64,000 nucleotides of DNA, taken from the NCBI GenBank assembly GCA_020247545.1, contig JADCIX010000027.1:1-64000 (forward strand), read 5' to 3'. Below are positions 1-64,000 of the stretch, one piece after another; positions within the stretch are counted from its first letter, which is position 1, and the number at the start of each line of letters is the position of its first letter. The notes beneath the pieces are model-generated. The model had not been told where the DNA came from. It made no database searches and saw nothing but the letters and a program-made list of their open reading frames with translations. The position numbers and the translations under genes were made by a program. Source of the stretch: Rhodocyclaceae bacterium. GTDB taxonomy: Bacteria > Pseudomonadota > Gammaproteobacteria > Burkholderiales > Usitatibacteraceae.

Positions 1-1346
1 CTGACGATGGTGGCGGTGCTACCGGATACAGTGCAAATGGTTGGAGAGGTCGAGGCAAACGTGACTGGGTTGCCGGAGGCCCCACCGGTGGCACTCAGGG
101 TAAAGGTGCCGTTGGGTTGATAGGTGATCGGTGTGGCCGGGATAAAGCCGGTGATGGTCTGGGCGATCAGCGCTACGATTGTTAGCGTACGCATCTCCGA
201 CGTGTCCGCGCATGAGGACTGACGCGCGGTTATTGTGCAAGTGAATGTTTGACCACCCAATCCTGCCGTTGAATTAGGGTAATTAGCGTTGAAACTCGTA
301 GTTGCGTATGGGTCGATTACAAAATTGAAAGCGCCTGAACAAGCGAGGCGTCCGGCCCCGTTTGAATTTGCAATATTGAATGTCAACGTAGAGAGCGATC
401 CTTCAACGACCGTTGTAGGCGTCCAGGCGAAATTACTGATGGTCGGGCATGTCTGACTAACCGTAAATGTCTGTGTGATCGGTTGCGCGGCTGCGTAAGT
501 CGCATTACCCGCTTGCGAAGCTGTTATCGAACATGTGCCAGTCGCAACAAGGGTGACGCTCGTCCCAGAAACGGTACAAACGTTCGGTGAGTTTGACGTG
601 TAGGTGATGGGCAAGCCAGAGGAGGCGCTTGCGGTTAGAGAAACCGGAGGCGCCCCAAGTGTCTGCGCTGACAATGCTCCGAATGTAATTGACTGGGCCT
701 GAGGAGGCGGAAAAACCTGATGAGAGAAGGAGGAAACCGCAGGGCCGCCAGCGCCTTGGCAGGTGATGCGCCAAATATGCTCCCCGAGCACAGTCGGGCT
801 AGGCGAAAGACTTCCGCTAACTGCGCTGGAGAAGAAAACAAACCCAGAATCAACGGCCATGCGCCGGTATTCCACGGCGCATGACGTGGCGTTTGTCGAA
901 CTCCAGTTGATCGTGTAGGCCGTTCCGGCTTCGGTCGTTGGTACGGATTGCGTGATGGACGCACTGACACTGGGTGCCAATATGCCGTAAACGGTGACTG
1001 ACGCGAGGTAAGAACCGTAACAAACCGGGAACCCCTCCCAATCCAGTGTGCATCCATACAATCGGAAAACGTAGTAGTTCCCGGGCGCGATCCAAGGCGC
1101 CGTTGCAGTTCCAGTGCTGGAGGTTTGAGCAAACACGGCTTCTGGTCCGCCGTTCACACTCACCGTAACCGTCGTAGGCCCTGGCACTCCGGTAAACCAA
1201 CTTATTGTCGTACTCCCGGTTGACCCGGCTGGCGCTGCCACCGTCGTTGGATTGGCCGTGATCGACTGAGCCCATACTGACGCTGTCAAAATCAGAGATG
1301 TAGACAGCGCAACAAATGTAATCACTAACCGAACAAATGCTTGCAT
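1..1346 (-). CDS. Secreted protein with bacterial Ig-like repeats (3' end beyond window)
   Basis: Reading the minus strand from the ATG at 1346 gives an open frame of 448 codons with no stop before the left edge, so the C-terminus lies outside the window. Residues 1 to about 27 form a signal peptide (hydrophobic stretch, then SVWAQS). The rest is rich in Thr, Ser, Gly and Pro in beta-sandwich-like repeats. Two segments resemble each other: one beginning QSITFGALSAQTLG with the core CTVSGTSVTLVATGTCSITA, and one at the edge beginning QTITGFIPATPITY with CTVSGSTATIV. This is the pattern of bacterial Ig-like/MBG repeats in exported surface proteins. It diverges from the filament/secretion operon starting at 2045, so a role as substrate or surface partner of that machine is possible but only inferred. 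Paired cysteines suggest a disulfide-bonded extracytoplasmic protein. Confidence 0.8.
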   Translation of the reverse strand, partial: MQAFVRLVITFVALSTSLILTASVWAQSITANPTTVAAPAGSTGSTTISWFTGVPGPTTVTVSVNGGPEAVFAQTSSTGTATAPWIAPGNYYVFRLYGCTLDWEGFPVCYGSYLASVTVYGILAPSVSASITQSVPTTEAGTAYTINWSSTNATSCAVEYRRMAVDSGFVFFSSAVSGSLSPSPTVLGEHIWRITCQGAGGPAVSSFSHQVFPPPQAQSITFGALSAQTLGAPPVSLTASASSGLPITYTSNSPNVCTVSGTSVTLVATGTCSITASQAGNATYAAAQPITQTFTVSQTCPTISNFAWTPTTVVEGSLSTLTFNIANSNGAGRLACSGAFNFVIDPYATTSFNANYPNSTAGLGGQTFTCTITARQSSCADTSEMRTLTIVALIAQTITGFIPATPITYQPNGTFTLSATGGASGNPVTFASTSPTICTVSGSTATIV

Positions 1347-2044
1347 GGAGAATCCGTTTTGGGCTGACTATTCGAAGAAAATTCGTGTGTTTTTACGCGC
1401 GCACCGGAGACAAAGCCACCGACGCAGGGTACAGCTGAACGTACTTTTGCGGCTCGCCTGAATGAAATTCGACGCGAGCGGGGACGTGCGAACTACGCAG
1501 GACTTCGCGTGAGCGATGCGCGTGGGAACGGCGCCGAGAAAACGCATTCCAATGACCCGCGTATGCAGACTGCGGCGCATTTCCATGAGAACAACAGGAA
1601 CACCCCGTTGCCGCACATTTGCCGAGAAGGGCATGGGCAGTTGCCGCATCTCGCGTACCAGAAGTGTTTGTGAAGGGCAAGTCAATACGGGGAGGCCCTG
1701 AACGCGCGCACGGGCGCAGGTCGATGTTTGACTTCTCACAGCCGCCCCCTGTATCTTGTTGGTAGTCTTATTTTTTTACTACGTTAGGTGCGATGTTACC
1801 GCGAATGGTAAAGTTGTCAAGCAAGACACAAACAAATGTTACGAATGGTGTGCAACCGAGCCCACATCACACCACTTTTTGTCGCCTAATCACAAATTCT
1901 TATCCGTCCGCCGTGGTCAATTCCTTTGGCGAGGATTAGCGCACGCGGCGTGCACCACAAGTTAAGAATCAAGAACTGGCAGAATCAAGCAAAAACCAGA
2001 CTGGCATCATTGCAACAAGGGACAAGGCGAAGACCTCGGAGACA
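1347..2044. other. Divergent intergenic region, about 700 bp
   Basis: This stretch separates the Ig-repeat gene (minus) from the secretion operon (plus) and should hold both promoters. Several short open frames exist on both strands, but none has a recognisable protein pattern or a good ribosome site. An AT-rich patch lies at about 1755-1785, and a possible TTGTCA -35 box lies near 1814, but I cannot assign a full promoter. I see no RNA gene here. Confidence 0.5.
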
Positions 2045-2575
2045 ATGGCAAGCTTGCGGAATTACGTCCAATTTCAATGGAGCCGCCTAAACGCGTCATA
2101 CGGACGCGTTTTTTCGGTGGCTTGCGTTATCGCGTTTATAGCACTCGTGACCTCAACTGCCGGAATCGTTGCGCACCAGCGCGCGCGCGCCAGTCAAGCA
2201 GACTTCGACGAACGTAAGAACATCCTTGCTGCCGCTCCCATTCGCGCCACGGGCTCCCCAGCCAACGTTGGGGCCTTCGATGGCACCCAGCTCATGACGC
2301 TGTTGCATGCGTCAGCCGATGCCGTGGAGGTCGACTTAGACGAACTCGTCTACACGCTTGAAGAGGCGCCATCCGAGCCTTTTTTGCGCTACCGGGCACG
2401 CTTTGGGGTCACTGCAAGCTACCCGGACGTGAAACGATTTGTCGACAAGGTGCTGAACAGTGCGCCCAATCTTTCACTAGACAAATTATCATGCATCAAA
2501 CAAACCATTCAGGAAGATTTTCCCACTTGTGATCTCGCAGTTTCCGCGTTATACACACGAGATGCGATTGAGTAA
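2045..2575 (+). CDS. PilO/GspM-like inner-membrane assembly protein, first gene of the secretion operon
   Basis: A 176-residue protein with a short cytoplasmic N-terminus, one membrane segment at about residues 22-44 and a periplasmic part with a predicted coiled stretch followed by a small alpha/beta domain. This is the build of PilO/GspM proteins, which form the periplasmic ring linking the inner-membrane platform to the secretin. The assignment rests on topology and on position at the head of an operon with secretin, GspE, GspF and PilM/PilN-like genes; sequence identity to PilO is not obvious. A purine-rich ribosome site (cggaga) precedes the ATG. Its end overlaps the next gene by 14 bp, which points to translational coupling. 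Confidence 0.6.
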   Translation: MASLRNYVQFQWSRLNASYGRVFSVACVIAFIALVTSTAGIVAHQRARASQADFDERKNILAAAPIRATGSPANVGAFDGTQLMTLLHASADAVEVDLDELVYTLEEAPSEPFLRYRARFGVTASYPDVKRFVDKVLNSAPNLSLDKLSCIKQTIQEDFPTCDLAVSALYTRDAIE

Positions 2576-3092
2576 CGCGCAGCGTATCCGTCTGAGTGTG
2601 CTCGTCGCCGCACTTGTCGCGACGGTGGTTGCCTCGGTTTACCCAACAGATCAAGACTCTACCGATGTTGCGGTGACGGCATCCCGAGACGCCAACACCG
2701 CCTCAAGTTTTTCGATCAACGCGCCGCGTGAAGTTCAAGTCGCTCCTAAGGGAGACGAAGTGCGGGATCCCTTCGCCTCGCGGAAATGGGTGGCTCCACC
2801 GGCCCCGCCGCCGGTCGCGAGTCCAGCACCTGCACGCATCGACATCCCTGTGCCGCAACCGGCGTTACCACCTCCGATCCCGGTAATGCCTTACCGCTAT
2901 TCCGGCAGGCTCGCGGATGGCGCCGACGTCGTGTTGTATTTGAGCCGCGCCGATCAGATTTTTGCGGTGCGCGAAGGAGACTTGATTGAGGGACAGTACA
3001 AGGTGATGTCCATCGAAGACCGCAGGGTTCGGTTGCAACACCTGGCGTCAGGTGAATTGCAAAGCCTCGCATTGCCCGCCACGGAGAATTAG
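2562..3092 (+). CDS. GspC/PilP-like periplasmic adaptor ('secretion system X' type)
   Basis: The start is set at the ATG at 2562 (MRLSNAQRIRLSV) rather than an in-frame upstream codon, because it puts a membrane segment (residues about 9-26) near the N-terminus as in GspC. A proline-rich linker follows (about 75-110), then a compact domain (about 110-176, PYRYSGRLADGADVVLYL onward) resembling the homology region of GspC/PilP, which contacts the secretin. Proteins of this kind in betaproteobacteria are sometimes annotated 'secretion system X translation initiation factor', a misleading name. It sits directly upstream of the secretin with a 3-bp gap. Role in joining inner- and outer-membrane parts is inferred from family and position. 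Confidence 0.65.
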   Translation: MRLSNAQRIRLSVLVAALVATVVASVYPTDQDSTDVAVTASRDANTASSFSINAPREVQVAPKGDEVRDPFASRKWVAPPAPPPVASPAPARIDIPVPQPALPPPIPVMPYRYSGRLADGADVVLYLSRADQIFAVREGDLIEGQYKVMSIEDRRVRLQHLASGELQSLALPATEN

Positions 3093-3095
3093 CGC

Positions 3096-5405
3096 ATGTT
3101 ATCGTATCGTAGATACTGGCTTACCACCGCCGTTGTTACACTTGTGTTGCTGTCGGGGTGTGCCGCTTATCAACAACATCGCGAGGGATTGGAGGCGCTT
3201 GATCGTGGTCAGTTTGTAACCGGCTTGAGTGCATTAGCACGTGCCTCCGAACTGGAGCCCAACAACGTCCAATATCGCCGCGACTGGCTGATTCAGCGCG
3301 ACGCTGTTTCCACAAAGTTGATCGCACAGGCCAACGAAGCACTTGATGCGTCTCGGGCTGACGATGCGGAGTCGAAGTATCGCGAGGTTCTTAGTATTGA
3401 CAAGGACAATGCGCGCGCGCGCGCGGGGTTAGACAATGTCGCCAAGCTTCGTCGCGCGATGGAAGACGTTATTGATGCCAAGAAAGCGATGTCGGCCGGT
3501 GATGTGGCCAAGGCCGAGCGCATAGTGACCCTTGCCTTCGAACGCAGTCCCAACCACGTCGCCACCCGTGCACTGATGCGAGAAATCGAAGCCATCCGCT
3601 TCAGCGAGAGTGAGCAGGAGGCAACCCTTGGCGCGCTTTACAAAAAACCCATCAATCTCGAATTTCGCGATGCCACCATCAAAATGGTGTTCGATGCGCT
3701 GGCGCGCACAACCGGCATCAACTTTGTGTTTGACAAAGATGTTCGAACAGATCAAAAAACCACCGTATTTCTCAAACAGACCTCGCTCGAAGACTCGATC
3801 GACGTAATTCTTGCCACGAATCAGCTCGACAAAAAAATTCTCAATGCTGGCAGCGTACTTATCTATCCCAACACACCGACCAAGGTTCGTGAATATCAAG
3901 ACTTGGTCGTACGCGCGTTCTATCTCGCCAATGCTGAAGCGAAGAACACTGCCACCATGCTAAAGACGGTGTTGAAGTTGAAGGACGTGTACGTCGAAGA
4001 CCGCTACAACATGCTGATGCTCCGCGAGTCCGCCGATACAATTACACTCGCAGAGAAGCTCATCGCGTTGCACGATTTAGAAGAGCCCGAGGTGATGCTT
4101 GAGGTCGCCGTGCTCGAAATCAATCGCAGTAATCTGCTCAACTTGGGCGTACAGATTACCGACCAAATCACAGTGAGTCCAATCGGTGGTAGCACCAGTT
4201 CGAATTCAGGTGGATCCGGAACGACGACCACGTTCACCATCAATCAGTTGCGCCGCTTGAATTCCGATTTGCTGGGCGTATCCGCCCCGACGGCCACGAT
4301 TAACCTACAGATGCGCGATGGGGATGCCAAGTTGCTCGCCAATCCGAGCCTGCGCGTGCGTGACCGCGAGAAAGCACGCATTCTGATCGGTGACAAGGTT
4401 CCTGTAGTGACCACAACCGCGACCCCCAACGGTTTTTTATCAGAAAGCATCCAATACTTGGACGTGGGTCTGAAGCTGGAGGCCGAGCCCACCATTCGCG
4501 TCAACAATGAGATCGGCATCAAGCTGTCGCTTGAAGTGAGTTCCATCGTCAACCAAACGAGGACGAACAATGGGTCGCAGGCTTACCAAATCGGCACGCG
4601 CAATTACAACAGCGTCATCCGGCTGCGCGATGGGGAAACGCAGATTCTAGCGGGGCTGATTAGCGACGAGGATCGCACATCGGCAAATCGCATTCCGTTG
4701 ATCGGCAAACTCCCGGTGTTGGGGCGCTTGTTTTCGAGCCAGAGCGACTCGCGACAGAAAACCGAGATCGTCATGTCCATCACCCCAAAACTCATCCGCA
4801 ATATGCAGCGCAAAGACCCTAAGATGGAAACGTTCTGGTCGGGCACGGATGCGGCACTGCGCACGCGCCCCCTGCGCCTGCGTCGCGTAGACACGAGCCC
4901 TGCCGGCCCCACGCCCGCTGCCATGGCAGCCTCGACCGAGCGTGCACCGAAGCCCAAGCCAGCGGTGGTTGATTCCGGAGCCTCAGCAGGTGGACTTAGA
5001 TTTAGCTGGGAAGGCCCGATGGAAGCGCGCGCACGCAAGGATGTTCCGATGTCGTTGAACCTTATCGCCGCTGACCGTCTTCGCGCGCTCCCGCTGCAAA
5101 TCAGTTTCAATCCCTCTGAAGTGGAGATTGTGTCGGTCAGTGAAGGCGACTTCTTTGGCACGGGCGAGAGTGCCACCTTTGGTCACGTTGTCGATCAGCC
5201 GAGCGGCCGTATTTCAGTCGCGGCCAGCACGACATCTGCATCTGGCAAAAACGGCGAAGGTAAGCTATTGAATCTCGTCGTGCGCCTCGTTGGCAATGCT
5301 GCTGAGGCTGAGATCAGTTTGGTGGGAGCAAATATCGTCGCAGCGGGTGTCACGACGGAACGCCCAACGCTCCCCGTTTCTCACACAATCAAGCTCGTTC
5401 GGTGA
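3096..5405 (+). CDS. Secretin (GspD/PilQ/MshL-like) with C-terminal cohesin domain
   Basis: A 769-residue outer-membrane secretin lipoprotein. The N-terminus is a lipoprotein signal with lipobox LLSGC (Cys22). Residues about 25-170 form a helical, TPR-like region. About 185-260 is an N0/STN-type domain (INLEFRDATIKMVFDALA) and about 265-340 an N1 domain. The secretin core at about 345-570 contains the hallmarks VPVV near 434 and LIGKLPVLGRLF near 534. After a Pro/Ala linker, residues about 640-769 look like a cohesin domain (alternating beta pattern with FNPSEVEIVSV and GKLLNLVVRLVG). It should form the gated outer-membrane channel of the machine. Having only one or two N domains makes it closer to MSHA-type secretins than to classical GspD. 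The cohesin tail is the unusual part. Confidence 0.88.
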   Translation: MLSYRRYWLTTAVVTLVLLSGCAAYQQHREGLEALDRGQFVTGLSALARASELEPNNVQYRRDWLIQRDAVSTKLIAQANEALDASRADDAESKYREVLSIDKDNARARAGLDNVAKLRRAMEDVIDAKKAMSAGDVAKAERIVTLAFERSPNHVATRALMREIEAIRFSESEQEATLGALYKKPINLEFRDATIKMVFDALARTTGINFVFDKDVRTDQKTTVFLKQTSLEDSIDVILATNQLDKKILNAGSVLIYPNTPTKVREYQDLVVRAFYLANAEAKNTATMLKTVLKLKDVYVEDRYNMLMLRESADTITLAEKLIALHDLEEPEVMLEVAVLEINRSNLLNLGVQITDQITVSPIGGSTSSNSGGSGTTTTFTINQLRRLNSDLLGVSAPTATINLQMRDGDAKLLANPSLRVRDREKARILIGDKVPVVTTTATPNGFLSESIQYLDVGLKLEAEPTIRVNNEIGIKLSLEVSSIVNQTRTNNGSQAYQIGTRNYNSVIRLRDGETQILAGLISDEDRTSANRIPLIGKLPVLGRLFSSQSDSRQKTEIVMSITPKLIRNMQRKDPKMETFWSGTDAALRTRPLRLRRVDTSPAGPTPAAMAASTERAPKPKPAVVDSGASAGGLRFSWEGPMEARARKDVPMSLNLIAADRLRALPLQISFNPSEVEIVSVSEGDFFGTGESATFGHVVDQPSGRISVAASTTSASGKNGEGKLLNLVVRLVGNAAEAEISLVGANIVAAGVTTERPTLPVSHTIKLVR

Positions 5406-5418
5406 ACCAGCATCTGAC

Positions 5419-5901
5419 ATGACATCACATCGATCACCAACGCGCGGGTTCAGCCTGATCGAGCTCTTGGCCGCAGTCGCGATCGTGGGCTTGCTGGCCT
5501 CAATCGGCATTCCGCTTGCCGAAACGACGGCGAAACGAAGTAAAGAAGCGGAACTGCGATTAGCGTTGAAACAGATTCGTGAGGCCGTCGATGCATACAA
5601 GGGCGCGGTCATGGCCGGCCGCATCACGAGCGACCCGCAAAAGAGCGGCTATCCGCCGACGTTGGCCGAGCTCTCCACCGGTGTGGAGGATGTGTCTCGC
5701 CCCGGAGAGAAACTGTATTTTTTGCGGCGCATTCCACGAGACCCAATGCAGCTTGATCCATCGATTTCGGCAATCGACTCCTGGGGCAAGCGCAGCTTCG
5801 ACTCCCCGCCGGATCGTCCTCGTGAGGGACAGGATGTATTCGACGTATATTCGTTGTCGACAGAGCGTGGTTTGAACGGAGTACCTTATGCAGAATGGTA
5901 A
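5419..5901 (+). CDS. Type II pseudopilin (GspG/GspH-like)
   Basis: The start is taken at the ATG at 5419 because it leaves a short basic leader (MTSHRSPTRG) before the prepilin cleavage motif RG|FSLIELL. A 20-residue hydrophobic helix follows, with Glu at mature position 5, as needed for filament assembly. The remaining 130 residues resemble GspG-type globular domains, with the repeated signature 'RIPRDPMQ...DSWGKRSF...DVYSLS' and a C-terminal tryptophan. It should be cut and N-methylated by a prepilin peptidase, which is not encoded in this window. It follows the secretin by 13 bp and overlaps the next pseudopilin by 14 bp. Confidence 0.88.
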   Translation: MTSHRSPTRGFSLIELLAAVAIVGLLASIGIPLAETTAKRSKEAELRLALKQIREAVDAYKGAVMAGRITSDPQKSGYPPTLAELSTGVEDVSRPGEKLYFLRRIPRDPMQLDPSISAIDSWGKRSFDSPPDRPREGQDVFDVYSLSTERGLNGVPYAEW

Positions 5902-6286
5902 TGCGGGCGCAACGACGCCGTTGATGGGCTTCTCCTTGATTGAACTCTTGGTAAGCTTGGCGATATTGGCGACGATTCTCTCTCTAGCCGCACCGCGCTA
6001 TTTCAGCTCGGTCGACAAGGCCAAAGAGGCCGTGCTTCGCGAGAACCTCTACGTGATGCGCGACGCCATCGAAAAACATTTCTCTGACAATGGAAAGTAT
6101 CCCGCCGCACTCAGCGAACTGGTTACGAAAAAATACTTGCGCTCTATACCTTTGGATCCGTTTACGGAAAGCGCCAACAGTTGGATCACCATTCCGCCGG
6201 AAAATGCAGCCTTAGGAGCCATCATGGACGTTCGCAGTAGCGCGCCAAATCAGGGGCGCGACGGCACTTGGTTCAAGGATTGGTAA
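5888..6286 (+). CDS. Type II pseudopilin (GspG-like), second copy
   Basis: A 132-residue pseudopilin. The leader MQNGNAGATTPLMG is followed by the cleavage site G|FSLIELL and a hydrophobic helix with the conserved Glu5. The body has the GspG pattern 'YVMRDAIEKHFSDNGKYP', then 'SIPLDPF' and 'SWITI', with the 'GRDGTWFKDW' tail seen in the other pseudopilins here. The gene overlaps the upstream pseudopilin by 14 bp and precedes the next by 4 bp, so the three are probably translated together. Which of them is the major subunit cannot be told from sequence. Confidence 0.88.
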   Translation: MQNGNAGATTPLMGFSLIELLVSLAILATILSLAAPRYFSSVDKAKEAVLRENLYVMRDAIEKHFSDNGKYPAALSELVTKKYLRSIPLDPFTESANSWITIPPENAALGAIMDVRSSAPNQGRDGTWFKDW

Positions 6287-6290
6287 CGCC

Positions 6291-6749
6291 ATGATGCCTC
6301 GCGAATCAGGTTTCACTTACTTAGGTGCACTCTTCTTGGCAGCCGTGTTGGCCATCGTCGCGGCACGCGGGGTTGAAGTTACCGCGACCAAAGAGCAACG
6401 CGCACGCGAGGCTGAGCTTCTTTGGGTGGGCAGCGCCTACCGGGATGCCATACGCCAATACTACGTAAACACACCCGGTTATCAGAAGCGCTACCCGCCC
6501 GATTTGAAGGCTCTGCTCTTGGATGAGCGCCCAACGCGCCCGACGCGCCCTTTAAGAAAACTCTATCGCGACCCCATAACAGGAAATGAGCAGTGGGGAA
6601 TCATCGAGAGTCCAGATGCTGGTGTGATGGGCGTCTATTCGCTCTCCACACGCAAGCCCATCAAGGTCGACGGATTTACAGTTGAGTCGCTGGGCTTTAC
6701 GACCGCCAAGACCTATCAAGACTGGAAGTTTTCTTTTGAACCCAACTAA
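6291..6749 (+). CDS. Atypical pseudopilin lacking Glu5 (GspK-like tip position?)
   Basis: A 152-residue protein with a short leader (MMPRES) and a prepilin-like G|FTYLGALFLAAV segment. Mature position 5 is glycine instead of the near-invariant glutamate; among pseudopilins this loss is typical of GspK, which caps the tip. The body still looks GspG/GspH-like (YRDAIRQYYVNTPGYQKRYP, LYRDPITG, WGIIESPDAGVMGVYS) and lacks the large insert of GspK. It lies between two canonical pseudopilins in the same operon. I infer an accessory or tip subunit. The start could also be the second ATG, one codon downstream. Confidence 0.8.
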   Translation: MMPRESGFTYLGALFLAAVLAIVAARGVEVTATKEQRAREAELLWVGSAYRDAIRQYYVNTPGYQKRYPPDLKALLLDERPTRPTRPLRKLYRDPITGNEQWGIIESPDAGVMGVYSLSTRKPIKVDGFTVESLGFTTAKTYQDWKFSFEPN

Positions 6750-6785
6750 TGCTTTGCTCTTACTTCGCCTTTTAGGAGTCTCGTG

Positions 6786-7205
6786 ATGTCGCCACAAAAA
6801 CAAACTGGTTTCACCCTGCTAGAACTACTCATCGTTTTGCTGATCATTGGACTGCTAGCGGCATTTGTCGGCCCCAAATACTTCGGCCAAATCGGCAAAT
6901 CCCAAGCGCAAGTCGCGAAAGCGCAGATCGAGGCCTTCGATAAGGCTCTAGATCAGTATCGCCTTGACGTGGGGAAGTACCCCACTACCGCGCAAGGCTT
7001 GGACGCGCTCTTTGTTCCGCCACTCAATGAACCCAATTGGAAAGGCCCCTATCTCAAGAAGAACGTGCCGCTAGATCCATGGGGAAACGGATATGTTTTC
7101 ACTTCACCAGGCACACAACCAGGGCGCGACTTTGAGATCGTATCCTACGGGCGTGATGGCAAGTTTGGCGGCACAGGTGAAGATGCTGACATCACGAGTT
7201 GGTAA
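6786..7205 (+). CDS. gspG: Major pseudopilin GspG
   Basis: A clear GspG: short leader, cleavage site TG|FTLLELLIVLLIIGLLAA with Glu5, then the family pattern 'AFDKALDQYRLDVGKYPTTAQGLDAL', 'WKGPYLKKNVPLDPWGN' and 'YGRDGKFGGTGEDADITSW'. The C-terminal acidic loop corresponds to the calcium-binding site of GspG. The start is set at the ATG at 6786, six bases after an aggag ribosome site; an in-frame GTG lies one codon upstream. Length (139 residues) matches the family. It should be the main building block of the periplasmic filament. It follows a 36-bp gap, the largest in the pseudopilin block. Confidence 0.93.
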   Translation: MSPQKQTGFTLLELLIVLLIIGLLAAFVGPKYFGQIGKSQAQVAKAQIEAFDKALDQYRLDVGKYPTTAQGLDALFVPPLNEPNWKGPYLKKNVPLDPWGNGYVFTSPGTQPGRDFEIVSYGRDGKFGGTGEDADITSW

Positions 7206-7220
7206 GCGGAAGAGCCGAGC

Positions 7221-8405
7221 ATGAGGTACGAAGCCAAAGTCTTGTCCCCTATCGGGCAGATCGAGCTCGTCCCTGTTGAAGCCGCCGACATCGAGGAAGT
7301 GCGCCAGATCGTGGGTGCTGATGGTGGCCGCCTCATCGGCGCACGACTACAACGTAACTTTTCTGGGACAAGCTGGTTCAAGCAATCGTTTGACTTAGGC
7401 GTGTTCAATCAGCAATTGCTTACACTGTTGGAAGCAGGCCAGCCGATCACGGAAGCCATCTCAGTGCTTCGCCAAAATGATCGTCAATCGCGCCAAAAAG
7501 CGGTCTATGATTCGCTGCTCACCGCCCTGCAGCAAGGCAAGCAACTCTCCGCCGCAATGGCACTCTTGCCGTCGGTTTTTCCGCAACTGTATGTCGCGAT
7601 GGTAGAGGCGAGTGAGACGACGGGAACAGTGCAAACGTCGATCCGACGATTCATGCAGTACCAAGCACAATCCGATGAGATTCGTAGCAAGCTCAATGCG
7701 GCGGCGATTTATCCGGCGATTTTGTCGCTTGTTGGCTTTACCGTCATTGCGTTTCTGCTGCTCTACGTCGCGCCAAAATTCAGCGTGGTCTTCGAGGACA
7801 TGAACGCCAGCAAACGCACTGCCGCGAGTGTAGTGCAATGGTGGGGCACACTGGTGCGTACGCACACGGCGCTAGCCTGGGGTGGATTCATCGCCACACT
7901 CCTAGGCATGGCCTTTGCACTATTCCACCCTGCACTTCGACTCTTGATCGCGCAACGTCTGCGCCGCACGCCGTGGATTGGCGAGCGCATTCAGGTGCTG
8001 CAAATGGCGCGCTTGTATCGAACCCTCGGCATGTTGCTAAACAGCGGTATCAGCATCATCGCCGCCATGCGGATGACGACCCCTACGCTACCTTTCGGGA
8101 TGCAGCCTTTGGTGACAAGCGCGATGCAAGCCGTAAGCGAAGGCAAGCCCCTTTCCCGCGCGATGGCCGAATTCGGACTGTCGACGGATGTGGCACAGCG
8201 CCTGACTGTTGCCGGAGAGTCCTCTGGAAACTTGGGTCTCATGCTCTCTCACATCGCTGATTTCTTTGAGCAAGAAACCGCCAGATGGCTAGACCGTACG
8301 AGTCGACTGATCGAGCCTGCGCTGATGGTCGTGATCGGTCTCATCATCGGGCTTGTCGTGCTGATGCTCTACTCCCCCATTTTCGACCTGGGTAACGCAA
8401 TTTAG
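7221..8405 (+). CDS. gspF: GspF/PilC-type inner-membrane platform protein
   Basis: A 394-residue polytopic platform protein. It has two GspF domains: the first around residues 55-180 (FNQQLLTLLEAGQPITEAI, then VEASETTGTVQTSIRRF) and the second around 255-380 (YRTLGMLLNSGISIIAAM, then VAGESSGNLGLMLSHIADFFEQE). Membrane segments lie near 180-200, 220-245 and 365-390. It should sit in the inner membrane and connect the ATPase to filament assembly. The gene lies 15 bp after gspG and 6 bp before the ATPase gene. Confidence 0.92.
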   Translation: MRYEAKVLSPIGQIELVPVEAADIEEVRQIVGADGGRLIGARLQRNFSGTSWFKQSFDLGVFNQQLLTLLEAGQPITEAISVLRQNDRQSRQKAVYDSLLTALQQGKQLSAAMALLPSVFPQLYVAMVEASETTGTVQTSIRRFMQYQAQSDEIRSKLNAAAIYPAILSLVGFTVIAFLLLYVAPKFSVVFEDMNASKRTAASVVQWWGTLVRTHTALAWGGFIATLLGMAFALFHPALRLLIAQRLRRTPWIGERIQVLQMARLYRTLGMLLNSGISIIAAMRMTTPTLPFGMQPLVTSAMQAVSEGKPLSRAMAEFGLSTDVAQRLTVAGESSGNLGLMLSHIADFFEQETARWLDRTSRLIEPALMVVIGLIIGLVVLMLYSPIFDLGNAI

Positions 8406-8411
8406 GACATC

Positions 8412-10073
8412 ATGAAAGCTGTTGTCTCAACACCTCTCGTTCGCCGCGCGCTGGCCACCGAAGACGCAAGTGCGGATTGGGTGACGCATCTTGTGAACGA
8501 GCTCTCAATCGACCGCGATTTGGTGGTCGCCTCTACCGCTGCGATCGCCGATCACCCGGTCATGACGGCCGAGGCCCTCGCTTGCTTCAAGCCTGACTTG
8601 ACACGCGCGTCGTACTCAACAATGGTCGAGTTTCGTTTGCTGCTTGGCAGAGATCAGACCGATACGTTCAGCGCGGTCATTACGCGTCCATTCTGCGCGA
8701 AGACCAGTCTTTGGCTCACATCGGTGTCGCCGCGTGTACAAAAGATCTATTTTGCGGACCCTCTCCATGTGTCACCCCTGCTCGAACGCTACGAGACAAC
8801 TTTCAGCGCGGTGGCGGATGCGATTGGTCCTCCGCGCGAGCACCAAAGCAAGGAAGCATTTGGAAAGGAGTTGTCGCTGCTCTCGATACAAGGCGAGGTC
8901 AGCCCGGCGGTTCGCTTAGTTAGTTCAACCATCTTCGATGCGCTTCGCCTTGATGCCAGCGACATCCATCTGGAGGCGCTGAATGAGGGCCTTGTCATCA
9001 AATTCCGCATCGACGGTGTGTTGAACAGTATTGGCACAGTGAATGACTCGGACCTAGCCGAGCAAACGATCGCGCGCATTAAGGTCCTGGCAGAACTCGA
9101 TATCGCTGAGAAGCGCATTCCCCAAGACGGGCGATTTCGAGTGGCGGCAAAGGGCCGAGACATCGATATCCGTGTTTCGATCATGCCTAGCATTCACGGC
9201 GAAGACGCAGTGTTGCGTATTCTGGACAAGGAGGCGTTGATTGCAAGCTTTGAAGGACTCACCTTGAATTCATTGGGTCTCGATGCGCCGACCATCGCGC
9301 TTCTCCGACGATTATCGGCCGAGCCCTACGGCATGATGCTGGTAACTGGTCCTACCGGAAGCGGCAAGACGACCACCTTGTATGCGGCGCTGTCTGAAAT
9401 CAACACGGGTGAAGACAAGATCATCACTATCGAAGACCCGGTTGAATATCAACTGCCGGGAGTTCTCCAGATTCCCGTGAACGAAAAGAAGGGGCTAACA
9501 TTTGCCGTAGGCCTTCGATCCATCCTGCGGCACGATCCGGACAAAATTCTGGTCGGCGAAATCCGCGACCCTGAAACCGCACAGATCGCCGTCCAATCGG
9601 CGCTGACCGGCCATATGGTTTTTACTTCCGTGCATGCGAACAATGCGTTCGATGTGATCGGTCGATTCATCCACATGGGCGTTGACCCCTACAACTTTGT
9701 CTCGTCACTTACTGGCGTCGTTGCTCAACGCCTGGTTCGGCAGATTTGCACGGCGTGTACCGAGCCTACTGCAATAGATTCAGAAGCACTTTCCGATGCG
9801 GGTATCTTCGACGCCGCGGGCTATGCCTTTCATGTGGGACGCGGATGTGGAGTTTGTCGGCAGACGGGCTACAAAGGGCGGCGTGCGATTGCTGAAGTTC
9901 TACGACTCAACGATGAGTTAAGGGAGCTGATAATCGCGCGCGCGTCTATTCGAACGTTGAAAGAGCGTGCAAGGGCCAATGGCATGCGATTCTTGCGAGA
10001 CGTGGCGCTCGACTTAGTCGCGAAAGGACAAACAACACTCACCGAGGCCAATCGTGTTACGTTTGTGGCCTAG
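8412..10073 (+). CDS. gspE: GspE/PilB-type assembly ATPase
   Basis: A 553-residue secretion ATPase. The N-terminal part (about 1-150) is divergent and probably contacts the platform. The conserved part carries 'DASDIHLEAL' and 'IKFRIDGVL' near 195, Walker A GPTGSGKTTTLY near 313, the Asp box 'IITIEDPVEYQL', Walker B 'DKILVGEIRDPETA' near 377 and the His box 'TGHMVFTSVHAN'. Two CxxC pairs near 446 and 478 (CTAC and CGVC) form the zinc-binding domain typical of GspE. It should power filament extension from the cytoplasm. It overlaps the next gene by 20 bp. Confidence 0.94.
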   Translation: MKAVVSTPLVRRALATEDASADWVTHLVNELSIDRDLVVASTAAIADHPVMTAEALACFKPDLTRASYSTMVEFRLLLGRDQTDTFSAVITRPFCAKTSLWLTSVSPRVQKIYFADPLHVSPLLERYETTFSAVADAIGPPREHQSKEAFGKELSLLSIQGEVSPAVRLVSSTIFDALRLDASDIHLEALNEGLVIKFRIDGVLNSIGTVNDSDLAEQTIARIKVLAELDIAEKRIPQDGRFRVAAKGRDIDIRVSIMPSIHGEDAVLRILDKEALIASFEGLTLNSLGLDAPTIALLRRLSAEPYGMMLVTGPTGSGKTTTLYAALSEINTGEDKIITIEDPVEYQLPGVLQIPVNEKKGLTFAVGLRSILRHDPDKILVGEIRDPETAQIAVQSALTGHMVFTSVHANNAFDVIGRFIHMGVDPYNFVSSLTGVVAQRLVRQICTACTEPTAIDSEALSDAGIFDAAGYAFHVGRGCGVCRQTGYKGRRAIAEVLRLNDELRELIIARASIRTLKERARANGMRFLRDVALDLVAKGQTTLTEANRVTFVA

Positions 10074-10815
10074 AACCATAAGAATCGGCCTTTTCGAGCA
10101 GGGTGCGACGGTCTCCATTCGTGGCACGAAGGTCGCGACGTTGAGAACATCATTGCATGCGACTTTGGAGAGTTGGCACGCAGACATTGCGACGCTGCTA
10201 CACGCCGCCAGCACTGAGTTGCGTAAAGGCGATCGGGTACACTTGGTTGTCAGCGATTGTTTTGCCGCGACGACTACGTTGCCATGGCATTCTTCACTCT
10301 CAACCGAGGAAGAGTTGATCACTTACGCGCGACTCTGTTTCGAAAAATCGGACACGCGTGTGGACAACACTTGGGTGGTGCAGGCATATCGACCGCGCTG
10401 GCAGGCACCGGGTCTGGCGTATGCATTGCCTTGTGCCGCCGTTACGCAACTAAAGGTCGTCCTTGATGAAAAGCAAGCTGTACTTGCCTCCGTCATTCCA
10501 GTTTCAGTGGCCGCCTTTGCAGCGGAGCACGACATGCGACGCGCGCCAAAGTCCATCCACCTGTTAGCCGAGGCGTCAAGGATTTCTTGCCTTGTCTTCG
10601 AGCAAGGTATGCTTGTCTCGCGCGACGCAGAGCCTGCCGCAGAGTCTTTTGAGAAGGGGCTGAATCGCCTGTTAATGCGCTCGGAGTTGACGGACGACGC
10701 CTCAATGCGCGCCACGCTCTGGGTCAGTCAGGAGGATCAATGGGATGCGTTGGAAAGAGCAGTACGTAATGCTTGGCCGAATAGTCCGCGCCAGCGCGCA
10801 GTTTGGGTCAGGTAG
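10054..10815 (+). CDS. GspL/PilM-like cytoplasmic actin-fold protein
   Basis: A 253-residue protein starting at a GTG inside the end of gspE. The N-terminus (MLRLWPRTIRIGLFEQGATVSI) and the alternating beta/alpha pattern, with 'VHLVVSDCFAATTTLPW' and 'SIHLLAEASRISCLVFEQG', resemble the actin-like domain of GspL/PilM proteins, which bind the ATPase. It lacks a membrane segment, so it corresponds to PilM or to the cytoplasmic half of GspL; the following gene supplies the PilN-like half. Sequence similarity is weak, and the call leans on the operon order ATPase - PilM-like - PilN-like. Confidence 0.6.
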   Translation: MLRLWPRTIRIGLFEQGATVSIRGTKVATLRTSLHATLESWHADIATLLHAASTELRKGDRVHLVVSDCFAATTTLPWHSSLSTEEELITYARLCFEKSDTRVDNTWVVQAYRPRWQAPGLAYALPCAAVTQLKVVLDEKQAVLASVIPVSVAAFAAEHDMRRAPKSIHLLAEASRISCLVFEQGMLVSRDAEPAAESFEKGLNRLLMRSELTDDASMRATLWVSQEDQWDALERAVRNAWPNSPRQRAVWVR

Positions 10816-10821
10816 TGACGA

Positions 10822-11364
10822 ATGCATGAATTAGCCCCTTACTTGCGTGTACCGAAGCGCTCCGCCCTACTGATATGGGGAGCCGTCTTTTGCTTACTAG
10901 CAATCGTTTTTGTTGCGGCATTTCAACTCCATAAAGCGCATCAACTAACCCAAGCCTCGTCGGTGGCATTGGCCAACTTGCGCTTGGCCGAAGAAGAAAA
11001 ACGCCGACCGTCGTCCGCAAAGGAACAGGAAGATTTGAGGAAGTGGGGCATGGTGGTGCAAGAACGCGCATTCGATTGGTCCATTGTGTTCGAGTCCATT
11101 GAGTCGACGGTCACCCCGAACATCGGGCTCTTAGAGTTCACGCCTGATAAGCTTACAGGCACGCTCCAAATCAAGGGCCAAGCGCGTGATCAAGACGCCT
11201 TGGGACAGTACGTATCCGCTCTCTCGAAGGTGAATGCACTGCGCCGTGTGCACGTCGTGCGTGAGTACACCTCTGAGGACACCAATCTGCTAACGATCAG
11301 CTTCGAAATCAAAGCATCTATCCGAGGTACTGCACTTGCGCGCGGCCAAGTGGCCCGCAAATAG
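10822..11364 (+). CDS. PilN/GspL C-terminal-like bitopic membrane protein
   Basis: A 180-residue protein with one membrane segment at about residues 17-36 after a short cytoplasmic N-terminus. A charged helical stretch follows (about 45-80), then a small periplasmic alpha/beta domain with 'VFESIESTVTPNIGLLEF', 'TGTLQIKGQARDQDALGQYVSAL' and 'VHVVREYTSE'. The pattern 'L..I...TP..I.L..........L.I.G.A.....L..Y...L' is that of PilN. It is the last gene of the ten-gene operon, 6 bp after the PilM-like gene. It should pair with the PilO-like first gene. Confidence 0.7.
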   Translation: MHELAPYLRVPKRSALLIWGAVFCLLAIVFVAAFQLHKAHQLTQASSVALANLRLAEEEKRRPSSAKEQEDLRKWGMVVQERAFDWSIVFESIESTVTPNIGLLEFTPDKLTGTLQIKGQARDQDALGQYVSALSKVNALRRVHVVREYTSEDTNLLTISFEIKASIRGTALARGQVARK

Positions 11365-11368
11365 CGAG

Positions 11369-11599
11369 TCAGCCCCGTTGGGTGTATTGATTTTCGCCAA
11401 TTGCGCTCCAAAAACCAAATGAAGATGGCAGACCCGAGCCGTAAATCAACAATGCGAAGGACGCCAACTTGCTCGCCCACGGACCTGAGAAAAAGAATAA
11501 TTTTGACTCCGATACCCATATCAATGTTTTGAAAGCCACAAGTAGCGTAAAGCAGATTGCCCCATGTAAGAACGCGCGGGCGATGGACACGGCAAACAC
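11369..11599 (-). CDS. Possible small membrane protein, convergent to the secretion operon
   Basis: A 76-residue frame with a GTG start at 11599 lies in the gap between the secretion operon and nrdB, on the strand of nrdB. It reads as two hydrophobic stretches (about 5-25 and 40-62) separated by a short polar turn (FKTLIWVSESKLFFF), ending with QYTQRG. No family is recognised. A 25-bp perfect inverted repeat lies 17 bp upstream of the start. It may be a real two-span membrane protein or a chance frame in an AT-rich gap; confidence is low. Confidence 0.3.
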   Translation of the reverse strand: MFAVSIARAFLHGAICFTLLVAFKTLIWVSESKLFFFSGPWASKLASFALLIYGSGLPSSFGFWSAIGENQYTQRG

Positions 11600-11615
11600 C
11601 TGTTGCCGCCGACCG

Positions 11616-11640
11616 AATATTGACCCCCTGGGTCAATATT
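11616..11640. repeat. 25-bp perfect inverted repeat downstream of nrdB
   Basis: Two 11-bp arms, AATATTGACCC and GGGTCAATATT, flank a 3-base CCT spacer. There is no run of T after either arm, so it does not look like a standard intrinsic terminator. It lies 84 bp beyond the nrdB stop. It could be a dimeric regulator's operator or an RNA hairpin at the end of the nrd transcript. Confidence 0.7.
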
Positions 11641-11723
11641 GAAGCGGCGCGAACATTTATGGGTTAACGTTTGGCGAATTATGGGTTCTAAAACTCGCTT
11701 TATGGGTACTCCTACAATCGTGA

Positions 11724-12941
11724 TCAATCCCAGGAGAGTGCGCCACCTGTTTGGTATTCAATGACTCTGGTTTCGAAAAAATTCTTTTCTTTCTTCAAGT
11801 CGATGAGTTCTGACATCCATGGGAATGGGTTGGTTGCGCCCGGGTACAACACTTCCAGGCCGATCTGCTGAGCACGGCGGTTGGCCACAAAGCGCAGGTA
11901 CTCTTTAAACATCGGTGCGTTCAAACCCAGCACGCCGCGTGGCATGGTGTCTTCTGCATAGGCGTATTCGAGCTCAACACCTTTACGGAACAGGCCTTCG
12001 ATTTCTTTCTTGAATTCGTTGGTCCACAGCTGTGGGTTCTCAAGCTTCACGGTGTTGACGAGGTCGATACCAAAGCTGCAGTGCATCGATTCATCACGCA
12101 GAATGTACTGATACTGCTCTGCCGCGCCGGTCATTTTGTTCTGACGGCCCAGCGAGAGGATCTGCACGAATCCGACGTAGAAGAACAGGCCTTCCATGAT
12201 GCAGCTAAACACGATCAACGACTTCAAAAGCTTCTGATCGTTTTCGAATGTACCGGTCTTGAAGTTCGGGTCGGACAGGATGTCGATAAACGGAATCAGG
12301 AAACGATCTTTATCGCGGATACATTTGATTTCGTTGTACGCGTTGAAAATCTCGGCTTCATCGAGACCAAGTGATTCGGTGATGTACTGATAGGCGTGGG
12401 TGTGGATCGCTTCTTCAAACGCCTGGCGCAGCAAATACTGGCGGCACTCGGGCGCGGTGATGTGGCGATAGGTACCGAGCACGATGTTGTTTGCAGCGAG
12501 GGAATCGGCCGTCACAAAAAAACCCAGGTTACGCTTGACGATCAAACGCTCGTCTTCGGTCAGGCCGTTGGGGTCTTTCCATGTCGCGATGTCGCGATTC
12601 ATGTTCACTTCTTGCGGCATCCAATGGTTTGCGCAACCGGAGAGGTATTTTTCCCAAGCCCACTTGTACTTGAAGGGCACTAACTGATTGACGTCGCTCT
12701 TGCCATTGATGACACGCTTCTCATCAGCGCGTACACGAGCAAAACGTGCGTCCACTGCCGGGCTGACATCGTCACTTGGGGGTGCATTCGGCTTGTCGTC
12801 CAACATGGGTCGTGCCGTTGCATCGAAACGGTCGTTAGCGGCAGTGATGGTCTGCAAGCGCGGCTCCAAACCTGCGCGTGGCATGGATGGCACTGGTGCG
12901 GCAGGAATGGCGGATGGTGTGTCGTCCCAAGTTAGTGACAT
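11724..12941 (-). CDS. nrdB: Ribonucleoside-diphosphate reductase class Ia, beta subunit
   Basis: A 405-residue small subunit that holds the di-iron/tyrosyl radical cofactor and works with NrdA to make deoxyribonucleotides. All metal ligands can be placed: Asp146 (TADSLAANN), Glu177 and His180 (EEAIHTHAY), Glu250 (CIMEGLFF), Glu284 and His287 ([10 protein letters not shown]). The radical tyrosine is Tyr184. This marks it as canonical class Ia rather than a Tyr-less subclass. The N-terminal 80 residues are Pro/Ala-rich, unlike the compact start of E. coli NrdB; such extensions occur in betaproteobacterial homologues. It is on the nrdA strand, about 550 bp downstream of nrdA, with a small gene between. 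Confidence 0.96.
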
Positions 12942-13058
12942 TTGTGGCTCCGTTACTTTTATGTGGCCGCGAATGAAAATCGACGACCATTTGTTTTTGT
13001 TGTTACCCGCAAGTCATCGGGCTTTGCCCGTGAATTGCACTCATTGCACTGATAAATG

Positions 13059-13088
13059 CGGGGAAAAGTAGGTTTCTACTTTTCCCCG
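13059..13088. repeat. 30-bp perfect hairpin between the DUF1508-type gene and nrdB
   Basis: Arms of 13 bp (CGGGGAAAAGTAG and CTACTTTTCCCCG) flank a 4-base GTTT loop. It begins 8 bp beyond the stop of the small gene at 13096 and lies about 120 bp upstream of the nrdB start. No clear T run follows on the minus strand. It could attenuate read-through from nrdA, stabilise the upstream mRNA, or serve as an operator. Confidence 0.75.
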
Positions 13089-13095
13089 ACCTCTG

Positions 13096-13323
13096 TTAAT
13101 GCTTGTGAAACAGTCCCGGCATTTGCAGCATTTCGGTATCCATCAAGCTCGTAATGTTTTCCAGTACCAAGGCCTCTTCGCACGCCTGCACTTGTGCGAT
13201 CGATTCCAAGCAATCATCCTTTTCGCGATAGCCCTCGCCTGAATCGGCGACCTTGCGGCCCTCGCTGTTAGAAAGCTGCCAGCGCCATTCGAGTCTTGCA
13301 TCTTGAAAGATGTGAAATTGCAT
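13096..13323 (-). CDS. Small DUF1508/YegP-like protein
   Basis: A 75-residue protein between nrdA and nrdB on the same strand. The pattern MQFHIFQDARLEWRWQLSNS, GRKVADSGEGYREKDDCLESI matches the beta-hairpin-rich DUF1508 fold ('...W.F.L...G..V..S.GY..K..C...I'), here in single copy plus a 25-residue tail. The function of the family is unknown. A good purine-rich site (gagagga) precedes the ATG. Position inside the nrd cluster suggests co-expression with ribonucleotide reductase, which is an inference. Confidence 0.75.
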   Translation of the reverse strand: MQFHIFQDARLEWRWQLSNSEGRKVADSGEGYREKDDCLESIAQVQACEEALVLENITSLMDTEMLQMPGLFHKH

Positions 13324-13495
13324 CTTTGATCCTCTCTCGTTGGTGGGTACTACATTGATGAAAACAGTTACGACTTAAATCTGACTATCAGCACTCCGGG
13401 TTGTGGCTACCGCCGCCCCGTTGGGCTTAACATGCTGCGCTATGCTGGCAAGTTAGCCTTCGCCGCAATCCAGATTTGAAGCGTGTCACTAACAA

Positions 13496-16438
13496 TTACT
13501 GACACGCTTCACATTCTGGATTGTCGATCGAGCAGAACTTGGCGCCTTCAGCGGCACCATCGCCTGCACCATCGCTGGCACCGACCAACGGGCCGGCCGC
13601 TGCTGCAACCGGGTTGGGCACTCCACCTGAAGAAACCGAGGTGAGTTCGCCGCCGCGACCGGTGGATTTCTCCGCCGATGTTGCTGCCATGGTGCGCAGG
13701 TAGTAGGTGGTTTTGAGGCCACGCAGCCACGCAAGCTTGTAGGTGTCGTCGAGTTTTTTGCCCGATGCACCCGCCATGTAAATATTCAGCGACTGCGCCT
13801 GGTCAATCCACTTCTGGCGACGTGACGCAGCTTCGATCACCCAAGAGGTATCCACTTCAAATGCGGTGGCGTACAGCTGACGAAGCTCCGGCGGAATGCG
13901 ATCAATCTTGCCGAGCGCGCCGTCAAAGTGTTTGATATCTGACACCATCACTTCGTCCCACAATCCACGCGTTTTCAGATCACGCACGAGATAGTCGTTG
14001 ACCACCGTGAATTCGCCGGAGAGGTTCGATTTCACGAACAAGTTTTGGTAGGTTGGCTCGATACATGCCGACACACCAATGATGTTCGAGATGGTTGCTG
14101 TCGGGGCAATGGCCACGCAGTTGGAGTTACGCATGCCGACCTCTTTGATGCGCGAACGCAGCGCGTCCCAATCCATCGTTGCCGACATATCGACTTCAAC
14201 GTAACCACCACGCTCTTCGCGCAGCAAGTTCAACGAATCCTGCGGGAGGATGCCGCGATCCCACAACGAGCCGCGATAGCTGGAGTACGTACCGCGTTCT
14301 GCCGCCAACTCGGTCGATGCCCAGTACGCGTAGTAACACACCGCTTCCATCGAACGATCAGCGAATTCAACCGCTTCTCGCGACGCGTAAGGCACACGCA
14401 GCTCATGCAGACAGTCTTGGAAGGCCATGATGCCGAGGCCGACCGGACGATGACGGAGATTGGAGTCGCGCGCTTTCTTGACCGCGTAGTAGTTGATGTC
14501 GATGACGTTATCGAGCATGCGCATGGCGGTGGTGATGGTGCGCTTCAGTTTCTCGTGGTCGAGAACCTTGTTGCCAGCCGCGTCGGTCTTCATGTGCGCG
14601 ACCAAGTTCACCGAGCCCAAGTTACAAACGGCGATCTCGGATTCGTTGGTGTTCAGCGTGATTTCGGTACACAGGTTTGAGGAGTGCACCACACCGACGT
14701 GATTCTGCGGTGAACGGACGTTGCATGGGTCTTTGAAAGTGATCCATGGGTGGCCGGTTTCAAACAACATCGACAACATCTTGCGCCAGAGTGACAGCGC
14801 CGGGATGGTCTTGAATGGCTTTAATTCACCACGTGCAGCCTTCTCTTCGTAGCGCACGTAGGCTTCTTCAAATGCCTTGCCGAATTTTTCGTGCAGGTCT
14901 GGCGTGGTCGAAGGTGAAAACAAGGTCCAGTCTTTGCCTTCCATTACGCGCTTCATGAACAAATCTGGAATCCAGTTTGCGGTGTTCATGTCGTGTGTAC
15001 GGCGGCGATCGTCACCGGTGTTTTTGCGCAACTCGAGGAACTCTTCGATATCGAGGTGCCATGTTTCGAGGTACGCACACACCGCACCTTTACGCTTGCC
15101 ACCTTGATTGACAGCGACTGCCGTGTCGTTCACCACCTTCAAGAACGGCACAACGCCTTGTGATTTACCGTTGGTGCCCTTGATGTACGAACCGAGCGCG
15201 CGGACCGGTGTCCAGTCGTTACCCAAGCCGCCGGCAAACTTCGACAAGAGTGCGTTTTCTTTCAACGCCTCATAGATGCCGTCGAGATCATCTGCCACGG
15301 TGGTGAGATAACACGAAGACAGCTGTGAACGACGGGTGCCGGAATTAAACAGGGTCGGCGTCGACGACATGAAGTCAAACGTCGACAAGATGTTGTAGAA
15401 CTCGATCGCGCGTAATTCGCGATCAACTTCGTTCAACGCCAGGCCCATTGCAACACGCATGTAAAACGCCTGGGGCAATTCGATGCGATGCTCGTCGATG
15501 TGCAAGAAGTAGCGGTCATACAACGTCTGCAGACCAAGGTAGGTGAACTGCGCGTCGCGCTCGGCGTGCAGCGCTTCCCCCAGCTTCTTCAAGTCGTACT
15601 GCATCATGCGCTCGTCGAGCAACTCAGCGGCAACACCTTTCTTGATGAAGCCCGGAAAATACTCGGCGTAACGCGTACCCATTTGTGCTTGCGTCACTTC
15701 CTCACCAAGGATTTCGCGGCGAATGGTGTGCATCAACAAACGCGAGGTGACTTTGTTGTAAGCCGGGTCGCGCTCGATCATCGCGCGTGCGGTCATGGTG
15801 GCCGCCTTAAACACTTCTTCCTGCGGCACACCGTCGTAGAGGTCACGCAAGGTGCCGTCGAGAATACCTTTGGCGTTGACGGCGTCGCCCAGGTCTTCGC
15901 AGGCGGACTCGATCAGCGACGCCAGGGCAACAACATCCAGCAGACGCCTAGTGCCGTTAATGGTGACGTTGATCGATGGCGCGCCCATTGGCAGCTCGGG
16001 TTGCTTCGCCGCTGCGCGCTCCTGCGCGCGCTTCTCGCGATAGAGCACATAAGAACGTGCAACTTCATGCACGCCACCACGCATCAGTGCCAACTCGACC
16101 TGGTCCTGCACCTCTTCGATGTGAAACGTACCACCCGAGGGCTTATGCCGCAGCAGTGCGTTCACAACCGCCGTGGTAACAAGATGCACTTGATCACGCA
16201 TACGTGCAGACGCGGCTTCGTGGCTGCCGTTGACGGCGATAAACGCCTTGGTCACGGCAACCGCAATTTTTTGCGGTTCGAACGACGCAACGGCTCCGTT
16301 ACGACGAATGATCTTGTAATCCGTATATCGCGACTCGTTAATACCGGTGGAATTCGGGTTACCGCTGGACGTCATCAAGGGATTGGCGAGGGGGTTCACC
16401 GGGTCGATGTCGGAACCAAGTCTCATGGCTGTCTCCAT
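13496..16438 (-). CDS. nrdA: Ribonucleoside-diphosphate reductase class Ia, alpha subunit
   Basis: A 980-residue large subunit that reduces ribonucleoside diphosphates. An N-terminal ATP-cone (about 45-145, KIIRRNGAVASFEPQKIAVAV) gives dATP feedback control, followed by a second cone-like stretch (about 160-245). The barrel carries the redox cysteine in LSSCYLTTVADDLDG, the thiyl-radical cysteine in SSNLCTEITLNTNE and its partner in AVCNLGSVNL. The C-terminal tail ends PECEACQ, with the swinging CxxC pair at Cys976 and Cys979. The two-cone length, about 200 residues longer than E. coli NrdA, is normal for this branch. The start is MET-AMRLGSD at 16438; an ATG four codons in is an alternative. 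DnaA and NrdR-like sites lie upstream. Confidence 0.96.
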   Translation of the reverse strand: METAMRLGSDIDPVNPLANPLMTSSGNPNSTGINESRYTDYKIIRRNGAVASFEPQKIAVAVTKAFIAVNGSHEAASARMRDQVHLVTTAVVNALLRHKPSGGTFHIEEVQDQVELALMRGGVHEVARSYVLYREKRAQERAAAKQPELPMGAPSINVTINGTRRLLDVVALASLIESACEDLGDAVNAKGILDGTLRDLYDGVPQEEVFKAATMTARAMIERDPAYNKVTSRLLMHTIRREILGEEVTQAQMGTRYAEYFPGFIKKGVAAELLDERMMQYDLKKLGEALHAERDAQFTYLGLQTLYDRYFLHIDEHRIELPQAFYMRVAMGLALNEVDRELRAIEFYNILSTFDFMSSTPTLFNSGTRRSQLSSCYLTTVADDLDGIYEALKENALLSKFAGGLGNDWTPVRALGSYIKGTNGKSQGVVPFLKVVNDTAVAVNQGGKRKGAVCAYLETWHLDIEEFLELRKNTGDDRRRTHDMNTANWIPDLFMKRVMEGKDWTLFSPSTTPDLHEKFGKAFEEAYVRYEEKAARGELKPFKTIPALSLWRKMLSMLFETGHPWITFKDPCNVRSPQNHVGVVHSSNLCTEITLNTNESEIAVCNLGSVNLVAHMKTDAAGNKVLDHEKLKRTITTAMRMLDNVIDINYYAVKKARDSNLRHRPVGLGIMAFQDCLHELRVPYASREAVEFADRSMEAVCYYAYWASTELAAERGTYSSYRGSLWDRGILPQDSLNLLREERGGYVEVDMSATMDWDALRSRIKEVGMRNSNCVAIAPTATISNIIGVSACIEPTYQNLFVKSNLSGEFTVVNDYLVRDLKTRGLWDEVMVSDIKHFDGALGKIDRIPPELRQLYATAFEVDTSWVIEAASRRQKWIDQAQSLNIYMAGASGKKLDDTYKLAWLRGLKTTYYLRTMAATSAEKSTGRGGELTSVSSGGVPNPVAAAAGPLVGASDGAGDGAAEGAKFCSIDNPECEACQ

Positions 16439-16582
16439 TTCAGTTTCTATTTTTTGTTTGCTAACAACGACTTAGCCCTTTAAACACCAAGAGACATGGG
16501 TATATCTGGCTCAAGCCGCTGTTGCAGTCAGCGCGGAGAGGGCGCCGGGACAACGACTAAACCGCTGCGGACTTGCTGTGGT

Positions 16583-16591
16583 TTATCCACA
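16583..16591 (+). promoter_or_regulatory. DnaA box (perfect) upstream of nrdA
   Basis: The sequence TTATCCACA is an exact match to the high-affinity DnaA box. A second near match (ATATCCACA, 8 of 9) lies at 16640-16648. In E. coli, DnaA binds upstream of nrdAB and links dNTP supply to replication initiation; two boxes 57 bp apart in front of nrdA fit the same logic here. Confidence 0.7.
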
Positions 16592-16632
16592 AGAAATCCA
16601 CCGCACGTCCCAACCTTATGAGATAGGTTAGG

Positions 16633-16690
16633 AACAGATATATCCACAAGATGTGGTGTTTACTCGGGTTGCAGGCACAATATATCGCGA
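16633..16690. promoter_or_regulatory. Pair of NrdR-like boxes upstream of nrdA
   Basis: NrdR boxes follow the 16-bp palindrome ACACWATATATWGTGT. Bases 16675-16690 (GCACAATATATCGCGA) match at about 12 of 16 positions. Bases 16633-16648 share only the central ATATAT core and overlap the second DnaA box. The centres are 42 bp apart, an integral number of helical turns, as is usual for paired NrdR boxes. The right box is credible; the left is weak. Confidence 0.5.
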
Positions 16691-17010
16691 CTTCGCAACA
16701 TGCAAGCGAAATATTTTCATCTGGAAAAAGACTTAATAATCAGGTCGTTAAAGAGCCAAAAACGGCCTTTTGCGCGGACGCAACTTCATGTGATACATGA
16801 AGTAAAGAACCGCTTTATTCGGCGAGCGTTTCCAGCTGAAAATGCTTGGAAAATGGCGTCCTGCTTAGTGTTCACCCGCAACGAGATTATTCTGATGCCG
16901 ATGAGAAACCCTGCTGCCGGAGCCTAAAAGGCAAATGTGAAATGTGACAAAGCCCCTACAGCATGCAACGCGTATGTCAAAAGCGCGTTCGGCTGCGCAG
17001 CTAACACGCC

Positions 17011-18420
17011 TCACCTGATACCGAGACGATCAAGTCGATAACGCAGTGAACGGAACGTAATTCCCAGCAACTTCGCCGCCTGTGTTTTGTTGTAACGCGT
17101 TTGCTCGAGCGCCTTCATGATTTGTCCACGCTCGATCTCATCCAAGTACTCGTGTAGCGGCAGGTCACGCTCGCCAAGGGTGATGGGTTCCGCCGAGCCA
17201 TCGTCATCGTTTTCGGTAAGATGCAAGTCCTGCTCACGAATGGTGTTGCCGTCACACAAGGCCAGTGCGCGTTCGAGAATGTTTTCCAGTTCGCGCACAT
17301 TGCCCGGATAGTCGTAATCGGCGAGCGCCCGCTGCGCGTCTTCTGCCAACATCGGCAAGGCAACCCCCGCTTGCTGTGAGAGCCGAGCCATCAACGCCGA
17401 AACCATCAATGGGATATCTTCGGGAATCTCACGCAAGCTTGGCATTCTGAGTTCGATGACGTTCAGGCGATAGAACAAATCCTGGCGAAATTCTCCCGCC
17501 CGCACCTTTTCCCCGAGATTCTTGTTCGTCGCGCTAATGATACGAAAATCGATTGCCTTCTCGATGGTCTCACCCACCCGGCGCACTTTCTTTTCCTGGA
17601 TGACACGCAACAACTTCACTTGCATCAGCAGGGGAAGGTCGCCGACTTCATCGAGGAACAGTGTGCCGCCGTCGGCGGCCTGCAAAAAACCGTCTCGGTC
17701 GGTTTCGGCACCGGTGAAAGCGCCGCGCCGGTAGCCGAAGAACTCACTCTCCATCAACGTCTCGGGGATCGCGCCGCAGTTCACGGCGACAAACTGCGCC
17801 TGACGTCGCGCGCTATCCTGATGTATCAACCTCGCGGCCACTTCTTTGCCCGTGCCCGATTCGCCGGTGATGTGAACCGGTGCCTGGCTGCGCGCGAGTT
17901 TAGTGATCATCTCGCGGGCGCGGCTAAGCGGTGCCGAATCCCCCAGCAAGCGAGTGTACACAAGGTCGGGCAAGCTCGCGGTTGTGACCGCCGAATTGGC
18001 ACGATCAGCGATGCCCGCCTTCTTCTGTTGCCGATCAGTCGGTCTTGGCAAATTGAGCGCTGAGATCACGACTTCACGTAGTTGTTTAAGTTGAATCGGT
18101 TTGGCGAGATAGTCGAATGCTCCCGCCTTGAGCGCGGCGACGGCGTTCTCCGTGGAACCAAACGCCGTGATGACCGCCACCGGCGTATTGCCGTACTTCT
18201 CCGCGATGTGCGACAGCACTTTCAAACCATCGCCGTCGGGCAATCGCATGTCAGTCAGACACAAGTCATAACTATGCTCCGCTAGTCGCGACATAGCCTG
18301 CGCACACGTATCGGCGCTCTCGGCTTCAATACCCATACGCATCAACGTCAAGACGACGAGTTCGCGGATATCCGCCTCGTCATCAACCACCAGCACACGT
18401 TTCTTGTTTGCACTTGTCAT
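17011..18420 (-). CDS. pilR: Sigma-54-dependent response regulator PilR
   Basis: A 469-residue NtrC-family activator. The receiver domain (1-125) has the phosphorylatable Asp57 (CLTDMRLPDGDG) and the switch lysine in DYLAKPI. The AAA+ domain (about 165-400) has Walker A GESGTGKE near 186, the sigma-54-contacting GAFTGAE loop, Walker B GGTLFLDEVGDLPL and the arginine-finger region. The C-terminus is a Fis-type helix-turn-helix (YNKTQAAKLLGITFRSLRYRL). Overlap with the kinase gene (TGATG) and the PP0621 neighbour identify it as PilR, activator of type IV pilin transcription. No pilA gene lies in the window. Confidence 0.93.
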   Translation of the reverse strand: MTSANKKRVLVVDDEADIRELVVLTLMRMGIEAESADTCAQAMSRLAEHSYDLCLTDMRLPDGDGLKVLSHIAEKYGNTPVAVITAFGSTENAVAALKAGAFDYLAKPIQLKQLREVVISALNLPRPTDRQQKKAGIADRANSAVTTASLPDLVYTRLLGDSAPLSRAREMITKLARSQAPVHITGESGTGKEVAARLIHQDSARRQAQFVAVNCGAIPETLMESEFFGYRRGAFTGAETDRDGFLQAADGGTLFLDEVGDLPLLMQVKLLRVIQEKKVRRVGETIEKAIDFRIISATNKNLGEKVRAGEFRQDLFYRLNVIELRMPSLREIPEDIPLMVSALMARLSQQAGVALPMLAEDAQRALADYDYPGNVRELENILERALALCDGNTIREQDLHLTENDDDGSAEPITLGERDLPLHEYLDEIERGQIMKALEQTRYNKTQAAKLLGITFRSLRYRLDRLGIR

Positions 18421-20057
18421 CAGGCTTTTGCCCTAGTCATGGATAGTCTGAATTTTGCCCCGCGATTGTCGGCCCCGGCCTCGACGACATAATCGAGGGT
18501 CGCACCATTAACGTTGGCCAGCTCACGCGCGATGTAGAGCCCAAGCCCGGTTCCCTTTGAGTCAGTCGTGAAGAATGGCTCGAACAAGTGCTGTAAGGCC
18601 TCGCTGGCCACACCGGGGCCATCGTCGGCGATTTCGAGTTCCACCCTCTCGCCCTTCGTCTTCACGATGAGTCGCACCGACCCCGGCTGCATGGTGGCAA
18701 ACCGTGTTGCGTTACGCATCAAATTCCACAATACCTGATCCAGGTGCGCTCGATCAAACACCGACAAAACACCCCATTGGCTATTGACCGAAAAGGCGTC
18801 TTCTGACCACTTCTCATTGGCACAGTAGTCGCGCACAAATCGCGGCAGGAAAGCCGATATATCAATGCTCTCGGCGTGTGCCCGGTCGCGTCGATTCAGA
18901 TAGAGCACTTCTTCGACGAGCCTATTCAGGCGGTTTGCATTCTCCTGAATAATGGTCAGCAGTCGTGTGTCCTCCAGCGTTCGATTGCTGTCTTCTTCGA
19001 GCAGCTCAGCGGCATGATTAATCGACGACAGTGGATTACGAATCTCATGCGCGATCGAGGCGGTGAGACGGCCCAGTGCGACCAGCTTCATCCGCTGCGC
19101 CTCGGCACGAATTCGCGATGCGTCCTCGAGGAAAACCACGGTCGGAGCCACTGCCGCGTCTCCCACCGCAACAAAACGCAAACGATAGTCTCGCTGCGAA
19201 GACGCATCGCGCACAATCGAGAATGATCGCTCACGGTCGGCTCGCCACTCTGCAAGCAAGCGGCCAAGCTCCGGTGCCACATCTGCAAGCGCGCGTCCGC
19301 TCGATCCGCGCAGCCCGCTAATGATCTCCGCAGACTGCGGATTAAGCTGACGAATCACCCCACGCTCATCAACGACCACAAATCCGTCTTGCATGTCACG
19401 AATGACCAACTCATTAATCTGCGCAAGATTCGCCAGATCCACACCACGCTTTTCGGCGACGCGTGCCGCGCCGCGCGCGTATGCAGCGAGCGTATAACCG
19501 AGTCCGGCGACCACAAAATAGCCCGACGCCAGCATGCCGCTTGGAACGAATTCCGCCGCACTCGCGTCACCATACAAGAACTGCCAAAGTTGTTCAAACA
19601 AAACGGCAAGTGACGCCACTGCGGCATGAAAAAATGCGAGCCTGCCGTGTGAAACTAGCGCCGCTGCAGCAAGGGATACGAGCAACAACATGCCGATGCC
19701 GCTACGGGTGCCGCCCGAGGCATGCATGATGAGTGTCAGCATGGACACATCAACCAATACCTGCGCGGAGAGCTGAATTGTGGCTGACGGCGTCCGAAGC
19801 TGCGTGGCCAGAATGAGCGCGATTGACATGACCATGTAGGCACTGAGACCCGCAGCAGCGAGCATCGGAGAAACACCGCCAATAACAGGAATACTCTTAA
19901 GGCCCCAGAAAAACACCGCAAGTCCCAGCACCACGACAAAGCGGTACACCGCGAACAAGGCCAGCATACGCCACGCACTCTCCGGCGACTCAAAAGCAGC
20001 GTAGGCATCATCGCCGACAGCTCGCGATTGGTTGTCGATCATCGCCGAGGCAGCCAT
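18420..20057 (-). CDS. pilS: Sensor histidine kinase PilS
   Basis: The start is set at the ATG at 20057 (MAASAMIDNQ); longer in-frame starts would run through the PP0621-type gene, which ends 1 base upstream. The 545-residue protein has six closely spaced membrane segments (about 30-190), a PAS domain (about 210-310, DMQDGFVVVDERGVIRQLNPQSAEI), a HisKA domain with His337 (SIAHEIRNPLSSINHAAELL) and a HATPase domain (NRLNRLVEE, LDQVLWNLMRNA, IADDGPGV, GTGLGLYIARE). It phosphorylates PilR; in Pseudomonas PilS senses pilin in the inner membrane. The stop overlaps the pilR start. Confidence 0.9.
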   Translation of the reverse strand: MAASAMIDNQSRAVGDDAYAAFESPESAWRMLALFAVYRFVVVLGLAVFFWGLKSIPVIGGVSPMLAAAGLSAYMVMSIALILATQLRTPSATIQLSAQVLVDVSMLTLIMHASGGTRSGIGMLLLVSLAAAALVSHGRLAFFHAAVASLAVLFEQLWQFLYGDASAAEFVPSGMLASGYFVVAGLGYTLAAYARGAARVAEKRGVDLANLAQINELVIRDMQDGFVVVDERGVIRQLNPQSAEIISGLRGSSGRALADVAPELGRLLAEWRADRERSFSIVRDASSQRDYRLRFVAVGDAAVAPTVVFLEDASRIRAEAQRMKLVALGRLTASIAHEIRNPLSSINHAAELLEEDSNRTLEDTRLLTIIQENANRLNRLVEEVLYLNRRDRAHAESIDISAFLPRFVRDYCANEKWSEDAFSVNSQWGVLSVFDRAHLDQVLWNLMRNATRFATMQPGSVRLIVKTKGERVELEIADDGPGVASEALQHLFEPFFTTDSKGTGLGLYIARELANVNGATLDYVVEAGADNRGAKFRLSMTRAKA

Positions 20058-20058
20058 C

Positions 20059-20304
20059 TCAGCGTGGGCGATTGGCGCAGTTGGCAGGGTCTGCACAACT
20101 GTATTTGCCGCGTTGCCCGGCCAGTTCACATGCCTCGGATATCGGCAGATGAACGCCGCACCGGGAACACTGACGCATCTGTTCGGGCGCGCCGGATCGC
20201 GACGCGGGAGCATCATTTTTTCGTATCCCCTTGCCCAGCCGTTTCGCAAAAAACAGCAACCAGACAATTACACCGATCAACAAAAAAAACAGCACTTTTC
20301 CCAT
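20059..20304 (-). CDS. PP0621-family membrane/zinc-ribbon-like protein
   Basis: The start is set at MGKVLFFLLIGVIVW (ATG at 20304), which gives the usual family length of about 80 residues; an in-frame ATG at 20358 adds 18 residues without a ribosome site. One membrane helix (residues 2-22) is followed by a basic linker and a cysteine module QCSRCGVHLPISEAC...YSCADPANC that may bind metal. Proteins of this family are commonly encoded directly before pilS in beta- and gammaproteobacteria. The function is unknown. It is separated from pilS by one base. Confidence 0.82.
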   Translation of the reverse strand: MGKVLFFLLIGVIVWLLFFAKRLGKGIRKNDAPASRSGAPEQMRQCSRCGVHLPISEACELAGQRGKYSCADPANCANRPR

Positions 20305-20556
20305 GAGCGTCTCGTCGATACCTTCCCAGACCAAGCTAAAGCCGCATTGTGCGCGCATTAGGCCGAGTTTGCCGCTTGGCAGCTCACACTGGCAGATCAG
20401 TCAATCGCGGTCGACGACAAGACTCACCTATCGGCGGACAGCTTCGGGCATTTTTGCCGCAAAAAGACCGTCGATGCTAGGCTTATCGATCTTGTCGAGC
20501 CGTTCGATCAAATGCCGGTCACCGCCGGCCCTGAACCCACCCCAAGCACGAGCCGA

Positions 20557-21330
20557 TTACTTTTCGACAAAAGCGCGTTCAATAACAAAATGTCCGGGCG
20601 TACTCATACTGCCCTCGTCCCAACCGCGCGCCTCGAACATGATCCTCAGGTCGCGTAACATTTCCGGGCTACCGCAAATCATCACCCGGTCGGTTTCCTT
20701 GTTGATCGGTGGCAGCCCGATATCCGCCTGCATCTTGCCATTCTCGATGAGATCGGTCACTCGCCCTTGATTGCGGTAGGGTTCACGCGTAACGGTCGGG
20801 TAATAAATCAGTTGGTTTCGAACCTGCTCACCAAAAAACTCGTTGGCCGGCAGTTCATTTTGCAAAAAGTCGTCATAGGCCAGTTCGGCCACGTTCCTCA
20901 CGCCGTGGACCAGAATCACTCGCTCAAACTGCTCGTATGTTTCCGGATCTTTGATGACACTCATAAACGGTGCCATGCCAGTGCCAGTCGAAAGCAAATA
21001 GAGATTCTTGCCCGGCAGCATGTTTTGCAGGATCAGCGTACCAACTGCCTTAGAATTCACCAGCAGGGTGTCTCCAACCTTGATATCCTTGAGTCGCGAC
21101 GTCAGCGGGCCGTCTGGCACTTTGATAGAGAGAAATTCGAGCGTCTCCTCATAATTTGCAGACACCATCGAGTACGCTCGCATGATCGGCTTTCCCTCGA
21201 CCTCGATGCCGATCATGGTGAATTGGCCGTTTAGGAAACGAAACGAGGGATCGCGCGTCGTCGTGATACTGAACAGGGTGTCAGTCCAGTGATGGACGGT
21301 CAGGACACGCTCTTGGAAAACATTGGCCAT
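20557..21330 (-). CDS. fpr: Ferredoxin-NADP+ reductase
   Basis: A 257-residue FAD enzyme that exchanges electrons between NADPH and ferredoxin or flavodoxin. FAD binding is shown by RAYSMVSANYEE (RxYS motif) and 'LLVNSKAVGTLIL'. The NADP-binding half has STGTGMAPFMSVIKDP, 'VILVHGVRNVAELAY' and MICGSPEMLRDL. The C-terminus ERAFVEK is typical of the bacterial subclass II enzymes. The start is placed at MANVFQERV (21330); MRN three codons upstream is possible. Confidence 0.93.
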   Translation of the reverse strand: MANVFQERVLTVHHWTDTLFSITTTRDPSFRFLNGQFTMIGIEVEGKPIMRAYSMVSANYEETLEFLSIKVPDGPLTSRLKDIKVGDTLLVNSKAVGTLILQNMLPGKNLYLLSTGTGMAPFMSVIKDPETYEQFERVILVHGVRNVAELAYDDFLQNELPANEFFGEQVRNQLIYYPTVTREPYRNQGRVTDLIENGKMQADIGLPPINKETDRVMICGSPEMLRDLRIMFEARGWDEGSMSTPGHFVIERAFVEK

Positions 21331-21659
21331 ATTCCGCATTCAAAAAAACGCTAAAAACAAAGAGCCTTCCGGCGCGGTCAACAAAACCGCTGAGAAGGCT
21401 CTCGTGACTTGGTCGGGACATCCAACCCGCCCCATCTAACACAAACGCGGGCCGGGTAGTTTGCACGGGATGCCGACTTCTGCATTGCCGCCCGAGTCGC
21501 GGTATGAGCAGGTTAACTGTGGGCTCATCCAGCATTCGCTCACCCGACGGCACAAGCCTCGCTTGGGTCCGTGCCTCCGACCCGGCTCGGCCTGCATTGC
21601 TCGCCCTTCGCCCCCCAACAAGTACGCAGGTACCTGCCGGCCGCCAAAACTACAAGAAC
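21331..21659. other. Gap between fpr and tRNA-Pro
   Basis: Apart from the terminator hairpin at 21361-21402, listed separately, I find no gene or RNA in this 329-bp stretch. Short frames on both strands are rich in Pro, Arg and Cys and have no ribosome sites. Confidence 0.5.
21351..21402 (-). terminator. Rho-independent terminator downstream of tRNA-Pro
   Basis: On the minus strand AGAGCCTTC pairs with GAAGGCTCT and an inner GCGGT pairs with ACCGC, giving an interrupted stem, followed by TTTGTTTTTAG. It lies between tRNA-Pro and fpr, so it should end the tRNA transcript and shield fpr from read-through. Confidence 0.8.
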
Positions 21660-21736
21660 TGGTCGGGGTGAGAGGATTCGAACCTCCGGCCTCTACGTCC
21701 CGAACGTAGCGCTCTACCAGGCTAAGCTACACCCCG
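21660..21736 (-). tRNA. tRNA-Pro (anticodon CGG)
   Basis: The minus strand folds as a full cloverleaf. The acceptor 5' CGGGGTG pairs with 3' CACCCCG, the D-arm contains TAGCTTAGCCTGGTA, the anticodon stem CTACG/CGTAG encloses the loop TTCGGGA with anticodon CGG, and the T-arm contains GGTTCGAATCC. The 3' CCA is encoded (21660-21662). Confidence 0.96.
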
Positions 21737-21910
21737 CAAATGAAATTCAACCTGCGCGCGACTCATATCGTTATTTGAACAGAAGTCGCACTGACTACGA
21801 CACCGCCCAATCCAGACGCCACCACACGACTCGGCGAAATCGCCACAAATACGATTGCGCTTCATGCAAGCTGAACAAACATTACCCAGCGTAATTGCGA
21901 ACAAAACCAC

Positions 21911-22900
21911 TTAAAAGCGCCTTTCCACCGCGAATAACGCCAATTCTAGCAGAGCCTGCTTATGCGGTGAATCCGCCAGAGCGCTAATCGAAGCCCTTGC
22001 AGTGTCCGCCTCGCGATGAGCTGCAGCCCGGGCGTAGTCTATTGCACCAGTGGCTCGGATAGCGGCGATCACGGCATCCATGTTGCTCCGGTCGCCGTTG
22101 GCAATGGCGCCGCGAACAACTTGTCGTTCGGCGTCGTCACCGTTACGAATTGCGTAAATCAGCGGCAGGGTCGGCTTACCTTCGGCCAAGTCGTCGCCTA
22201 AATTCTTTCCCGTTTCGCCGGCGTCGCCGGAGTAGTCGAGTACGTCATCTATTAGTTGGAACGCCGTGCCCAAGTGCATGCCGTAATCGGCCAATGCGCG
22301 TTCCTCGGTACTTGTTGCGCCGCCTAATATTGCGCCGACCCGGCTTGCCGCCTCAAACAACTTTGCCGTCTTGTAACGCACCACACGGAGATATTTTTCC
22401 TCATCGGTGTCGGGATCGCCGACATTGAGCAGTTGTAACACTTCCCCCTCGGCCACGATATTGGTCGCTTCCGACATCACTTCCATGACGCGCATCGAGC
22501 CAACCTCGACCATCATCTGGAAGGCTCTGGAGTACAGAAAATCCCCAACCAAAACCGAGGCGGCATTGCCAAATAGCGCATTCGCGGTCTCAAGCCCCCG
22601 ACGCAATGAGGATTCATCGACAACGTCGTCATGCAGTAGTGTGGCGGTGTGAATGAACTCAATGACCGCCGCCATTGCCCTTGCATGTGCTGGCTTGGCT
22701 GAGAAGTGGCCGCCCGCTAACAAGACTAGGACGGGACGCAGCCGCTTGCCGCCGGAGCCAATAATGTAATTCGAAATTTGGTTGATGAGCACGACGTCAG
22801 ACGCCAGTCGGCGGCGAATAACACTGTCTACAGCAGTCATATCCGCGTCGATAACGCGCCGGATATTCTCTAGCTTGATCGGGTTTTGGGGCTGATTCAT
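21911..22900 (-). CDS. ispB: Octaprenyl (polyprenyl) diphosphate synthase
   Basis: A 329-residue trans-prenyltransferase that builds the ubiquinone side chain from farnesyl diphosphate and IPP. The first aspartate-rich motif is LLHDDVVDESSLRRG, the second is FQLIDDVLDYSGD, and GSGGKRLRPVLVLL binds IPP. The start is set at MNQPQNPIKLENI (22900), the usual N-terminus; an upstream in-frame ATG adds 13 residues. The gene diverges from rplU, the standard arrangement in proteobacteria. Confidence 0.95.
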   Translation of the reverse strand: MNQPQNPIKLENIRRVIDADMTAVDSVIRRRLASDVVLINQISNYIIGSGGKRLRPVLVLLAGGHFSAKPAHARAMAAVIEFIHTATLLHDDVVDESSLRRGLETANALFGNAASVLVGDFLYSRAFQMMVEVGSMRVMEVMSEATNIVAEGEVLQLLNVGDPDTDEEKYLRVVRYKTAKLFEAASRVGAILGGATSTEERALADYGMHLGTAFQLIDDVLDYSGDAGETGKNLGDDLAEGKPTLPLIYAIRNGDDAERQVVRGAIANGDRSNMDAVIAAIRATGAIDYARAAAHREADTARASISALADSPHKQALLELALFAVERRF

Positions 22901-22976
22901 CCGTATTGGTGCATTTTGGCGGGCGCAAGCTGCTGACAAGCAACGCTAAGCCCCTGTTTTGACGTCAAATGTTGGT

Positions 22977-23005
22977 TTGACGACGTATTGTAAGACCCGT
23001 ATAAT
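22977..23005 (+). promoter_or_regulatory. Sigma-70 promoter of rplU
   Basis: The -35 box TTGACG (22977-22982) and -10 box TATAAT (23000-23005) are separated by exactly 17 bp. Transcription should start near 23012, leaving a leader of about 88 bases before rplU. Confidence 0.85.
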
Positions 23006-23099
23006 AGCGAGTTCTGTCGGGCACTTGTGTTCAGTAACGTCTCAGCCGCTTCACAAGTCACCCTCAGGCAGGAACACACAACCTTTTTGGAGTTTAACC

Positions 23100-23411
23100 A
23101 TGTACGCGGTCATAAAAACCGGAGGCAAGCAATATCGTGTTGCCGCTGGTGAAAAAATCAAAGTAGAACAGATACCGGCAGACGTGGGCGCGCAGATAGT
23201 TTTGGATCAGGTGATGATGGTGGGTAGCGGAGAAGCCGTAACCATAGGCACACCCACGATCGCAGGCGCTGCCGTCACGGCCACCGTTATTTCACAGGGT
23301 CGTGCCGACAAGGTACGTATTTTCAAGATGCGCCGCCGCAAACACTATCAGAAGCGGCAGGGGCATCGTCAAAACTACACCGAGATTCAAATCGGTGAGA
23401 TCAAGTCCTAA
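23100..23411 (+). CDS. rplU: 50S ribosomal protein L21
   Basis: A 103-residue protein with the standard L21 start [25 protein letters not shown] and the C-terminal signature [21 protein letters not shown]. It binds 23S rRNA in the large subunit. It leads the rplU-rpmA-obgE-proB block and is driven by the promoter at 22977. Confidence 0.98.
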
Positions 23412-23422
23412 GGAGCTAACTC

Positions 23423-23704
23423 ATGGCACATAAAAAAGCGGGTGGCTCATCCCGAAATGGCCGCGATTCCGAATCAAAACGCCTGGGCGTGAAATCCTAC
23501 GGCGGTGAATTGATTAATGCTGGCACAATTATTGTACGTCAGCGCGGTACCGAGTTCCACGCAGGTGATAACGTCGGCATGGGCAAAGACCACACCCTGT
23601 TTGCATTAAAAACCGGCAAAGTGGTTTTTGCAATCAAGGGTGCCAAGCGCAACCGTACGATCTCCATCGATCCGGTAACCCAGGCAGCGGCACAGCCTGC
23701 TTAA
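23423..23704 (+). CDS. rpmA: 50S ribosomal protein L27
   Basis: A 93-residue L27 starting [20 protein letters not shown], whose N-terminus reaches towards the peptidyl transferase centre, and containing [24 protein letters not shown]. It begins directly with MAHKK, so there is no Firmicutes-type cleavable extension. A ribosome site (aaggag) precedes it; it lies 11 bp after rplU. Confidence 0.98.
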
Positions 23705-23730
23705 CGCGTCAGGCGATTCTGTAAAGAAAA

Positions 23731-23762
23731 GCCCCGGAGAGCAGTCTCTGGGGCTTTTTCTT
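23731..23762 (+). terminator. Rho-independent terminator after rpmA
   Basis: The stem GCCCCGGAGA/TCTCTGGGGC (one G-T pair) with a GCAG loop is followed by TTTTTCTTTTTT. It should end most rplU-rpmA transcription before obgE, allowing different levels of ribosomal proteins and GTPase. Confidence 0.9.
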
Positions 23763-23778
23763 TTTTCGCATCTTGTAG

Positions 23779-24855
<1,077 letters not shown>

Positions 24856-24860
24856 CGCGC

Positions 24861-25955
24861 ATGCGTGTCATCGTCAAAGTTGGCTCGACGCTGATTACCA
24901 ATCACGGCGAAGGCGTAGACCATACCCTCATCACCGAGTGGGTACGTCAAATCGCCGCGCTCCGCGAACAAGGGAACCAAGTCGTACTGGTATCCTCCGG
25001 GGCAATCGCCGAGGGCATGAAGCGCCTGGGCTGGAAAATTCGTCCGCAAGAAATCCACAAGCTGCAGGCAGCGGCTGCGGTGGGACAAATGGGCTTGATT
25101 CAAGTCTATGAGTCGGCATTTCGTGCACACGGGCTCGGCACCGCGCAGGTACTACTGACCCACGACGACCTCGCGGACCGGACGAGGTACCTAAATGCGC
25201 GCACCACCCTTTCCACACTGCTCGAGCTTGGTATGCTTCCCATCATCAATGAAAACGACACAGTCGTCACCGACGAGATCAAGTTCGGCGATAACGATAC
25301 GCTGGCAGCAATGGTGGCCAACCTCATTGAAGCAGATTTGCTGGTGATTCTTACCGACCAACAGGGCCTCTATACGGCTGATCCTCGCCATGATGCGGCC
25401 GCCACACTTGTACGCAATGCCCTCGCCGGTGATCCCGCTTTGGAGCGAATGGCGGGGGCGAGTGGCTCGGCGATTGGCAGAGGCGGTATGCTCACCAAGA
25501 TTCTTGCCGCAAAGAAAGCTGCCCTCTCAGGTGCCACCACCGTGATTGCCTATGGCAGAGTGGAGAATGTGCTACCGACCATCCTAAGCGGCGCAGAAGT
25601 CGGGACCCGACTCACCGCGAGCAAGACGGCGATGCAGGCACGCAAGACGTGGTTGGCGGGCCATCTCAAAACCATGGGAACTCTCACCCTGGATGAAGGT
25701 GCGGCAGCGGCGTTAGTCTCTGGCGGAAAGTCGCTGCTGCCGATAGGCGTAGTTGCCGTCGACGGCGAATTCGCCCGTGGCGATGTCGTCAGCGCCGTTG
25801 ATTCACAAGGTCGGGAGATTGCGCGGGGATTATGCAATTACAGTACGGGCGAAGTCCGCCGGATTGCACGCAAGCAGACCCGGGAGATTGAGGCAATCCT
25901 TGGTTACGTGGCTGAGGCAGAACTCATCCACCGCGACAACCTCGTGCTCGTCTAA
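24861..25955 (+). CDS. proB: Glutamate 5-kinase
   Basis: A 364-residue enzyme for the first step of proline synthesis. The kinase domain (1-260) has [45 protein letters not shown] and [17 protein letters not shown]-terminal PUA domain (about 275-355, [22 protein letters not shown]-like region) is present, as in most bacterial ProB. It is translationally close to obgE (5-bp gap). Confidence 0.97.
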
Positions 25956-25964
25956 CTGTCCGGC

Positions 25965-26687
25965 CTAACGGACACTAGACGACGTCCCTGATCGAACGGA
26001 TGAATTCGGTGCCACCGCGACACCGGAAATTATTGGTTGAGATATAAAGCGATTTAGCTCCGGGCTGCGGTAGAACGCCATCACTTTTGGCACGTAGGCT
26101 TGTGTTTCAGCAAATGGCGGAATACGGTTCCCGTGACGGATGACGGCATTTTCACCGGCGTTGTATCCGGCCAATGCGAGTTCCAAATCGCCATTAAACA
26201 TCTTGATCAGCTGGCTCAGGTAACGCGTACCGCCGAAGATGTTATCGACTGGATCAAATGGGTTTTTAACCCCCATTCTCTCTGCCGTGGCTGGAATCAG
26301 CTGCATTAGTCCGAGAGCACCCTTGGTTGATTGGGCACGATCGTTGTAACCGGATTCAGCCCGGATCACCGCGTGTACGAGTCTCGGATCAACTCCGTGC
26401 GTCCGCGCCGCGTTATCGATCACAGGGACGAGTTTTCCAATATCGATAGATTTCGGAAAATTCGGTGTCCACGCATTGGGGCGTGCCGTCCACGCTTGCG
26501 GAATTTTGTAGACTAGTTTGTAACGCTTATCGAGGTGCGGAAGATTGGAAAAATGGGTGATACCGTTCTCATCCTTGAACGAATAGATGTTGGCAGCAGA
26601 AGCGAACGGCAAAACCAGCGCTGCGCTGGTCAATAAAAATCCACCGATGATTCTGCAGCGAGGAAGGGTTATCTTTGTGATCATCAA
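25965..26687 (-). CDS. Periplasmic soluble lytic transglycosylase (SLT family) with DUF4124-type N-domain
   Basis: A 240-residue exported peptidoglycan lyase. A signal peptide (1-31) ends ASAANIY. Residues about 32-60 (YSFKDENGITHFSNLP) are a DUF4124-like motif common in such proteins. The SLT domain (about 85-205) has the catalytic Glu111 in VIRAESGYND, followed by STKGALGLMQLIPATA and ALAGYNAGENAV. The tail is Ser/Arg-rich. It is convergent with proB, with 9 bp between the stops. It cleaves glycan strands to 1,6-anhydroMurNAc products. Confidence 0.92.
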   Translation of the reverse strand: MMITKITLPRCRIIGGFLLTSAALVLPFASAANIYSFKDENGITHFSNLPHLDKRYKLVYKIPQAWTARPNAWTPNFPKSIDIGKLVPVIDNAARTHGVDPRLVHAVIRAESGYNDRAQSTKGALGLMQLIPATAERMGVKNPFDPVDNIFGGTRYLSQLIKMFNGDLELALAGYNAGENAVIRHGNRIPPFAETQAYVPKVMAFYRSPELNRFISQPIISGVAVAPNSSVRSGTSSSVR

Positions 26688-26811
26688 CGCGTCACTCTAC
26701 ACGAGTTTACATTTTGCTGATTGCCGGTGAAGCATTTTGACCCGCTTACTTCAGACGAATTACGCGACGCCCGCTTTGGATTTCTCTTTCTGGATAAGTT
26801 AAGCTTACGCG

Positions 26812-29800
26812 ATGTCAATCTCCGAAAAGACCAACGCTGCGGCAGCCGCGTCGAGACTCTCAGAACCCACCATTCCTCGAGTTGAGGCCCCCTGGCTGGT
26901 ACTCGGGGCGCTCCTGCTTTCCACTATCGTCGCCTCGGTGCAAAGCTACCGGCAGGTCAGCCAAGAGTCACAAGACCGGTTTGGCGCGCTGGCGGCGCGC
27001 GCCAAAAGCGAGATCGCCACACAGTTTCGGCAGACAGACGACGCCCTCGCGACCGCCGGTGCCATTATCGCCGCGTCGCCGCAAATCGATAATGCGCGCT
27101 GGAACAAGTATCTAGACGCCCACGAAAAACGTTCGTCCACGATACCCGGTTTGGCGCGCATGGAGTATCGCGCCGCACAAGACACAGGCAACGGCACCCA
27201 ATTTCCATCGCCAGCCTCAGCATTGGTTCGTGTGATACCGGAAGTCACGATCGTCGGTGATGAGCTTGCCCGGTCAGAATTGATTGATCAAGCGATGCTG
27301 GCGGCGAAGCGATCACAACGCATGGCCGCCACGGGTATCCTGCCGCCTGTAAACCTTCAGGATGCCGCCGAATTTGTCGCCCTAGTGAAACCACTGTTTC
27401 CCGCTTTCACGGACACCGACCAGCCAATTGGCTATCTGGTCGCATTTGTGCGCCCCGCCGACCTGCTGGCGTTAGTTGCTCGTAGTAACGATCAGCGACT
27501 CACACTTGAACTGACTGAAGCCACGGCGAAATCAGGCAACGCAGCGGCACCCGCCTTAAGAAGTGACCTTCGTGCTTCCAACCGCAGCGCTAACTTCGTC
27601 GCGCCGCTCGAACTCGTCATCGGTCAGCGTAGCTGGAACCTGCGCGTCGAGAGTTCGTCGGCGCTCGACGCGGAGCTCACTAATCGAGCACCGCAGACAA
27701 TACTGTTGATCGGAGTCATCGGCACGGGCCTGCTAGCTGCTTTGGTATGGTTGCTAACAAGGCTGCGTGAACAAGCGGTTGCACTGGCTGAAAGCATGAC
27801 ACTGAAGTTACGCGATCAAGTCAAGTTTACCGATGACCTCATCGAACTCAACCCAAATCCGATCTATCGAAAGGACGCCAGAGGGCGGTTCGTGGTGGTA
27901 AACCGTGCGTGGGAGCAGCTAAACCAGCGGCGACGTGAAGACGTGATTGGCAAAACCAACGCCGAGTTGGCAAATCCTGTGGGCACATCATCGTTGCCGG
28001 ACCTAGACGACGATGTTCTCGATTCGCATTCCGGTTTTGAGGTGGGTGAGACGTTTCTAACCACATCCACAGGCCAACAAGTGCCAACCATCCTCGCCCG
28101 ACAGGTGGTGCGCCGCACAGACGGCAGCATCGACGGTATCATCGGCACAGTCACCGATGTTACACAAATCAAGCTCCTAGAGCGCGAGCTGGCTCTGCAA
28201 CGCGAACAGCTCGACTTGGTGATTCGCTCCTCACAGCAGGGCATTCTCGATGTCGAGTTACACGATGGCGGAAAGGCGTACTACTCAGAGCGCTTCCAAG
28301 AGATTCTTGGGTTTGAACTCGGCGAGTTCCCGAAGAATCTCGGCTGGGATATGTGGGTGCACCCAGACGACATTGCGGAGTTTCGGGTAGCACTCGCGCG
28401 GCACTTTAAACGCGAGTCACCTTTTCTTGACGTCGAGTGTCGGGCGCTTCGGGCGCGAGGCGGGCATATGTGGTTGCGCGTCCGGGGAATTGCGCTTTAC
28501 GACAACAGTGGCCGAGCAACGCGGTTCATCGGATCTATCGTGGACGTCACGGAACGTCGAGAGGCCGAAGAGCAACTCATTGAGGCCAGCGTGCGTGTCA
28601 CCGAGGCGGCACGCGCGAAAGAGTCTTTCCTCGCAACAATGAGTCACGAGATCCGCACCCCGATGAACGGGGTGCTCGGCATGGCCGGGCTGCTAGCCGA
28701 CACCCAGCTCGATGACGAGCAGCGCGACTACATTCGGCTGATTCGGGCCTCTGGCGACACATTGCTACGCCTGATCGACGACGTATTGGATTTTTCCAAA
28801 ATCGAATCCGGACGAATGACTCTAGAAGCGGTGAGTGTTGAACTTGCAGGCGTTGCTGAGGAGGCCTTCGAGTTGGTCGCCGAGAAGGCCCGTGAAAAGA
28901 GAATTGCACTGGTCTACGATCTGCGTGATGATGTCCCCTTCTACATCTTGGGAGACGCAACCAGGCTGAGACAAATATTTCTCAACCTGCTATCCAACGC
29001 CATCAAGTTCACTGATGCGGGTGAGATCTCGTTGCACATGCGATGTGAATCGCTTCCCGATCAACGTATCAAGTTGTTTGCGAGTGTAAGTGATACAGGA
29101 ATTGGCATTCCCGCAGATCGCATAAACAAGCTGTTTGAGGCGTTTACCCAAGTCGATGCATCGACAACCAGGAAGTACGGCGGCACTGGCTTGGGTCTGG
29201 CAATCGTAAAACGATTAGTCAACATGATGGGAGGTGAAGTTGCTGTCGACAGCGTGGAAGGCGAGGGTTCGACGTTTCGTTTCACTATCGTCACTCATCG
29301 CGCACGCGGTCCTATTCGTCCCCACATGCAGCGCGGGCTGCCGGAATTCTTGGGCAAGAGAATTTTGCTCATTGATAACGTCGCGTCAAGGCGCGGCTCG
29401 TCCGCATATCGGTATCAGCGTTGGGGGTTTCAAGTCGTCGAAACCGATCTACCAGACGCACCATCACGACTACAGGAATCGGGAGCGAACGCGATTGATA
29501 TCCTTATCACCGATAGCTCACTTAACGAGGACGCTTCCGCAGCCGTTGGCGAAGCCATCGCCGCCCAAAACACATCTCGGCAAAGCGAGGGCAAGCCGCC
29601 AATCGTTGTCATCCTGATGTCCAGTATTTCGCGTACCGAGCTTTCCCTGAATCGGTCTTTGCAACTGGTACCACACCAGATGTTCGTCATTAGACCGGCG
29701 GGTGCCGCGCGGATGTTTGACGTTCTCACCCAGGCCGCTACCGGCGTGCTGAAGAATGATGTGGCGACACGGCCATTCTTACCTGAGCCAGTCTACGACA

Positions 29801-30846
29801 CTGAGTTTACCAACGCGAACAAACACAAATCCAAACAGACGGCATCAGGTTCGACGAGCGGCACTGCGCCGAGCGCACCCAGCGCACCGTCCAACAAGGA
29901 GAGCCTCAACATTTTGATCGCCGAAGACAATGAGGTGAATCAGCGGGTGATCGAAGGCATGCTGCGCCGCTTGGGCCACCGGGTCACCATTGTTGCCGAC
30001 GGCGAGAGCGCCGTGAGTGCGGCTGCCAAAGCGGTGGCCACCGACGAGGTGCCGCTTGATATCATCTTGATGGATATTCATATGCCAGTCTTGGATGGCG
30101 TCGGTGCAACACGAGAACTCAAGCGCCGCTTTACCAGCCAGACTCCAAGCGAAATACAGCTGCCCCGGGTGCCTATCGTTGCGATGACGGCACATGCCCT
30201 AGCCGGTGACCGCGAGCATTATTTGAACGAAGGGTTCGACGACTATATTTCTAAGCCCATTCGGCGGGATGATCTGTTGGCGCTGCTCAAGCGCTGTGTT
30301 CGGCATAAGTTCATCGACACCGACGATAGAGACCGGCCACTTGCTCAAGTTAACGCCGTTGCCGCCGCGCCTACCGGCCAAACAAGCAATACTATAGAAC
30401 AGGCCGCCCGATTTACCCCTGATCTTAGTGGACTCGCAATTCTAGATTTCGAACAATTAGAGGACCTGCGCGGTTTGCCAGCCGACGTTAATGGTAGCGC
30501 TCCAGAGCAAACGCTCATCGCCCTGTTTCAGGAAAAATCCCAAGAACGCTTGCGCAAGATGGCATCTTGCCTCGTCGATTCAAACTGGCTGCTACTCGGC
30601 GATCTTTCACACAGCCTAAGGGGGGCCTCCGCGAGCATCGGCTTTCCGAGAGTATCGGCGGCGTGCAAAGCGCTTGAACTGGCAGCACGACGACTATCGC
30701 CCAAGCCTGGCTTCCCGCCTACAGTGTCCTCCGACCCGATGCCGACGCAAGGTCAAATGGACGAACTCTACGAAGATATAAAACGCCATTTCTACGAAGC
30801 CGATATGGCGCTAACCAAGTGGCTCGCAGAATTGCCAGCGGAGTGA
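26812..30846 (+). CDS. Hybrid sensor histidine kinase (CHASE-PAS-PAS-HisKA-HATPase-pseudoREC-REC-Hpt)
   Basis: A 1344-residue membrane sensor. The first membrane helix is at about 27-46; an extracytoplasmic CHASE-type domain spans about 50-295 (TIPGLARMEYRA is characteristic); the second helix is at about 300-318. Two PAS domains follow (about 340-465 and 470-590). HisKA has its His near 612 (ATMSHEIRTPMNGVLGM). HATPase has NLLSNAIKFTDAG, SDTGIGIP and GGTGLGLAIVKRL. A first receiver (about 845-970) is degenerate; a second (about 1030-1165) has AEDNEVNQRV, LMDIHMPVLDG and YISKPIRR. A C-terminal Hpt domain has its His near 1266 (LSHSLRGASASIG). Signal and output are unknown; the Hpt suggests relay to an unlinked regulator. 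Confidence 0.92.
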   Translation: MSISEKTNAAAAASRLSEPTIPRVEAPWLVLGALLLSTIVASVQSYRQVSQESQDRFGALAARAKSEIATQFRQTDDALATAGAIIAASPQIDNARWNKYLDAHEKRSSTIPGLARMEYRAAQDTGNGTQFPSPASALVRVIPEVTIVGDELARSELIDQAMLAAKRSQRMAATGILPPVNLQDAAEFVALVKPLFPAFTDTDQPIGYLVAFVRPADLLALVARSNDQRLTLELTEATAKSGNAAAPALRSDLRASNRSANFVAPLELVIGQRSWNLRVESSSALDAELTNRAPQTILLIGVIGTGLLAALVWLLTRLREQAVALAESMTLKLRDQVKFTDDLIELNPNPIYRKDARGRFVVVNRAWEQLNQRRREDVIGKTNAELANPVGTSSLPDLDDDVLDSHSGFEVGETFLTTSTGQQVPTILARQVVRRTDGSIDGIIGTVTDVTQIKLLERELALQREQLDLVIRSSQQGILDVELHDGGKAYYSERFQEILGFELGEFPKNLGWDMWVHPDDIAEFRVALARHFKRESPFLDVECRALRARGGHMWLRVRGIALYDNSGRATRFIGSIVDVTERREAEEQLIEASVRVTEAARAKESFLATMSHEIRTPMNGVLGMAGLLADTQLDDEQRDYIRLIRASGDTLLRLIDDVLDFSKIESGRMTLEAVSVELAGVAEEAFELVAEKAREKRIALVYDLRDDVPFYILGDATRLRQIFLNLLSNAIKFTDAGEISLHMRCESLPDQRIKLFASVSDTGIGIPADRINKLFEAFTQVDASTTRKYGGTGLGLAIVKRLVNMMGGEVAVDSVEGEGSTFRFTIVTHRARGPIRPHMQRGLPEFLGKRILLIDNVASRRGSSAYRYQRWGFQVVETDLPDAPSRLQESGANAIDILITDSSLNEDASAAVGEAIAAQNTSRQSEGKPPIVVILMSSISRTELSLNRSLQLVPHQMFVIRPAGAARMFDVLTQAATGVLKNDVATRPFLPEPVYDTEFTNANKHKSKQTASGSTSGTAPSAPSAPSNKESLNILIAEDNEVNQRVIEGMLRRLGHRVTIVADGESAVSAAAKAVATDEVPLDIILMDIHMPVLDGVGATRELKRRFTSQTPSEIQLPRVPIVAMTAHALAGDREHYLNEGFDDYISKPIRRDDLLALLKRCVRHKFIDTDDRDRPLAQVNAVAAAPTGQTSNTIEQAARFTPDLSGLAILDFEQLEDLRGLPADVNGSAPEQTLIALFQEKSQERLRKMASCLVDSNWLLLGDLSHSLRGASASIGFPRVSAACKALELAARRLSPKPGFPPTVSSDPMPTQGQMDELYEDIKRHFYEADMALTKWLAELPAE

Positions 30847-30882
30847 GCACAAGCGGTGCCCTCCTCAGTAGCAATAGCCGCG

Positions 30883-32205
30883 TTACTTCTTTTCCGGCAA
30901 TGCTGGCGCGGAGGATGCACCGCTGACCCGTTGTTTAGCATATGCCGTCCATAGGCGCGCAACTTCAGTGCCACCCTCAACACTTTGCACCATTGCCAGT
31001 GTCTCGACAGCCTTTGCTCGTTCGCCCGCGATGGCATACGCAATGCCCAAACGAAGACGCGCGTCTTCCGGTCGCCGGATCCCTGGGCGCGAAATACCTT
31101 GTTCCATCATTGGCAGCCCCTTGTCGCTCTCGCCGTTATAGACGTAGTTGAGGCCTGAGTTAAACAGACCGGGCCCTTCTTTGGCTCTGGCCGCCTCTGC
31201 CGAAGTGCGTGCCATGTTCTTAACATCATCGGCAGCATCACGGTCCACGAGGTCTCGAAACTGCTTGTGTTCAGCGGAACTTAGTGCGCCGGCTTTAAAT
31301 CCCGCTTCCATGACTTTTGCAGCCTCGATCGGGAATCCCGCTTGTTTGGCAGACTGCGCGACAAACATGTATTGGCTCGCGGTAAGTGGTTGCCCTAGCG
31401 TCATTTTCAGACGAAAAATATCTGTCATGTAACGCTCGTTGACCACCGGGTTGCGTGCCACCCGGGCAATGTAGTCCAGCCAGTAATCATTGCTTGGGTA
31501 AGCGACCACCAATCGCTCCAACACGCCGACATATGCGGTGTCATCGTTCGACCGCAGGGCGATTGTCCCCGCAAGCCGGAGTAGCTCTTGGGTGGGCGTT
31601 TTACCTGCCTTCTCATCGTCCGCGATGGCGGCGTTGGCTTCTTTAGTCGCGGTCGGCAAATCTTCACCCAACACCAATGCTTGGATCATAAGCATGCGCG
31701 TTTGCGGCGCAGCGCCCCCGCTTTCGATGGAACGCTTTGCCCACGCCGCTGCGGATTTATAGTCTTTAAGCAAGTAAAAGGCAGAGGTAATAGCCTCGGA
31801 GAATTGTGTGCGCTCGGCGATTGTGAGCCTGCCACTATCTACCGCGATCTGAAAAGACCTGGCCGCCGTGGTGTGGTCGGAGATCGCTGCTGCCGCCGGG
31901 CCACGTAGCCGCTCGAGAATGTAGACTTCGTACGGCGTCTTGGCTGCGATCTTGTCCGCTTCCGCCAGTTTCGCCAACGCCTCCTTGAATTGTTTGGCGT
32001 TAATTAACTCCTGAGCCGCTTTCAGCTCCTTCCCTAGCTCCGGGCGCAGCGTTTCAGCTGGTTTCGCGGCCTCTGCCGATGCCTGGGCGTACGCAGGCGG
32101 GCCCAAAGGTGCGGATACAGAAAACATCACGATGGCAAATGAGGCCACCAGCGTTGGGGTTTTCAATCTGCTCACTACATTGAGGCGGCAACTCTTCGCA
32201 TTCAT
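30883..32205 (-). CDS. Periplasmic TPR-repeat protein
   Basis: A 440-residue protein with a signal peptide (cleavage near PAYAQAS, residue about 40). The mature part consists of helical TPR-like repeats: KELKAAQELINAKQFKEALAKLAEADKIA, STTAARSF-like pairs and LRLGIAYAIAGERAKAVETL. No enzyme motif is seen. Proteins with this layout in related bacteria are often encoded near TonB/ExbBD genes, but none lies here. It is convergent with the hybrid kinase, with a 36-bp gap. The function is unknown. Confidence 0.8.
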   Translation of the reverse strand: MNAKSCRLNVVSRLKTPTLVASFAIVMFSVSAPLGPPAYAQASAEAAKPAETLRPELGKELKAAQELINAKQFKEALAKLAEADKIAAKTPYEVYILERLRGPAAAAISDHTTAARSFQIAVDSGRLTIAERTQFSEAITSAFYLLKDYKSAAAWAKRSIESGGAAPQTRMLMIQALVLGEDLPTATKEANAAIADDEKAGKTPTQELLRLAGTIALRSNDDTAYVGVLERLVVAYPSNDYWLDYIARVARNPVVNERYMTDIFRLKMTLGQPLTASQYMFVAQSAKQAGFPIEAAKVMEAGFKAGALSSAEHKQFRDLVDRDAADDVKNMARTSAEAARAKEGPGLFNSGLNYVYNGESDKGLPMMEQGISRPGIRRPEDARLRLGIAYAIAGERAKAVETLAMVQSVEGGTEVARLWTAYAKQRVSGASSAPALPEKK

Positions 32206-32369
32206 AGGTATTCAGACAAGATGTATTGGAAACGAGCCCTTATTATCTTTCGGTTTTGCCTGAATTTAGCGTAAATACGACAAATGTTGCGACAGATCAG
32301 ACGTACCCTAGCGGGTCGGCGTAACATTTGCCGCTACCTGCGACAGGCAAAGCTTTTGCACAGGCCTAG

Positions 32370-33329
32370 ATGGATCCTACCCAAATTGTAGAAGACTCAG
32401 AAGACCCGAAACATACGCCGGCGGATCGGCACGCCGCGGCGGCACGGAGTACGTGGATAAGTGTCTGGGTAAACATCCTACTTACCATGACGCAGATCGG
32501 GGTGGGCATCGCCGCAAAGTCCCAGGCGTTAGTCGCTGACGGCATTCACTCACTGTCAGATCTCGTCGCCGACTTTGTCGTGCTACTCGCAAATCGGCAC
32601 AGCCAAAAAGACGCAGACGAAGATCACCCATACGGGCATCAGCGTTTTGAGACAGCCGCATCACTGGTGCTCGGGATGCTGTTGCTCGGCGTTGGCGCAG
32701 GAATGCTGTGGTCGGCATTTCGAAAGCTTGAAGATCCTGAAAGCGTTCAACAAGTACATGTCATCGCCCTCTGGGTGGCGATCGGTGCGCTTATTGCGAA
32801 AGAAACACTGTTTCGCTACATGCTCCGCGTCGCCAAGCTTGTGAAATCTAGCATGCTGGTAGCGAATGCATGGCACGCACGATCGGATGCGGCCTCCTCA
32901 TTAGTGGTGAGCATCGGCATCATCGGTAACCTCTCAGGATTTCCCATCTTGGATCCCATCGCTGCACTGATCGTCGGTTTTATGGTGGTAAAAATGGGTT
33001 GGACATTTGGGTGGGACGCATTACACGACTTGATGGATCGCTCGATAGACGAGCAAGAAGTCGCAGCCATACGTCAGACCCTTGTCGAGACTCCCGGGGT
33101 AATCAACGTACACGATGTTCGAACGCGGAAAATGGGGGATATGATCATCGTCGATGCACATCTCGAGGTTGACGCTACTATTACTGTAGAAGCCGGGCAT
33201 GACATCGCCGTCCTCGCGCGCGACCGGGTCCTTATGCGGCACCGCGTGTTGAACTTGATGACACACATTGACCCTTGGCGGTGCCCGGATCGTGACCACG
33301 ACGCACCACCCCCGCAGCAGGCGTCATGA
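32370..33329 (+). CDS. Cation diffusion facilitator (FieF-like metal exporter)
   Basis: A 319-residue CDF transporter. Six membrane segments lie within residues about 28-220. The transport-site motifs are present: VADGIHSLSDLVADF in TM2 (His-x3-Asp) and NAWHARSDAASSLVV in TM5 (HxxxD). A short histidine-bearing loop (DEDHPYGHQRFET) follows TM2. The C-terminal cytoplasmic metal-sensing domain (about 225-300) has VHDVRTRKMGDMIIVDAHLEVD. It exports Zn2+, Fe2+ or Mn2+ by proton antiport; the site residues (Asp and His) do not settle the metal. The manganese exporter downstream makes metal detoxification the likely theme. Confidence 0.92.
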   Translation: MDPTQIVEDSEDPKHTPADRHAAAARSTWISVWVNILLTMTQIGVGIAAKSQALVADGIHSLSDLVADFVVLLANRHSQKDADEDHPYGHQRFETAASLVLGMLLLGVGAGMLWSAFRKLEDPESVQQVHVIALWVAIGALIAKETLFRYMLRVAKLVKSSMLVANAWHARSDAASSLVVSIGIIGNLSGFPILDPIAALIVGFMVVKMGWTFGWDALHDLMDRSIDEQEVAAIRQTLVETPGVINVHDVRTRKMGDMIIVDAHLEVDATITVEAGHDIAVLARDRVLMRHRVLNLMTHIDPWRCPDRDHDAPPPQQAS

Positions 33330-33340
33330 TGCAAATGTTG

Positions 33341-33919
33341 CTACGACGTCAAGAGTTTGTCCGCGCCGATTAGCGTTAATACACCCATTGCGGCAAAAAT
33401 GGCAGCAGCGATTCCATGTACTAATTTCATCGGAATCTTCGCCGCGAAATTGTTACCGATAAAAACCGCCGGCACATCGGCGATCAACATCCCCAGAGTG
33501 GTACCGGCAATTACCATTATCGGTGCGGCGTAGTGTGCTGCTAGGGCAACTGTGGCAAGCTGCGTTTTGTCGCCCATCTCCGCGAGAAAAAACGTGACAA
33601 ACGTCGCACCAAAGATACCTAGACGTTGGGCAACCTGAGTTTCTTCATCTTCGATCTTGTCGGGAATCAGTGTCCAAGCGGCCATTGTGAGAAAAGACAA
33701 GCCGAGCGCCCAACGCATGATGTGTGGACTGACCACGGAAGTGATCCACGCGCCGAGAGCACCAGCGAGGCCATGATTGATCAGGGTAGCCGTCAGAATG
33801 CCAAGAATAATTGGGGCCGGCTTCTTGAAACGCGCCGCGAGGATAAAGGCAAGCAACTGCGTTTTGTCGCCGATTTCCGCAAGCGCAACGACGCCGGTTG
33901 AAACGAGAAGTGATTCCAT
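33341..33919 (-). CDS. GDT1/UPF0016-family manganese exporter
   Basis: A 192-residue protein with six membrane segments in two inverted halves, each with the family signature: LAEIGDKTQLLAFILAARF in the first and LAEMGDKTQLATVALAAHY in the second. Bacterial members (MneA/MntX type) export Mn2+. The start is at MESLLVSTGVVALAEIGDKT (33919). The yybP-ykoY riboswitch just upstream supports both function and regulation by Mn2+. Confidence 0.92.
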   Translation of the reverse strand: MESLLVSTGVVALAEIGDKTQLLAFILAARFKKPAPIILGILTATLINHGLAGALGAWITSVVSPHIMRWALGLSFLTMAAWTLIPDKIEDEETQVAQRLGIFGATFVTFFLAEMGDKTQLATVALAAHYAAPIMVIAGTTLGMLIADVPAVFIGNNFAAKIPMKLVHGIAAAIFAAMGVLTLIGADKLLTS

Positions 33920-33979
33920 CGAAATGCCCTAGCCGGTGAATGACGAATGACCACATGACTCCCACCAGCAAGATGGATT

Positions 33980-34095
33980 CACGCAGCCAAAAGTCTCGCT
34001 AAGCATATGCCGCTTGCACCATAGCGCCTGAAAGTTCGGGGTGCCAAGTCTGTTGATGCAAGCCACCCAGTGCGGGGTGAAGCTACTCCCTGATG
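33980..34095 (-). ncRNA. yybP-ykoY (Mn2+) riboswitch upstream of the manganese exporter
   Basis: On the minus strand the leader of the GDT1-family gene contains GGGAGTAGC (34091-34083), the L1-side signature of the yybP-ykoY motif. About 90 bases later comes AGCGAGACTTTTGGC (about 34000-33986), matching the L3-side CGAGACCUUUGCC signature. These two loops build the Mn2+ site. A TATAAT -10 box lies at 34110-34105, so transcription would start just before the motif. Between riboswitch and gene are about 60 bases for an expression platform. Gene ON with high Mn2+ is expected from the class. Confidence 0.85.
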
Positions 34096-34104
34096 ACACT
34101 AGAA

Positions 34105-34110
34105 TTATAA
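34105..34110 (-). promoter_or_regulatory. -10 box for the riboswitch-controlled manganese exporter
   Basis: TATAAT on the minus strand, 14 bases upstream of the riboswitch core. No good -35 box is seen at 17 bp. Confidence 0.55.
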
Positions 34111-34144
34111 CCGAGCCGAGCAGTCGCCCGGGCGGAGAAGGGAG

Positions 34145-34190
34145 GATGACAAAAAACAAAAACGCCCACACGAGGCGGGGCATTCCAAAG
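34145..34190 (-). terminator. Second tandem terminator left of the island
   Basis: The minus strand reads GCCC - 10-base loop - GGGC, followed by GTTTTTGTTTTTTG. The 20-bp segment 34150-34169 is identical to 34272-34291, part of the first terminator, 122 bp away. It protects the riboswitch promoter region from upstream read-through, or ends a short RNA (see findings). Confidence 0.55.
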
Positions 34191-34271
34191 GGGATTGTGC
34201 CGGTCTCGCTCTGTCCGATCCCGGCATCTGCTTAGTCGAACCCGACGGGGTTCTTTCCGACGAAGGAAGAT

Positions 34272-34314
34272 CAAAAAACAAAAACGCCCACTTGAAGTGG
34301 GCGTTGTTGTTTTT
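34272..34314 (-). terminator. Original terminator of the tRNA-Ala/tRNA-Glu operon, now separated from it
   Basis: A strong stem ACGCCCAC/GTGGGCGT with loop TTCAA is followed on the minus strand by TTTTTGTTTTTTG; the plus side also has a T run. It lies directly after the displaced 3' half of tRNA-Glu at attL, so it is most simply the old end of the tRNA transcript, moved away when the island inserted. Confidence 0.8.
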
Positions 34315-34358
34315 TGGCGTCCCCACGGGGATTCGAACCCCGGTTACCGCCGTGAAAG
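34315..34358 (-). repeat. attL: 44-bp direct repeat, displaced 3' half of tRNA-Glu
   Basis: These 44 bases are identical to 40954-40997, the 3' half of the intact tRNA-Glu gene (CCA end, acceptor 3' strand, T-arm, variable loop and anticodon loop/stem 3' side). Beyond base 34358 the two copies diverge. Such a repeat at an anticodon loop is the usual crossover footprint of tyrosine integrases. Confidence 0.93.
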
Positions 34359-34467
34359 AGTTCTAACGTGGTCTAAAGTAGACACAAGTAGACTACCTAA
34401 CCCTTTGAATCGCTTGTAAATAGGGGCTTTCAAGCCTATCATTGTCTACAGCGGTCTAGCCAAGAAA

Positions 34468-34487
34468 TCTAGACACCATCTAAACAC
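34468..34487 (+). repeat. Left pair of TCTARACAC repeats (putative integrase arm sites)
   Basis: TCTAGACAC (34468-34476) and TCTAAACAC (34479-34487) start 11 bp apart, one helical turn. A related AGTAGACAC lies at 34377-34385. A matching pair sits at the other end of the island. Confidence 0.65.
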
Positions 34488-34507
34488 GGGACTTTCAAGG
34501 GGGTTCC

Positions 34508-35788
34508 ATGGCTCAGAAAATGCGCGATGGGCAGTTGGAAAAGCGATCCAACCGCCTGAAATTGCCGCTTCGCACGCGGAAATACAAAATCCTCGATACG
34601 GGCGTAGCACTGAGCTACCGCCGAACGTCTGAGGATTACGGCACATGGGCTGTTCGGCTCGTTTTGGCTGACGGCAGATACACGCTAGAGACGCTTGGCA
34701 CAGCCGACGACTACGCAGACGCCAACGGGCAAACGATCTTGAGTTTTGGGCAAGCCCAAGCCAAGGCACTCAAACGCCACAAAGAACTTCAGCAAGCCGG
34801 GGGCGTGATTAAAGCCGCGACCACGGTAAAGGAAGCCTCAGAACATTATCTGGAATGGTTCAGGACGCATAGCAAGTCCATAGCGGCCACGGAAACCACG
34901 ATCAAGGCACATATCCTGCCGACGTTCGGGGAAACGCCCTTGGAAGACCTGAAAGCCGAGCGAATCAAATCTTGGCACACCCGACTAGCGACCAAGGCCG
35001 CAAGGAAGCGAACCCGCAAAGGCGCAGCAATCGCACACCGCGCCAAGCCGGAAACCGACGACGAAAAACGCTCCCGCAAATCCACGGCAAACCGCATCCT
35101 TACCGTTTTCAAGGCGATGTTAAACAAAGCCTACGAAGACGCCCTCGTTTCAACCAACGACGCTTGGAAGCGGGTAAAGCCATTCTCAGATGTTGACGAA
35201 CCCGTGATTCGTTTTCTCAAACCCGAGGAAGCCACGCGACTAATCAACGCTTGCCCGGAAGACTTTCGCCGATTGATAAAGGCCGCACTAATGACGGGCG
35301 CTCGTTACTCCGAACTGGCCGGAATGAAGGTAGAGGACTACTCGCCCGACACAAAGCAAGTCTTTATTCGCCCGAGTAAATCAGGCAAGGGCCGACACGT
35401 TCCACTAACGACTGAGGGCGCGGCATTGTTCGCAACGTGTACCGATGGCAAGACTGGCGACGCCCTAGTTTTTCAACGCAGTGACGGCGCGGCATGGGGG
35501 AAAAATTATCAAGTTCGCCCGTTATTGGAAGCCTGCAAAGTTGCCAAGATCGCGCCCTCGATTGGGTTCCACGAATTGCGCCATACCTACGCAAGTTTTC
35601 TAGCGAACGCCGGGGCCGACTTGCTCACGATCTCAAAACTACTTGGCCACGCGGACACCCGCATAACCTCACGCCACTACGCGCACCTATGCGACAAGAC
35701 ACTTCGCAACGCTGTAGACAAGTTCCTGCCGTCACTGACAGCAGAACCTAAGACCAAAGTAACACCGATCAAACGCAAGGCCGCTTAG
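34508..35788 (+). CDS. int: Tyrosine recombinase (island integrase)
   Basis: A 426-residue site-specific recombinase. The N-terminal region (about 30-90) resembles the arm-binding domain of phage integrases. A SAM-like core-binding domain spans about 100-215. The catalytic domain holds Arg near 266 (MTGARYSELAGM), Lys in KSGKGRHVPL, HELRHTYASFLANAG near 355 (His-x-x-Arg), GHADTRITSRHYAHL with the second His and the Tyr nucleophile near 391. The ATG is preceded by aaggggg. It starts 150 bp inside attL and reads into the island. It should integrate and, with an excision factor, excise the element at tRNA-Glu. Confidence 0.95.
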   Translation: MAQKMRDGQLEKRSNRLKLPLRTRKYKILDTGVALSYRRTSEDYGTWAVRLVLADGRYTLETLGTADDYADANGQTILSFGQAQAKALKRHKELQQAGGVIKAATTVKEASEHYLEWFRTHSKSIAATETTIKAHILPTFGETPLEDLKAERIKSWHTRLATKAARKRTRKGAAIAHRAKPETDDEKRSRKSTANRILTVFKAMLNKAYEDALVSTNDAWKRVKPFSDVDEPVIRFLKPEEATRLINACPEDFRRLIKAALMTGARYSELAGMKVEDYSPDTKQVFIRPSKSGKGRHVPLTTEGAALFATCTDGKTGDALVFQRSDGAAWGKNYQVRPLLEACKVAKIAPSIGFHELRHTYASFLANAGADLLTISKLLGHADTRITSRHYAHLCDKTLRNAVDKFLPSLTAEPKTKVTPIKRKAA

Positions 35789-35818
35789 CAATTTAGACTA
35801 AAGCCTTGCAACAAAAAA

Positions 35819-35872
35819 GCCGCGCATAGGTTCGCTACCGAAAACCCATCCCCCTTGTTGGGCTTGCGCGGC
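35819..35872 (-). terminator. Long-loop hairpin after int
   Basis: GCCGCGCA (35819-35826) pairs with TGCGCGGC (35865-35872); an inner CCCA/TGGG may extend it. On the minus strand it is followed by TTTTTTG. No gene on that strand ends here, so its role is uncertain; it may instead be a leader structure for the next gene. Confidence 0.4.
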
Positions 35873-35902
35873 TTCCTCGATCAAGGGTCCCAAGGGGAAA
35901 AC

Positions 35903-36742
35903 ATGAGTGAGTCTGTTAGCGACGCCAAGGACGCGTGGGCCAAAGCAGAGGCGAAACTTAAATTGGCGCGGCGAAAGTACCTCACCGATCTGCCAAAGAA
36001 AATAGTCGCGAACCTGCCCGAGCGGAAAGTAAGTGGTATTCGATCCGCTATTCGCGAGGCAACGCAGCTCTGGAAGCAAGCGAACTCGCATCCAGATGAA
36101 AATGGGTACGTCTACGTACATGAGTCGCTCGGGCTACTTTCCTTTCCGACGCAGAAAATAAAGCTTGCAAATTGCGAGCCATGGAAGCTTGGCGTACATC
36201 GCGGTTTCGCTAGTCCTCTCAGCGTTTATCCCGAACTATTCTTTGACTACTCCAAAGTATTCGAGAGCCACGTAAAGAACATGATGCTCTATGAGTTTTT
36301 CGCGGTAGCAATAGTTGATCAGTGGAAAGTTGCGCACATTCAAGAACTTTCTACCTACCACTCTTGGATGACTAACTCGCTGGTAGATTGGTTAATTCAT
36401 TTGCGACCGACAGGCTGGAAAGGCGTGGAGCCAACCGCAGCAATTTTCTACTCCATCCACGATGATCGAATTAAGAGGGAATACGAGAAGCTAAAGGAGC
36501 AAAAGGAAAAGCAAATCCGCAAAACCGACCAGTCGATAATTACCTCCGTGAAAGAAGGTGCGACCGCCCTGTTTTCTAAACACGCTACTTGGTCAGGTAC
36601 GCGAATTGCCAAAGAATTGAAGGAAAAAGACGTAGTCGGGACGCTGCCAAGTGAAACGCAAATCCGAACGCTAATCACAACGCACTGCCCACAGATTCCA
36701 AAGCAGAAAGCCGGACGGAAACGAGGTCAAACGAAAAAATAA
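35903..36742 (+). CDS. Island hypothetical protein (279 residues)
   Basis: The start is set at the ATG at 35903, eight bases after aagggga; a TTG 48 bases upstream is less likely. No family is recognised. Residues about 1-60 are helical and charged (DAKDAWAKAEAKLKLARRKY). A mixed region of about 60-195 with aromatic clusters follows (YVYVHESLGLLSF, FFDYSKVFESHVKNMMLYEFF). A Lys/Glu-rich coiled stretch lies at about 200-225 (RIKREYEKLKEQKEKQIRK), and a C-terminal helix-turn-helix-like segment (TWSGTRIAKELKEKD, LPSETQIRTLI) ends in a basic tail. It may bind nucleic acid through the C-terminus; this is inferred. Confidence 0.7.
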   Translation: MSESVSDAKDAWAKAEAKLKLARRKYLTDLPKKIVANLPERKVSGIRSAIREATQLWKQANSHPDENGYVYVHESLGLLSFPTQKIKLANCEPWKLGVHRGFASPLSVYPELFFDYSKVFESHVKNMMLYEFFAVAIVDQWKVAHIQELSTYHSWMTNSLVDWLIHLRPTGWKGVEPTAAIFYSIHDDRIKREYEKLKEQKEKQIRKTDQSIITSVKEGATALFSKHATWSGTRIAKELKEKDVVGTLPSETQIRTLITTHCPQIPKQKAGRKRGQTKK

Positions 36743-36745
36743 TTC

Positions 36746-36799
36746 GCGGTTTGTCCAACCGCAATCAGAATTCGCGGCTTGCATGACTGCGAATTTTTT
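36746..36799 (+). terminator. Tandem hairpins ending in a T run after the 279-residue gene
   Basis: GCGGTT-TGTCC-AACCGC (36746-36762) is followed by AATTCGC...GCGAATT (36769-36795) and TTTT. The second stem is the more terminator-like. Both stems begin in repeated AATTCGCGG segments. Confidence 0.6.
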
Positions 36800-36861
36800 G
36801 CACGTTTTAATGCCCCTACTGAGACGACGTTGTGTCGCCTCAAACACCAATAGGAGCAGTC

Positions 36862-37059
36862 ATGTATTCAACACCAACAGCTCAGGCCGCCGGATGGACA
36901 ATTCCAGACTGGTGCGCCTCAACGAGCATTTCTCGTGCTTCGTTCTACTTGCTCGCACAACGACCGCGAACTGTGAAGCTCGGACGCCGAACCGTCGTGA
37001 TCGAAAGCCCCGACGCATACCTTCAGCGAATCGCTGATACGCAACTGGAGGCCGCATGA
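36862..37059 (+). CDS. AlpA-like/MerR-type small DNA-binding protein
   Basis: A 65-residue protein, ATG at 36862 with aggag five bases upstream. The core GWTIPDWCASTSISRASFYLL, PRTVKLGRRTVVIESPDAYLQRIA has the AlpA/excisionase winged-helix pattern (helix-turn-helix, then a wing with K-G-RR). Such proteins act as transcriptional activators or excision factors in islands and satellites. It overlaps the next gene by 4 bp (ATGA). Confidence 0.75.
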   Translation: MYSTPTAQAAGWTIPDWCASTSISRASFYLLAQRPRTVKLGRRTVVIESPDAYLQRIADTQLEAA

Positions 37060-37424
37060 AGGACGATCCACCGGACGACGAAAAAACAAAAGGCGCTGCC
37101 CCCTTCCCAGAGAACGCGCCTTTCGAAGACCAACAAAGTGATGATAACAAATCGCTGAAGTGGCGTACAACCCTTTCGCATCTTCTTAGGGGGCCGCGTC
37201 ACCGCTTTGATGCTGAGCGCTGGGGAGATCATGCGATCCCTTCAACGGTTAGCAGCCTTCAGCGAGACTACGGCTTAAAGATCAATCGAGAGTGGCGAAA
37301 AGTTCCTACTCGATTCGGCACTTACTGCCTTGTCAAAGCATATTGGGTTGATGACCTCTCGCGAAATCACGCCATGCGACTTGTCGCACGTCGTAAGCGC
37401 AGGAAGAACGGGGGCAAGGTATGA
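37056..37424 (+). CDS. Island hypothetical protein with possible winged-helix domain
   Basis: A 122-residue protein. The N-terminal 40 residues are acidic and Pro-rich, probably disordered. The rest (LLRGPRHRFDAERWGDHAIPSTVSSLQRDYGLKINREWRKVPTRFG, in parts) has a pattern seen in small winged-helix proteins from phage-related islands, and the C-terminus is very basic (RLVARRKRRKNGG). A DNA-binding role is likely but inferred. It overlaps both neighbours by 4 bp, so the three genes 36862-37915 form a translationally coupled unit. Confidence 0.65.
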   Translation: MKDDPPDDEKTKGAAPFPENAPFEDQQSDDNKSLKWRTTLSHLLRGPRHRFDAERWGDHAIPSTVSSLQRDYGLKINREWRKVPTRFGTYCLVKAYWVDDLSRNHAMRLVARRKRRKNGGKV

Positions 37425-37915
37425 CGGCAACCGTTCGCAAACTTGCGGTAAAGGGCCTAGAAGGCGCGATTGATTTCGACACCAGCAACCGCGCACCCTC
37501 GATACCACCGGGGCGCTACGAGGCCATATATGAGCATCACGAAACGAAGTTTATTTATCAATGCCCGAAAGTGTTTGTCTGGTTCAGGATCGTTAGTCCT
37601 GGCCCTGCCTTCGACACGATGGTTTACCGAGCGTATCGCGTTCGGGCGCTCACAAGCAGACAAGGACGAAATGGTGGATTTAAAGCTTCTCGCGGTTCAG
37701 ACGTTTATCACGATCTCGGGCGCATCTTGGATATACGACTTCGCCCGGATCGCGTTAGCGCAGCGTCATTACGTGGTGTCGTGGTTAGCGTCAGCGTCCG
37801 AAACGTCGTGAAGGATCACAAGCAACGCCCACTATTGGCATGGGATCAGTACAGCGTTATCGACAAGTTGCTATTCGCTGAGACTGAAACGAAGCATTTA
37901 GCAATTAGCAGTTAG
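37421..37915 (+). CDS. Island hypothetical protein (164 residues)
   Basis: No family is recognised with confidence. The pattern is mainly beta-strands (GRYEAIYEHHETKFIYQCPKVFVWFRIV in parts, ASLRGVVVSVSVRNVVKD), with a compact body and a short C-terminal tail. Third gene of the coupled AlpA-like unit. Similar-sized beta-rich proteins next to AlpA genes occur in islands of Burkholderiales; function is unknown. Confidence 0.65.
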   Translation: MTATVRKLAVKGLEGAIDFDTSNRAPSIPPGRYEAIYEHHETKFIYQCPKVFVWFRIVSPGPAFDTMVYRAYRVRALTSRQGRNGGFKASRGSDVYHDLGRILDIRLRPDRVSAASLRGVVVSVSVRNVVKDHKQRPLLAWDQYSVIDKLLFAETETKHLAISS

Positions 37916-38154
37916 CTGGTAGCAAGCAGCTGACAGCAGATACCTGCTTAAAACCTTGGGAGGCCGCGCAAATAAACGGATTCCAAGGGGTGCTTGGCAA
38001 CCTGCTAACAGGTTTGAACAAGTTGTAAAGGATCGGGCCTTGGATAAGAGTAGTCGGCCCGTAACATGGAAAGCTGAAAGACTGCGCCGGGGGCCTAAGA
38101 ACCCCCGGTTCCAAAACTGTCTAGCCTTTAATAAAGGGAGGAAAAGGACAAAAG
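37916..38154. other. Island spacer with TTAGCA-rich segment
   Basis: Short irregular repeats of TTAGCA/TAGCA/CAGC occur at about 37897-37935, partly inside the end of the preceding gene. They could be regulator sites but have no fixed spacing. A strong ribosome site (gggagg) at the right end belongs to the next gene. Confidence 0.3.
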
Positions 38155-38634
38155 ATGAAGAACGCGATCACAAAAAGCACAGGCTCACGATATACGGACT
38201 CACATAGACGCGAAGCCGCGATGACTTTCTTAGTCACGGGCAATTTGCGAGCAACCGCAACCCAGACAGGCGTAAACGAACGCACGTTATCGGATTGGGT
38301 TAAGGCCGATTGGTGGGAGCCATTGCTTCAGACGCTCCACTACGAAAAAGGCCGCGAACTTGATAGCAAGCTCAGCCAGATAATTGACCGCGCCCTCGAC
38401 GAAGTTGCCGACCGTCTAGTGAACGGCGATCACAAGATAGGCCGCGATGGAAACCTTGTCCGCGTTCCAGTTCCCGCCAAGGAAGCGGCTATCGTTGCCG
38501 CTGTTTGTTTCGATAAGAGGCAGATTATTCGTAACCTACCGACCGCGATCACTCAGGACAAAGACTACCTTCCACGATTGGCAGCGCAGCTACGAGCCGG
38601 ATTGTTAGCTAATACCCCGGGGGGAGGGGGTTAG
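38155..38634 (+). CDS. Terminase small subunit-like / homeodomain-like DNA-binding protein
   Basis: A 159-residue protein. Residues about 15-60 form a helix-turn-helix (HRREAAMTFLVTGNLRATATQTGVNERTLSDWVKADWWEP), like the N-terminal DNA-binding part of phage small terminases. The body has a helical LSQIIDRALDEVADRLVNGDHKI and PVPAKEAAIVAAVCFDKRQIIRNLP, a pattern common in phage 'terminase small subunit-like' proteins. No large terminase is present, which would fit a satellite redirecting a helper phage's packaging. It could also be a general homeodomain-type regulator. The C-terminus ends in a Gly run. Confidence 0.6.
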   Translation: MKNAITKSTGSRYTDSHRREAAMTFLVTGNLRATATQTGVNERTLSDWVKADWWEPLLQTLHYEKGRELDSKLSQIIDRALDEVADRLVNGDHKIGRDGNLVRVPVPAKEAAIVAAVCFDKRQIIRNLPTAITQDKDYLPRLAAQLRAGLLANTPGGGG

Positions 38635-38760
38635 ATCGCATTCAGTTTTTTCATGATCGTGCTTCCTTCAACGACAGAAAATCAAAAGGAAGTCTTGTTG
38701 CCGCATCAAGAAAACACGAATATTGAGGGCTGCCAACTTATCGCGATAGTTTGAGGGCGA

Positions 38761-38782
38761 CAAAAAACCCGCCGGAGCGGGT
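38761..38782 (-). terminator. Terminator of the protease operon
   Basis: On the minus strand ACCCGC-TCCG-GCGGGT is followed directly by TTTTTTG. It lies 5 bp beyond the stop of the 70-residue gene. Confidence 0.9.
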
Positions 38783-38786
38783 CTTG

Positions 38787-38999
38787 TTAATACGCTTTTA
38801 CTTTATTGAGGCTTTCGACTGGGAACCCAGCCATTGCATCGAGCGGCAAAATATAGTCGCTCGGCTTAATGTGTTCATACATATCTGCCAATCTGCTGGC
38901 CTCTCTAATGGCGGCGTCAGCGAGTAATTTTTTGCTTACTTCCGCCTCGGCGGACTCAAGGCACTTTTCGACCATTTCCGCTAGCGTTGCTTGGGTCAT
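38787..38999 (-). CDS. Small partner protein of the Clp-fold protease (70 residues)
   Basis: A 70-residue, mostly helical and acidic protein (LAEMVEKCLESAEAEVSKKLLADAAIREASRLADMYEHI) with a C-terminal tail. No family is recognised. Its ATG overlaps the stop of the protease gene by 4 bp (ATGA) and a strong terminator follows, so the two are co-translated. It might be an inhibitor, adaptor or specificity factor of the protease; this is inference from layout. Confidence 0.7.
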   Translation of the reverse strand: MTQATLAEMVEKCLESAEAEVSKKLLADAAIREASRLADMYEHIKPSDYILPLDAMAGFPVESLNKVKAY

Positions 39000-39871
39000 A
39001 TGACGGTCTCCTTCAGATGTGAGTGTAAATAAAACGCTAACCCCATGCGATCAGTGTACGCGGTAAGTAAATCGTTATAACCCCGAATTGCGCTGCTTAA
39101 TCCGAGGTTATTCGAGTAATCGTCAATTTCCAGACCAATTTGCTTTAGCTTCTTGATGTCCAACGCACGGCCATGAGAAAACCATTTTTTATGGTCGGCA
39201 AGATCTGTAGCGACAACTTTAGCGCGGTTTATTTTTTCGTCCTGTGTTACGGGCTGGCCAGCGTTGTGGGTTCTGTGCTTGGTCCAAGTGCTAAATTTGT
39301 GCTCTGCTAACCAAGTCTTGAGCAGGTCAATCGAGAGGTTCTTCGCCTGTTCGTAAAGTGCCAACTTCGCCAAATCCAAGCCCTTAAGAAACACAACATC
39401 TGCGGGAGTTAGATTGCTTCGTTTTGTAATCTCTTCTACCTTATCCAGATATCCTAATGCCGCAACGTATCCGCTCCCATCGGGAGCAAGCACTTGCGGA
39501 TCAATGGGTCCAAGTGCCGACGAATAGTCCATGTATATCTTGTCCCCAGACATACAAAAAATCGTGCCTGCGGACATTGCCAAATCCGGCACAATAAAAT
39601 TCACCTTTGTATAAAAGTTTCGAACCACCGTAACGAAGCGCTCCGTGGTTTCGGCAGACCCGCCCGGGGTGCGCAGAACAATGGAAAGTGTTTGCTCTGT
39701 TCTTTTAGATTTGGCCTTTACATCTTCAACGTAATTTCGGAAGAGCCGAAAGTATTGGGGATGAATTTGCCCGAAATAGCAAATCACATCAGAGCCCAGT
39801 AAATTCTCTAATTCCTTCCCTTTTTCGTTGATGTGGTGAAGGATTGTGTGGTCTAAATCAGCTGGATTCAC
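38996..39871 (-). CDS. SDH-type Clp-fold serine protease
   Basis: A 291-residue protein with the crotonase/ClpP-like fold of the serine dehydrogenase proteinase family. Signatures are SIVLRTPGGSAETTERF (residues about 63-79, oxyanion-hole glycines), FIVPDLAMSAGTIFCMSGD with the likely nucleophile Ser100, and YMDYSSALGPIDPQVLAP (121-130). The C-terminal 120 residues are helical with a charged HRTHNAGQPVTQDEK segment. There is no signal peptide or membrane anchor, so it should be cytoplasmic, unlike SppA. Encoded against the direction of the other island genes, as cargo genes often are. Substrate unknown. Confidence 0.85.
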   Translation of the reverse strand: MNPADLDHTILHHINEKGKELENLLGSDVICYFGQIHPQYFRLFRNYVEDVKAKSKRTEQTLSIVLRTPGGSAETTERFVTVVRNFYTKVNFIVPDLAMSAGTIFCMSGDKIYMDYSSALGPIDPQVLAPDGSGYVAALGYLDKVEEITKRSNLTPADVVFLKGLDLAKLALYEQAKNLSIDLLKTWLAEHKFSTWTKHRTHNAGQPVTQDEKINRAKVVATDLADHKKWFSHGRALDIKKLKQIGLEIDDYSNNLGLSSAIRGYNDLLTAYTDRMGLAFYLHSHLKETVI

Positions 39872-40265
39872 GGCTCGCTCGCCAATAAGTTGCCGAAGAA
39901 TAGCAGATTTCTAAACGTAGCAAGCTTTTTCCAGCGGATGGGATTTAGAGCCGTCGGCTCGTGAATTTCGCGCGAATCAACGCTGCGCGGTGTGCGCTCG
40001 CCCGGCTAGCCCAGCTACTATTAGACAATCGAAAAATGCTCAAATCCCAGCCGACAAGTCAGCCTAACAACTCTTTGTAAATCAAGGACTTAGGCTTTGA
40101 TACAAAGCCCTTTCCAATCAACAACTTAACGATGAGTCAATGTGCCTTAGAAATCAATGGTTTGCGTTAATTCAACCAGTCGGTAACATGGCTTCCGCAC
40201 CCAAAAACAACGGCAGGTTCAAATGTCCCAAATCCGTGAATGACCTTTGTGAGGAAACTTTCATC
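39872..40265. other. Island intergenic region, about 390 bp
   Basis: It lies between the protease gene (minus) and the exported-protein gene (plus) and should hold both promoters. An in-frame upstream extension of the exported protein to 40140 exists but would bury its signal peptide. I see no RNA gene or clear promoter boxes. Confidence 0.45.
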
Positions 40266-40859
40266 ATGAATCTAGCCTTCAGGTGGAGAGCTTGTCTCGC
40301 GCTTATTTTAGTTATTGGCATTAGCGCAGCGGGCGCAGAAGAATTGCCCGTTACTGAAAAGCTTCTGCAAAAGACGGGCGTTAATTTGGAAACTCATATT
40401 GGCGGACAGATATTCAAAGTGAAGCGAACTGGTCCGCTACCAAACATTCTGGGCAAAGCGGATTGGTTCGGCAGAACAGTAGATAAAGGATTTTTGGAAC
40501 TACGCTTCCACGCTTTTGCCCCCGACAAGACAGTTGTGCTCAGACTGGTAGACGTCGACACGAGGTCGAATGAAACAACGATGAATCGAAATCAGGTTGA
40601 AACGACAAGACTCAACGGCGAGATTCGAACCGGCCCCGGAAGCAATACGTCGCAAATATCGGGGACAGCGACAACGATCCGTTCCCCTGCCGCTGGCGTC
40701 AACGAGATTCTCCCGCCCAACACTACAGAGATCAGGTTAGACCTCAACAAACGGCGCACGCTGAAGATTGGAACTGTAGTTTTAAAAGTTGACGACGCGG
40801 ACGAAGTCTCCCTTTCATATTCACTTGCTCTTGCCGATGATGAAGGCACGAAAAAATGA
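40266..40859 (+). CDS. Exported island protein of unknown function
   Basis: The start at 40266 (MNLAFRWRACLALILVIGISAAGAEELP) gives a normal signal peptide with cleavage after SAAGA. The 197-residue product has a mature part that is beta-rich (GQIFKVKRTGPLPNILGKADWFGRTVDKGFLELRF in parts) with a Thr/Ser/Asn-rich middle. No family is recognised. It lies at the right end of the island just before the arm-type repeats and terminator, a typical cargo position. Confidence 0.65.
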   Translation: MNLAFRWRACLALILVIGISAAGAEELPVTEKLLQKTGVNLETHIGGQIFKVKRTGPLPNILGKADWFGRTVDKGFLELRFHAFAPDKTVVLRLVDVDTRSNETTMNRNQVETTRLNGEIRTGPGSNTSQISGTATTIRSPAAGVNEILPPNTTEIRLDLNKRRTLKIGTVVLKVDDADEVSLSYSLALADDEGTKK

Positions 40860-40877
40860 AAGACGTTCGCGGCGAAA

Positions 40878-40897
40878 TCTAAACACGATCTAGACAC
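40878..40897 (+). repeat. Right pair of TCTARACAC repeats (putative integrase arm sites)
   Basis: TCTAAACAC (40878-40886) and TCTAGACAC (40889-40897) start 11 bp apart, in the same orientation as the left pair at 34468 but with the two variants swapped. They lie 57 bp from attR. Confidence 0.65.
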
Positions 40898-40910
40898 GGC
40901 AGAAAGACAA

Positions 40911-40941
40911 ACGGCCTACATCACTGTAGGCCGTTGTTTTT
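40911..40941. terminator. Bidirectional terminator at the island's right end
   Basis: ACGGCCTAC-ATCACT-GTAGGCCGT is followed by TTGTTTTT on the plus strand and TTTGTCTTT on the minus strand. It can end the exported-protein transcript and, from the other side, the tRNA-Glu transcript, replacing the terminator displaced to 34272. Confidence 0.88.
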
Positions 40942-40953
40942 ACTACGTATTGC

Positions 40954-41029
40954 TGGCGTCCCCACGGGGATTCGAACCCCGGTTACCGCCGTGAAAGGGC
41001 GATGTCCTAGGCCTCTAGACGATGGGGAC
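40954..41029 (-). tRNA. tRNA-Glu (anticodon TTC), island target; 3' half = attR
   Basis: The minus strand gives GTCCCC...GGGGAC acceptor pairing, a D-arm with ATCGTCTAGAGGCCTAGGA, anticodon stem TCGCC/GGCGG around CTTTCAC (anticodon TTC), T-arm GGGGTTCGAATCCCC and encoded CCA at 40954-40956. Bases 40954-40997 are the attR copy of the 44-bp repeat, so the island restores a complete tRNA. Confidence 0.97.
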
Positions 41030-41061
41030 ATGATCGTCGTACTACAGTGCTGCGAATTCTG

Positions 41062-41137
<76 letters not shown>

Positions 41138-41203
41138 ACTTGGAAAGACCATAATTATAGCCGGAAGCATGACCACTTGCAAAGCCCGGGAAAACGGCCG
41201 AAG

Positions 41204-42607
41204 TCAGGCTGCCAGCAAATTCGTGCGCCCGAGTCTGGCGACGACTTCCTCCCGCCCAAGGACTTCGATCACGGCATCCACGCCTGGCGTCTGCGTCTGC
41301 CCCGTCAGCAACACCCGTAGAGGCATCATCAACTGCGGCATTTTCAAGCCGAATTGGGCAACTTCAGCCTTAATCGCTGCACTAATTTCAGCTCTTGTCC
41401 ATCCGGCATGCGCAAATTTTTCCGCCAGCGCGACAACGGCCGGCTTCGCAGCATCCGACAAATGCTGCGCAAGCAGGCCGGCGTCAACGTGAGGGCGGGC
41501 GTAGAAATAGTGCGCTTGGGCCGCCATCTCAACCAGAGTCGGAGCGCGTTCGCGCAGCAACTCAGCAACTCGCGCGACATCAGGCCCCGCCTCGGGATCT
41601 AGGCCAGCCTTGACGAGAAATGGGCGGAGTAATCCGCCGAGCGTATCACGGTGCATCTGCTTAATGTATTCGTGGTTCAACCAATTCAATTTCTCGGTAT
41701 TGAACTGCGCGGCCGAAGGGGTAATGTGGTCCAGATCAAACCACTCGCAAAACTGCGCCATCGAGAACACTTCGTCGTCACCGTGTGACCAGCCGAGTCG
41801 CGCGAGGTAGTTCAGTACAGCGTCGCGGACGTAGCCGTTTGCCGAATATTCCATCACCGAGACAGCACCGTGGCGTTTTGATAGTTTTTGTCCATCGTCC
41901 CCAAGAATCATCGACAGATGTGCATACACGGGGACCTCCGCCCCAAGCGCCTGCAGGATATTGATCTGACGGGGGGTGTTGTTGACATGATCATCACCGC
42001 GGATGACATGGGTAATCTTCATATCCCAATCATCTACACAGACACAAAAATTATAGGTGGGTGTGCCATCGGCGCGGGCGATGACTAAGTCATCCAATTC
42101 TGTGTTGGCAATCTCTATACGCCCTTTGACCGCGTCGTCCCACGCCACCACGCCGGTCTCGGGGTTGCGGAAACGTACAACCGGCGAGACGCCATCCGGA
42201 ATCGGCGGGAGCACCTTGCCGGGCTCTGGACGCCAAGTCCCGTCGTAGCGCGGCTTGTCTCCGCGGGCACGCTGCGCCTCACGCAACCGATCCAGTTCAG
42301 CCGCCGACATATAGCAATGGTACGCAGTACCGGCAGCCAACATCGTGCTGATCGCCTCCTTGTATCGAGGCATCCGCCGCATCTGATAGAACGGACCTTC
42401 GTCAGGCGTCAAACCCAGCCACTGCATGCCGTCAAGAATGGCTTGGACTGCCTCCGGTGTGGAACGCTCTACATCTGTGTCCTCAATACGCAAAATGAAG
42501 GTGCCACCGTAGCGCCGGGCAAATGCCCACGCATACAACGCAGTGCGGGCACCGCCAATGTGGAGGTAACCGGTAGGGCTGGGAGCAAAACGGGAACGGA
42601 TGGTCAT
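41204..42607 (-). CDS. gltX: Glutamyl-tRNA synthetase
   Basis: A 467-residue class Ib synthetase. The HIGH-type motif is [16 protein letters not shown] (residues about 9-24), and the KMSKS-type motif is [13 protein letters not shown] near 240. [17 protein letters not shown] and the C-terminal helical anticodon-binding domain are present. The length matches bacterial GltX. It lies upstream of tRNA-Ala and its cognate tRNA-Glu on the same strand, so enzyme and substrate genes are neighbours. Confidence 0.97.
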
Positions 42608-42802
42608 TTAGGGTAGGTGGAAGAAAGAGAGGTAACGAGTGCACGCGGCTCCTCACCGTCGCCGCGCAAGACGATTGCAGATGGCGTAGCGAGCGACCTA
42701 AGGGCGAGGCCGCAGCGCAGTGCGCGACGCAACCGTATGGGGTAATACGGTGAGGGGCAAACAAGCGAGAACGACGCCATTAGGTTGCGCAGTAGCCAGA
42801 TG

Positions 42803-43369
42803 CTACATCTTTGGCAGCGTCACGCCCTTCTGGCCCTGATACTTGCCACCGCGATCCTTGTAAGAAGTCTCGCAGACTTCATCACTTTCAAAAAACAGCA
42901 CTTGCGCCACGCCTTCGTTAGCGTAAATTTTTGCGGGCAGCGGCGTTGTATTCGAAAACTCCAGTGTAACAAAGCCCTCCCACTCCGGCTCAAATGGGGT
43001 GACGTTTACAATAATGCCGCACCGCGCGTAGGTCGACTTACCCAAACAGACGGTCAACACATTGCGCGGGATCCGAAAATACTCAACCGTACGCGCCAAC
43101 GCAAAAGAATTTGGTGGAATGATACAAAAATCCGCATTCACATTCACGAATGAATTCGGATCAAAATTTTTAGGGTCAACAATCGTCGAGTTGATATTGG
43201 TGAAGAGCTTAAATTCGTTGGAGCATCGAATGTCGTAGCCGTAGCTCGACGTGCCATAGCTGACAATACGTTTGCCGTCAGCTTCTCGAACCTGCCCCGC
43301 TTCGAACGGTTCGATCATGCCGTGCGCTTCTGCCATGCGCCGAATCCACTTGTCGCTCTTGATGCTCAT
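42803..43369 (-). CDS. dcd: dCTP deaminase
   Basis: The start at [18 protein letters not shown] (43369) gives the usual 188 residues; a much longer in-frame extension is not credible. Signatures are [63 protein letters not shown] with the catalytic Glu, and the C-terminal [20 protein letters not shown]. It converts dCTP to dUTP for thymidylate synthesis. Confidence 0.97.
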
Positions 43370-43430
43370 TGCGTGTTGTCTTTCACTTCTATGATTAGGG
43401 TGCCAAGCGCCATTGTAGCAAGCGCCGGAA

Positions 43431-43727
43431 TTACGCCGTTCCCGAGTAAAGCACAAGGCTGACCTCCGCACCGTTGTCACGAACCGGCACCAGCCGCTGG
43501 TACTCGGCGGACTCATGCCAGCGACTCGCCGCGGCTTCATCGTCGAACCGCACTACAACAATTAGCTGGCTGCCAGAGCTTACTTCGGCGATGGGGCCAC
43601 CGTACCTACTGCCGCGCAACAAGACTTCCCCGCCATACGCCTTAATAGTAGCGCCAACTTGGCTGAGATATTGCCGCCAGATTTCGACATTCGTGACCCG
43701 GATTGTTCCGACGTAATAGGCGGGCAT
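43431..43727 (-). CDS. DUF1330 family protein
   Basis: A 98-residue ferredoxin-like alpha/beta protein. [35 protein letters not shown] and [22 protein letters not shown] are the DUF1330 pattern (dimeric alpha+beta barrel; monooxygenase-like fold, function unknown). It lies 2 bp downstream of the TPR gene. Confidence 0.88.
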
Positions 43728-43729
43728 CG

Positions 43730-44239
43730 CTAGCGCTCATACGGTGGATCAGGTTGGCCCGCATAGTAGTGAATCGCCCGCTGAAACTGCACAATACGGT
43801 CACTCCCCGGAAACTTGGCGATATGGTTAAGCAACAGCTGCGTTGATCGGCGATATTCGCCCATGTTGTATAACGCCAACGCCAAAAAAATATCGAACTC
43901 CGGCGCGTCAGGGTACTCGACACCACCGCGCTCAAGCGTTCGCACTGCGTCAGCATACTGTTCAACACATCGGTAGGAACTACCAAGCCCCAATAATGCG
44001 CCACAGCGGTCTGCGCCGGAAAGTCCTAGCTCTAAAGCCCGCTCGTAAAATGGAATTGCGTCTGCTTCAAGCCCCTGCGGGTCATAGGTGCACGCGATTT
44101 CGTAATTCAGCCTTGCATTGATCGGCACGATTTTGAGCAGATCGAGCAAAATCGCCAGTGCCTCCGTATGCTGCCCCGACTTACGCAGCGCTATCGCTCG
44201 ATCAATGTCGGCGGAGAGGTCGGGGGATATATCGAACAC
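43730..44239 (-). CDS. TPR-repeat protein (169 residues)
   Basis: Cytoplasmic (no signal peptide). Four TPR-like units are visible: DIDRAIALRKSGQHTEALAILLDLL, ARLNYEIACTYDPQGLEADAIPFYERALEL, CGALLGLGSSYRCVEQYADAVRTLERG and FDIFLALALYNMGEYRRSTQLLLNHI (in parts). It should act as a protein-interaction scaffold. It lies 6 bp after the Mrp gene, suggesting one transcript. Confidence 0.85.
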   Translation of the reverse strand: MFDISPDLSADIDRAIALRKSGQHTEALAILLDLLKIVPINARLNYEIACTYDPQGLEADAIPFYERALELGLSGADRCGALLGLGSSYRCVEQYADAVRTLERGGVEYPDAPEFDIFLALALYNMGEYRRSTQLLLNHIAKFPGSDRIVQFQRAIHYYAGQPDPPYER

Positions 44240-44245
44240 AAGAGT

Positions 44246-45334
44246 TCAGGTATTTTGAATGACGATCTTGGGGAAAATCGCCGAACGATCCTGCGATTGT
44301 TTGGCAATCTTGGCGGCACATTTTCGTGCGATCGACTTATAGATCATTGATGCCGGCCCATCGGGGTCCGAAACAACGGTGGGCTTACCGCTGTCTGCCA
44401 TCTCACGAATCTTGATATCGAGCGGCAACGAACCCAACAACTCGACGTTGTAATCCGACGCCATACGGCCACCGCCGCCTTCACCAAATATGTGTTCGGT
44501 ATGTCCGCAGTTCGAACAGGTATGCATTGCCATGTTTTCAACAATACCGATAATCGGCACACCCACTTTTTCAAACATCTTCAAACCCTTGCGCGCGTCA
44601 AGCAGCGCGATATCTTGCGGCGTCGTAACAATCACTGCGCCGGTGACGGGCACTTTTTGCGCCAAGGTGAGTTGGATATCGCCTGTTCCTGGTGGTAAAT
44701 CAATCACCAAGTAATCGAGATTGGTCCAGCGTGTTTCATTTAACAACTGTTCCAGCGCCTGCGTGACCATCGGGCCGCGCCATACCATCGGCGTCTCGGG
44801 ATCGATGAGAAACCCGACACTCATCGCTTGAATTCCGTGGCCTTCCATCGCCTCCATAGTTTTCCCATCTTTTGACTGCGGGCGGCCGGTGATACCCAGC
44901 ATGGTTGGCTGCGAGGGGCCGTAGATATCGGCATCAAGCATTCCGACCACGGCACCCTCTGCCGCCAGCGCCAAGGCAAGATTCACCGCTGTCGTCGACT
45001 TGCCAACGCCGCCCTTGCCCGAAGCCACCGCGATAATGTTCTTTATATTTGGGTTGAGCTTAACGCCTCGCTGCGCACTGTGTGAGACGATTCGCGAATA
45101 CACATTTGCCGCAACATGTTCTACACCGTCGATCTTCATTAGACGATCCACCACCTGCCGGCGAATGGACTCGGTAACACTTTTGCCCGGATATCCGAGT
45201 GCTATCTCGAGGGAGACCTTGCCACCCTCAATGATGATGTTCTTAGCGGCCTTGCCCTCAACGTAGTTCTGATCAGTGACCGGATCAATCAACTCGCGAA
45301 GTGCATTAAGGATGTGTTCGTTTGTGATACTCAT
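44246..45334 (-). CDS. apbC: Mrp/ApbC-type Fe-S cluster carrier ATPase
   Basis: The start at MSITNEHILNALRELIDPVT (45334) is chosen over a longer frame because it matches the family's MIP18-like N-domain (1-85). The P-loop SGKGGVGKSTTAVNLALALA (106-114) has the deviant Walker A of the MinD/Mrp group. DLPPGTGDIQLTL and a C-terminal CSNCGHTEHIFGEGGG with the CxxC that binds the bridging cluster are present. The product has 362 residues. Confidence 0.94.
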   Translation of the reverse strand: MSITNEHILNALRELIDPVTDQNYVEGKAAKNIIIEGGKVSLEIALGYPGKSVTESIRRQVVDRLMKIDGVEHVAANVYSRIVSHSAQRGVKLNPNIKNIIAVASGKGGVGKSTTAVNLALALAAEGAVVGMLDADIYGPSQPTMLGITGRPQSKDGKTMEAMEGHGIQAMSVGFLIDPETPMVWRGPMVTQALEQLLNETRWTNLDYLVIDLPPGTGDIQLTLAQKVPVTGAVIVTTPQDIALLDARKGLKMFEKVGVPIIGIVENMAMHTCSNCGHTEHIFGEGGGGRMASDYNVELLGSLPLDIKIREMADSGKPTVVSDPDGPASMIYKSIARKCAAKIAKQSQDRSAIFPKIVIQNT

Positions 45335-45605
45335 GTGGTTTCCTCGGGATCGAGCCGCTATTTTATCGAGATTGCTGCTCTGCCATACGATGTATTTGGT
45401 ATCTTTAACGGATTGGGCTTGATACAATCGCAAAGCAAAAGCAATCATTGTCTGATCTCGGGGGACAGTGCACATTTAATGCCTAACGCGTTGTTGAATT
45501 ACTGCGCGCGAATACCGCGCCAAGCGCATTAATTTGCTCTTTTGTCATCTGCTTTTCGTGATCCGCCCTTCGTTATTTGCCTCTCCTGATCTAACTGCCC
45601 AGCAC

Positions 45606-47759
45606 ATGCAACGCAAACTCTTCGTCACCACGGCCCTTCCCTATGCTAACGGCGGGTTTCATATTGGCCATATGATGGAGTACATCCAAGCCGATATTTG
45701 GGTACGATTCCAGCGCATGCAGGGGCATCAGGTACATTTTGTTTGTGCTGACGATGCGCATGGCGCACCGATCATGCTGAATGCCGAAAAACAGGGGATC
45801 ACGCCTGAGGCGCTGGTAGCAAAAGTCGCCGCCGAGCACATCGCGCAGTGGCCGCAGTTTCATATCAGCTTCGACTTCTGGCACTCAACTCACTCTGCGG
45901 AAAACGTCGAATTGGCGCAGGGAATTTATAAGGCACTGAAAGCCAACAAACTGATCGTGTCCCGCGAGATCGAGCAGTTCTTTGACCCCGTCAAAGAGAT
46001 GTTTCTCGCCGATCGATTCATCAAAGGCGAGTGCCCGAAGTGCAGCGCGAAAGATCAGTACGGCGACTCTTGCGAAGTCTGTGGCGCAGTGTATTCCCCC
46101 GCAGAGTTAAAAAATCCCTATTCAGCGCTCACCGGTGCTACGCCGGTGTTGAAAAAATCAGAACACCTGTTCTTCAAGTTATCCGACAAACGCTGCGTTA
46201 ACTTTCTGCAGAAATGGGTTGAAGAAACACCGTTACAGCCTGAAGTAAAAAACAAACTCGCTGAGTGGCTGGCAGTCGATCCTGAAACTGGTTTAAGAAG
46301 TTTGAACGACTGGGACATCTCGCGCGACGCACCTTACTTTGGCATCGAGATTCCAGACGCACCTGGCAAGTTTTTCTACGTATGGCTGGATGCACCGGTT
46401 GGATATCTGGCCAGCTTGAAGGCCTACTTCGCTGCGGGTGGTGCAAAAGCTAACGGCGAGCCTCGCGATTTTGATACTTTTCTTGCCGACAACAACGTCG
46501 AGCAGTATCACTTCATCGGCAAAGATATTGTTTACTTCCATACCTTATTCTGGCCGGCGATGCTGCACTTTGCCGGACGCAAGGAGCCGAACAACGTGTT
46601 TGTGCATGGCTTCTTGCAGGTCACCGGGGAAAAGCTCTCTAAATCACGTGGTTTTGGCCCGACACCAAGCAAGTATCTTGATCTGAAACTGAATACCGAG
46701 TGGCTGCGTTATTACATCGCGGCGAAACTAAATGACCGCGTCGAAGATCTGGACTTCAATCCGGAAGATTTTCTGGCGCGTGTTAACGCCGATCTCATCG
46801 GCAAATACATCAACATCGCGAGCCGCGCAGCGGGATTTCTGCACAAAAAATTTGTTGGTCGATTGCTCAAGGTTGAGGCCAAACATCCGGTACTGGCGGC
46901 AATCACCTCCTCCTCTGCTGAAATCGCCGCGTTGTACGATGGGCGCGAGTTTGGCAAGGCCGTGCGCCGCATCATGGAACTCGCAGATCTTGTGAACGGA
47001 TTTGTCGATACAGAAAAGCCGTGGGAGTTGGCGAAGAGTGATGAGAATAACGCAGTACTACACAAAGCATGTTCGATCATCATCAATGCGTTTCATCTGT
47101 TGACTGCCTATCTCGCGCCGATCCTGCCAAAACTCGCAACTGACGCTGCTGCATTCCTCGACATAAAGGGTTATGATTGGTCTGATACAACGCGTTTACT
47201 GCCCGCCGGCCACCAGATTAACCCCTACAAGCACTTGATGTCGCGCATCGACAAAAAACAAATTGACGCCCTGCTGGAGGCACCCCAAGAGGGCGACAAG
47301 GATGCGCCAACGGCTGCGAGCAAGTCGAGCAATAAATCAGCACCGGCCCCCGCCAACGATGAAGCGTTGGTACCGGCAGAGTTCGCGCTGCAGCCGGTTG
47401 AAGCGCCGAAGCCGATTATCATCCAGCCCGTGGCGGAGACAATCTCGATCGATGATTTCGGTCGCATCGATTTGCGTGTCGCAAAAATTCTTGATGCTGA
47501 ATACGTAGCTGAAGCGGACAAACTGCTGCGCCTAACGCTTGACCTCGGCATCGAGCAGCGGCAGGTTTTTGCCGGCATCCGATCCGCTTACAATCCTAAA
47601 GAACTCATCGGTCGACTCACGGTAATGGTGGCAAACTTGGCACCGCGTAAGATGCGTTTTGGAGAGTCCCAAGGCATGGTACTGGCGGCAGGCGACGGCA
47701 CAAACATCTATTTGCTTGCCCCGGATTCGGGTGCCGTACCGGGGATGCGAATCAAATGA
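45606..47759 (+). CDS. metG: Methionyl-tRNA synthetase
   Basis: The start at [22 protein letters not shown] (45606) gives 717 residues. HIGH is at residues 19-22 and the KMSKS-type motif reads KLSKSRG near 342. A zinc knuckle with CPKC near 143 and CEVC near 156 marks the one-knuckle-pair type. A Lys/Ala-rich linker (about 565-620) leads to the C-terminal Trbp111-like tRNA-binding domain ([17 protein letters not shown]...[18 protein letters not shown]). It diverges from the Mrp gene, a common proteobacterial arrangement. Confidence 0.97.
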
Positions 47760-48037
47760 CGCGTTCCATCCAAGAGCTAGGGGCGAAGCCACGCGGGTGA
47801 TCGCTCTGACCCAGTCGTTTTACGCAGTGGCCCACGTCCAGCGGGACGTGCCTCATTGCTGGATCGACGCCCCTCGCTTGTATTGTGTATCTGCCGCAAA
47901 CCGACGCCAAAAAAATGTCAAGCTGACGGGGAGTCGGTGATGGCTATCTCAATCACGAAGGTATGAACGTTGTTGAATTTTCCCCTCGCCATGTTGCTTC
48001 AAATCATCAAAAGTGCCCTCTGGCTTCCCAACCCAGA

Positions 48038-48394
48038 ATGACGCGACCACCTTACTCAATTGACCGTGACGCACTCGAAACCGAAGTACGCATCGATACC
48101 TTTCGCGCCGCCGGCCCCGGCGGTCAACATGTCAACAAAACCAACTCAGCGGTTCGCCTGACCCATCTTCCCTCAGGCGTTGTGGTCATCGCACAGGATT
48201 CCCCCTCACAGTTTCGCAACAAGGAAATTGCTTTTGTGCGTATGATTGAGAAGTTGAAGCGCCTTAACCATGTCCCCAAAAAACGCGTAGCGACCACACC
48301 GACACGCGCTTCAACAGAGCGGCGCATTGGAGAGAAAAAAACGCGTGCGGTGGTCAAGACCACTCGTCGCAAAGCGGTCAGGATAGACGAGTGA
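48038..48394 (+). CDS. Peptide chain release factor-like protein (GGQ domain only)
   Basis: The start at [20 protein letters not shown] (48038) is preferred; an in-frame ATG 25 codons upstream is possible. The 118-residue product carries [25 protein letters not shown], the GGQ peptidyl-hydrolysis motif of class I release factors, and a basic tail ([19 protein letters not shown]). It has no codon-recognition domain. Rescue of stalled ribosomes, as for ArfB, is a possible role, but this is a different small RF-like subgroup. It overlaps the acylphosphatase gene by 4 bp. Confidence 0.88.
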
Positions 48395-48675
48395 GCGTTG
48401 TTTCTGTCCACATGCGCATCACTGGGCGTGTGCAAGGCGTTGGCTTTCGCGAATCCATGCGTCTCGTCGCACAGGCACTTGACGTCACCGGTTGGGTGCG
48501 TAACCTAGCCGATGCAAGCGTCGAGGCAGTCGTCCAGGGGGATGAGGCGGCCGTGGAGCGGCTGGTGGGGTGGTGCCACAATGGTCCCCCCGGGGCAAGC
48601 GTCCGTTTTGTCGAGGCAAACCTGATCGAGACGAGCGAGACTTACATTGCTTTTTCGAGACTCCCAGACGCCTAG
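48391..48675 (+). CDS. acyP: Acylphosphatase
   Basis: A 94-residue enzyme with a GTG start overlapping the preceding stop (GTGA). [22 protein letters not shown] holds the phosphate-binding Arg, and [20 protein letters not shown] holds the catalytic Asn. The ferredoxin-like fold length is normal. It hydrolyses acyl phosphates. Confidence 0.94.
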
Positions 48676-49024
48676 CCATGAGTATTTCATGGGTCAGCCG
48701 CCGCGTCGAAGGACGTTACCCCTGAACGATTGGAAAGCCAATTTGGATCGCTCCTCTTTTAGCGTGGGCACGGGCTGCACATTCGCTGTGGAGCGACTTG
48801 ATGGCAGCGTGCTTGCCATGTGCGCTGCCTGCTCCCGTAGCAAAGCCAGCTATGCCGTGGTCGGTCAGGTGAAAAATCACTCGCCCACTCGTTTGTCGTG
48901 TGCAATATCTGCGCGCGCTCTGAATAGCGAATGAAGCCTTCGCTAGCGAGACCCGCACTGCAACACTCTCACCGTGTCTGCGCTGTCACCCAATCGGCGG
49001 CGGAAGTCACTGGATAAATGATCA
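48676..49024. other. Gap between acyP and cydB, about 350 bp
   Basis: The two genes converge here. Short frames on each strand show no family pattern or ribosome site. I find no clear terminator hairpin with a T run and no cydX-like small gene after cydB. Confidence 0.45.
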
Positions 49025-50047
49025 CTAATAGTAGGTGAGTTCGCGCGCCTTACCCCAGAACACACGGTAAGCGTAGATGGTGTAGCCAAAGATCGCCGGC
49101 AACACCACGGCGGTGCCGGCCAAAATTATCTTCAGTGATTCCGGCGCGCTCGCTGCCTGCCAGATATCGATATGATCGACCACAAGATATGGGAACAGGC
49201 TGTAAGCGAGTCCATAGAAGGCCAACAAGAAAATACCCACCGTCGCTGCGAACGGCACCCAGGCACCATATTCATTTCCTTCGGCGAGTCGCTTGGGCAG
49301 GCGACGCAGGGCGCGATCAATGACAAAAAACAATATGGCGGTCGCAATCGGAATCGGCATCAACATAAAAAGATATGGCAGGGTGAACCACTTTTCAAAA
49401 ATGCGCTGGCTCACCATCGGCGTGACGATGGATATTGCGGCGATGCCGAGCCCCGTCAACCAGAGGCTGCGCTGGGCCCAGACCACCGCTTGCTGTTGTA
49501 ATTCGCCTGTGGTTTTCATCAGCAGCCAACCGCTCCCGAGTAACCCGTACCCCGCGCACAGACAGAGCCCGGTGATAAGCGCAAACAACAGCGACAACGC
49601 GCCGTAGTTAAAGCCGGTGATGTAGAGCCCCAGCATCACGCCTTGCGAAAATGAAGCCAGCAGTGAACCGGCATAAAACGCAAAATTCCACAGCGGCTTG
49701 TGATGCGCCTCCGCCTTCACGCGGAAGTCGAAGGCGACACCGCGCAAGATCAGACCAAGCAACATCACCGCGACCGGCAGATATAACGCGGTCAAGATCA
49801 CGCCGTGTGCTGAGGGAAAAGCGACCAGCAAAATGCCTACGCCCAACACCAACCACGTTTCATTCGCATCCCAAAACGGGCCGATGGACGAAATCATTAC
49901 GTCCTTGTGCTCGTCACTCGCGCGGTGCAACAAGATGCCAACACCGAGATCGTAACCATCGAGAATCACGTACGCCAGCATCGAGATCCCCATCAGGCCG
50001 AGGAAGACCACGGCCAGCCATTTACCATCTGCGAACATTTCCATCAT
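49025..50047 (-). CDS. cydB: Cytochrome bd oxidase subunit II
   Basis: A 340-residue membrane protein with eight to nine membrane segments. AYVILDGYDLGVGIL near the N-terminus and GPFWDANETWLVLGVGILLVAFP are the subunit II signatures. The length is that of the CioB/short type. It lies 14 bp after cydA and completes the quinol oxidase. Start codons at 50047, 50044 or 50038 are all possible. Confidence 0.95.
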   Translation of the reverse strand: MMEMFADGKWLAVVFLGLMGISMLAYVILDGYDLGVGILLHRASDEHKDVMISSIGPFWDANETWLVLGVGILLVAFPSAHGVILTALYLPVAVMLLGLILRGVAFDFRVKAEAHHKPLWNFAFYAGSLLASFSQGVMLGLYITGFNYGALSLLFALITGLCLCAGYGLLGSGWLLMKTTGELQQQAVVWAQRSLWLTGLGIAAISIVTPMVSQRIFEKWFTLPYLFMLMPIPIATAILFFVIDRALRRLPKRLAEGNEYGAWVPFAATVGIFLLAFYGLAYSLFPYLVVDHIDIWQAASAPESLKIILAGTAVVLPAIFGYTIYAYRVFWGKARELTYY

Positions 50048-50061
50048 CGACTCCGGTGCGT

Positions 50062-51441
50062 TTACGGCTTGTTGGTCGACAACTGCGGTGGGATGGATGT
50101 GCCAGCGACGTCAGCCGACACCGGCGTATTCTCCAACGGCTCACCGGCTTTGCGTGCCAAGTAGAAGACCACCGAGATGTACGAAATGGTCAGCACCACA
50201 TAGGTGATGAGATACATGAAAAAAGTCGTCGCGATCATGCCGCTGCTGACCGTCGAGGCGGCGTCGGCAGTACGCAACACGCCGTACACGAGGAAGGGTT
50301 GACGGCCAATCTCGGTCACATACCAACCGGCGACGGTCGCGACCCAGCCGGAGAAGCTCATGCCGATCAACGCACGCGTGAGCCATGGATGGGTTTCGCC
50401 TTTGCGATTTAATTGCCAGGCCGCGAGCCACGAGACGGCGAGCATCAGCATTCCTACTCCCACCATAATGCGAAACGCCCAGAACACCTGGAACACCGGT
50501 GGATGTTTGCCGATGAAGTCATTCAGCCCTTTGACCTCGCCATTCGGATCATGCGTCAAGATCAAGCTAGCCAGTTTAGGAATACCAATTTCAAATTTGT
50601 TGGTGCGTGTTTTTTCTTCAGGAATGGCAAATAGCAGCAGCGGCACACCGCGTTCGGTATTCCACACGCCTTCCATCGCCGCAACTTTTGCCGGCTGATG
50701 TTTGAGAGTATTCAAGCCGTGCATATCACCGGCAAGAATTTGCAACGGGATGAGCATCGCCGCCAGATACACACCGGTTTTCAATGCAGCAAGAACCGAG
50801 TCAGCACGATCGCCGCGAAGCCAGCGGTATGCAGAGATGCCCGCGACTAGGAACGCCACTGTCAAACCGGAGGCCAACATCATGTGTGTGAAGCGGTACG
50901 GGAATGATGGGTTAAACACAATCGCGAGCCAGTCTGTGGCGTGCGCCTTGCCATTGATCATTTCGAAGCCCACCGGCGTTTGCATCCACGAGTTGAGGAC
51001 GAGAATCCAAAACGCCGACATCGTGGTCCCGATTGCGACTAACAGCGTGGCAATCGTATGCACACGGTTGGACACTCGGTTAAATCCAAATAACATGATG
51101 CCGAGGAAGGTCGCTTCCAAAAAAAACGCCGTCAGCACTTCGTAGGCCAGCAGGGGGCCGGCAATATTGCCAACGGTTTCCATAAATCCCGGCCAGTTGG
51201 TGCCGAACTGAAAGCTCATGGTGATGCCGCTCACTACACCGAGCGCGAACGTCAGCGCAAAAATCTTCACCCAAAACTTATACGCGTCCATCCACTTCAT
51301 GTCACCAGTGCTGTTGTAACGCATCTTAAAAAACAGCAACACCCATGTCAGCGATATCGAAATCGTCGGAAACAGAATGTGAAACGTAATGTTTGCACCG
51401 AACTGGGCGCGTGCGAGGAGGACTGGATCGATATCAAACAT
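50062..51441 (-). CDS. cydA: Cytochrome bd oxidase subunit I, short Q-loop (CIO-like)
   Basis: A 459-residue quinol oxidase subunit. LLARAQFGANITFHILFPTISI contains the haem b595 ligand His, and MSFQFGTNWPGFMETVG and EATFLGIMLFGF hold the conserved Glu residues. The periplasmic Q-loop (KFEIGIPKLASLI, KGLNDF) is short, and TEIGRQPFLVYGVLRTADA replaces the GRQPW of CydA with GRQPF. These features indicate the cyanide-insensitive (CioA) branch. It oxidises ubiquinol and reduces O2 without pumping protons. Confidence 0.95.
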   Translation of the reverse strand: MFDIDPVLLARAQFGANITFHILFPTISISLTWVLLFFKMRYNSTGDMKWMDAYKFWVKIFALTFALGVVSGITMSFQFGTNWPGFMETVGNIAGPLLAYEVLTAFFLEATFLGIMLFGFNRVSNRVHTIATLLVAIGTTMSAFWILVLNSWMQTPVGFEMINGKAHATDWLAIVFNPSFPYRFTHMMLASGLTVAFLVAGISAYRWLRGDRADSVLAALKTGVYLAAMLIPLQILAGDMHGLNTLKHQPAKVAAMEGVWNTERGVPLLLFAIPEEKTRTNKFEIGIPKLASLILTHDPNGEVKGLNDFIGKHPPVFQVFWAFRIMVGVGMLMLAVSWLAAWQLNRKGETHPWLTRALIGMSFSGWVATVAGWYVTEIGRQPFLVYGVLRTADAASTVSSGMIATTFFMYLITYVVLTISYISVVFYLARKAGEPLENTPVSADVAGTSIPPQLSTNKP

Positions 51442-51504
51442 ATGCGTCTTTCACTTGAGCCGAGGGACTACCCCGCAGCGGTGGTGCTTATCCGCCACGC
51501 CGGA

Positions 51505-52119
51505 TCAGTTTGACTGCGGGGGCTGCGTGGATGGCGTTTCGGCGTCGGCGGCGCGCGTGGACGTGGCCCGACCACCGGCGACTACTTTCAATTTGTCCTT
51601 CATCTCCAAAAATTTCGTCACCCGCGTACCCATTTTCATGAGCTGCTGCAGCGTCTCGGGTTCCAGCTTTTGGACGTCGTTGAACCACATCGTCGCCATC
51701 TCAATCAAGTCGTGCATCTCTCTCATGCGCTGCTGAACGTGACGGTCTTCCGCGTTTGACGGCGCTGCCATCAGCGCATCGCGCAGCATCGAAAGTGTGG
51801 GATCGATTTCGCGTTTGCGACGCTCTTCGGCGAGTGTCCGAAAGATCGCCCAGACATCTTCGGGTGCTGAAAAATACTCGCGTCGATCATTCGGCAGATG
51901 CTGCAGCTTGGTCAGTCGCCACGACTCAAGTTCCTTGAGTCCCATGCTGACGTTCGAGCGCGAAAAATTTAGCGCCTCAGCGATTTCATCGGCGTTCAGC
52001 GGGCGCTCGGAGACGTACAGCAGCGCGTAGATTTGGCCAACGGTCCGATTGATACCCCAGCGGCTACCCATTTCGCCGAAATGGAGGACGAAGTTCTGTG
52101 CCAGTGGTGTGAGATTCAT
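51505..52119 (-). CDS. GbsR/MarR-family repressor of the cyd operon
   Basis: The start at MNLTPLAQNFVLHFGEMGSRWG (52119) fits the GbsR family. A winged helix-turn-helix spans about 25-100 (NRTVGQIYALLYVSERPLNADEIAEALNFSRSNVSMGLKELESW). A helical dimerisation region follows. The 30-residue C-terminus is Thr/Pro-rich. The product has 204 residues. It heads the gbsR-cydA-cydB unit (63-bp gap to cydA), and a perfect 18-bp palindrome overlaps its own promoter, so autoregulation and control of cydAB are likely. Confidence 0.88.
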   Translation of the reverse strand: MNLTPLAQNFVLHFGEMGSRWGINRTVGQIYALLYVSERPLNADEIAEALNFSRSNVSMGLKELESWRLTKLQHLPNDRREYFSAPEDVWAIFRTLAEERRKREIDPTLSMLRDALMAAPSNAEDRHVQQRMREMHDLIEMATMWFNDVQKLEPETLQQLMKMGTRVTKFLEMKDKLKVVAGGRATSTRAADAETPSTQPPQSN

Positions 52120-52157
52120 GCTGATATAAAGTGGAAACCGAAAAGAACTTCCTGAAT

Positions 52158-52202
52158 TTTCAGTAATTACTGAAATTATAGGAAATTGTACGCGCAAGGC
52201 AA
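52158..52202 (-). promoter_or_regulatory. Promoter and operator of gbsR-cydAB
   Basis: On the minus strand -35 TTGCCT (52202-52197) and -10 TATAAT (52180-52175) are 16 bp apart. The perfect palindrome TTTCAGTAATTACTGAAA (52158-52175) begins at the end of the -10 box and covers the start site. A dimer bound there would block transcription. Confidence 0.8.
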
Positions 52203-52214
52203 CCCGTTGAAGGG

Positions 52215-52250
52215 CGGGCACTTCCAGACATTTTTTGCTGGAAGCGCCCG
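52215..52250. terminator. Hairpin downstream of phaM, member of a repeated family
   Basis: CGGGCACTTCCAG pairs with CTGGAAGCGCCCG (one mismatch) around a loop containing TTTTTT/AAAAAA. A near copy with a perfect stem lies at 57393-57432. It sits between the 3' end of phaM and the gbsR promoter. The long loop and lack of an outer T run make it an atypical terminator. Confidence 0.6.
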
Positions 52251-52256
52251 TCTAGA

Positions 52257-52739
52257 CTAGGGTTTTCTTTTCTTGGCTGCGCGCGGTTTTGCACCACGGT
52301 CGGATGGAGAACGCTTGTTACCCGCGGTACCGGTATCGCCTGGGGCAGACGGCATCATCTGCGCCATCCACGCACCCGGGTTGAATGCAGCCGCGTACTT
52401 TGCCATGTCGCCGCTTGAAAATGCGTTGCCCGCTGATTCTCGCGCCGCTCCCATCTGGCGGAGTGTATCGCGCTGGTATTCCATTGTTTTGATTGACAAT
52501 TCCACCGCCGCAGCCTGGCCTCGCAGCCACATGAGCACGACCTCAAACTCACGAATCTTCTTGTCAAACTCCTCGGGATCCATCGTTGGAAGTCCAAACG
52601 CGGCCCCTGGATTGGTACCGAATCCCGGCGCGCTGCCGAGCCCGGCAAATCCGGCCGCGGCGGGCGCGCCGCCCGTCATTGCACGCAGTAACTCGAAGTA
52701 ATCCGGCAGCGGCGGGTTGGATTTTGACGCGTCAGCCAT
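52257..52739 (-). CDS. phaM: PhaM-like polyhydroxyalkanoate granule protein
   Basis: A 160-residue protein. PDYFELLRAMTGG opens it; a Gly/Ala/Pro-rich stretch follows (about 23-50). TMDPEEFDKKIREFEVVLMWLRGQAAAVELSIKTMEYQRDTLRQM is the PhaM-type helix. The tail is Lys/Ala/Pro-rich (SPSDRGAKPRAAKKRKP), resembling the DNA-binding PAKKA-type tail by which PhaM tethers PHB granules to the nucleoid. It abuts the PHB depolymerase gene with no gap. Confidence 0.85.
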   Translation of the reverse strand: MADASKSNPPLPDYFELLRAMTGGAPAAAGFAGLGSAPGFGTNPGAAFGLPTMDPEEFDKKIREFEVVLMWLRGQAAAVELSIKTMEYQRDTLRQMGAARESAGNAFSSGDMAKYAAAFNPGAWMAQMMPSAPGDTGTAGNKRSPSDRGAKPRAAKKRKP

Positions 52740-53972
52740 TTAGCGGTGGTGCTTTTTGATGAAGTCACGAATCTTGGGATAGATCGATTCGCGATACTTG
52801 CGCCCGGAAAAAATGCCGTAGTGACCGACTGCCGGGGCGGTCAAATGTTGCGCACAAGATGCGGCCAAATTGCTGCACAAGGTATGGGCCGCCGCCGTTT
52901 GTCCGCTACCGGAAATGTCATCCAGCTCACCTTCGATGGTGAACAGCGCCGTATTTCGTATCGTCTCCGGACGCACCTTTTCGCCCGCGACCACCAACGT
53001 TCCCTTAGCCAAGCTCTGCTCTTGGAACACGCGCACGATGGTGTCGAGGTAGTACTCGGCAGGCAAGTCCATCACCGCGTTGTACTCGTCATAAAAACGA
53101 CGATGCGCCTCTGCCGACTCACCATCACCGGCAACAAGATGCTTGTAGTACTCTTGGTGCGACTCCAAATGCCGCTCCGGATTCATCGCGACAAACCCGG
53201 TGAGCTGCAAAAATCCGGGATAGACGCGTCGCATTGCGCCTGGATACTTCACCGGCACACGCTGGATCACGTTCTGTTCAAACCACCACAGCGGGCGGCG
53301 GGTGGCAAAGTCGTTCACCGAGGTCGGATTCTTGCGCGCATCGATTGGCCCACCCATCATCGTCATCGAGGTGGGCAGTTTCTCGCCGCGCCCGGCCATC
53401 AGCGCCACAGCCGCTAATACCGGCACCGTCGGCTGGCACACCGAGACGATATGCAGCTTTCCGCTAGATCGCTGCTGCATGAAGCGAATCGAGTTTTCGA
53501 CATACGCGACGTAATCGTCGAAGTGGAAAGGACCTTCGGCGAGCGAAACTTCGCGCGCATCTTTCCAGTCGGTGATTGTCACATCGTGATCGGGCAACAT
53601 GGTACGAACGGTATCGCGCAGCAGTGTTGCAAAATGTCCGGATAGCGGTGCAAACACCAACACTTGGGGCTCGGCTTTGCGCTTGACTGATTTGCCAAAA
53701 TTGCGCAGCTGGCAAAATGGCAGATCTAGGAGAACGCTCTCAGTAACATCTGCGGGTTCGCCATCAACCTGCACCTGCGTAATGCCAAAGGCTGGGCGCT
53801 CGTAACGACCGGTCAGGCGCAGCATCAGGTCAAAACCAGCAGCTGCGCGATTCGATGCGGGAACATAGGAGAGCGGCGACATCGGGCTTTGCAAGGCATC
53901 AACACTAGCCTGCGCCCACCAACGCCACGGCTCCATGATGGAGCGCTGAAATTCGTGCATTTGATACAACAT
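52740..53972 (-). CDS. phaZ: Intracellular poly(3-hydroxybutyrate) depolymerase
   Basis: The start at MLYQMHEFQRSIMEPWRWW (53972) has AGGAG nine bases upstream. The 410-residue alpha/beta hydrolase belongs to the iPhaZ group of Ralstonia. The nucleophile elbow uses cysteine: IVSVCQPTVPVLAAV with Cys179. The acid and base fit GELDDISGSGQT and APAVGHYGIFSGRKYRE near the C-terminus. It mobilises stored PHB. With the granule protein next to it, the organism most likely makes PHB, although the synthase is not in the window. Confidence 0.95.
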   Translation of the reverse strand: MLYQMHEFQRSIMEPWRWWAQASVDALQSPMSPLSYVPASNRAAAGFDLMLRLTGRYERPAFGITQVQVDGEPADVTESVLLDLPFCQLRNFGKSVKRKAEPQVLVFAPLSGHFATLLRDTVRTMLPDHDVTITDWKDAREVSLAEGPFHFDDYVAYVENSIRFMQQRSSGKLHIVSVCQPTVPVLAAVALMAGRGEKLPTSMTMMGGPIDARKNPTSVNDFATRRPLWWFEQNVIQRVPVKYPGAMRRVYPGFLQLTGFVAMNPERHLESHQEYYKHLVAGDGESAEAHRRFYDEYNAVMDLPAEYYLDTIVRVFQEQSLAKGTLVVAGEKVRPETIRNTALFTIEGELDDISGSGQTAAAHTLCSNLAASCAQHLTAPAVGHYGIFSGRKYRESIYPKIRDFIKKHHR

Positions 53973-54196
53973 CAGTTTTTCTCCTGAACACCCACCAGTA
54001 ACGAATCGGACCATTTTGCCCTGCCGACTCAGAATTTCCAGCCAGATAACCACTGGCGTATCGCCGCAATTATGACGTTAGCCAATTCTACTGCGCTGCA
54101 ACATCAAAAACGCAAAGTCTGCAAGTAACCACTTCTACTGCACTTTTGACGTAGTGGCTGTATGCTTCGCCCAACAACGCTATTGTTAAGGTTTTC

Positions 54197-55162
54197 ATGA
54201 TTTCCGTTCCCACAAGAAGTGACTTTTATCCCCCGATTGAGCCCTATCAAACCGCCCGATTGGCACTCGATGACGTGCACACCATGTACTACGAACAATC
54301 GGGAAATCCGCATGGCGTGCCGGTGTTGTTTCTGCACGGCGGTCCGGGAGCCGGGGCATCTGCCGCGCACCGGCAGTTTTTTGATCCGGCGTTCTACCGC
54401 ATTGTCATCTTTGATCAACGTGGCGCTGGCCGCTCAACGCCGTTGGGCGAACTGGTCGACAACACCACGCTACTGCTGATCGACGACATCGAACGGTTAC
54501 GTGAAAAGCTGGGCATCTCTCGCTGGGTAGTATTCGGCGGGTCGTGGGGCTCGACACTCGCGCTAGCGTATGCCGAATCCCATCCCAACCGCGTGATGGC
54601 GCTGGTATTACGCGGGATTTTTTTGTGTCGGCAGTCCGAGATCGATTGGTTTCTCTATGGCCTGAAGAACATCTTCCCAGAGGCGTGGCGCAAATTTGCC
54701 GGCCACCTGCCCGAACACGAGCGCAACAACATCCTCAAAGCCTATTACGCGTTGATTACGGACCCCGATCCCGCCGTGCACATCCCAGCGGCGCGGGCGT
54801 GGAGTATCTACGAAGGATCGTGTTCCAGCCTCATCCCCAACGAGATGATCGTGGCCAATTTTGGCTCGGATCGGGTAGCGCTCGGCTTGGCGAGGATGGA
54901 ATCACACTACTTCATGAACGATATTTTTCTGCCAGAAAACTATCTCCTAAACAACGTCGGTCGCATCCGCCACATCCCCACCACCATTGTCCAGGGGCGC
55001 TACGACGTCGTTTGTCCAATCGTGTCGGCAGATGACTTGGCGCGCGCATTTCCAGAAGCCGAATACCACATCGTCAACGATGCAGGGCACTCCGCGTTCG
55101 AACCGGGCACCCGGGCGAAACTAATTGAAACGATGGAGCGCCTAAAGTCTCGATTTGGTTAG
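54197..55162 (+). CDS. pip: Prolyl aminopeptidase (proline iminopeptidase)
   Basis: A 321-residue alpha/beta hydrolase. VLFLHGGPGAGASAAHRQFFDP is the oxyanion-hole motif (HGGPG), DQRGAGRSTPLGE follows, and the nucleophile Ser116 is in VVFGGSWGSTLALAYAESHP. The acid lies in VQGRYDVVCP and the base in VNDAGHSAFEPG. The overall length and WSIYEGSCSSLIP region match proteobacterial Pip. It releases N-terminal proline from peptides in the cytoplasm. Confidence 0.95.
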   Translation: MISVPTRSDFYPPIEPYQTARLALDDVHTMYYEQSGNPHGVPVLFLHGGPGAGASAAHRQFFDPAFYRIVIFDQRGAGRSTPLGELVDNTTLLLIDDIERLREKLGISRWVVFGGSWGSTLALAYAESHPNRVMALVLRGIFLCRQSEIDWFLYGLKNIFPEAWRKFAGHLPEHERNNILKAYYALITDPDPAVHIPAARAWSIYEGSCSSLIPNEMIVANFGSDRVALGLARMESHYFMNDIFLPENYLLNNVGRIRHIPTTIVQGRYDVVCPIVSADDLARAFPEAEYHIVNDAGHSAFEPGTRAKLIETMERLKSRFG

Positions 55163-55220
55163 CGGATCGACCGAGCGGCTTGTGTGTCCAACAGATCCGT
55201 GACATCGTCAGCGTAATCCG

Positions 55221-55398
55221 TCAATTTCGCTGCGACGCTTGTTTTTGTTTGGCGGTAGCGATCTGTAGCAATTCCGCGTTAAGTTGCGCAACGAGCTGTT
55301 GTTGGGCCTCCCACTTCACACGGTAGTCATCGGCACGGCTGTGCTGGGCTGAGAACAGCAAGGAACAAAATTCCAACGATAATACGAGCTACATTCAT
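55221..55398 (-). pseudogene. Frameshifted small exported protein (candidate)
   Basis: From the ATG at 55398 the frame reads a signal peptide (MNVARIIVGILFLAVLS) but stops after PAQPCR. The +1 frame continues smoothly from the same place as FSAQHSRADDYRVKWEAQQQ and on to a stop at 55221, giving a helical tail ending ATAKQKQASQRN. Joined, the two frames make a normal small periplasmic protein (signal cleavage at HSRA|DD). Either a frameshift has inactivated it or there is a sequencing error. The family is not recognised. Confidence 0.4.
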
Positions 55399-55461
55399 AC
55401 CGCCGTTTTAGCGGGCTCGTGCTGATGAAGTGCGAATGTCTAACCGCCAAGAGAAACAACC

Positions 55462-55926
55462 ATGCCGAAGTTCTTGAAAGCAGTGCGTCTCGATGATTCG
55501 GATGCAGAACTGTACAAAACAAGTGCCGCTTGCGATGAAGACGAATGGGTATGTACGGGCGGCTTCACCGTGTGTAACTTGGCTGAGGGTTATCGCTGCA
55601 ATCCGCGCTGTTACTGCGATGAATCCTTCTTGTCGATCACCAGGCGCGCCCGTGTCACGCTGGCCGAAGTTGTTGATGTCACCGATGCCGATCTTGAAAT
55701 TTTCAAAGATCAACTCGCCCAGCACCTGCTCTTCGACTGGAAAGCACCTGACTACGAGACCGCGCGTGGGGTTGCGGAAGAAGAAGTCGACTACACGGCA
55801 GAGACGGCAGCGACGTTTCCGACCGAGGTTTGGATCAGTGTCAAGCGCTCACCGGGCGATGATGGCGACATCGCCGAGAAGTACGACCAATATGAGCGGC
55901 TGATGATCGGCGCGCACAAACTCTAA
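55462..55926 (+). CDS. DUF6505-like protein
   Basis: A 154-residue cytoplasmic protein with MPKFLKAVRLDDSDAELYKT, DEWVCTGGF and the C-terminal QLAQHLLFDWKAPDYETARGVAEEEVDY. This is the pattern of the DUF6505 family, whose function I do not know. The middle is unusually cysteine-rich (VCNLAEGYRCNPRCYCDESF), which could bind metal. A ribosome site (agagaaacaacc) is weak. Confidence 0.75.
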   Translation: MPKFLKAVRLDDSDAELYKTSAACDEDEWVCTGGFTVCNLAEGYRCNPRCYCDESFLSITRRARVTLAEVVDVTDADLEIFKDQLAQHLLFDWKAPDYETARGVAEEEVDYTAETAATFPTEVWISVKRSPGDDGDIAEKYDQYERLMIGAHKL

Positions 55927-55933
55927 ATCAGAC

Positions 55934-56602
55934 TCAAGCTGAGTCTGGTGCCATGGTAATCGGCGGCGTCACACCCCAACCCTCCGCGTGCTCCGCAACA
56001 CGTGAGAACGTAATCAACATTCCGGCGGTTGCACCCCAGATGTAACGTGGGCCAAACGGGATCGCAAAGTAGCTGCGCATACGCCCCTTGTACATCGCGG
56101 ATTCCTGACGATGATTGTTCGGATCCAGCAGAAATGGCGCGGGTACTTCAAAAACCTCTGCCACTTCTGACGGATCAGGCGCATATTGCAAGGGATCGGG
56201 AGACCAGCCAACCACCGGCGTGATGCGATAACCCGTGCCGGTTGTGTATTGAGGCAATTCACCGATGATTTCAATGCCGCGCCGATCAATGCCCATTTCT
56301 TCTTCGGCTTCACGCAGCGCAGTCGCGGCGGCATCGATGTCTCCTGGCTCGACCCCGCCTCCGGGAAAACTGATTTGTCCGGCATGGTCGGTGAGATGCG
56401 GCGTCCGCTGCGTGAATACCACGGTTGGGACGGGGTGATTAACCACCAGAACCAGCACCGACGCGGCCTTAAGCGGACGGTCACCCGGCACCATCAATAA
56501 CGTCTCACCATCGTCGGCGAATCGATTGTCACCCGATTCGGCAACCGCCGCGCTGCCTGCGAGCCACTGGGTCAATCGCGCTTTCGTGATTGGCGTCTGC
56601 AT
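55934..56602 (-). CDS. Nudix hydrolase, CoA pyrophosphatase type
   Basis: A Nudix protein with ISFPGGGVEPGDIDAAATALREAEEEMGI, matching GX5EX7REUXEEXGU, preceded by the CoA-type LLMVPGDRPLKAASVLVLVV region. It cleaves CoA or related nucleotide pyrophosphates (NudL/YeaB-like). The start is uncertain: MQTPITKARLTQWLAG (56602) is chosen because a TATAAT box lies at about 56654-56659 on this strand, placing upstream ATG codons at or before the likely transcript start; the ATG at 56647 has GGAGG only one base away. The product is about 222 residues. Confidence 0.85.
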   Translation of the reverse strand: MQTPITKARLTQWLAGSAAVAESGDNRFADDGETLLMVPGDRPLKAASVLVLVVNHPVPTVVFTQRTPHLTDHAGQISFPGGGVEPGDIDAAATALREAEEEMGIDRRGIEIIGELPQYTTGTGYRITPVVGWSPDPLQYAPDPSEVAEVFEVPAPFLLDPNNHRQESAMYKGRMRSYFAIPFGPRYIWGATAGMLITFSRVAEHAEGWGVTPPITMAPDSA

Positions 56603-56691
56603 CCGGTCGCCGGACACGGTCTTTCGTGGGGACTGGCTATACTTCATGCCTCCATTATAAAGACCACTCATGGCAACACCATGACAACAAC

Positions 56692-57330
56692 ATGATCGTC
56701 TACGACTACTTCCGCTCGTCCGCCTCCTATCGACTGCGTATCGCGCTCAATTTAAAAGGGCTGCAGCCGGATCGGCGTTATGTACATCTGGCAAAAGGTG
56801 AGCAGCGCTCGGCCGACTACAAGGCACTGAACCCGCAGGGGTTTGTTCCGTTTCTCATCGACGATTATTTTTCACTTTCGCAGTCGTTGGCGATGATTGA
56901 GTACCTCGACGAGAAGTACCCAAATCCGCCATTACTGCCAAACAACATCGAAGAGCGCGCGACAGTGCGCCAGATCGCACAGTTAATCGCCTGCGATATC
57001 CATCCGCTCAACAACACGCGTATTCTCGGCTACTTGAGCAACGAGTTAAAACTCAGCGACGCGGCTAAAACGCAGTGGTACTGCAAGTGGATCCACGAAG
57101 GATTTACCGCTCTGGAAACGATGCTCGCAAATCGGAAGGGCGCGTCACTGTTTTGCGTCGGGGATACACCCACCATTGCGGACATTTGCCTTGTGCCGCA
57201 GGTCACCAACGCAAACCGTTTTGCGTGTTCGCTTGACGCCTTCCCCATCATCATGGACATTTATCACCGCGCCATGGCCCTACCCGCGTTTGACGCCGCG
57301 CAGCCGATCAAGCAGCCCGATGCTCAATGA
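56692..57330 (+). CDS. maiA: Maleylacetoacetate isomerase (zeta-class GST)
   Basis: The start at MIVYDYFRSSASYRLRIALNLKG (56692) fits the family; the SSxSYRxRIAL motif binds glutathione. ALNPQGFVPFLIDD, SLAMIEYLDEKYP, and the C-terminal GDTPTIADICLVPQVTNANRF are conserved. The product has 212 residues. It isomerises maleylacetoacetate in tyrosine or gentisate-type degradation. No partner hydrolase is adjacent. Confidence 0.93.
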   Translation: MIVYDYFRSSASYRLRIALNLKGLQPDRRYVHLAKGEQRSADYKALNPQGFVPFLIDDYFSLSQSLAMIEYLDEKYPNPPLLPNNIEERATVRQIAQLIACDIHPLNNTRILGYLSNELKLSDAAKTQWYCKWIHEGFTALETMLANRKGASLFCVGDTPTIADICLVPQVTNANRFACSLDAFPIIMDIYHRAMALPAFDAAQPIKQPDAQ

Positions 57331-57392
57331 GCGTCGGGACTGCGCCAACACCCGGCAACCTGGCGCGGAGTAGCGAATCAGCCTCTATATTG

Positions 57393-57432
57393 GACGGGCA
57401 TTTCCAGACCCTTTGTGCTGGAAATGCCCGTC
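57393..57432. terminator. Perfect 15-bp hairpin between maiA and the TPR gene
   Basis: GACGGGCATTTCCAG pairs with CTGGAAATGCCCGTC around a 10-base loop. It lies between two convergent genes and resembles the hairpin at 52215-52250. Plus-strand TTTACC follows. It probably stops transcription from both sides. Confidence 0.7.
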
Positions 57433-57463
57433 TTTACCAGACTTTGAATTTTTTACCCGACCA

Positions 57464-57940
57464 CTACTTCTTAGCCGGCTGATACGCTGCAAGGGCTTTT
57501 GCCAGGTCTTCGTATTCCTCACACTTCTTCCCGCAAATTTTTTCCAGCTTCGCGAGATGCTCTTTCGCCTTCTCGGGTTGGTTCACTTTCAGGTACGCCA
57601 CGCCGATGTACTCATGCGCTCCGCGGTGGTTCGGTGAAAGTTTCAGTGCGATGTTGTAGTGCTTGAATGAGTCATCCATTTTGTTGGTCCAGCGATAGGC
57701 GTAACCAAGATAGTTATGTGCGTCGGCGTTGTCCGCGTTGTCCGCCACGACTTTCTTGAACGCCTCTATCGCGTCGTTCCACTTCTTGGCGTCAATGGCT
57801 TTTTTGCCCTTCTCAAAATTTTTATCTTCGGCGTTAATTGCTGGAGTGGTGTCGAAACCAGCTGCGAATGCGTCCGAGACGGGTCCAGCGCTGAGGCAAG
57901 CAACTACCGCAGCCAATCGCAGAATTAATCGTGTTTGCAT
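57464..57940 (-). CDS. Periplasmic TPR protein (158 residues)
   Basis: A signal peptide (1-27, ending SDAFA) is followed by NFEKGKKAIDAKKWNDAIEAFKKVVADNADNADAHNYLGYAYR and KHYNIALKLSPNHRGAHEYIGVAYLKVNQPEKAKEHLAKLEKIC (in parts), i.e. three TPR units. A CGKKCEEY motif near the C-terminus could form a disulfide. It should be a periplasmic scaffold; partner unknown. Confidence 0.88.
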   Translation of the reverse strand: MQTRLILRLAAVVACLSAGPVSDAFAAGFDTTPAINAEDKNFEKGKKAIDAKKWNDAIEAFKKVVADNADNADAHNYLGYAYRWTNKMDDSFKHYNIALKLSPNHRGAHEYIGVAYLKVNQPEKAKEHLAKLEKICGKKCEEYEDLAKALAAYQPAKK

Positions 57941-58074
57941 GTTTGTTCCTCCGTTGTGGTGCTTCGAGAAGTTGTTCTTGAGATGCTACGCCTGAACGCA
58001 TAATGTCGGCAAACTAAGGGGAGCCGCTCCGGTGCGCCCGACACCAAACATCAGTCCAACAACAGAGAGAATTC

Positions 58075-59058
58075 ATGAAAGCGGTACTTTGTAAGTCGTG
58101 GGGACTACCCGACTCGCTGGTCATCGAAGACATCGCGCCTTTGAAGCCAGCGGCGGGCGAGGTGGTGGTTGCCGTGAAGGCGTGTGGGGTGAATTTCCCC
58201 GACACCCTCATTGTGCAGGGAAAGTACCAGTTCAAACCAGACTTCCCCTTCTCCCCAGGGGGCGAAGTCGCCGGAGTAGTCACATCCATAGGAGAGGGTG
58301 TGAACAACGTGCGTGTTGGCGACGCCGTCATCGCATTTATCGGTTGGGGCGGATTCGCCGAGGAAGTTTGCTGTGCCGCAAAACAAGTGATGCCAATTCC
58401 CGCCGGTACGCCGTTCCCGCTGGCAGCGTCGTTTGTCCTGGCCTATGGCACTTCGTACCACGCGTTGAAAGATCGCGCGCAATTACAGCCCGGCGAAACC
58501 ATGCTGGTGTTGGGAGCGGCTGGTGGCGTGGGTTTGGCGGCCTGTGAGATTGGCAAAGCCATGGGAGCGCGTGTCATCGCGGCAGCGTCAAGCGACGACA
58601 AACTCGCCATCTGCAAACAGCACGGCGCAGACGAGGTCATTAACTATGCGACGGAAGATCTGCGGGATCGCATCAACGCCCTCACCAACAAACTCGGTGT
58701 GGATGTCATCTACGATCCGGTCGGCGGCACTTACAGCGAAGCGGCAATCCGCAGCCTCGCTTGGAAAGGACGTCACTTGGTGGTGGGCTTCGCCGCAGGC
58801 GATATTCCAAAAATTGCACTCAACCTCACGCTGCTCAAGGGTGCGTCAATTGTCGGCGTCTTCTGGGGCTCATTTGTGAAGAACGAACCCGCCGCTTTTG
58901 CCAACAACATGCAGGAACTCTTTGCGCTGCTGATGGCGGACAAACTCAAGCCGCTCATCTCAGCCACCTATCCGCTTGAACAAGCCGCCACGGCACTCAA
59001 CGACATGATGCAGCGCAAAGTGGTTGGGAAAATCGTACTGGTCACTTCATCGCCTTGA
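58075..59058 (+). CDS. NADPH:quinone oxidoreductase (zinc-free MDR family)
   Basis: A 327-residue medium-chain dehydrogenase/reductase. MKAVLCKSWGLPDSLVIEDI and NFPDTLIVQGKYQFKPDFPFSPGGEVAGVV are the QOR N-terminus, lacking the zinc ligands of alcohol dehydrogenases. NADPH binds at VLGAAGGVGLAACEIGKAMGARVIAAASSD. The C-terminus is [19 protein letters not shown]. Quinones or enals are likely substrates. Its 3' end overlaps the convergent cyclophilin gene by 17 bp. Confidence 0.93.
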   Translation: MKAVLCKSWGLPDSLVIEDIAPLKPAAGEVVVAVKACGVNFPDTLIVQGKYQFKPDFPFSPGGEVAGVVTSIGEGVNNVRVGDAVIAFIGWGGFAEEVCCAAKQVMPIPAGTPFPLAASFVLAYGTSYHALKDRAQLQPGETMLVLGAAGGVGLAACEIGKAMGARVIAAASSDDKLAICKQHGADEVINYATEDLRDRINALTNKLGVDVIYDPVGGTYSEAAIRSLAWKGRHLVVGFAAGDIPKIALNLTLLKGASIVGVFWGSFVKNEPAAFANNMQELFALLMADKLKPLISATYPLEQAATALNDMMQRKVVGKIVLVTSSP

Positions 59059-60016
59059 CAGGCGGTACGCGAACAGCGATCGGCACGTTGCAAAGCTCTA
59101 CGTGCCCGGCGGGCACCTTGAACCAATCACCGCCGCGATTGCGCAACGCCTCGACGGCGCGCTGGAAAGTCGGCGTATCGGTACGAATCACTTCGAGGTC
59201 GGTACGCTCAGGAGGCGCAACATCGGCCGCCACGCGAATCGACTTAATATGTGTGAACTGGCTCGGTTTATCGTAGAAGCCAAGCGGCCCGGTTCCACGT
59301 GGCAGGGACGACAATAGCGGCATTCCCTGAAGAACCCGGCCGATCAAGGTGACGTTCTTATCTAGATGACGCGGCGCGTGGCCGGTCACGACATACAGCT
59401 CTTCACCCGCAGCGGAATCGATTGCGTTACCCCGCCCGACACCGACCGCGCCGTAACAATGTGCAAGCCACACTTCAGATGCCTTGGGGTCGCGACCAGC
59501 GTGAAAACCGCCGGCGAAACCGACCTGCGGCGCATAGCCATCAATATCAGGAAGCCGGTCAAAGGCGAACGCACCAAATTCGCTCCTGGAAAGTTTGCGC
59601 ACGAACTCTGGCTGCAGGTTGGACTTAGCCGCTTTTTTGGCACGCGGTGGCTGCCCATCTGGCGTACCCCACTGCACAACATAGTTGTCCTGCGCTCGTT
59701 TGATCGGCAGACCGTCGAAGTATTGTTCGCGAATAAGCGCCCGAATATTGGCGACATGGCTGGGCGCAACAGTTGGCGCGACCTCAATCACCACACGCCC
59801 ACCGGCGATCTCAACGTAGATTATGTTTTGTGGGTCGGGTGTACGCCACGCGTCGGCTGGAGCCGCCGCGACAATGTCAGAGTAACTCTGGAAGGGTTTC
59901 GCGGCAGGAGTAGTTGACGCGGCAGCCGAAGGCGTTTGCGCAATTGCGCCGGCGGAAGCTAATGTTGTGGAGAGTAGCGCAGCGAGGACCGCAGACCGCG
60001 TCGAGAAAGTTGTCAT
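59042..60016 (-). CDS. Exported cyclophilin-type peptidyl-prolyl isomerase
   Basis: The start at [27 protein letters not shown] (60016) has AAGGAA directly upstream and gives a clear signal peptide. The 324-residue product has a cyclophilin domain from about residue 60 ([75 protein letters not shown] in parts). Several catalytic positions are altered ([23 protein letters not shown] in place of FHRV), so activity may be weak. A 70-residue C-terminal part is specific to this subgroup. Periplasmic folding role is inferred. Confidence 0.85.
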
Positions 60017-60308
60017 ATTTCCTTCATCTTTTAAAAAAGTGTTTTGCTTCAACGATGTACCTCGCGGTATTACGAGTCAGTGTTGGGTATAAACGAACCA
60101 GCCTCATTTCTGCCCGCACCAGACGTGGCCACGAGCGTTGTATTTGCGCTGCAAGATTGACACATTCTGTGCGAAAAACAGACACATTGTTCCAGTCGCC
60201 CACTAGAATCTCTGTAGTCACAATAAACAACTATACGTAGTAACCCTTCCCGGATTTTTCAGCAACACCCCTCTCCAAACAAACGCCCCATTTCATCTAG
60301 GAGCCAAC
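60017..60308. other. Divergent region before the TonB receptor
   Basis: About 290 bp between the cyclophilin gene (minus) and the receptor gene (plus). It contains two GACACATT direct repeats at 60159-60166 and 60181-60188, 22 bp apart. I cannot place a full promoter, and no Fur-like site is evident. Confidence 0.4.
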
Positions 60309-62594
60309 ATGTCATCCAACAAGCGTGCCGTTCAGAGCACACCACGCGTTTCCCGGCTGAGTTTCAGCATTGCCGCAGCGTTATCCGCAGCCACCGTACT
60401 GTCGTTCAATATCGCTCACGCTCAAAACGCGAAACCAGCGGAGAAAGCCAAGGCTGGCGAGTTGGAAACCATCACCGTGACGGCCGAGCGTCGCGCGGAG
60501 AACATCCAGGACGTGCCATCGTCGATCAGCGCATTGAAGGGCGACACACTCGACGCCATCAACTCCGGCGGTCAAGATATTCGCATGCTTGCGGCACGGG
60601 TACCCAGCCTGAACATTGAGTCATCATTCGGTCGCGCTTTCCCGCGTTTCTATATCCGTGGCTTGGGCAATGGCGACTTTGATTTGAATGCATCACAGCC
60701 AGTCTCGTTGGTGTACGACGATGTTGTTCAAGAAAATCCGATTCTTAAAGGTTTTCCGATTTTTGACTTAGAACAGATCGAAGTCTTGCGTGGCCCGCAA
60801 GGCACACTGTTCGGCCGCAACTCACCTGCCGGCGTAATCAAGTTCGAATCCGCCAAACCGCGCTTCGCCAACGAAGCCTATGTGAACATTAGTCATGGCA
60901 AATACAACACCTCCAACCTGGAAGGTGCGCTGAACCTGCCACTGAACAAAGAAGTCGCGATCCGCCTTTCTACCCAACTGCAAGGCCGTGACGGCTGGGT
61001 GATCAACCAGCGCCCGGGCCCAACCGGCCGCTTGGAAGGCTACCGCGACAACGCGTTCCGCCTGCAAACGCTCTATAAACCTAGTGATTCATTCAGCGCG
61101 CTGTTTAATTTCCACAACCGCGACTTGAGCGGTTCGGCACGCGTGTTCCGCGCCAACATCATCAAGCCGGGCACCAACGACTTCGTCGCCAACTTCGATC
61201 CGTCCAAAGTGTTTTACGACGGCCGCAACCAGCAGGACGTGACCAACAACGGCGGCAGCATGCGCTTGAAATGGGAGTTCGCCAACACCACGCTGCACTC
61301 CATTACCGGCTTGGAAAAGGTTACCTCGTTCTCGCGCGGTGACATCGACGGCGGTTTTAGCGCGGTCTTCATGCCCGGCGGCAGCACGCCTGGCGTCATT
61401 CCGTTTACCGCAGAATCCGCCGACGGCCTGCCGAACCATCGCCAGCTGACCCAGGAATTCCGTCTGGAATCGAAAGGCAAGGGCATGAAGTGGTTGGTTG
61501 GTCTCTATTACTTCGATGAAGAGATCGATATCGATAGCATCAACTACGATTCATTGGCTCCGGGTAACCCGCGCAACGGTTTTGCCAAACAAAACCAGAA
61601 AAACAAAGCCTACGCAGTATTCGGCTCCGTGAACACGGACCTGACCAGTGCGTTCAACTTGCGCGCCGGCGTGCGGTACACCAACGACAAGAAGGACTTC
61701 TACGCAGACCGGCTGATCGCCCCGCCGTTCTCTCCAACCTTTATCGGACGTAGAACCACCAACACTTCCGCGTCAAACGTGAGTGGCGATGTTGCGGGCA
61801 CGTTGAAGCTCTCAGCTGACACCAACGTCTACGCACGTGTCGCAACCGGTTTCCGCGCACCGTCGATTCAGGGTCGTCTGTTGTTTGGTGACCAGCTCTC
61901 GGTTGCCAACTCCGAAAAAGTCACGTCGGTTGAAGCCGGTATCAAGACCGACCTGTTTAACAAACGCGCCCGCCTCGCCGCAAACGTGTTCTCGTATGAA
62001 GTGAAGGATCAGCAAATCACCGCTGTCGGTGGCGCGACCAATTTCAACCGTTTGCTCAACGCAGCAAAGACCAGCGGTAGCGGTGCTGAACTTGACCTGC
62101 AAGCCTATCTCACCGACACCTTGTTGCTCACCGTCAGCGGCAGCCTGAACGACACCAAGATCAAAGACGGCAGCCTCGCCATCCAGGCCTGCGGCGCACC
62201 GTGTACGGTGTTGGATCCAGCGGCTGTAGGTCGTCCCGGCACCTTCTCGATCAATGGCAACCCACTGCCACAGGCACCGAAGTATGTTGCCAACGTGACA
62301 CTGCGGTATTCGATTCCAGTGGCTGGCGGTGAGTACTTTGTCTATACCGACATGGCCTATCGTAGCAAGATCAATTTCTTCCTGTACGAGTCACGTGAAT
62401 ACACCGGCAAGGCACTTACCGAAACAGGTCTGCGCTTCGGTTACAAGTGGGCAGACGGCAAGTACGAAGCGGCGATTTATGGTCGCAACATCACCAATCA
62501 AATTCGTATGGTGGGTGGTATCGACTTCAACAATCTGACCGGCTTTATCAACGAGCCACGCTTCTGGGGTGCGCAGTTCAAGGCAAACTTCTAA
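60309..62594 (+). CDS. TonB-dependent outer-membrane receptor
   Basis: A 761-residue receptor; the ATG at 60309 follows taggag. The signal peptide spans about 1-39 (NIAHAQ). The mature start KAGELETITVTAERRAENIQDVPSSISAL includes the TonB box region (ETITVTA). The plug (about 60-175) holds IEVLRGPQGTLFGRNSPAGVI. The beta-barrel follows, ending in the aromatic C-terminus GAQFKANF. The type resembles receptors for siderophores, vitamin-like or aromatic compounds in Sphingomonas-like groups; the ligand cannot be told. Confidence 0.93.
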   Translation: MSSNKRAVQSTPRVSRLSFSIAAALSAATVLSFNIAHAQNAKPAEKAKAGELETITVTAERRAENIQDVPSSISALKGDTLDAINSGGQDIRMLAARVPSLNIESSFGRAFPRFYIRGLGNGDFDLNASQPVSLVYDDVVQENPILKGFPIFDLEQIEVLRGPQGTLFGRNSPAGVIKFESAKPRFANEAYVNISHGKYNTSNLEGALNLPLNKEVAIRLSTQLQGRDGWVINQRPGPTGRLEGYRDNAFRLQTLYKPSDSFSALFNFHNRDLSGSARVFRANIIKPGTNDFVANFDPSKVFYDGRNQQDVTNNGGSMRLKWEFANTTLHSITGLEKVTSFSRGDIDGGFSAVFMPGGSTPGVIPFTAESADGLPNHRQLTQEFRLESKGKGMKWLVGLYYFDEEIDIDSINYDSLAPGNPRNGFAKQNQKNKAYAVFGSVNTDLTSAFNLRAGVRYTNDKKDFYADRLIAPPFSPTFIGRRTTNTSASNVSGDVAGTLKLSADTNVYARVATGFRAPSIQGRLLFGDQLSVANSEKVTSVEAGIKTDLFNKRARLAANVFSYEVKDQQITAVGGATNFNRLLNAAKTSGSGAELDLQAYLTDTLLLTVSGSLNDTKIKDGSLAIQACGAPCTVLDPAAVGRPGTFSINGNPLPQAPKYVANVTLRYSIPVAGGEYFVYTDMAYRSKINFFLYESREYTGKALTETGLRFGYKWADGKYEAAIYGRNITNQIRMVGGIDFNNLTGFINEPRFWGAQFKANF

Positions 62595-62620
62595 AACTTC
62601 AGCCAGTAGCAATACGAAAG

Positions 62621-62648
62621 ACCCTGCGCCTGCCGCAGGGTTTTTTTT
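62621..62648 (+). terminator. Rho-independent terminator of the TonB receptor gene
   Basis: CCCTGCG-CCTGC-CGCAGGG is followed by eight T residues; it lies 27 bp after the stop codon. Confidence 0.95.
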
Positions 62649-62724
62649 CCGATCCGCTGTCGCCGCTTCTACTTGGCCATAAAGACGCTCTTGCCGACGA
62701 AGGTCCAATACAAAGTTACCCAAT

Positions 62725-63426
62725 ATGATCACTGTTCATCACCTCGAAAATTCCCGCTCTCAACGGATCCTCTGGTTACTCGAAGAACTCGGGCTGCCGT
62801 ATGAACTAAAGATCTACAAACGCGACGCCAAAACACGTCTCGCACCACCAGAGCTAAAAAAAATTCATCCGCTCGGCAAATCACCCGTCATTGTTGACAA
62901 GGGCGAAGTGGTCGCAGAGTCCGGCGCGATCATTGAGTATCTGGTGGAAACCTATGGCACCAAGGCAAAGGGGGAACTAGCGAAGCTACAGCCGAGTGTC
63001 GGTAGTGCCGAACACCGCCAGTGCCGCTTCTGGATGCACTATGCAGAAGGTTCCCTCATGAATTGGCTGGTCATGAAGCTGGTATTTGCGACGATTCCAA
63101 CCCAGCCGATGCCGTTCTTTGCGCGACCGATCGCGCGTGGAATCTCAGCTGCTGTGATCAACAAGTTGATTGACCCTAACCTCAATACCGCACTTGCCTT
63201 CATGGAAGCACATCTCGCCACACACGAATGGTTCTCGGGAGCCAACCTATCAATGGCGGATTTCCAGATGAGTTTTGCGGTGGACGCGGCGCTCTCACGA
63301 GTTGCCAAGGGCAAACACTACCCAAAGCTGCGTGATTTCAAGAAACGCATGGAATCACGTCCGGCCTATCAGCGCGCGCTGGAAAAAGGCGGGCCGACTC
63401 TGGCTGACTTTCAGGTGAAGCAATAG
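62725..63426 (+). CDS. Glutathione S-transferase family protein
   Basis: A 233-residue GST. The thioredoxin-like half has MITVHHLENSRSQRILWLLEELGLPYELKIYKRD and LGKSPVIVDKGEVVAESGAIIEYL (SNAIL-type glutathione site). The helical half has FSGANLSMADFQMSFAVDAALSR and the C-terminal SRPAYQRALEKGG. Detoxification is likely; the substrate is unknown. It is convergent with panC, 1 bp apart. Confidence 0.93.
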   Translation: MITVHHLENSRSQRILWLLEELGLPYELKIYKRDAKTRLAPPELKKIHPLGKSPVIVDKGEVVAESGAIIEYLVETYGTKAKGELAKLQPSVGSAEHRQCRFWMHYAEGSLMNWLVMKLVFATIPTQPMPFFARPIARGISAAVINKLIDPNLNTALAFMEAHLATHEWFSGANLSMADFQMSFAVDAALSRVAKGKHYPKLRDFKKRMESRPAYQRALEKGGPTLADFQVKQ

Positions 63427-63427
63427 G

Positions 63428-64000
63428 CTAAACCGACACGGGTACGTTGTCGATGAGGCGAATCTCAGCGCCACCATCAACTGGTGGCGTATGTACCGCA
63501 CCAAGCCTTCGACCCCAACGGTCTTCGATGTAGTCCACCCGAAAGCCGAGTCTCTCAAGCTGCGCCCGAACCTCTTGGCATGATCGCGACGGGTTGGCTA
63601 AGGTCTGCGACCATTCGGTTGCAAGTGCTCGTTGCGCCGGATTCAATCGACGATTGCGGCTGCTCATCGCAAGTCCGTCGGCTTCTCGTACGGTCGGGCA
63701 GGCCACGATACGTGTGGAATGATGGAATGCATGCAGCATCTCGCGAACCAACAACAATTGTTGAAAGTCCTTTTCACCAAAATAGGCGACGTCTGCGCCA
63801 ACCACATTAAGCAACTTCAACACCACCGTCAGCATGCCGTCAAAGTGCCCCGGCCGGTACTGGCCTTCCAAGACGCGGCTGATCTCGGACTCGCTGATAC
63901 GATAGCGGTACTGATCGGGATACAGCGTTTCGTAGGTTGGTGCAAACACAAACTGGCAGCCCGCTTGTTCCAGCATGGCACAGTCTTCATCGAAGGACTG
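63428..64000 (-). CDS. panC: Pantothenate synthetase (N-terminus beyond window)
   Basis: The frame is open to the right edge, so the N-terminus, including its HIGH-type motif, is missing. What remains reads QSFDEDCAMLEQAG at the edge, FAPTYETLYP, RPGHFDGMLTVVLKLLNVVGADVAYFGEKDFQQLLLVREM (in parts) and VREADGLAMSSRNRRLNPAQR, all hallmarks of PanC. It joins pantoate and beta-alanine with ATP. The C-terminus is normal (VDYIEDRWGRRL). Confidence 0.95.
   Translation of the reverse strand, partial: QSFDEDCAMLEQAGCQFVFAPTYETLYPDQYRYRISESEISRVLEGQYRPGHFDGMLTVVLKLLNVVGADVAYFGEKDFQQLLLVREMLHAFHHSTRIVACPTVREADGLAMSSRNRRLNPAQRALATEWSQTLANPSRSCQEVRAQLERLGFRVDYIEDRWGRRLGAVHTPPVDGGAEIRLIDNVPVSV

Follow-up and report, generated by a model that had tools for sequence, protein, structure and literature searches.

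Is the compact integrase-bearing island at a tRNA-Glu gene of a Rhodocyclaceae bacterium a phage satellite, moved by a helper phage, or an integrative island of a more ordinary kind? We addressed this question in a window of 64,000 nucleotides (positions 1–64,000 of contig JADCIX010000027.1, assembly GCA_020247545.1), for which an original prediction had proposed a satellite of a reduced or new type. A repeat search found perfect 44-bp direct repeats at 34315–34358 and 40954–40997, and the island measures 6,639 bp from the start of the left repeat to the start of the right one. The right repeat comprises the first 44 nt of the interval of a minus-strand tRNA-Glu gene (40954–41029), that is, its 3′ part, and this coincidence with the tRNA-Glu 3′ end indicates that the island inserted there and left the tRNA whole. 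G+C content was 0.46–0.55 within the island and about 0.55–0.57 outside it. In a sister species of the same genus (G069), the same flanks and tRNA-Glu were found within 1.2 kb and without an island, representing an empty site.

The plus strand of the island carries, from left to right, a gene for a tyrosine integrase of 426 aa (int, 34508–35788; PF00589, E = 6e-25), an int-alpA RNA, a gene that we call X (35903–36742; 279 aa, with a weak C-terminal helix-turn-helix), an AlpA-like regulator or excisionase gene (36862–37059), and the genes of proteins of 122 aa (p122, 37056–37424) and 164 aa (p164, 37421–37915), followed by a gene for a 159-aa small-terminase (TerS) homologue (38155–38634). All of the island genes are open, coupled, and enclosed by the perfect attachment repeats; the AlpA, p122, and p164 genes overlap by 4 nt each (ATGA). 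The original prediction proved right on the 44-bp repeats, in the lengths of these reading frames (426, 279, 65, 122, 164, and 159 aa), and in the coupling of the three-gene unit, and its claims that structural genes and a primase are absent were also borne out. Searches with Pfam, PHROGs, and NCBIfam found no primase and no portal, capsid, TerL, tail, or lysis gene in the island, and X, p122, p164, and TerS occupy the space of the absent primase. Neither a capsid-size gene nor a pac or cos site was recognized in the island. Single-sequence profile scans (Pfam, PHROGs, NCBIfam, PADLOC) gave no name to p122, p164, X, or TerS.

The int-alpA RNA (RF02996; 35819–35886, plus strand), which did not appear in the original prediction, scored 51 bits with its covariance model compared to a gathering score of 35.8 bits (E = 1.4e-8), placing it within the Rfam family, where it is entered as an sRNA. 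It sits between int and X, and X starts 17 nt past it. Islands with this RNA were found in 59 of 250 genomes of the order. At 52 of 59 loci, an ORF of 100 aa or more had its start codon 8–32 nt past the RNA, compared to 22% at random places, and these data suggest that the RNA is the 5′ leader of X. For layout comparison, we fetched another 60 loci with the int-alpA RNA from this order (L122–L181). Their usual layout was int, RNA, X, AlpA, with an X gene usual in this place, and a primase-sized ORF (at least 470 aa) lay within 4 kb at 35 of the 50 int-alpA loci with enough sequence; the sampled islands therefore mostly carry such an ORF, whereas the window island does not. Neither p164 nor the island-type TerS was present in any of the 60 sampled islands, indicating that the RNA marks a wider class. 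The AlpA-like ORF encodes 65 aa, or 75 aa from an upstream GTG, and matched PF05930 with E = 0.012, under the curated cut-off. In satellites, homologues of AlpA function as activators or as excision factors (PMC6092414, PMC10803314).

The adjoining gene provides a link to a known satellite. Among 50,697 phage records, p122, a probable DNA-binding protein, had a single match (43.5% identity, E = 2e-8; E = 1.7e-18 with a profile), the p04 protein of the Pseudomonas satellite phiAH14b (KU708005), whose gene lies directly 3′ of AlpA in that element. The phiAH14b genome was reported to be packed inside capsids of prophage AH14a, its helper (PMC4936722). Like the island, phiAH14b has the order int–X–AlpA–p122 homologue and lacks structural genes; unlike the island, it is 16.8 kb long, encodes a primase and helicase, lacks p164, and has a C4-type antisense RNA in place of the int-alpA RNA, and its authors identified no TerS (PMC4936722). 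An order-wide search recovered p122 from another four genomes, not all of whose islands include phage genes, and other p122 islands are those at loci L020, L188, L189, and L190. L188 (G046), from a bacterium of another family, is a p122 island in the same tRNA-Glu neighbourhood, beside tRNA-Glu, tRNA-Ala, and gltX, and includes a 1,618-aa LPD38 polyvalent protein. L190 (2789–13640; G267), in the same order of bacteria, is a cf-PICI-like element at tmRNA that shares int, int-alpA RNA, X, AlpA, and p122 with the island but differs in having genes for a portal, TerL, a Terminase_4-like TerS, and head completion.

An AlphaFold2 model of p164 computed from six sequences (pLDDT 71) has five strands, the third and fourth separated by a helix, and this order, as in an OB fold, leads us to predict an OB fold for p164. 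Foldseek aligned the model to 75 viral models at E < 1e-3 (best E to 9e-7), including an annotated phage SSB and several DUF669 proteins, and its top PDB match was PrgE, which we take to be an OB-fold ssDNA-binding protein. By its predicted structure, p164 is likely to be a single-strand-DNA-binding protein. By sequence, p164 had no match in plasmids, INPHARED phages, or three IMG/VR scans, its relatives used as queries found nothing in phages, viral-contig scans with p164, p164 profiles, or the island integrase gave no matches, and a PDB sequence search returned no convincing relative of p164, TerS, or the island's protease. One p164 match in another genome (G038, locus L005; E = 9e-4) was rejected as chance, as its frame lies inside a host gene.

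The stretch 3′ of p164 is conserved and non-coding. Window positions 37916–38118 (plus strand) align to positions 2690–2900 of locus L083 in a same-locus relative (G189), with 87–89% identity in the two best blocks, and the counterpart in another p164 island (L015) lies at about 10104–10195. A hairpin loop motif, TTGGnTAARAGTAGT, is found at a like distance from p164 in the window and L015 and, very nearly so, in G189, and a 14-mer in the stretch after p164 is shared with locus L021. RNAalifold gave no support for this hairpin, with 1 of 14 pairs covarying. The stretch is possibly an origin, a pac site, or an RNA.

To place the 159-aa protein, which has no good Pfam or PHROG match and for which a single-sequence viral scan recovered no relatives, we searched IMG/VR with a four-row profile and fetched 47 loci. 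TerL lay 0.1–2.8 kb downstream of the TerS relative on the same strand in 47 of 47; these loci are not independent, yet they span several divergent TerL groups (40–86% identity to two TerL queries). Three phage or prophage loci were inspected besides these (L002, L003, L011): a TerS relative also precedes TerL in MW202796 and in a prophage contig of G057, and in OK172329 a gene with a terminase RNaseH-like domain lies directly downstream of the relative. Three TerLs next to this family (L003, L011, L036) contain a Terminase_6C domain. Because the relatives at the 47 IMG/VR loci and the three inspected ones adjoin TerL on its upstream side, the 159-aa protein belongs, on sequence grounds, to the small-terminase family; the relatives of what had been called a TerS-like protein are phage genes beside TerL rather than non-phage regulators. 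Island TerS is 19–33% identical to its phage relatives (about 175–275 aa) and retains the invariant columns W54, R87, N90, and G91; most of the C-terminal tail found in those relatives is missing from it. Its AlphaFold2 fold (pLDDT 78) consists of a helix-turn-helix, a long helix, and a β-hairpin, and Foldseek ranked G20c TerS 1–3 in the PDB, weakly (E > 0.3). The best match of the island protein is TerS of an IMG/VR phage contig (L036, 1–1243) that also holds the edge of an integrase gene, 39 aa that are 72% identical to the island integrase, about 350 bp before TerS. On the evidence of this integrase edge, phages of this kind may use the island's attachment site, and the L036 lineage is a candidate helper. 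When the host genome was searched with one query, no TerL of the corresponding family was found.

We next consider relatives of the island itself. At the same tRNA-Glu locus, G189 has a decayed allele with p122 (75%), a frameshifted p164 (71–80%), an IS110-type transposase element, and SIR2 and ADP-ribosylglycohydrolase genes. An island in G113, of the same genus, has an integrase 82% identical and an AlpA-like protein 84% identical to those of the window, but its downstream part contains a CHC2-type primase fragment and an AAA_25 helicase, indicating that the integration module is shared across the genus and that the replication part is exchanged. In other proteobacteria, p164 is present in sparse, compact int–X–AlpA islands (L015, L016, L017, L020, L021). 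L015 (G454), adjoining mnmE, has the order int–161 aa–AlpA–87 aa–p164 and no TerS; p164 also occurs without TerS in the G189 allele, and TerS is therefore not obligatory in the p164 family. In L020 (G705), the order is int–280 aa–AlpA–p122–73 aa–p164–184 aa–type I restriction genes, and no phage match was found for the 184-aa protein that takes the place of TerS. In L017, int is followed, further downstream, by p164, a 62-aa protein, and a TerS of PF03592 (Terminase_2) that is unrelated to the window TerS. Hence the gene order is not unique to this genome, as int–X–AlpA–p122–p164 recurs in L020, int–X–AlpA–small–p164 in L015, and p122–p164 at the G189 tRNA-Glu. L021 (6368–17632; Salinisphaera sp. 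Q1T1-3, NZ_QZWD01000001.1) spans 11.2 kb between 66-bp tRNA-Leu repeats and encodes int, X, a helix-turn-helix protein, p164 (44% identical), and then a major capsid protein E (PF03864, E = 1e-87) and a tape measure (E = 2e-77), with no portal or TerL recognized; it may be a satellite able to redirect the size of heads and tails.

Compared with known satellite classes, the island has the attachment sites, integrase, and incomplete virion gene set of phage satellites in the broad sense. It also has the AlpA (or MerR) regulator of Gram-negative PICIs, sub-threshold in Pfam and assigned from its 84% identity to the G113 protein and its conserved place. It lacks the primase/Rep with adjacent replication origin of that class, the primase of the int–alpA–primase set and the fis-adjacent site of PICMIs (its site being tRNA-Glu), any family match to the P4 alpha primase or the psu, delta, and sid genes of P4-type elements, and the capsid, portal, and TerL genes of cf-PICIs. 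As it thus lacks a tested feature of each of PICI, PICMI, P4, and cf-PICI, we file the island under none of them. Gram-negative PICIs resemble it in their left integrase, AlpA, rightward core transcription, accessory genes, and, in some, TerS; the island differs from them in lacking a primase/Rep module and in its size of 6.6 kb, and an OB-fold protein like p164 and this TerS family are unreported there (PMC6092414). PICMIs require a primase, sit at fis, and have a typical gene list without TerS (PMC10803314), whereas the island sits at tRNA-Glu, has TerS and a predicted OB-fold protein, and has no primase. We infer that the island works like a PICI-type satellite. Its own TerS and likely SSB combined with the absence of a primase appear to form a make-up undescribed in the satellite families compared here from open-access papers.

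We consider it probable, at roughly 70%, that the island at tRNA-Glu is a phage satellite, still intact, that is amplified and packed via a helper. The TerS relatives beside TerL and the recurring gene order support the satellite originally proposed, and with no primase the description of a reduced or new type also holds. In the proposed mechanism, a helper phage would switch on AlpA, AlpA and Int would excise the island, p164 would coat single-stranded DNA, and priming from the helper or host replication machinery would replace an own primase, amplifying the island to concatemers. Island TerS would then recognize the island's own packaging site and recruit helper TerL, and helper capsids would be filled with several island copies. 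With a helper head of about 44–50 kb, a figure taken from the sizes of MW202796 and OK172329, a 6.6-kb unit would be packed as about seven tandem copies. PICMIs are reported to be packed as concatemers (PMC10803314). The helpers are likely to be phages with the TerS/TerL family of the 47 IMG/VR contigs, OK172329, and MW202796.

An improbable alternative is that a generic integrative island took up terS from a phage and moves rarely, by generalized transduction or transformation and without dedicated helper hijacking. Jumbo phages are known to carry integrase islands without transfer genes (PMC12595487), and, as shown above, int-alpA-RNA islands are common in the order and none of the 60 sampled has this TerS or p164. 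However, the unrelated TerS close behind p164 in L017 and the capsid and tape measure of L021 speak against such an origin, since random capture is hard to invoke for repeated phage-packaging genes beside one core, and p122 matches only a reported satellite among phage records.

It is quite unlikely that TerS is instead a decoy that competes with phage TerS, making this a defence island that protects the host rather than packing itself. The missing C-terminal tail would suit a decoy, as would the protease in the cargo and the SIR2 and ADP-ribosylglycohydrolase genes of the related allele, but island TerS keeps conserved DNA-binding and core residues, PADLOC detected no defence system in the island, and satellites commonly combine interference with self-packaging. 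Least credible is a decayed remnant of an L036-type prophage with related integrase and TerS, for although the L036 integrase edge and best TerS match would fit, the island's coupled genes are all open and lie between perfect repeats, AlpA, p122, p164, and the int-alpA RNA were not found at the L036 phage locus, and the same order occurs in other islands without a phage remnant (L020). The expectation that the int–RNA–X–AlpA–p122–p164 module occurs in several satellite islands and in no full prophage held in part.

Returning to the reading of the island as a phage satellite, it would be a candidate satellite beyond well-studied hosts, and int-alpA, a curated orphan RNA, would now be tied to satellite control modules. 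More tentatively, and at less than even odds, it may belong to a previously undescribed, primase-less satellite family of Proteobacteria whose core is int, X, AlpA, p122, and the OB-fold protein p164. Behind p164, members of this family would have a slot for interchangeable helper-hijacking genes, filled by TerS of either of two unrelated types or by a capsid gene and a tape measure. They would then depend on the helper or host for priming and supply for themselves only an SSB-like protein and a packaging selector. Named phage groups become testable as helpers, and with packaging genes swapping beside a constant core, the minimum satellite gene set becomes a testable question. Most satellite finders rely on primase and known TerS models; with no primase and a TerS barely seen by Pfam and PHROGs, relatives of the island would be missed by them.

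The remaining genes of the island are its cargo. On the opposite strand, a ClpP-fold SDH-type serine protease of 291 aa (38996–39871, minus strand; PF01972, E = 1e-15; phrog_11747, E = 1e-55), not identified in the original prediction, is encoded with a 70-aa protein (38787–38999, minus strand) that has no family match and whose gene overlaps the protease gene by 4 nt. A 197-aa protein with a signal-peptide-like N-terminus and no family match (40266–40859, plus strand) is also cargo by our reading, and this protein and the protease pair perhaps act against other phages. Outside the left repeat, the adjoining host gene (33341–33919) encodes a 192-aa membrane protein, probably a manganese exporter, and upstream of it lies a yybP-ykoY manganese riboswitch (34001–34103, minus strand; 51 bits).

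What the first reader, a model, noticed from the sequence alone, without database searches (positions are those of the whole stretch)
38787..39871. Coupled Clp-fold serine protease plus 70-residue partner as island cargo
The SDH-type protease keeps its nucleophile region (Ser100 in AMSAGT) and oxyanion glycines (TPGGS). Its partner starts within the ATGA overlap and the pair has its own terminator, on the strand opposite to the mobility genes. Two-gene, self-contained, opposite-strand modules in satellites are often defence or toxin-antitoxin-like. No described defence system that I recall has exactly this pair.
Basis: partly seen in the sequence, partly recalled or inferred. Interest (0 to 1): 0.75.

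Follow-up and report, generated by a model that had tools for sequence, protein, structure and literature searches.

The report
Clp-fold protease with conserved small partner
A protein-cutting enzyme gene and a tiny gene joined to it travel together through bacterial islands and dormant viruses of at least eight phyla, often in the slot where such viruses keep genes that shut out other viruses; the pair is undescribed as far as I could find, and is a testable candidate phage-exclusion system.

Summary
Window 38996-39871(-) encodes a 291-aa Clp-fold serine protease. 38787-38999(-) encodes a 70-aa partner overlapping it by ATGA. The pair is cargo of a 6.6-kb integrase/AlpA island between 44-bp copies of a tRNA-Glu 3' end.

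The pairing is real and general. Of 86 non-redundant relatives with readable downstream DNA, 66 carry an HMM-recognisable partner immediately downstream and nearly all the rest another small abutting ORF. For comparison, 71/76 protease genes but only 90/531 other genes have an abutting ATG ORF of that size. The partner fits no Pfam, NCBIfam, PADLOC or PHROG family, evolves about three times faster than the protease, and in E. coli is under purifying selection. The clade scores far below NCBI's canonical SDH cut-off, and canonical SDH genes lack the partner.

The family is sporadic and absent from same-genus relatives. In prophages it often follows the cI-type repressor, the place of lambda rexAB. 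In one E. coli prophage backbone that slot holds either this pair or a type II restriction-modification system.

Best reading (inferred): a lysogenically expressed phage-exclusion module, with the protease as effector and the partner as its dedicated regulator. Defence, partner role and substrate are untested. No description was found.

The parts
38996..39871 (-). Clp-fold (SDH-type) serine protease, 291 aa, GTG start; nucleophile Ser100, oxyanion Gly70-Gly71, invariant LGP-x-DPQ motif, Lys192 invariant in all rows
   Evidence: PF01972 57.9 bits; PHROG 11747 1e-55; Ser100 = PH1510 Ser97; invariants; Clp/SppA fold of relatives L050 and L033
38787..38999 (-). partner protein, 70 aa, ATGA overlap with the protease; by homology two helices plus flexible C-terminal tail (Y-x-LPLDAMAG)
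   Evidence: conserved abutting ORF in relatives; no known family; helices in the AF2 models of relatives
38762..38782 (-). terminator-like hairpin with T run just downstream of the partner gene
   Evidence: direct reading; the scan finds the stem at 38767-38782 but no more sites than chance
34315..34358 (.). left end repeat (att) of the island: 44 bp copy of the tRNA-Glu 3' end
   Evidence: 44-bp identity with 40954-40997
40954..40997 (.). right end repeat (att): 3' part of tRNA-Glu(ttc) gene 40954-41029(-)
34508..35788 (+). tyrosine integrase of the island (context)
   Evidence: PF00589 6e-25; 82% relative in a same-genus genome with other cargo
36832..37059 (+). AlpA-like regulator of the island (context)
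   Evidence: weak PF05930 match, E 0.012; 80% relative beside the related integrase in L191

Best explanation
A mobile two-gene phage-exclusion module. Gene 1 is a Clp-fold Ser protease (effector). Gene 2, translated from the overlapping start, is a fast-evolving small two-helix protein that binds the protease and controls it, most likely by keeping it inactive or directing it until an infection signal changes this. The active protease then cleaves a host or phage protein and stops the infection. SHOWN: both genes, their conserved pairing and spacing, an intact catalytic Ser, the Clp fold of relatives, spread on islands, prophages and plasmids across phyla, location behind prophage repressors, and exchange with a restriction-modification system in the same slot. 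INFERRED: anti-phage activity, the direct complex, inhibition rather than activation by the partner, and the substrate.
For: Pairing: HMM partner downstream in 66 of 86 non-redundant loci and other abutting small ORFs in nearly all the rest; 71/76 vs 90/531 control; leave-group-out 58/76. Co-divergence Mantel r 0.59 vs null maximum 0.12, as expected for co-inherited neighbours. Slot: protease+partner 72-437 nt behind the cI/LexA-type repressor in several E. coli prophage types; S24/cI-like repressor directly upstream in 10 of 81 non-redundant loci. Slot-swapping: behind a 98.6%-identical repressor with the same flanking protein accessions, L080 has the pair and L200 has an Eco57I-type methylase plus BsuBI/PstI endonuclease; behind the L071-type repressor other strains have hypothetical+DUF1828, one 345-aa ORF or a hypothetical ORF followed by SieB. 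Some loci have R-M genes nearby: L014 type IIG/PglX-like, L032 type III. Cargo: same-genus relative island L191 shares integrase (82%) and AlpA (80%) but not the pair. Asymmetry: partner-only alleles exist (L079, L205-L209, one deletion ending 13 nt before the partner start) and an IS-split protease keeps an intact partner (L081); protease without any abutting small ORF only in L132/L133 and damaged copies. Partner dN about 3-4 times that of the protease, dN<dS in the E. coli pair.
Against: No activity data. Many loci sit beside ordinary metabolic genes, so defence-island enrichment is only moderate and was not tested statistically. AlphaFold leaves the partner tail disordered even beside the protease, and no contact map was available, so a complex is not shown. 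The partner-only alleles come from one deletion event. Genes in the rex-type slot can also serve other lysogenic functions.
Confidence: 0.5

Rival explanations
1. Toxin-antitoxin-like stabilisation (addiction) module: the protease is toxic and the partner is its labile inhibitor; the main role is keeping the island, prophage or plasmid, with phage exclusion a side effect or absent.
For: Translational coupling; mobile and sporadic; on plasmids; partner-only alleles and a broken protease with intact partner are seen while the reverse is rare.
Against: No toxicity data; partner-only alleles are one event; exchange with an R-M system in the repressor-linked slot does not separate addiction from exclusion, since R-M systems do both.
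Confidence: 0.22
2. Protease with a dedicated adaptor or activator: the partner's helices dock on the protease and the tail or a variable surface brings a substrate; the partner is needed for activity rather than inhibiting it.
For: Variable partner with conserved helix arrangement; high partner substitution rate; same gene order and tight coupling throughout.
Against: Partner is retained alone in several prophage copies, which an adaptor without its enzyme does not explain unless neutral; L132/L133 lack it.
Confidence: 0.15
3. Lysogeny-control or anti-repressor protease: cleaves the prophage repressor or a host stress factor to tune induction, not defence.
For: Adjacency to cI/LexA-type repressors in 10 of 81 loci.
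Against: Most loci, including the window, have no repressor next to the pair; the slot is occupied by R-M or other genes in sister prophages, so it is not needed for the switch.
Confidence: 0.07
4. Ordinary SDH/SppA housekeeping protease or phage head-maturation protease with a chance downstream ORF.
For: Shares the fold and Pfam family; some distant phage relatives lie among late genes.
Against: NF047768 66 vs cut-off 250 and NF045542 29 vs 120 bits; partner conservation; absent from same-genus relatives.
Confidence: 0.04

Closest known systems
SDH-type ClpP-like serine proteases (Pfam PF01972; NCBIfam NF047768 Clp_like_SDH)
   Same: Clp fold, Ser nucleophile, GG oxyanion; over the Pfam cut-off
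   Different: All ten tested members of this clade and the window itself score at most 75 bits against an equivalog cut-off of 250; canonical members over the cut-off lack the small partner
1510-N (PH1510, NfeD-type membrane protease, PDB 3bpp/6m4b)
   Same: closest solved sequence; Ser97 aligns with Ser100
   Different: NfeD1b domain score below its cut-off (24.8 vs 40); the alignment ends before the catalytic Lys138, so the general base here is unproven
SppA (PDB 3rst, 4kwb) and ClpP
   Same: same fold in predicted models of relatives
   Different: low identity (10-16%); ClpP family score below its cut-off; no AAA+ partner gene seen
lambda RexAB and other repressor-linked exclusion cassettes
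   Same: same position behind the prophage repressor, two genes, exchangeable
   Different: neither protein matches a Rex family in Pfam or PADLOC; the enzyme is a protease
Head-maturation proteases (NF045542, PHROG 53/1684)
   Same: distant Clp-fold similarity
   Different: below cut-off (28.9 vs 120); not in structural gene clusters in the window or in the repressor-linked prophages

Membership tests
Pfam SDH_protease PF01972 | score over the curated gathering cut-off | tested here: met
   57.9 vs 31.3 bits
NCBIfam Clp_like_SDH NF047768 (canonical SDH proteinase) | score over the equivalog cut-off (250 bits) | tested here: not met
   window 66.1; ten relatives 51.7-75.2
ClpP (PF00574) | score over the gathering cut-off | tested here: not met
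   14.3 vs 20.2 bits
ClpP (PF00574) | Clp/crotonase fold | tested here: met
   VIA Z 14.6 to ClpP1P2 for a 61%-identical relative; fold alone does not make it ClpP
Phage head-maturation protease NF045542 | score over cut-off and location among head genes | tested here: not met
   28.9 vs 120 bits; island and immunity-region contexts
RexAB exclusion system | sequence membership of RexA/RexB families | tested here: inconclusive
   no Rex family among Pfam or PADLOC matches, but whether each library holds a Rex model was not checked
RexAB-like exclusion cassette (works like) | position behind the prophage repressor, exchangeable with other exclusion genes | tested here: met
   (relatives; the window island has no such repressor)
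Known defence systems in PADLOC-DB 2.0.0 | match of either protein to any model | tested here: not met
   no match at E<=0.1 for either protein
Toxin-antitoxin module | partner neutralises a toxic protease | not testable with these tools
   needs expression experiments
Anti-phage defence system | reduces phage plating or burst | not testable with these tools
   needs plating experiments
Serine protease | intact nucleophile | tested here: met
   Ser100 invariant and aligned with PH1510 Ser97
Serine protease | general base (Lys or His) identified | tested here: inconclusive
   Lys192 and His233 are invariant in all 76 rows; no coordinates to measure distances to Ser100

The most novel reading that the evidence does not exclude
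A previously undescribed anti-phage (superinfection exclusion) system in at least eight bacterial phyla, in which a Clp-fold protease that needs no ATPase is held in check by a translationally coupled, rapidly evolving small inhibitor, with partner-only prophages using the inhibitor as immunity against other prophages' copies.
Probability: 0.3. Interest if true: 0.82.

Novelty: new variant of a known kind. Interest (0 to 1): 0.62.

Why it matters
Repressor-linked prophage genes are a rich source of new immunity mechanisms. I know of few defence effectors that are stand-alone proteases with a dedicated small regulator. A compact pair already present in 17 of 5,426 complete E. coli genomes makes the question directly testable with standard phage collections. 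The partner-only alleles offer a built-in test of the inhibitor hypothesis.

Tried and rejected
Housekeeping SDH gene: rejected (equivalog cut-off missed, absent in same-genus relatives). Head-maturation protease: rejected for the window. Chance ORF for the partner: rejected. The natural in-frame read-through of relatives (stop read as Ser) was folded as a stand-in for the complex; helices are confident, the tail is not, and without coordinates no contact can be claimed. The first leave-out test with single-linkage groups was uninformative because one group held 63 of 76 members; repeated with average linkage. PDB search with the single sequence gave nothing; the profile did. Eight literature searches and two papers (RexAB in P. 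putida PMC12894663, DefensePredictor PMC13092281) gave no description of the pair; the library lacks most subscription papers and all preprints. L211 as a partner relative was a chance match.

Full report
OBSERVATION. The protease matches Pfam SDH_protease above its cut-off and phage family PHROG 11747 (unknown function, 1e-55). It does not match any PADLOC model. The partner matches nothing in four libraries. Ser100 in AMSAGT is invariant and aligns with the catalytic Ser97 of PH1510; the solved S97A mutant carries Ala in that column. Models of two relatives (L050, 61% identical; L033) have the Clp/SppA fold (fold search on the L050 model; L033 model).

THE ELEMENT. A 44-bp direct repeat (34315-34358 and 40954-40997), which is the 3' part of tRNA-Glu(ttc), brackets a 6.6-kb island with a tyrosine integrase and an AlpA-like gene on the other strand. 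A same-genus genome has a related integrase (82%) and AlpA (80%) followed by primase-like ORFs and no pair. None of 12 same-genus or 15 same-family genomes searched has the protease. The pair is therefore exchangeable cargo.

THE MODULE. Scans gave 45 genome and 24 viral loci, then 65 viral loci with the family alignment, partly the same contigs. After 90% clustering, 86 loci have readable downstream DNA. In 66 a partner HMM hits immediately downstream, with no hit below E 1e-3 elsewhere in the loci; most of the other 20 still have an abutting small ORF. Of 76 chosen partners, 75 start between -8 and +60 nt from the protease stop and 20 overlap it by 1 or 4 nt. Control: 71/76 protease genes vs 90/531 other genes have an abutting ATG ORF of 45-110 aa. 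When whole sequence groups are left out of training, the abutting ORF is still the top hit in 58 of 76 loci. Partners share an N-terminal helix, a second helix and, in many, a tail of the type Y/F-x-L-x-P or YGP (40 of 76 vs 17 in shuffles; the motif was chosen after looking). Partner amino-acid divergence runs far ahead of the protease (51% vs 17% in the closest class). dN is about 3-4 times higher, while dN stays below dS in the E. coli pair.

NOT THE HOUSEKEEPING GENE. Window and ten relatives score 52-75 bits against the canonical SDH cut-off of 250. Four canonical genes found in the phylum have no partner. Members at E<1e-60 occur in 4 of 274 genomes of the class. The own genome has one true member. 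Members come from at least eight phyla; some are metagenome bins, where misbinning is possible.

CONTEXT. In E. coli, 17 of 5,426 complete genomes carry the pair; every copy I opened is in a prophage immunity region right behind a cI/LexA-type repressor, where lambda has rexAB. Ten of 81 non-redundant loci have an S24/cI-like repressor directly upstream. In one prophage backbone, with identical flanking protein accessions and a 98.6% identical repressor, the slot holds this pair (L080) or an Eco57I-type methylase with a BsuBI/PstI endonuclease (L200). Behind the L071-type repressor other strains have other cassettes, in one case followed by SieB. Some loci have R-M genes nearby, others only metabolic genes. 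In enterobacterial prophages a deletion removed the protease but ended 13 nt before the partner, leaving identical intact partners in L079 and L205-L209. An IS-split protease also keeps its partner. The reverse, protease with no abutting small ORF, was seen only in L132/L133 and damaged copies.

INTERPRETATION. Shown: a real, conserved, mobile two-gene module with an intact catalytic Ser that occupies an exchangeable, lysogenically placed prophage slot used also by R-M genes. Inferred: phage exclusion by proteolysis, regulated by the partner. Inhibitor, adaptor and addiction models remain open; the partner-only alleles lean towards inhibitor or immunity, but they are one event. The general base (Lys192 or another residue) is not established. 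No description of the pair was found in the open papers searched, which does not cover preprints or most subscription journals. The lambda rexAB comparison and the statement that few defence effectors are stand-alone proteases with a small regulator rest on general knowledge.

Noticed in passing
L140, L142, L076 (downstream of protease): A subclade of about 370-400 aa proteases ends in a zinc-ribbon-like CPxC motif; in L140 and L142 a different small partner (DPIEKLRxIVMD) follows, suggesting a second partner family.
   Followed up: no
L075 (Rhizobium gallicum plasmid) 3063-7088: Protease and small ORF lie directly after multiubiquitin, ThiF and DUF6527 genes, a bacterial ubiquitin-like operon.
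   Followed up: no
L196 3236-4542, L199 3243-4549: The same repressor-linked slot holds an uncharacterised hypothetical + DUF1828 pair in several E. coli prophages, another candidate exclusion cassette.
   Followed up: no
L197 3219-4256: A single uncharacterised 345-aa ORF occupies the same repressor-linked slot.
   Followed up: no
L079 4014-4184, L205-L209: Partner-only alleles: protease deleted, partner ORF intact and identical in prophages with two different repressors.
   Followed up: partly
window 40140-40859: 239-aa ORF inside the island near the right att, no family found, with a hydrophobic N-terminal stretch that looks like a signal peptide.
   Followed up: no
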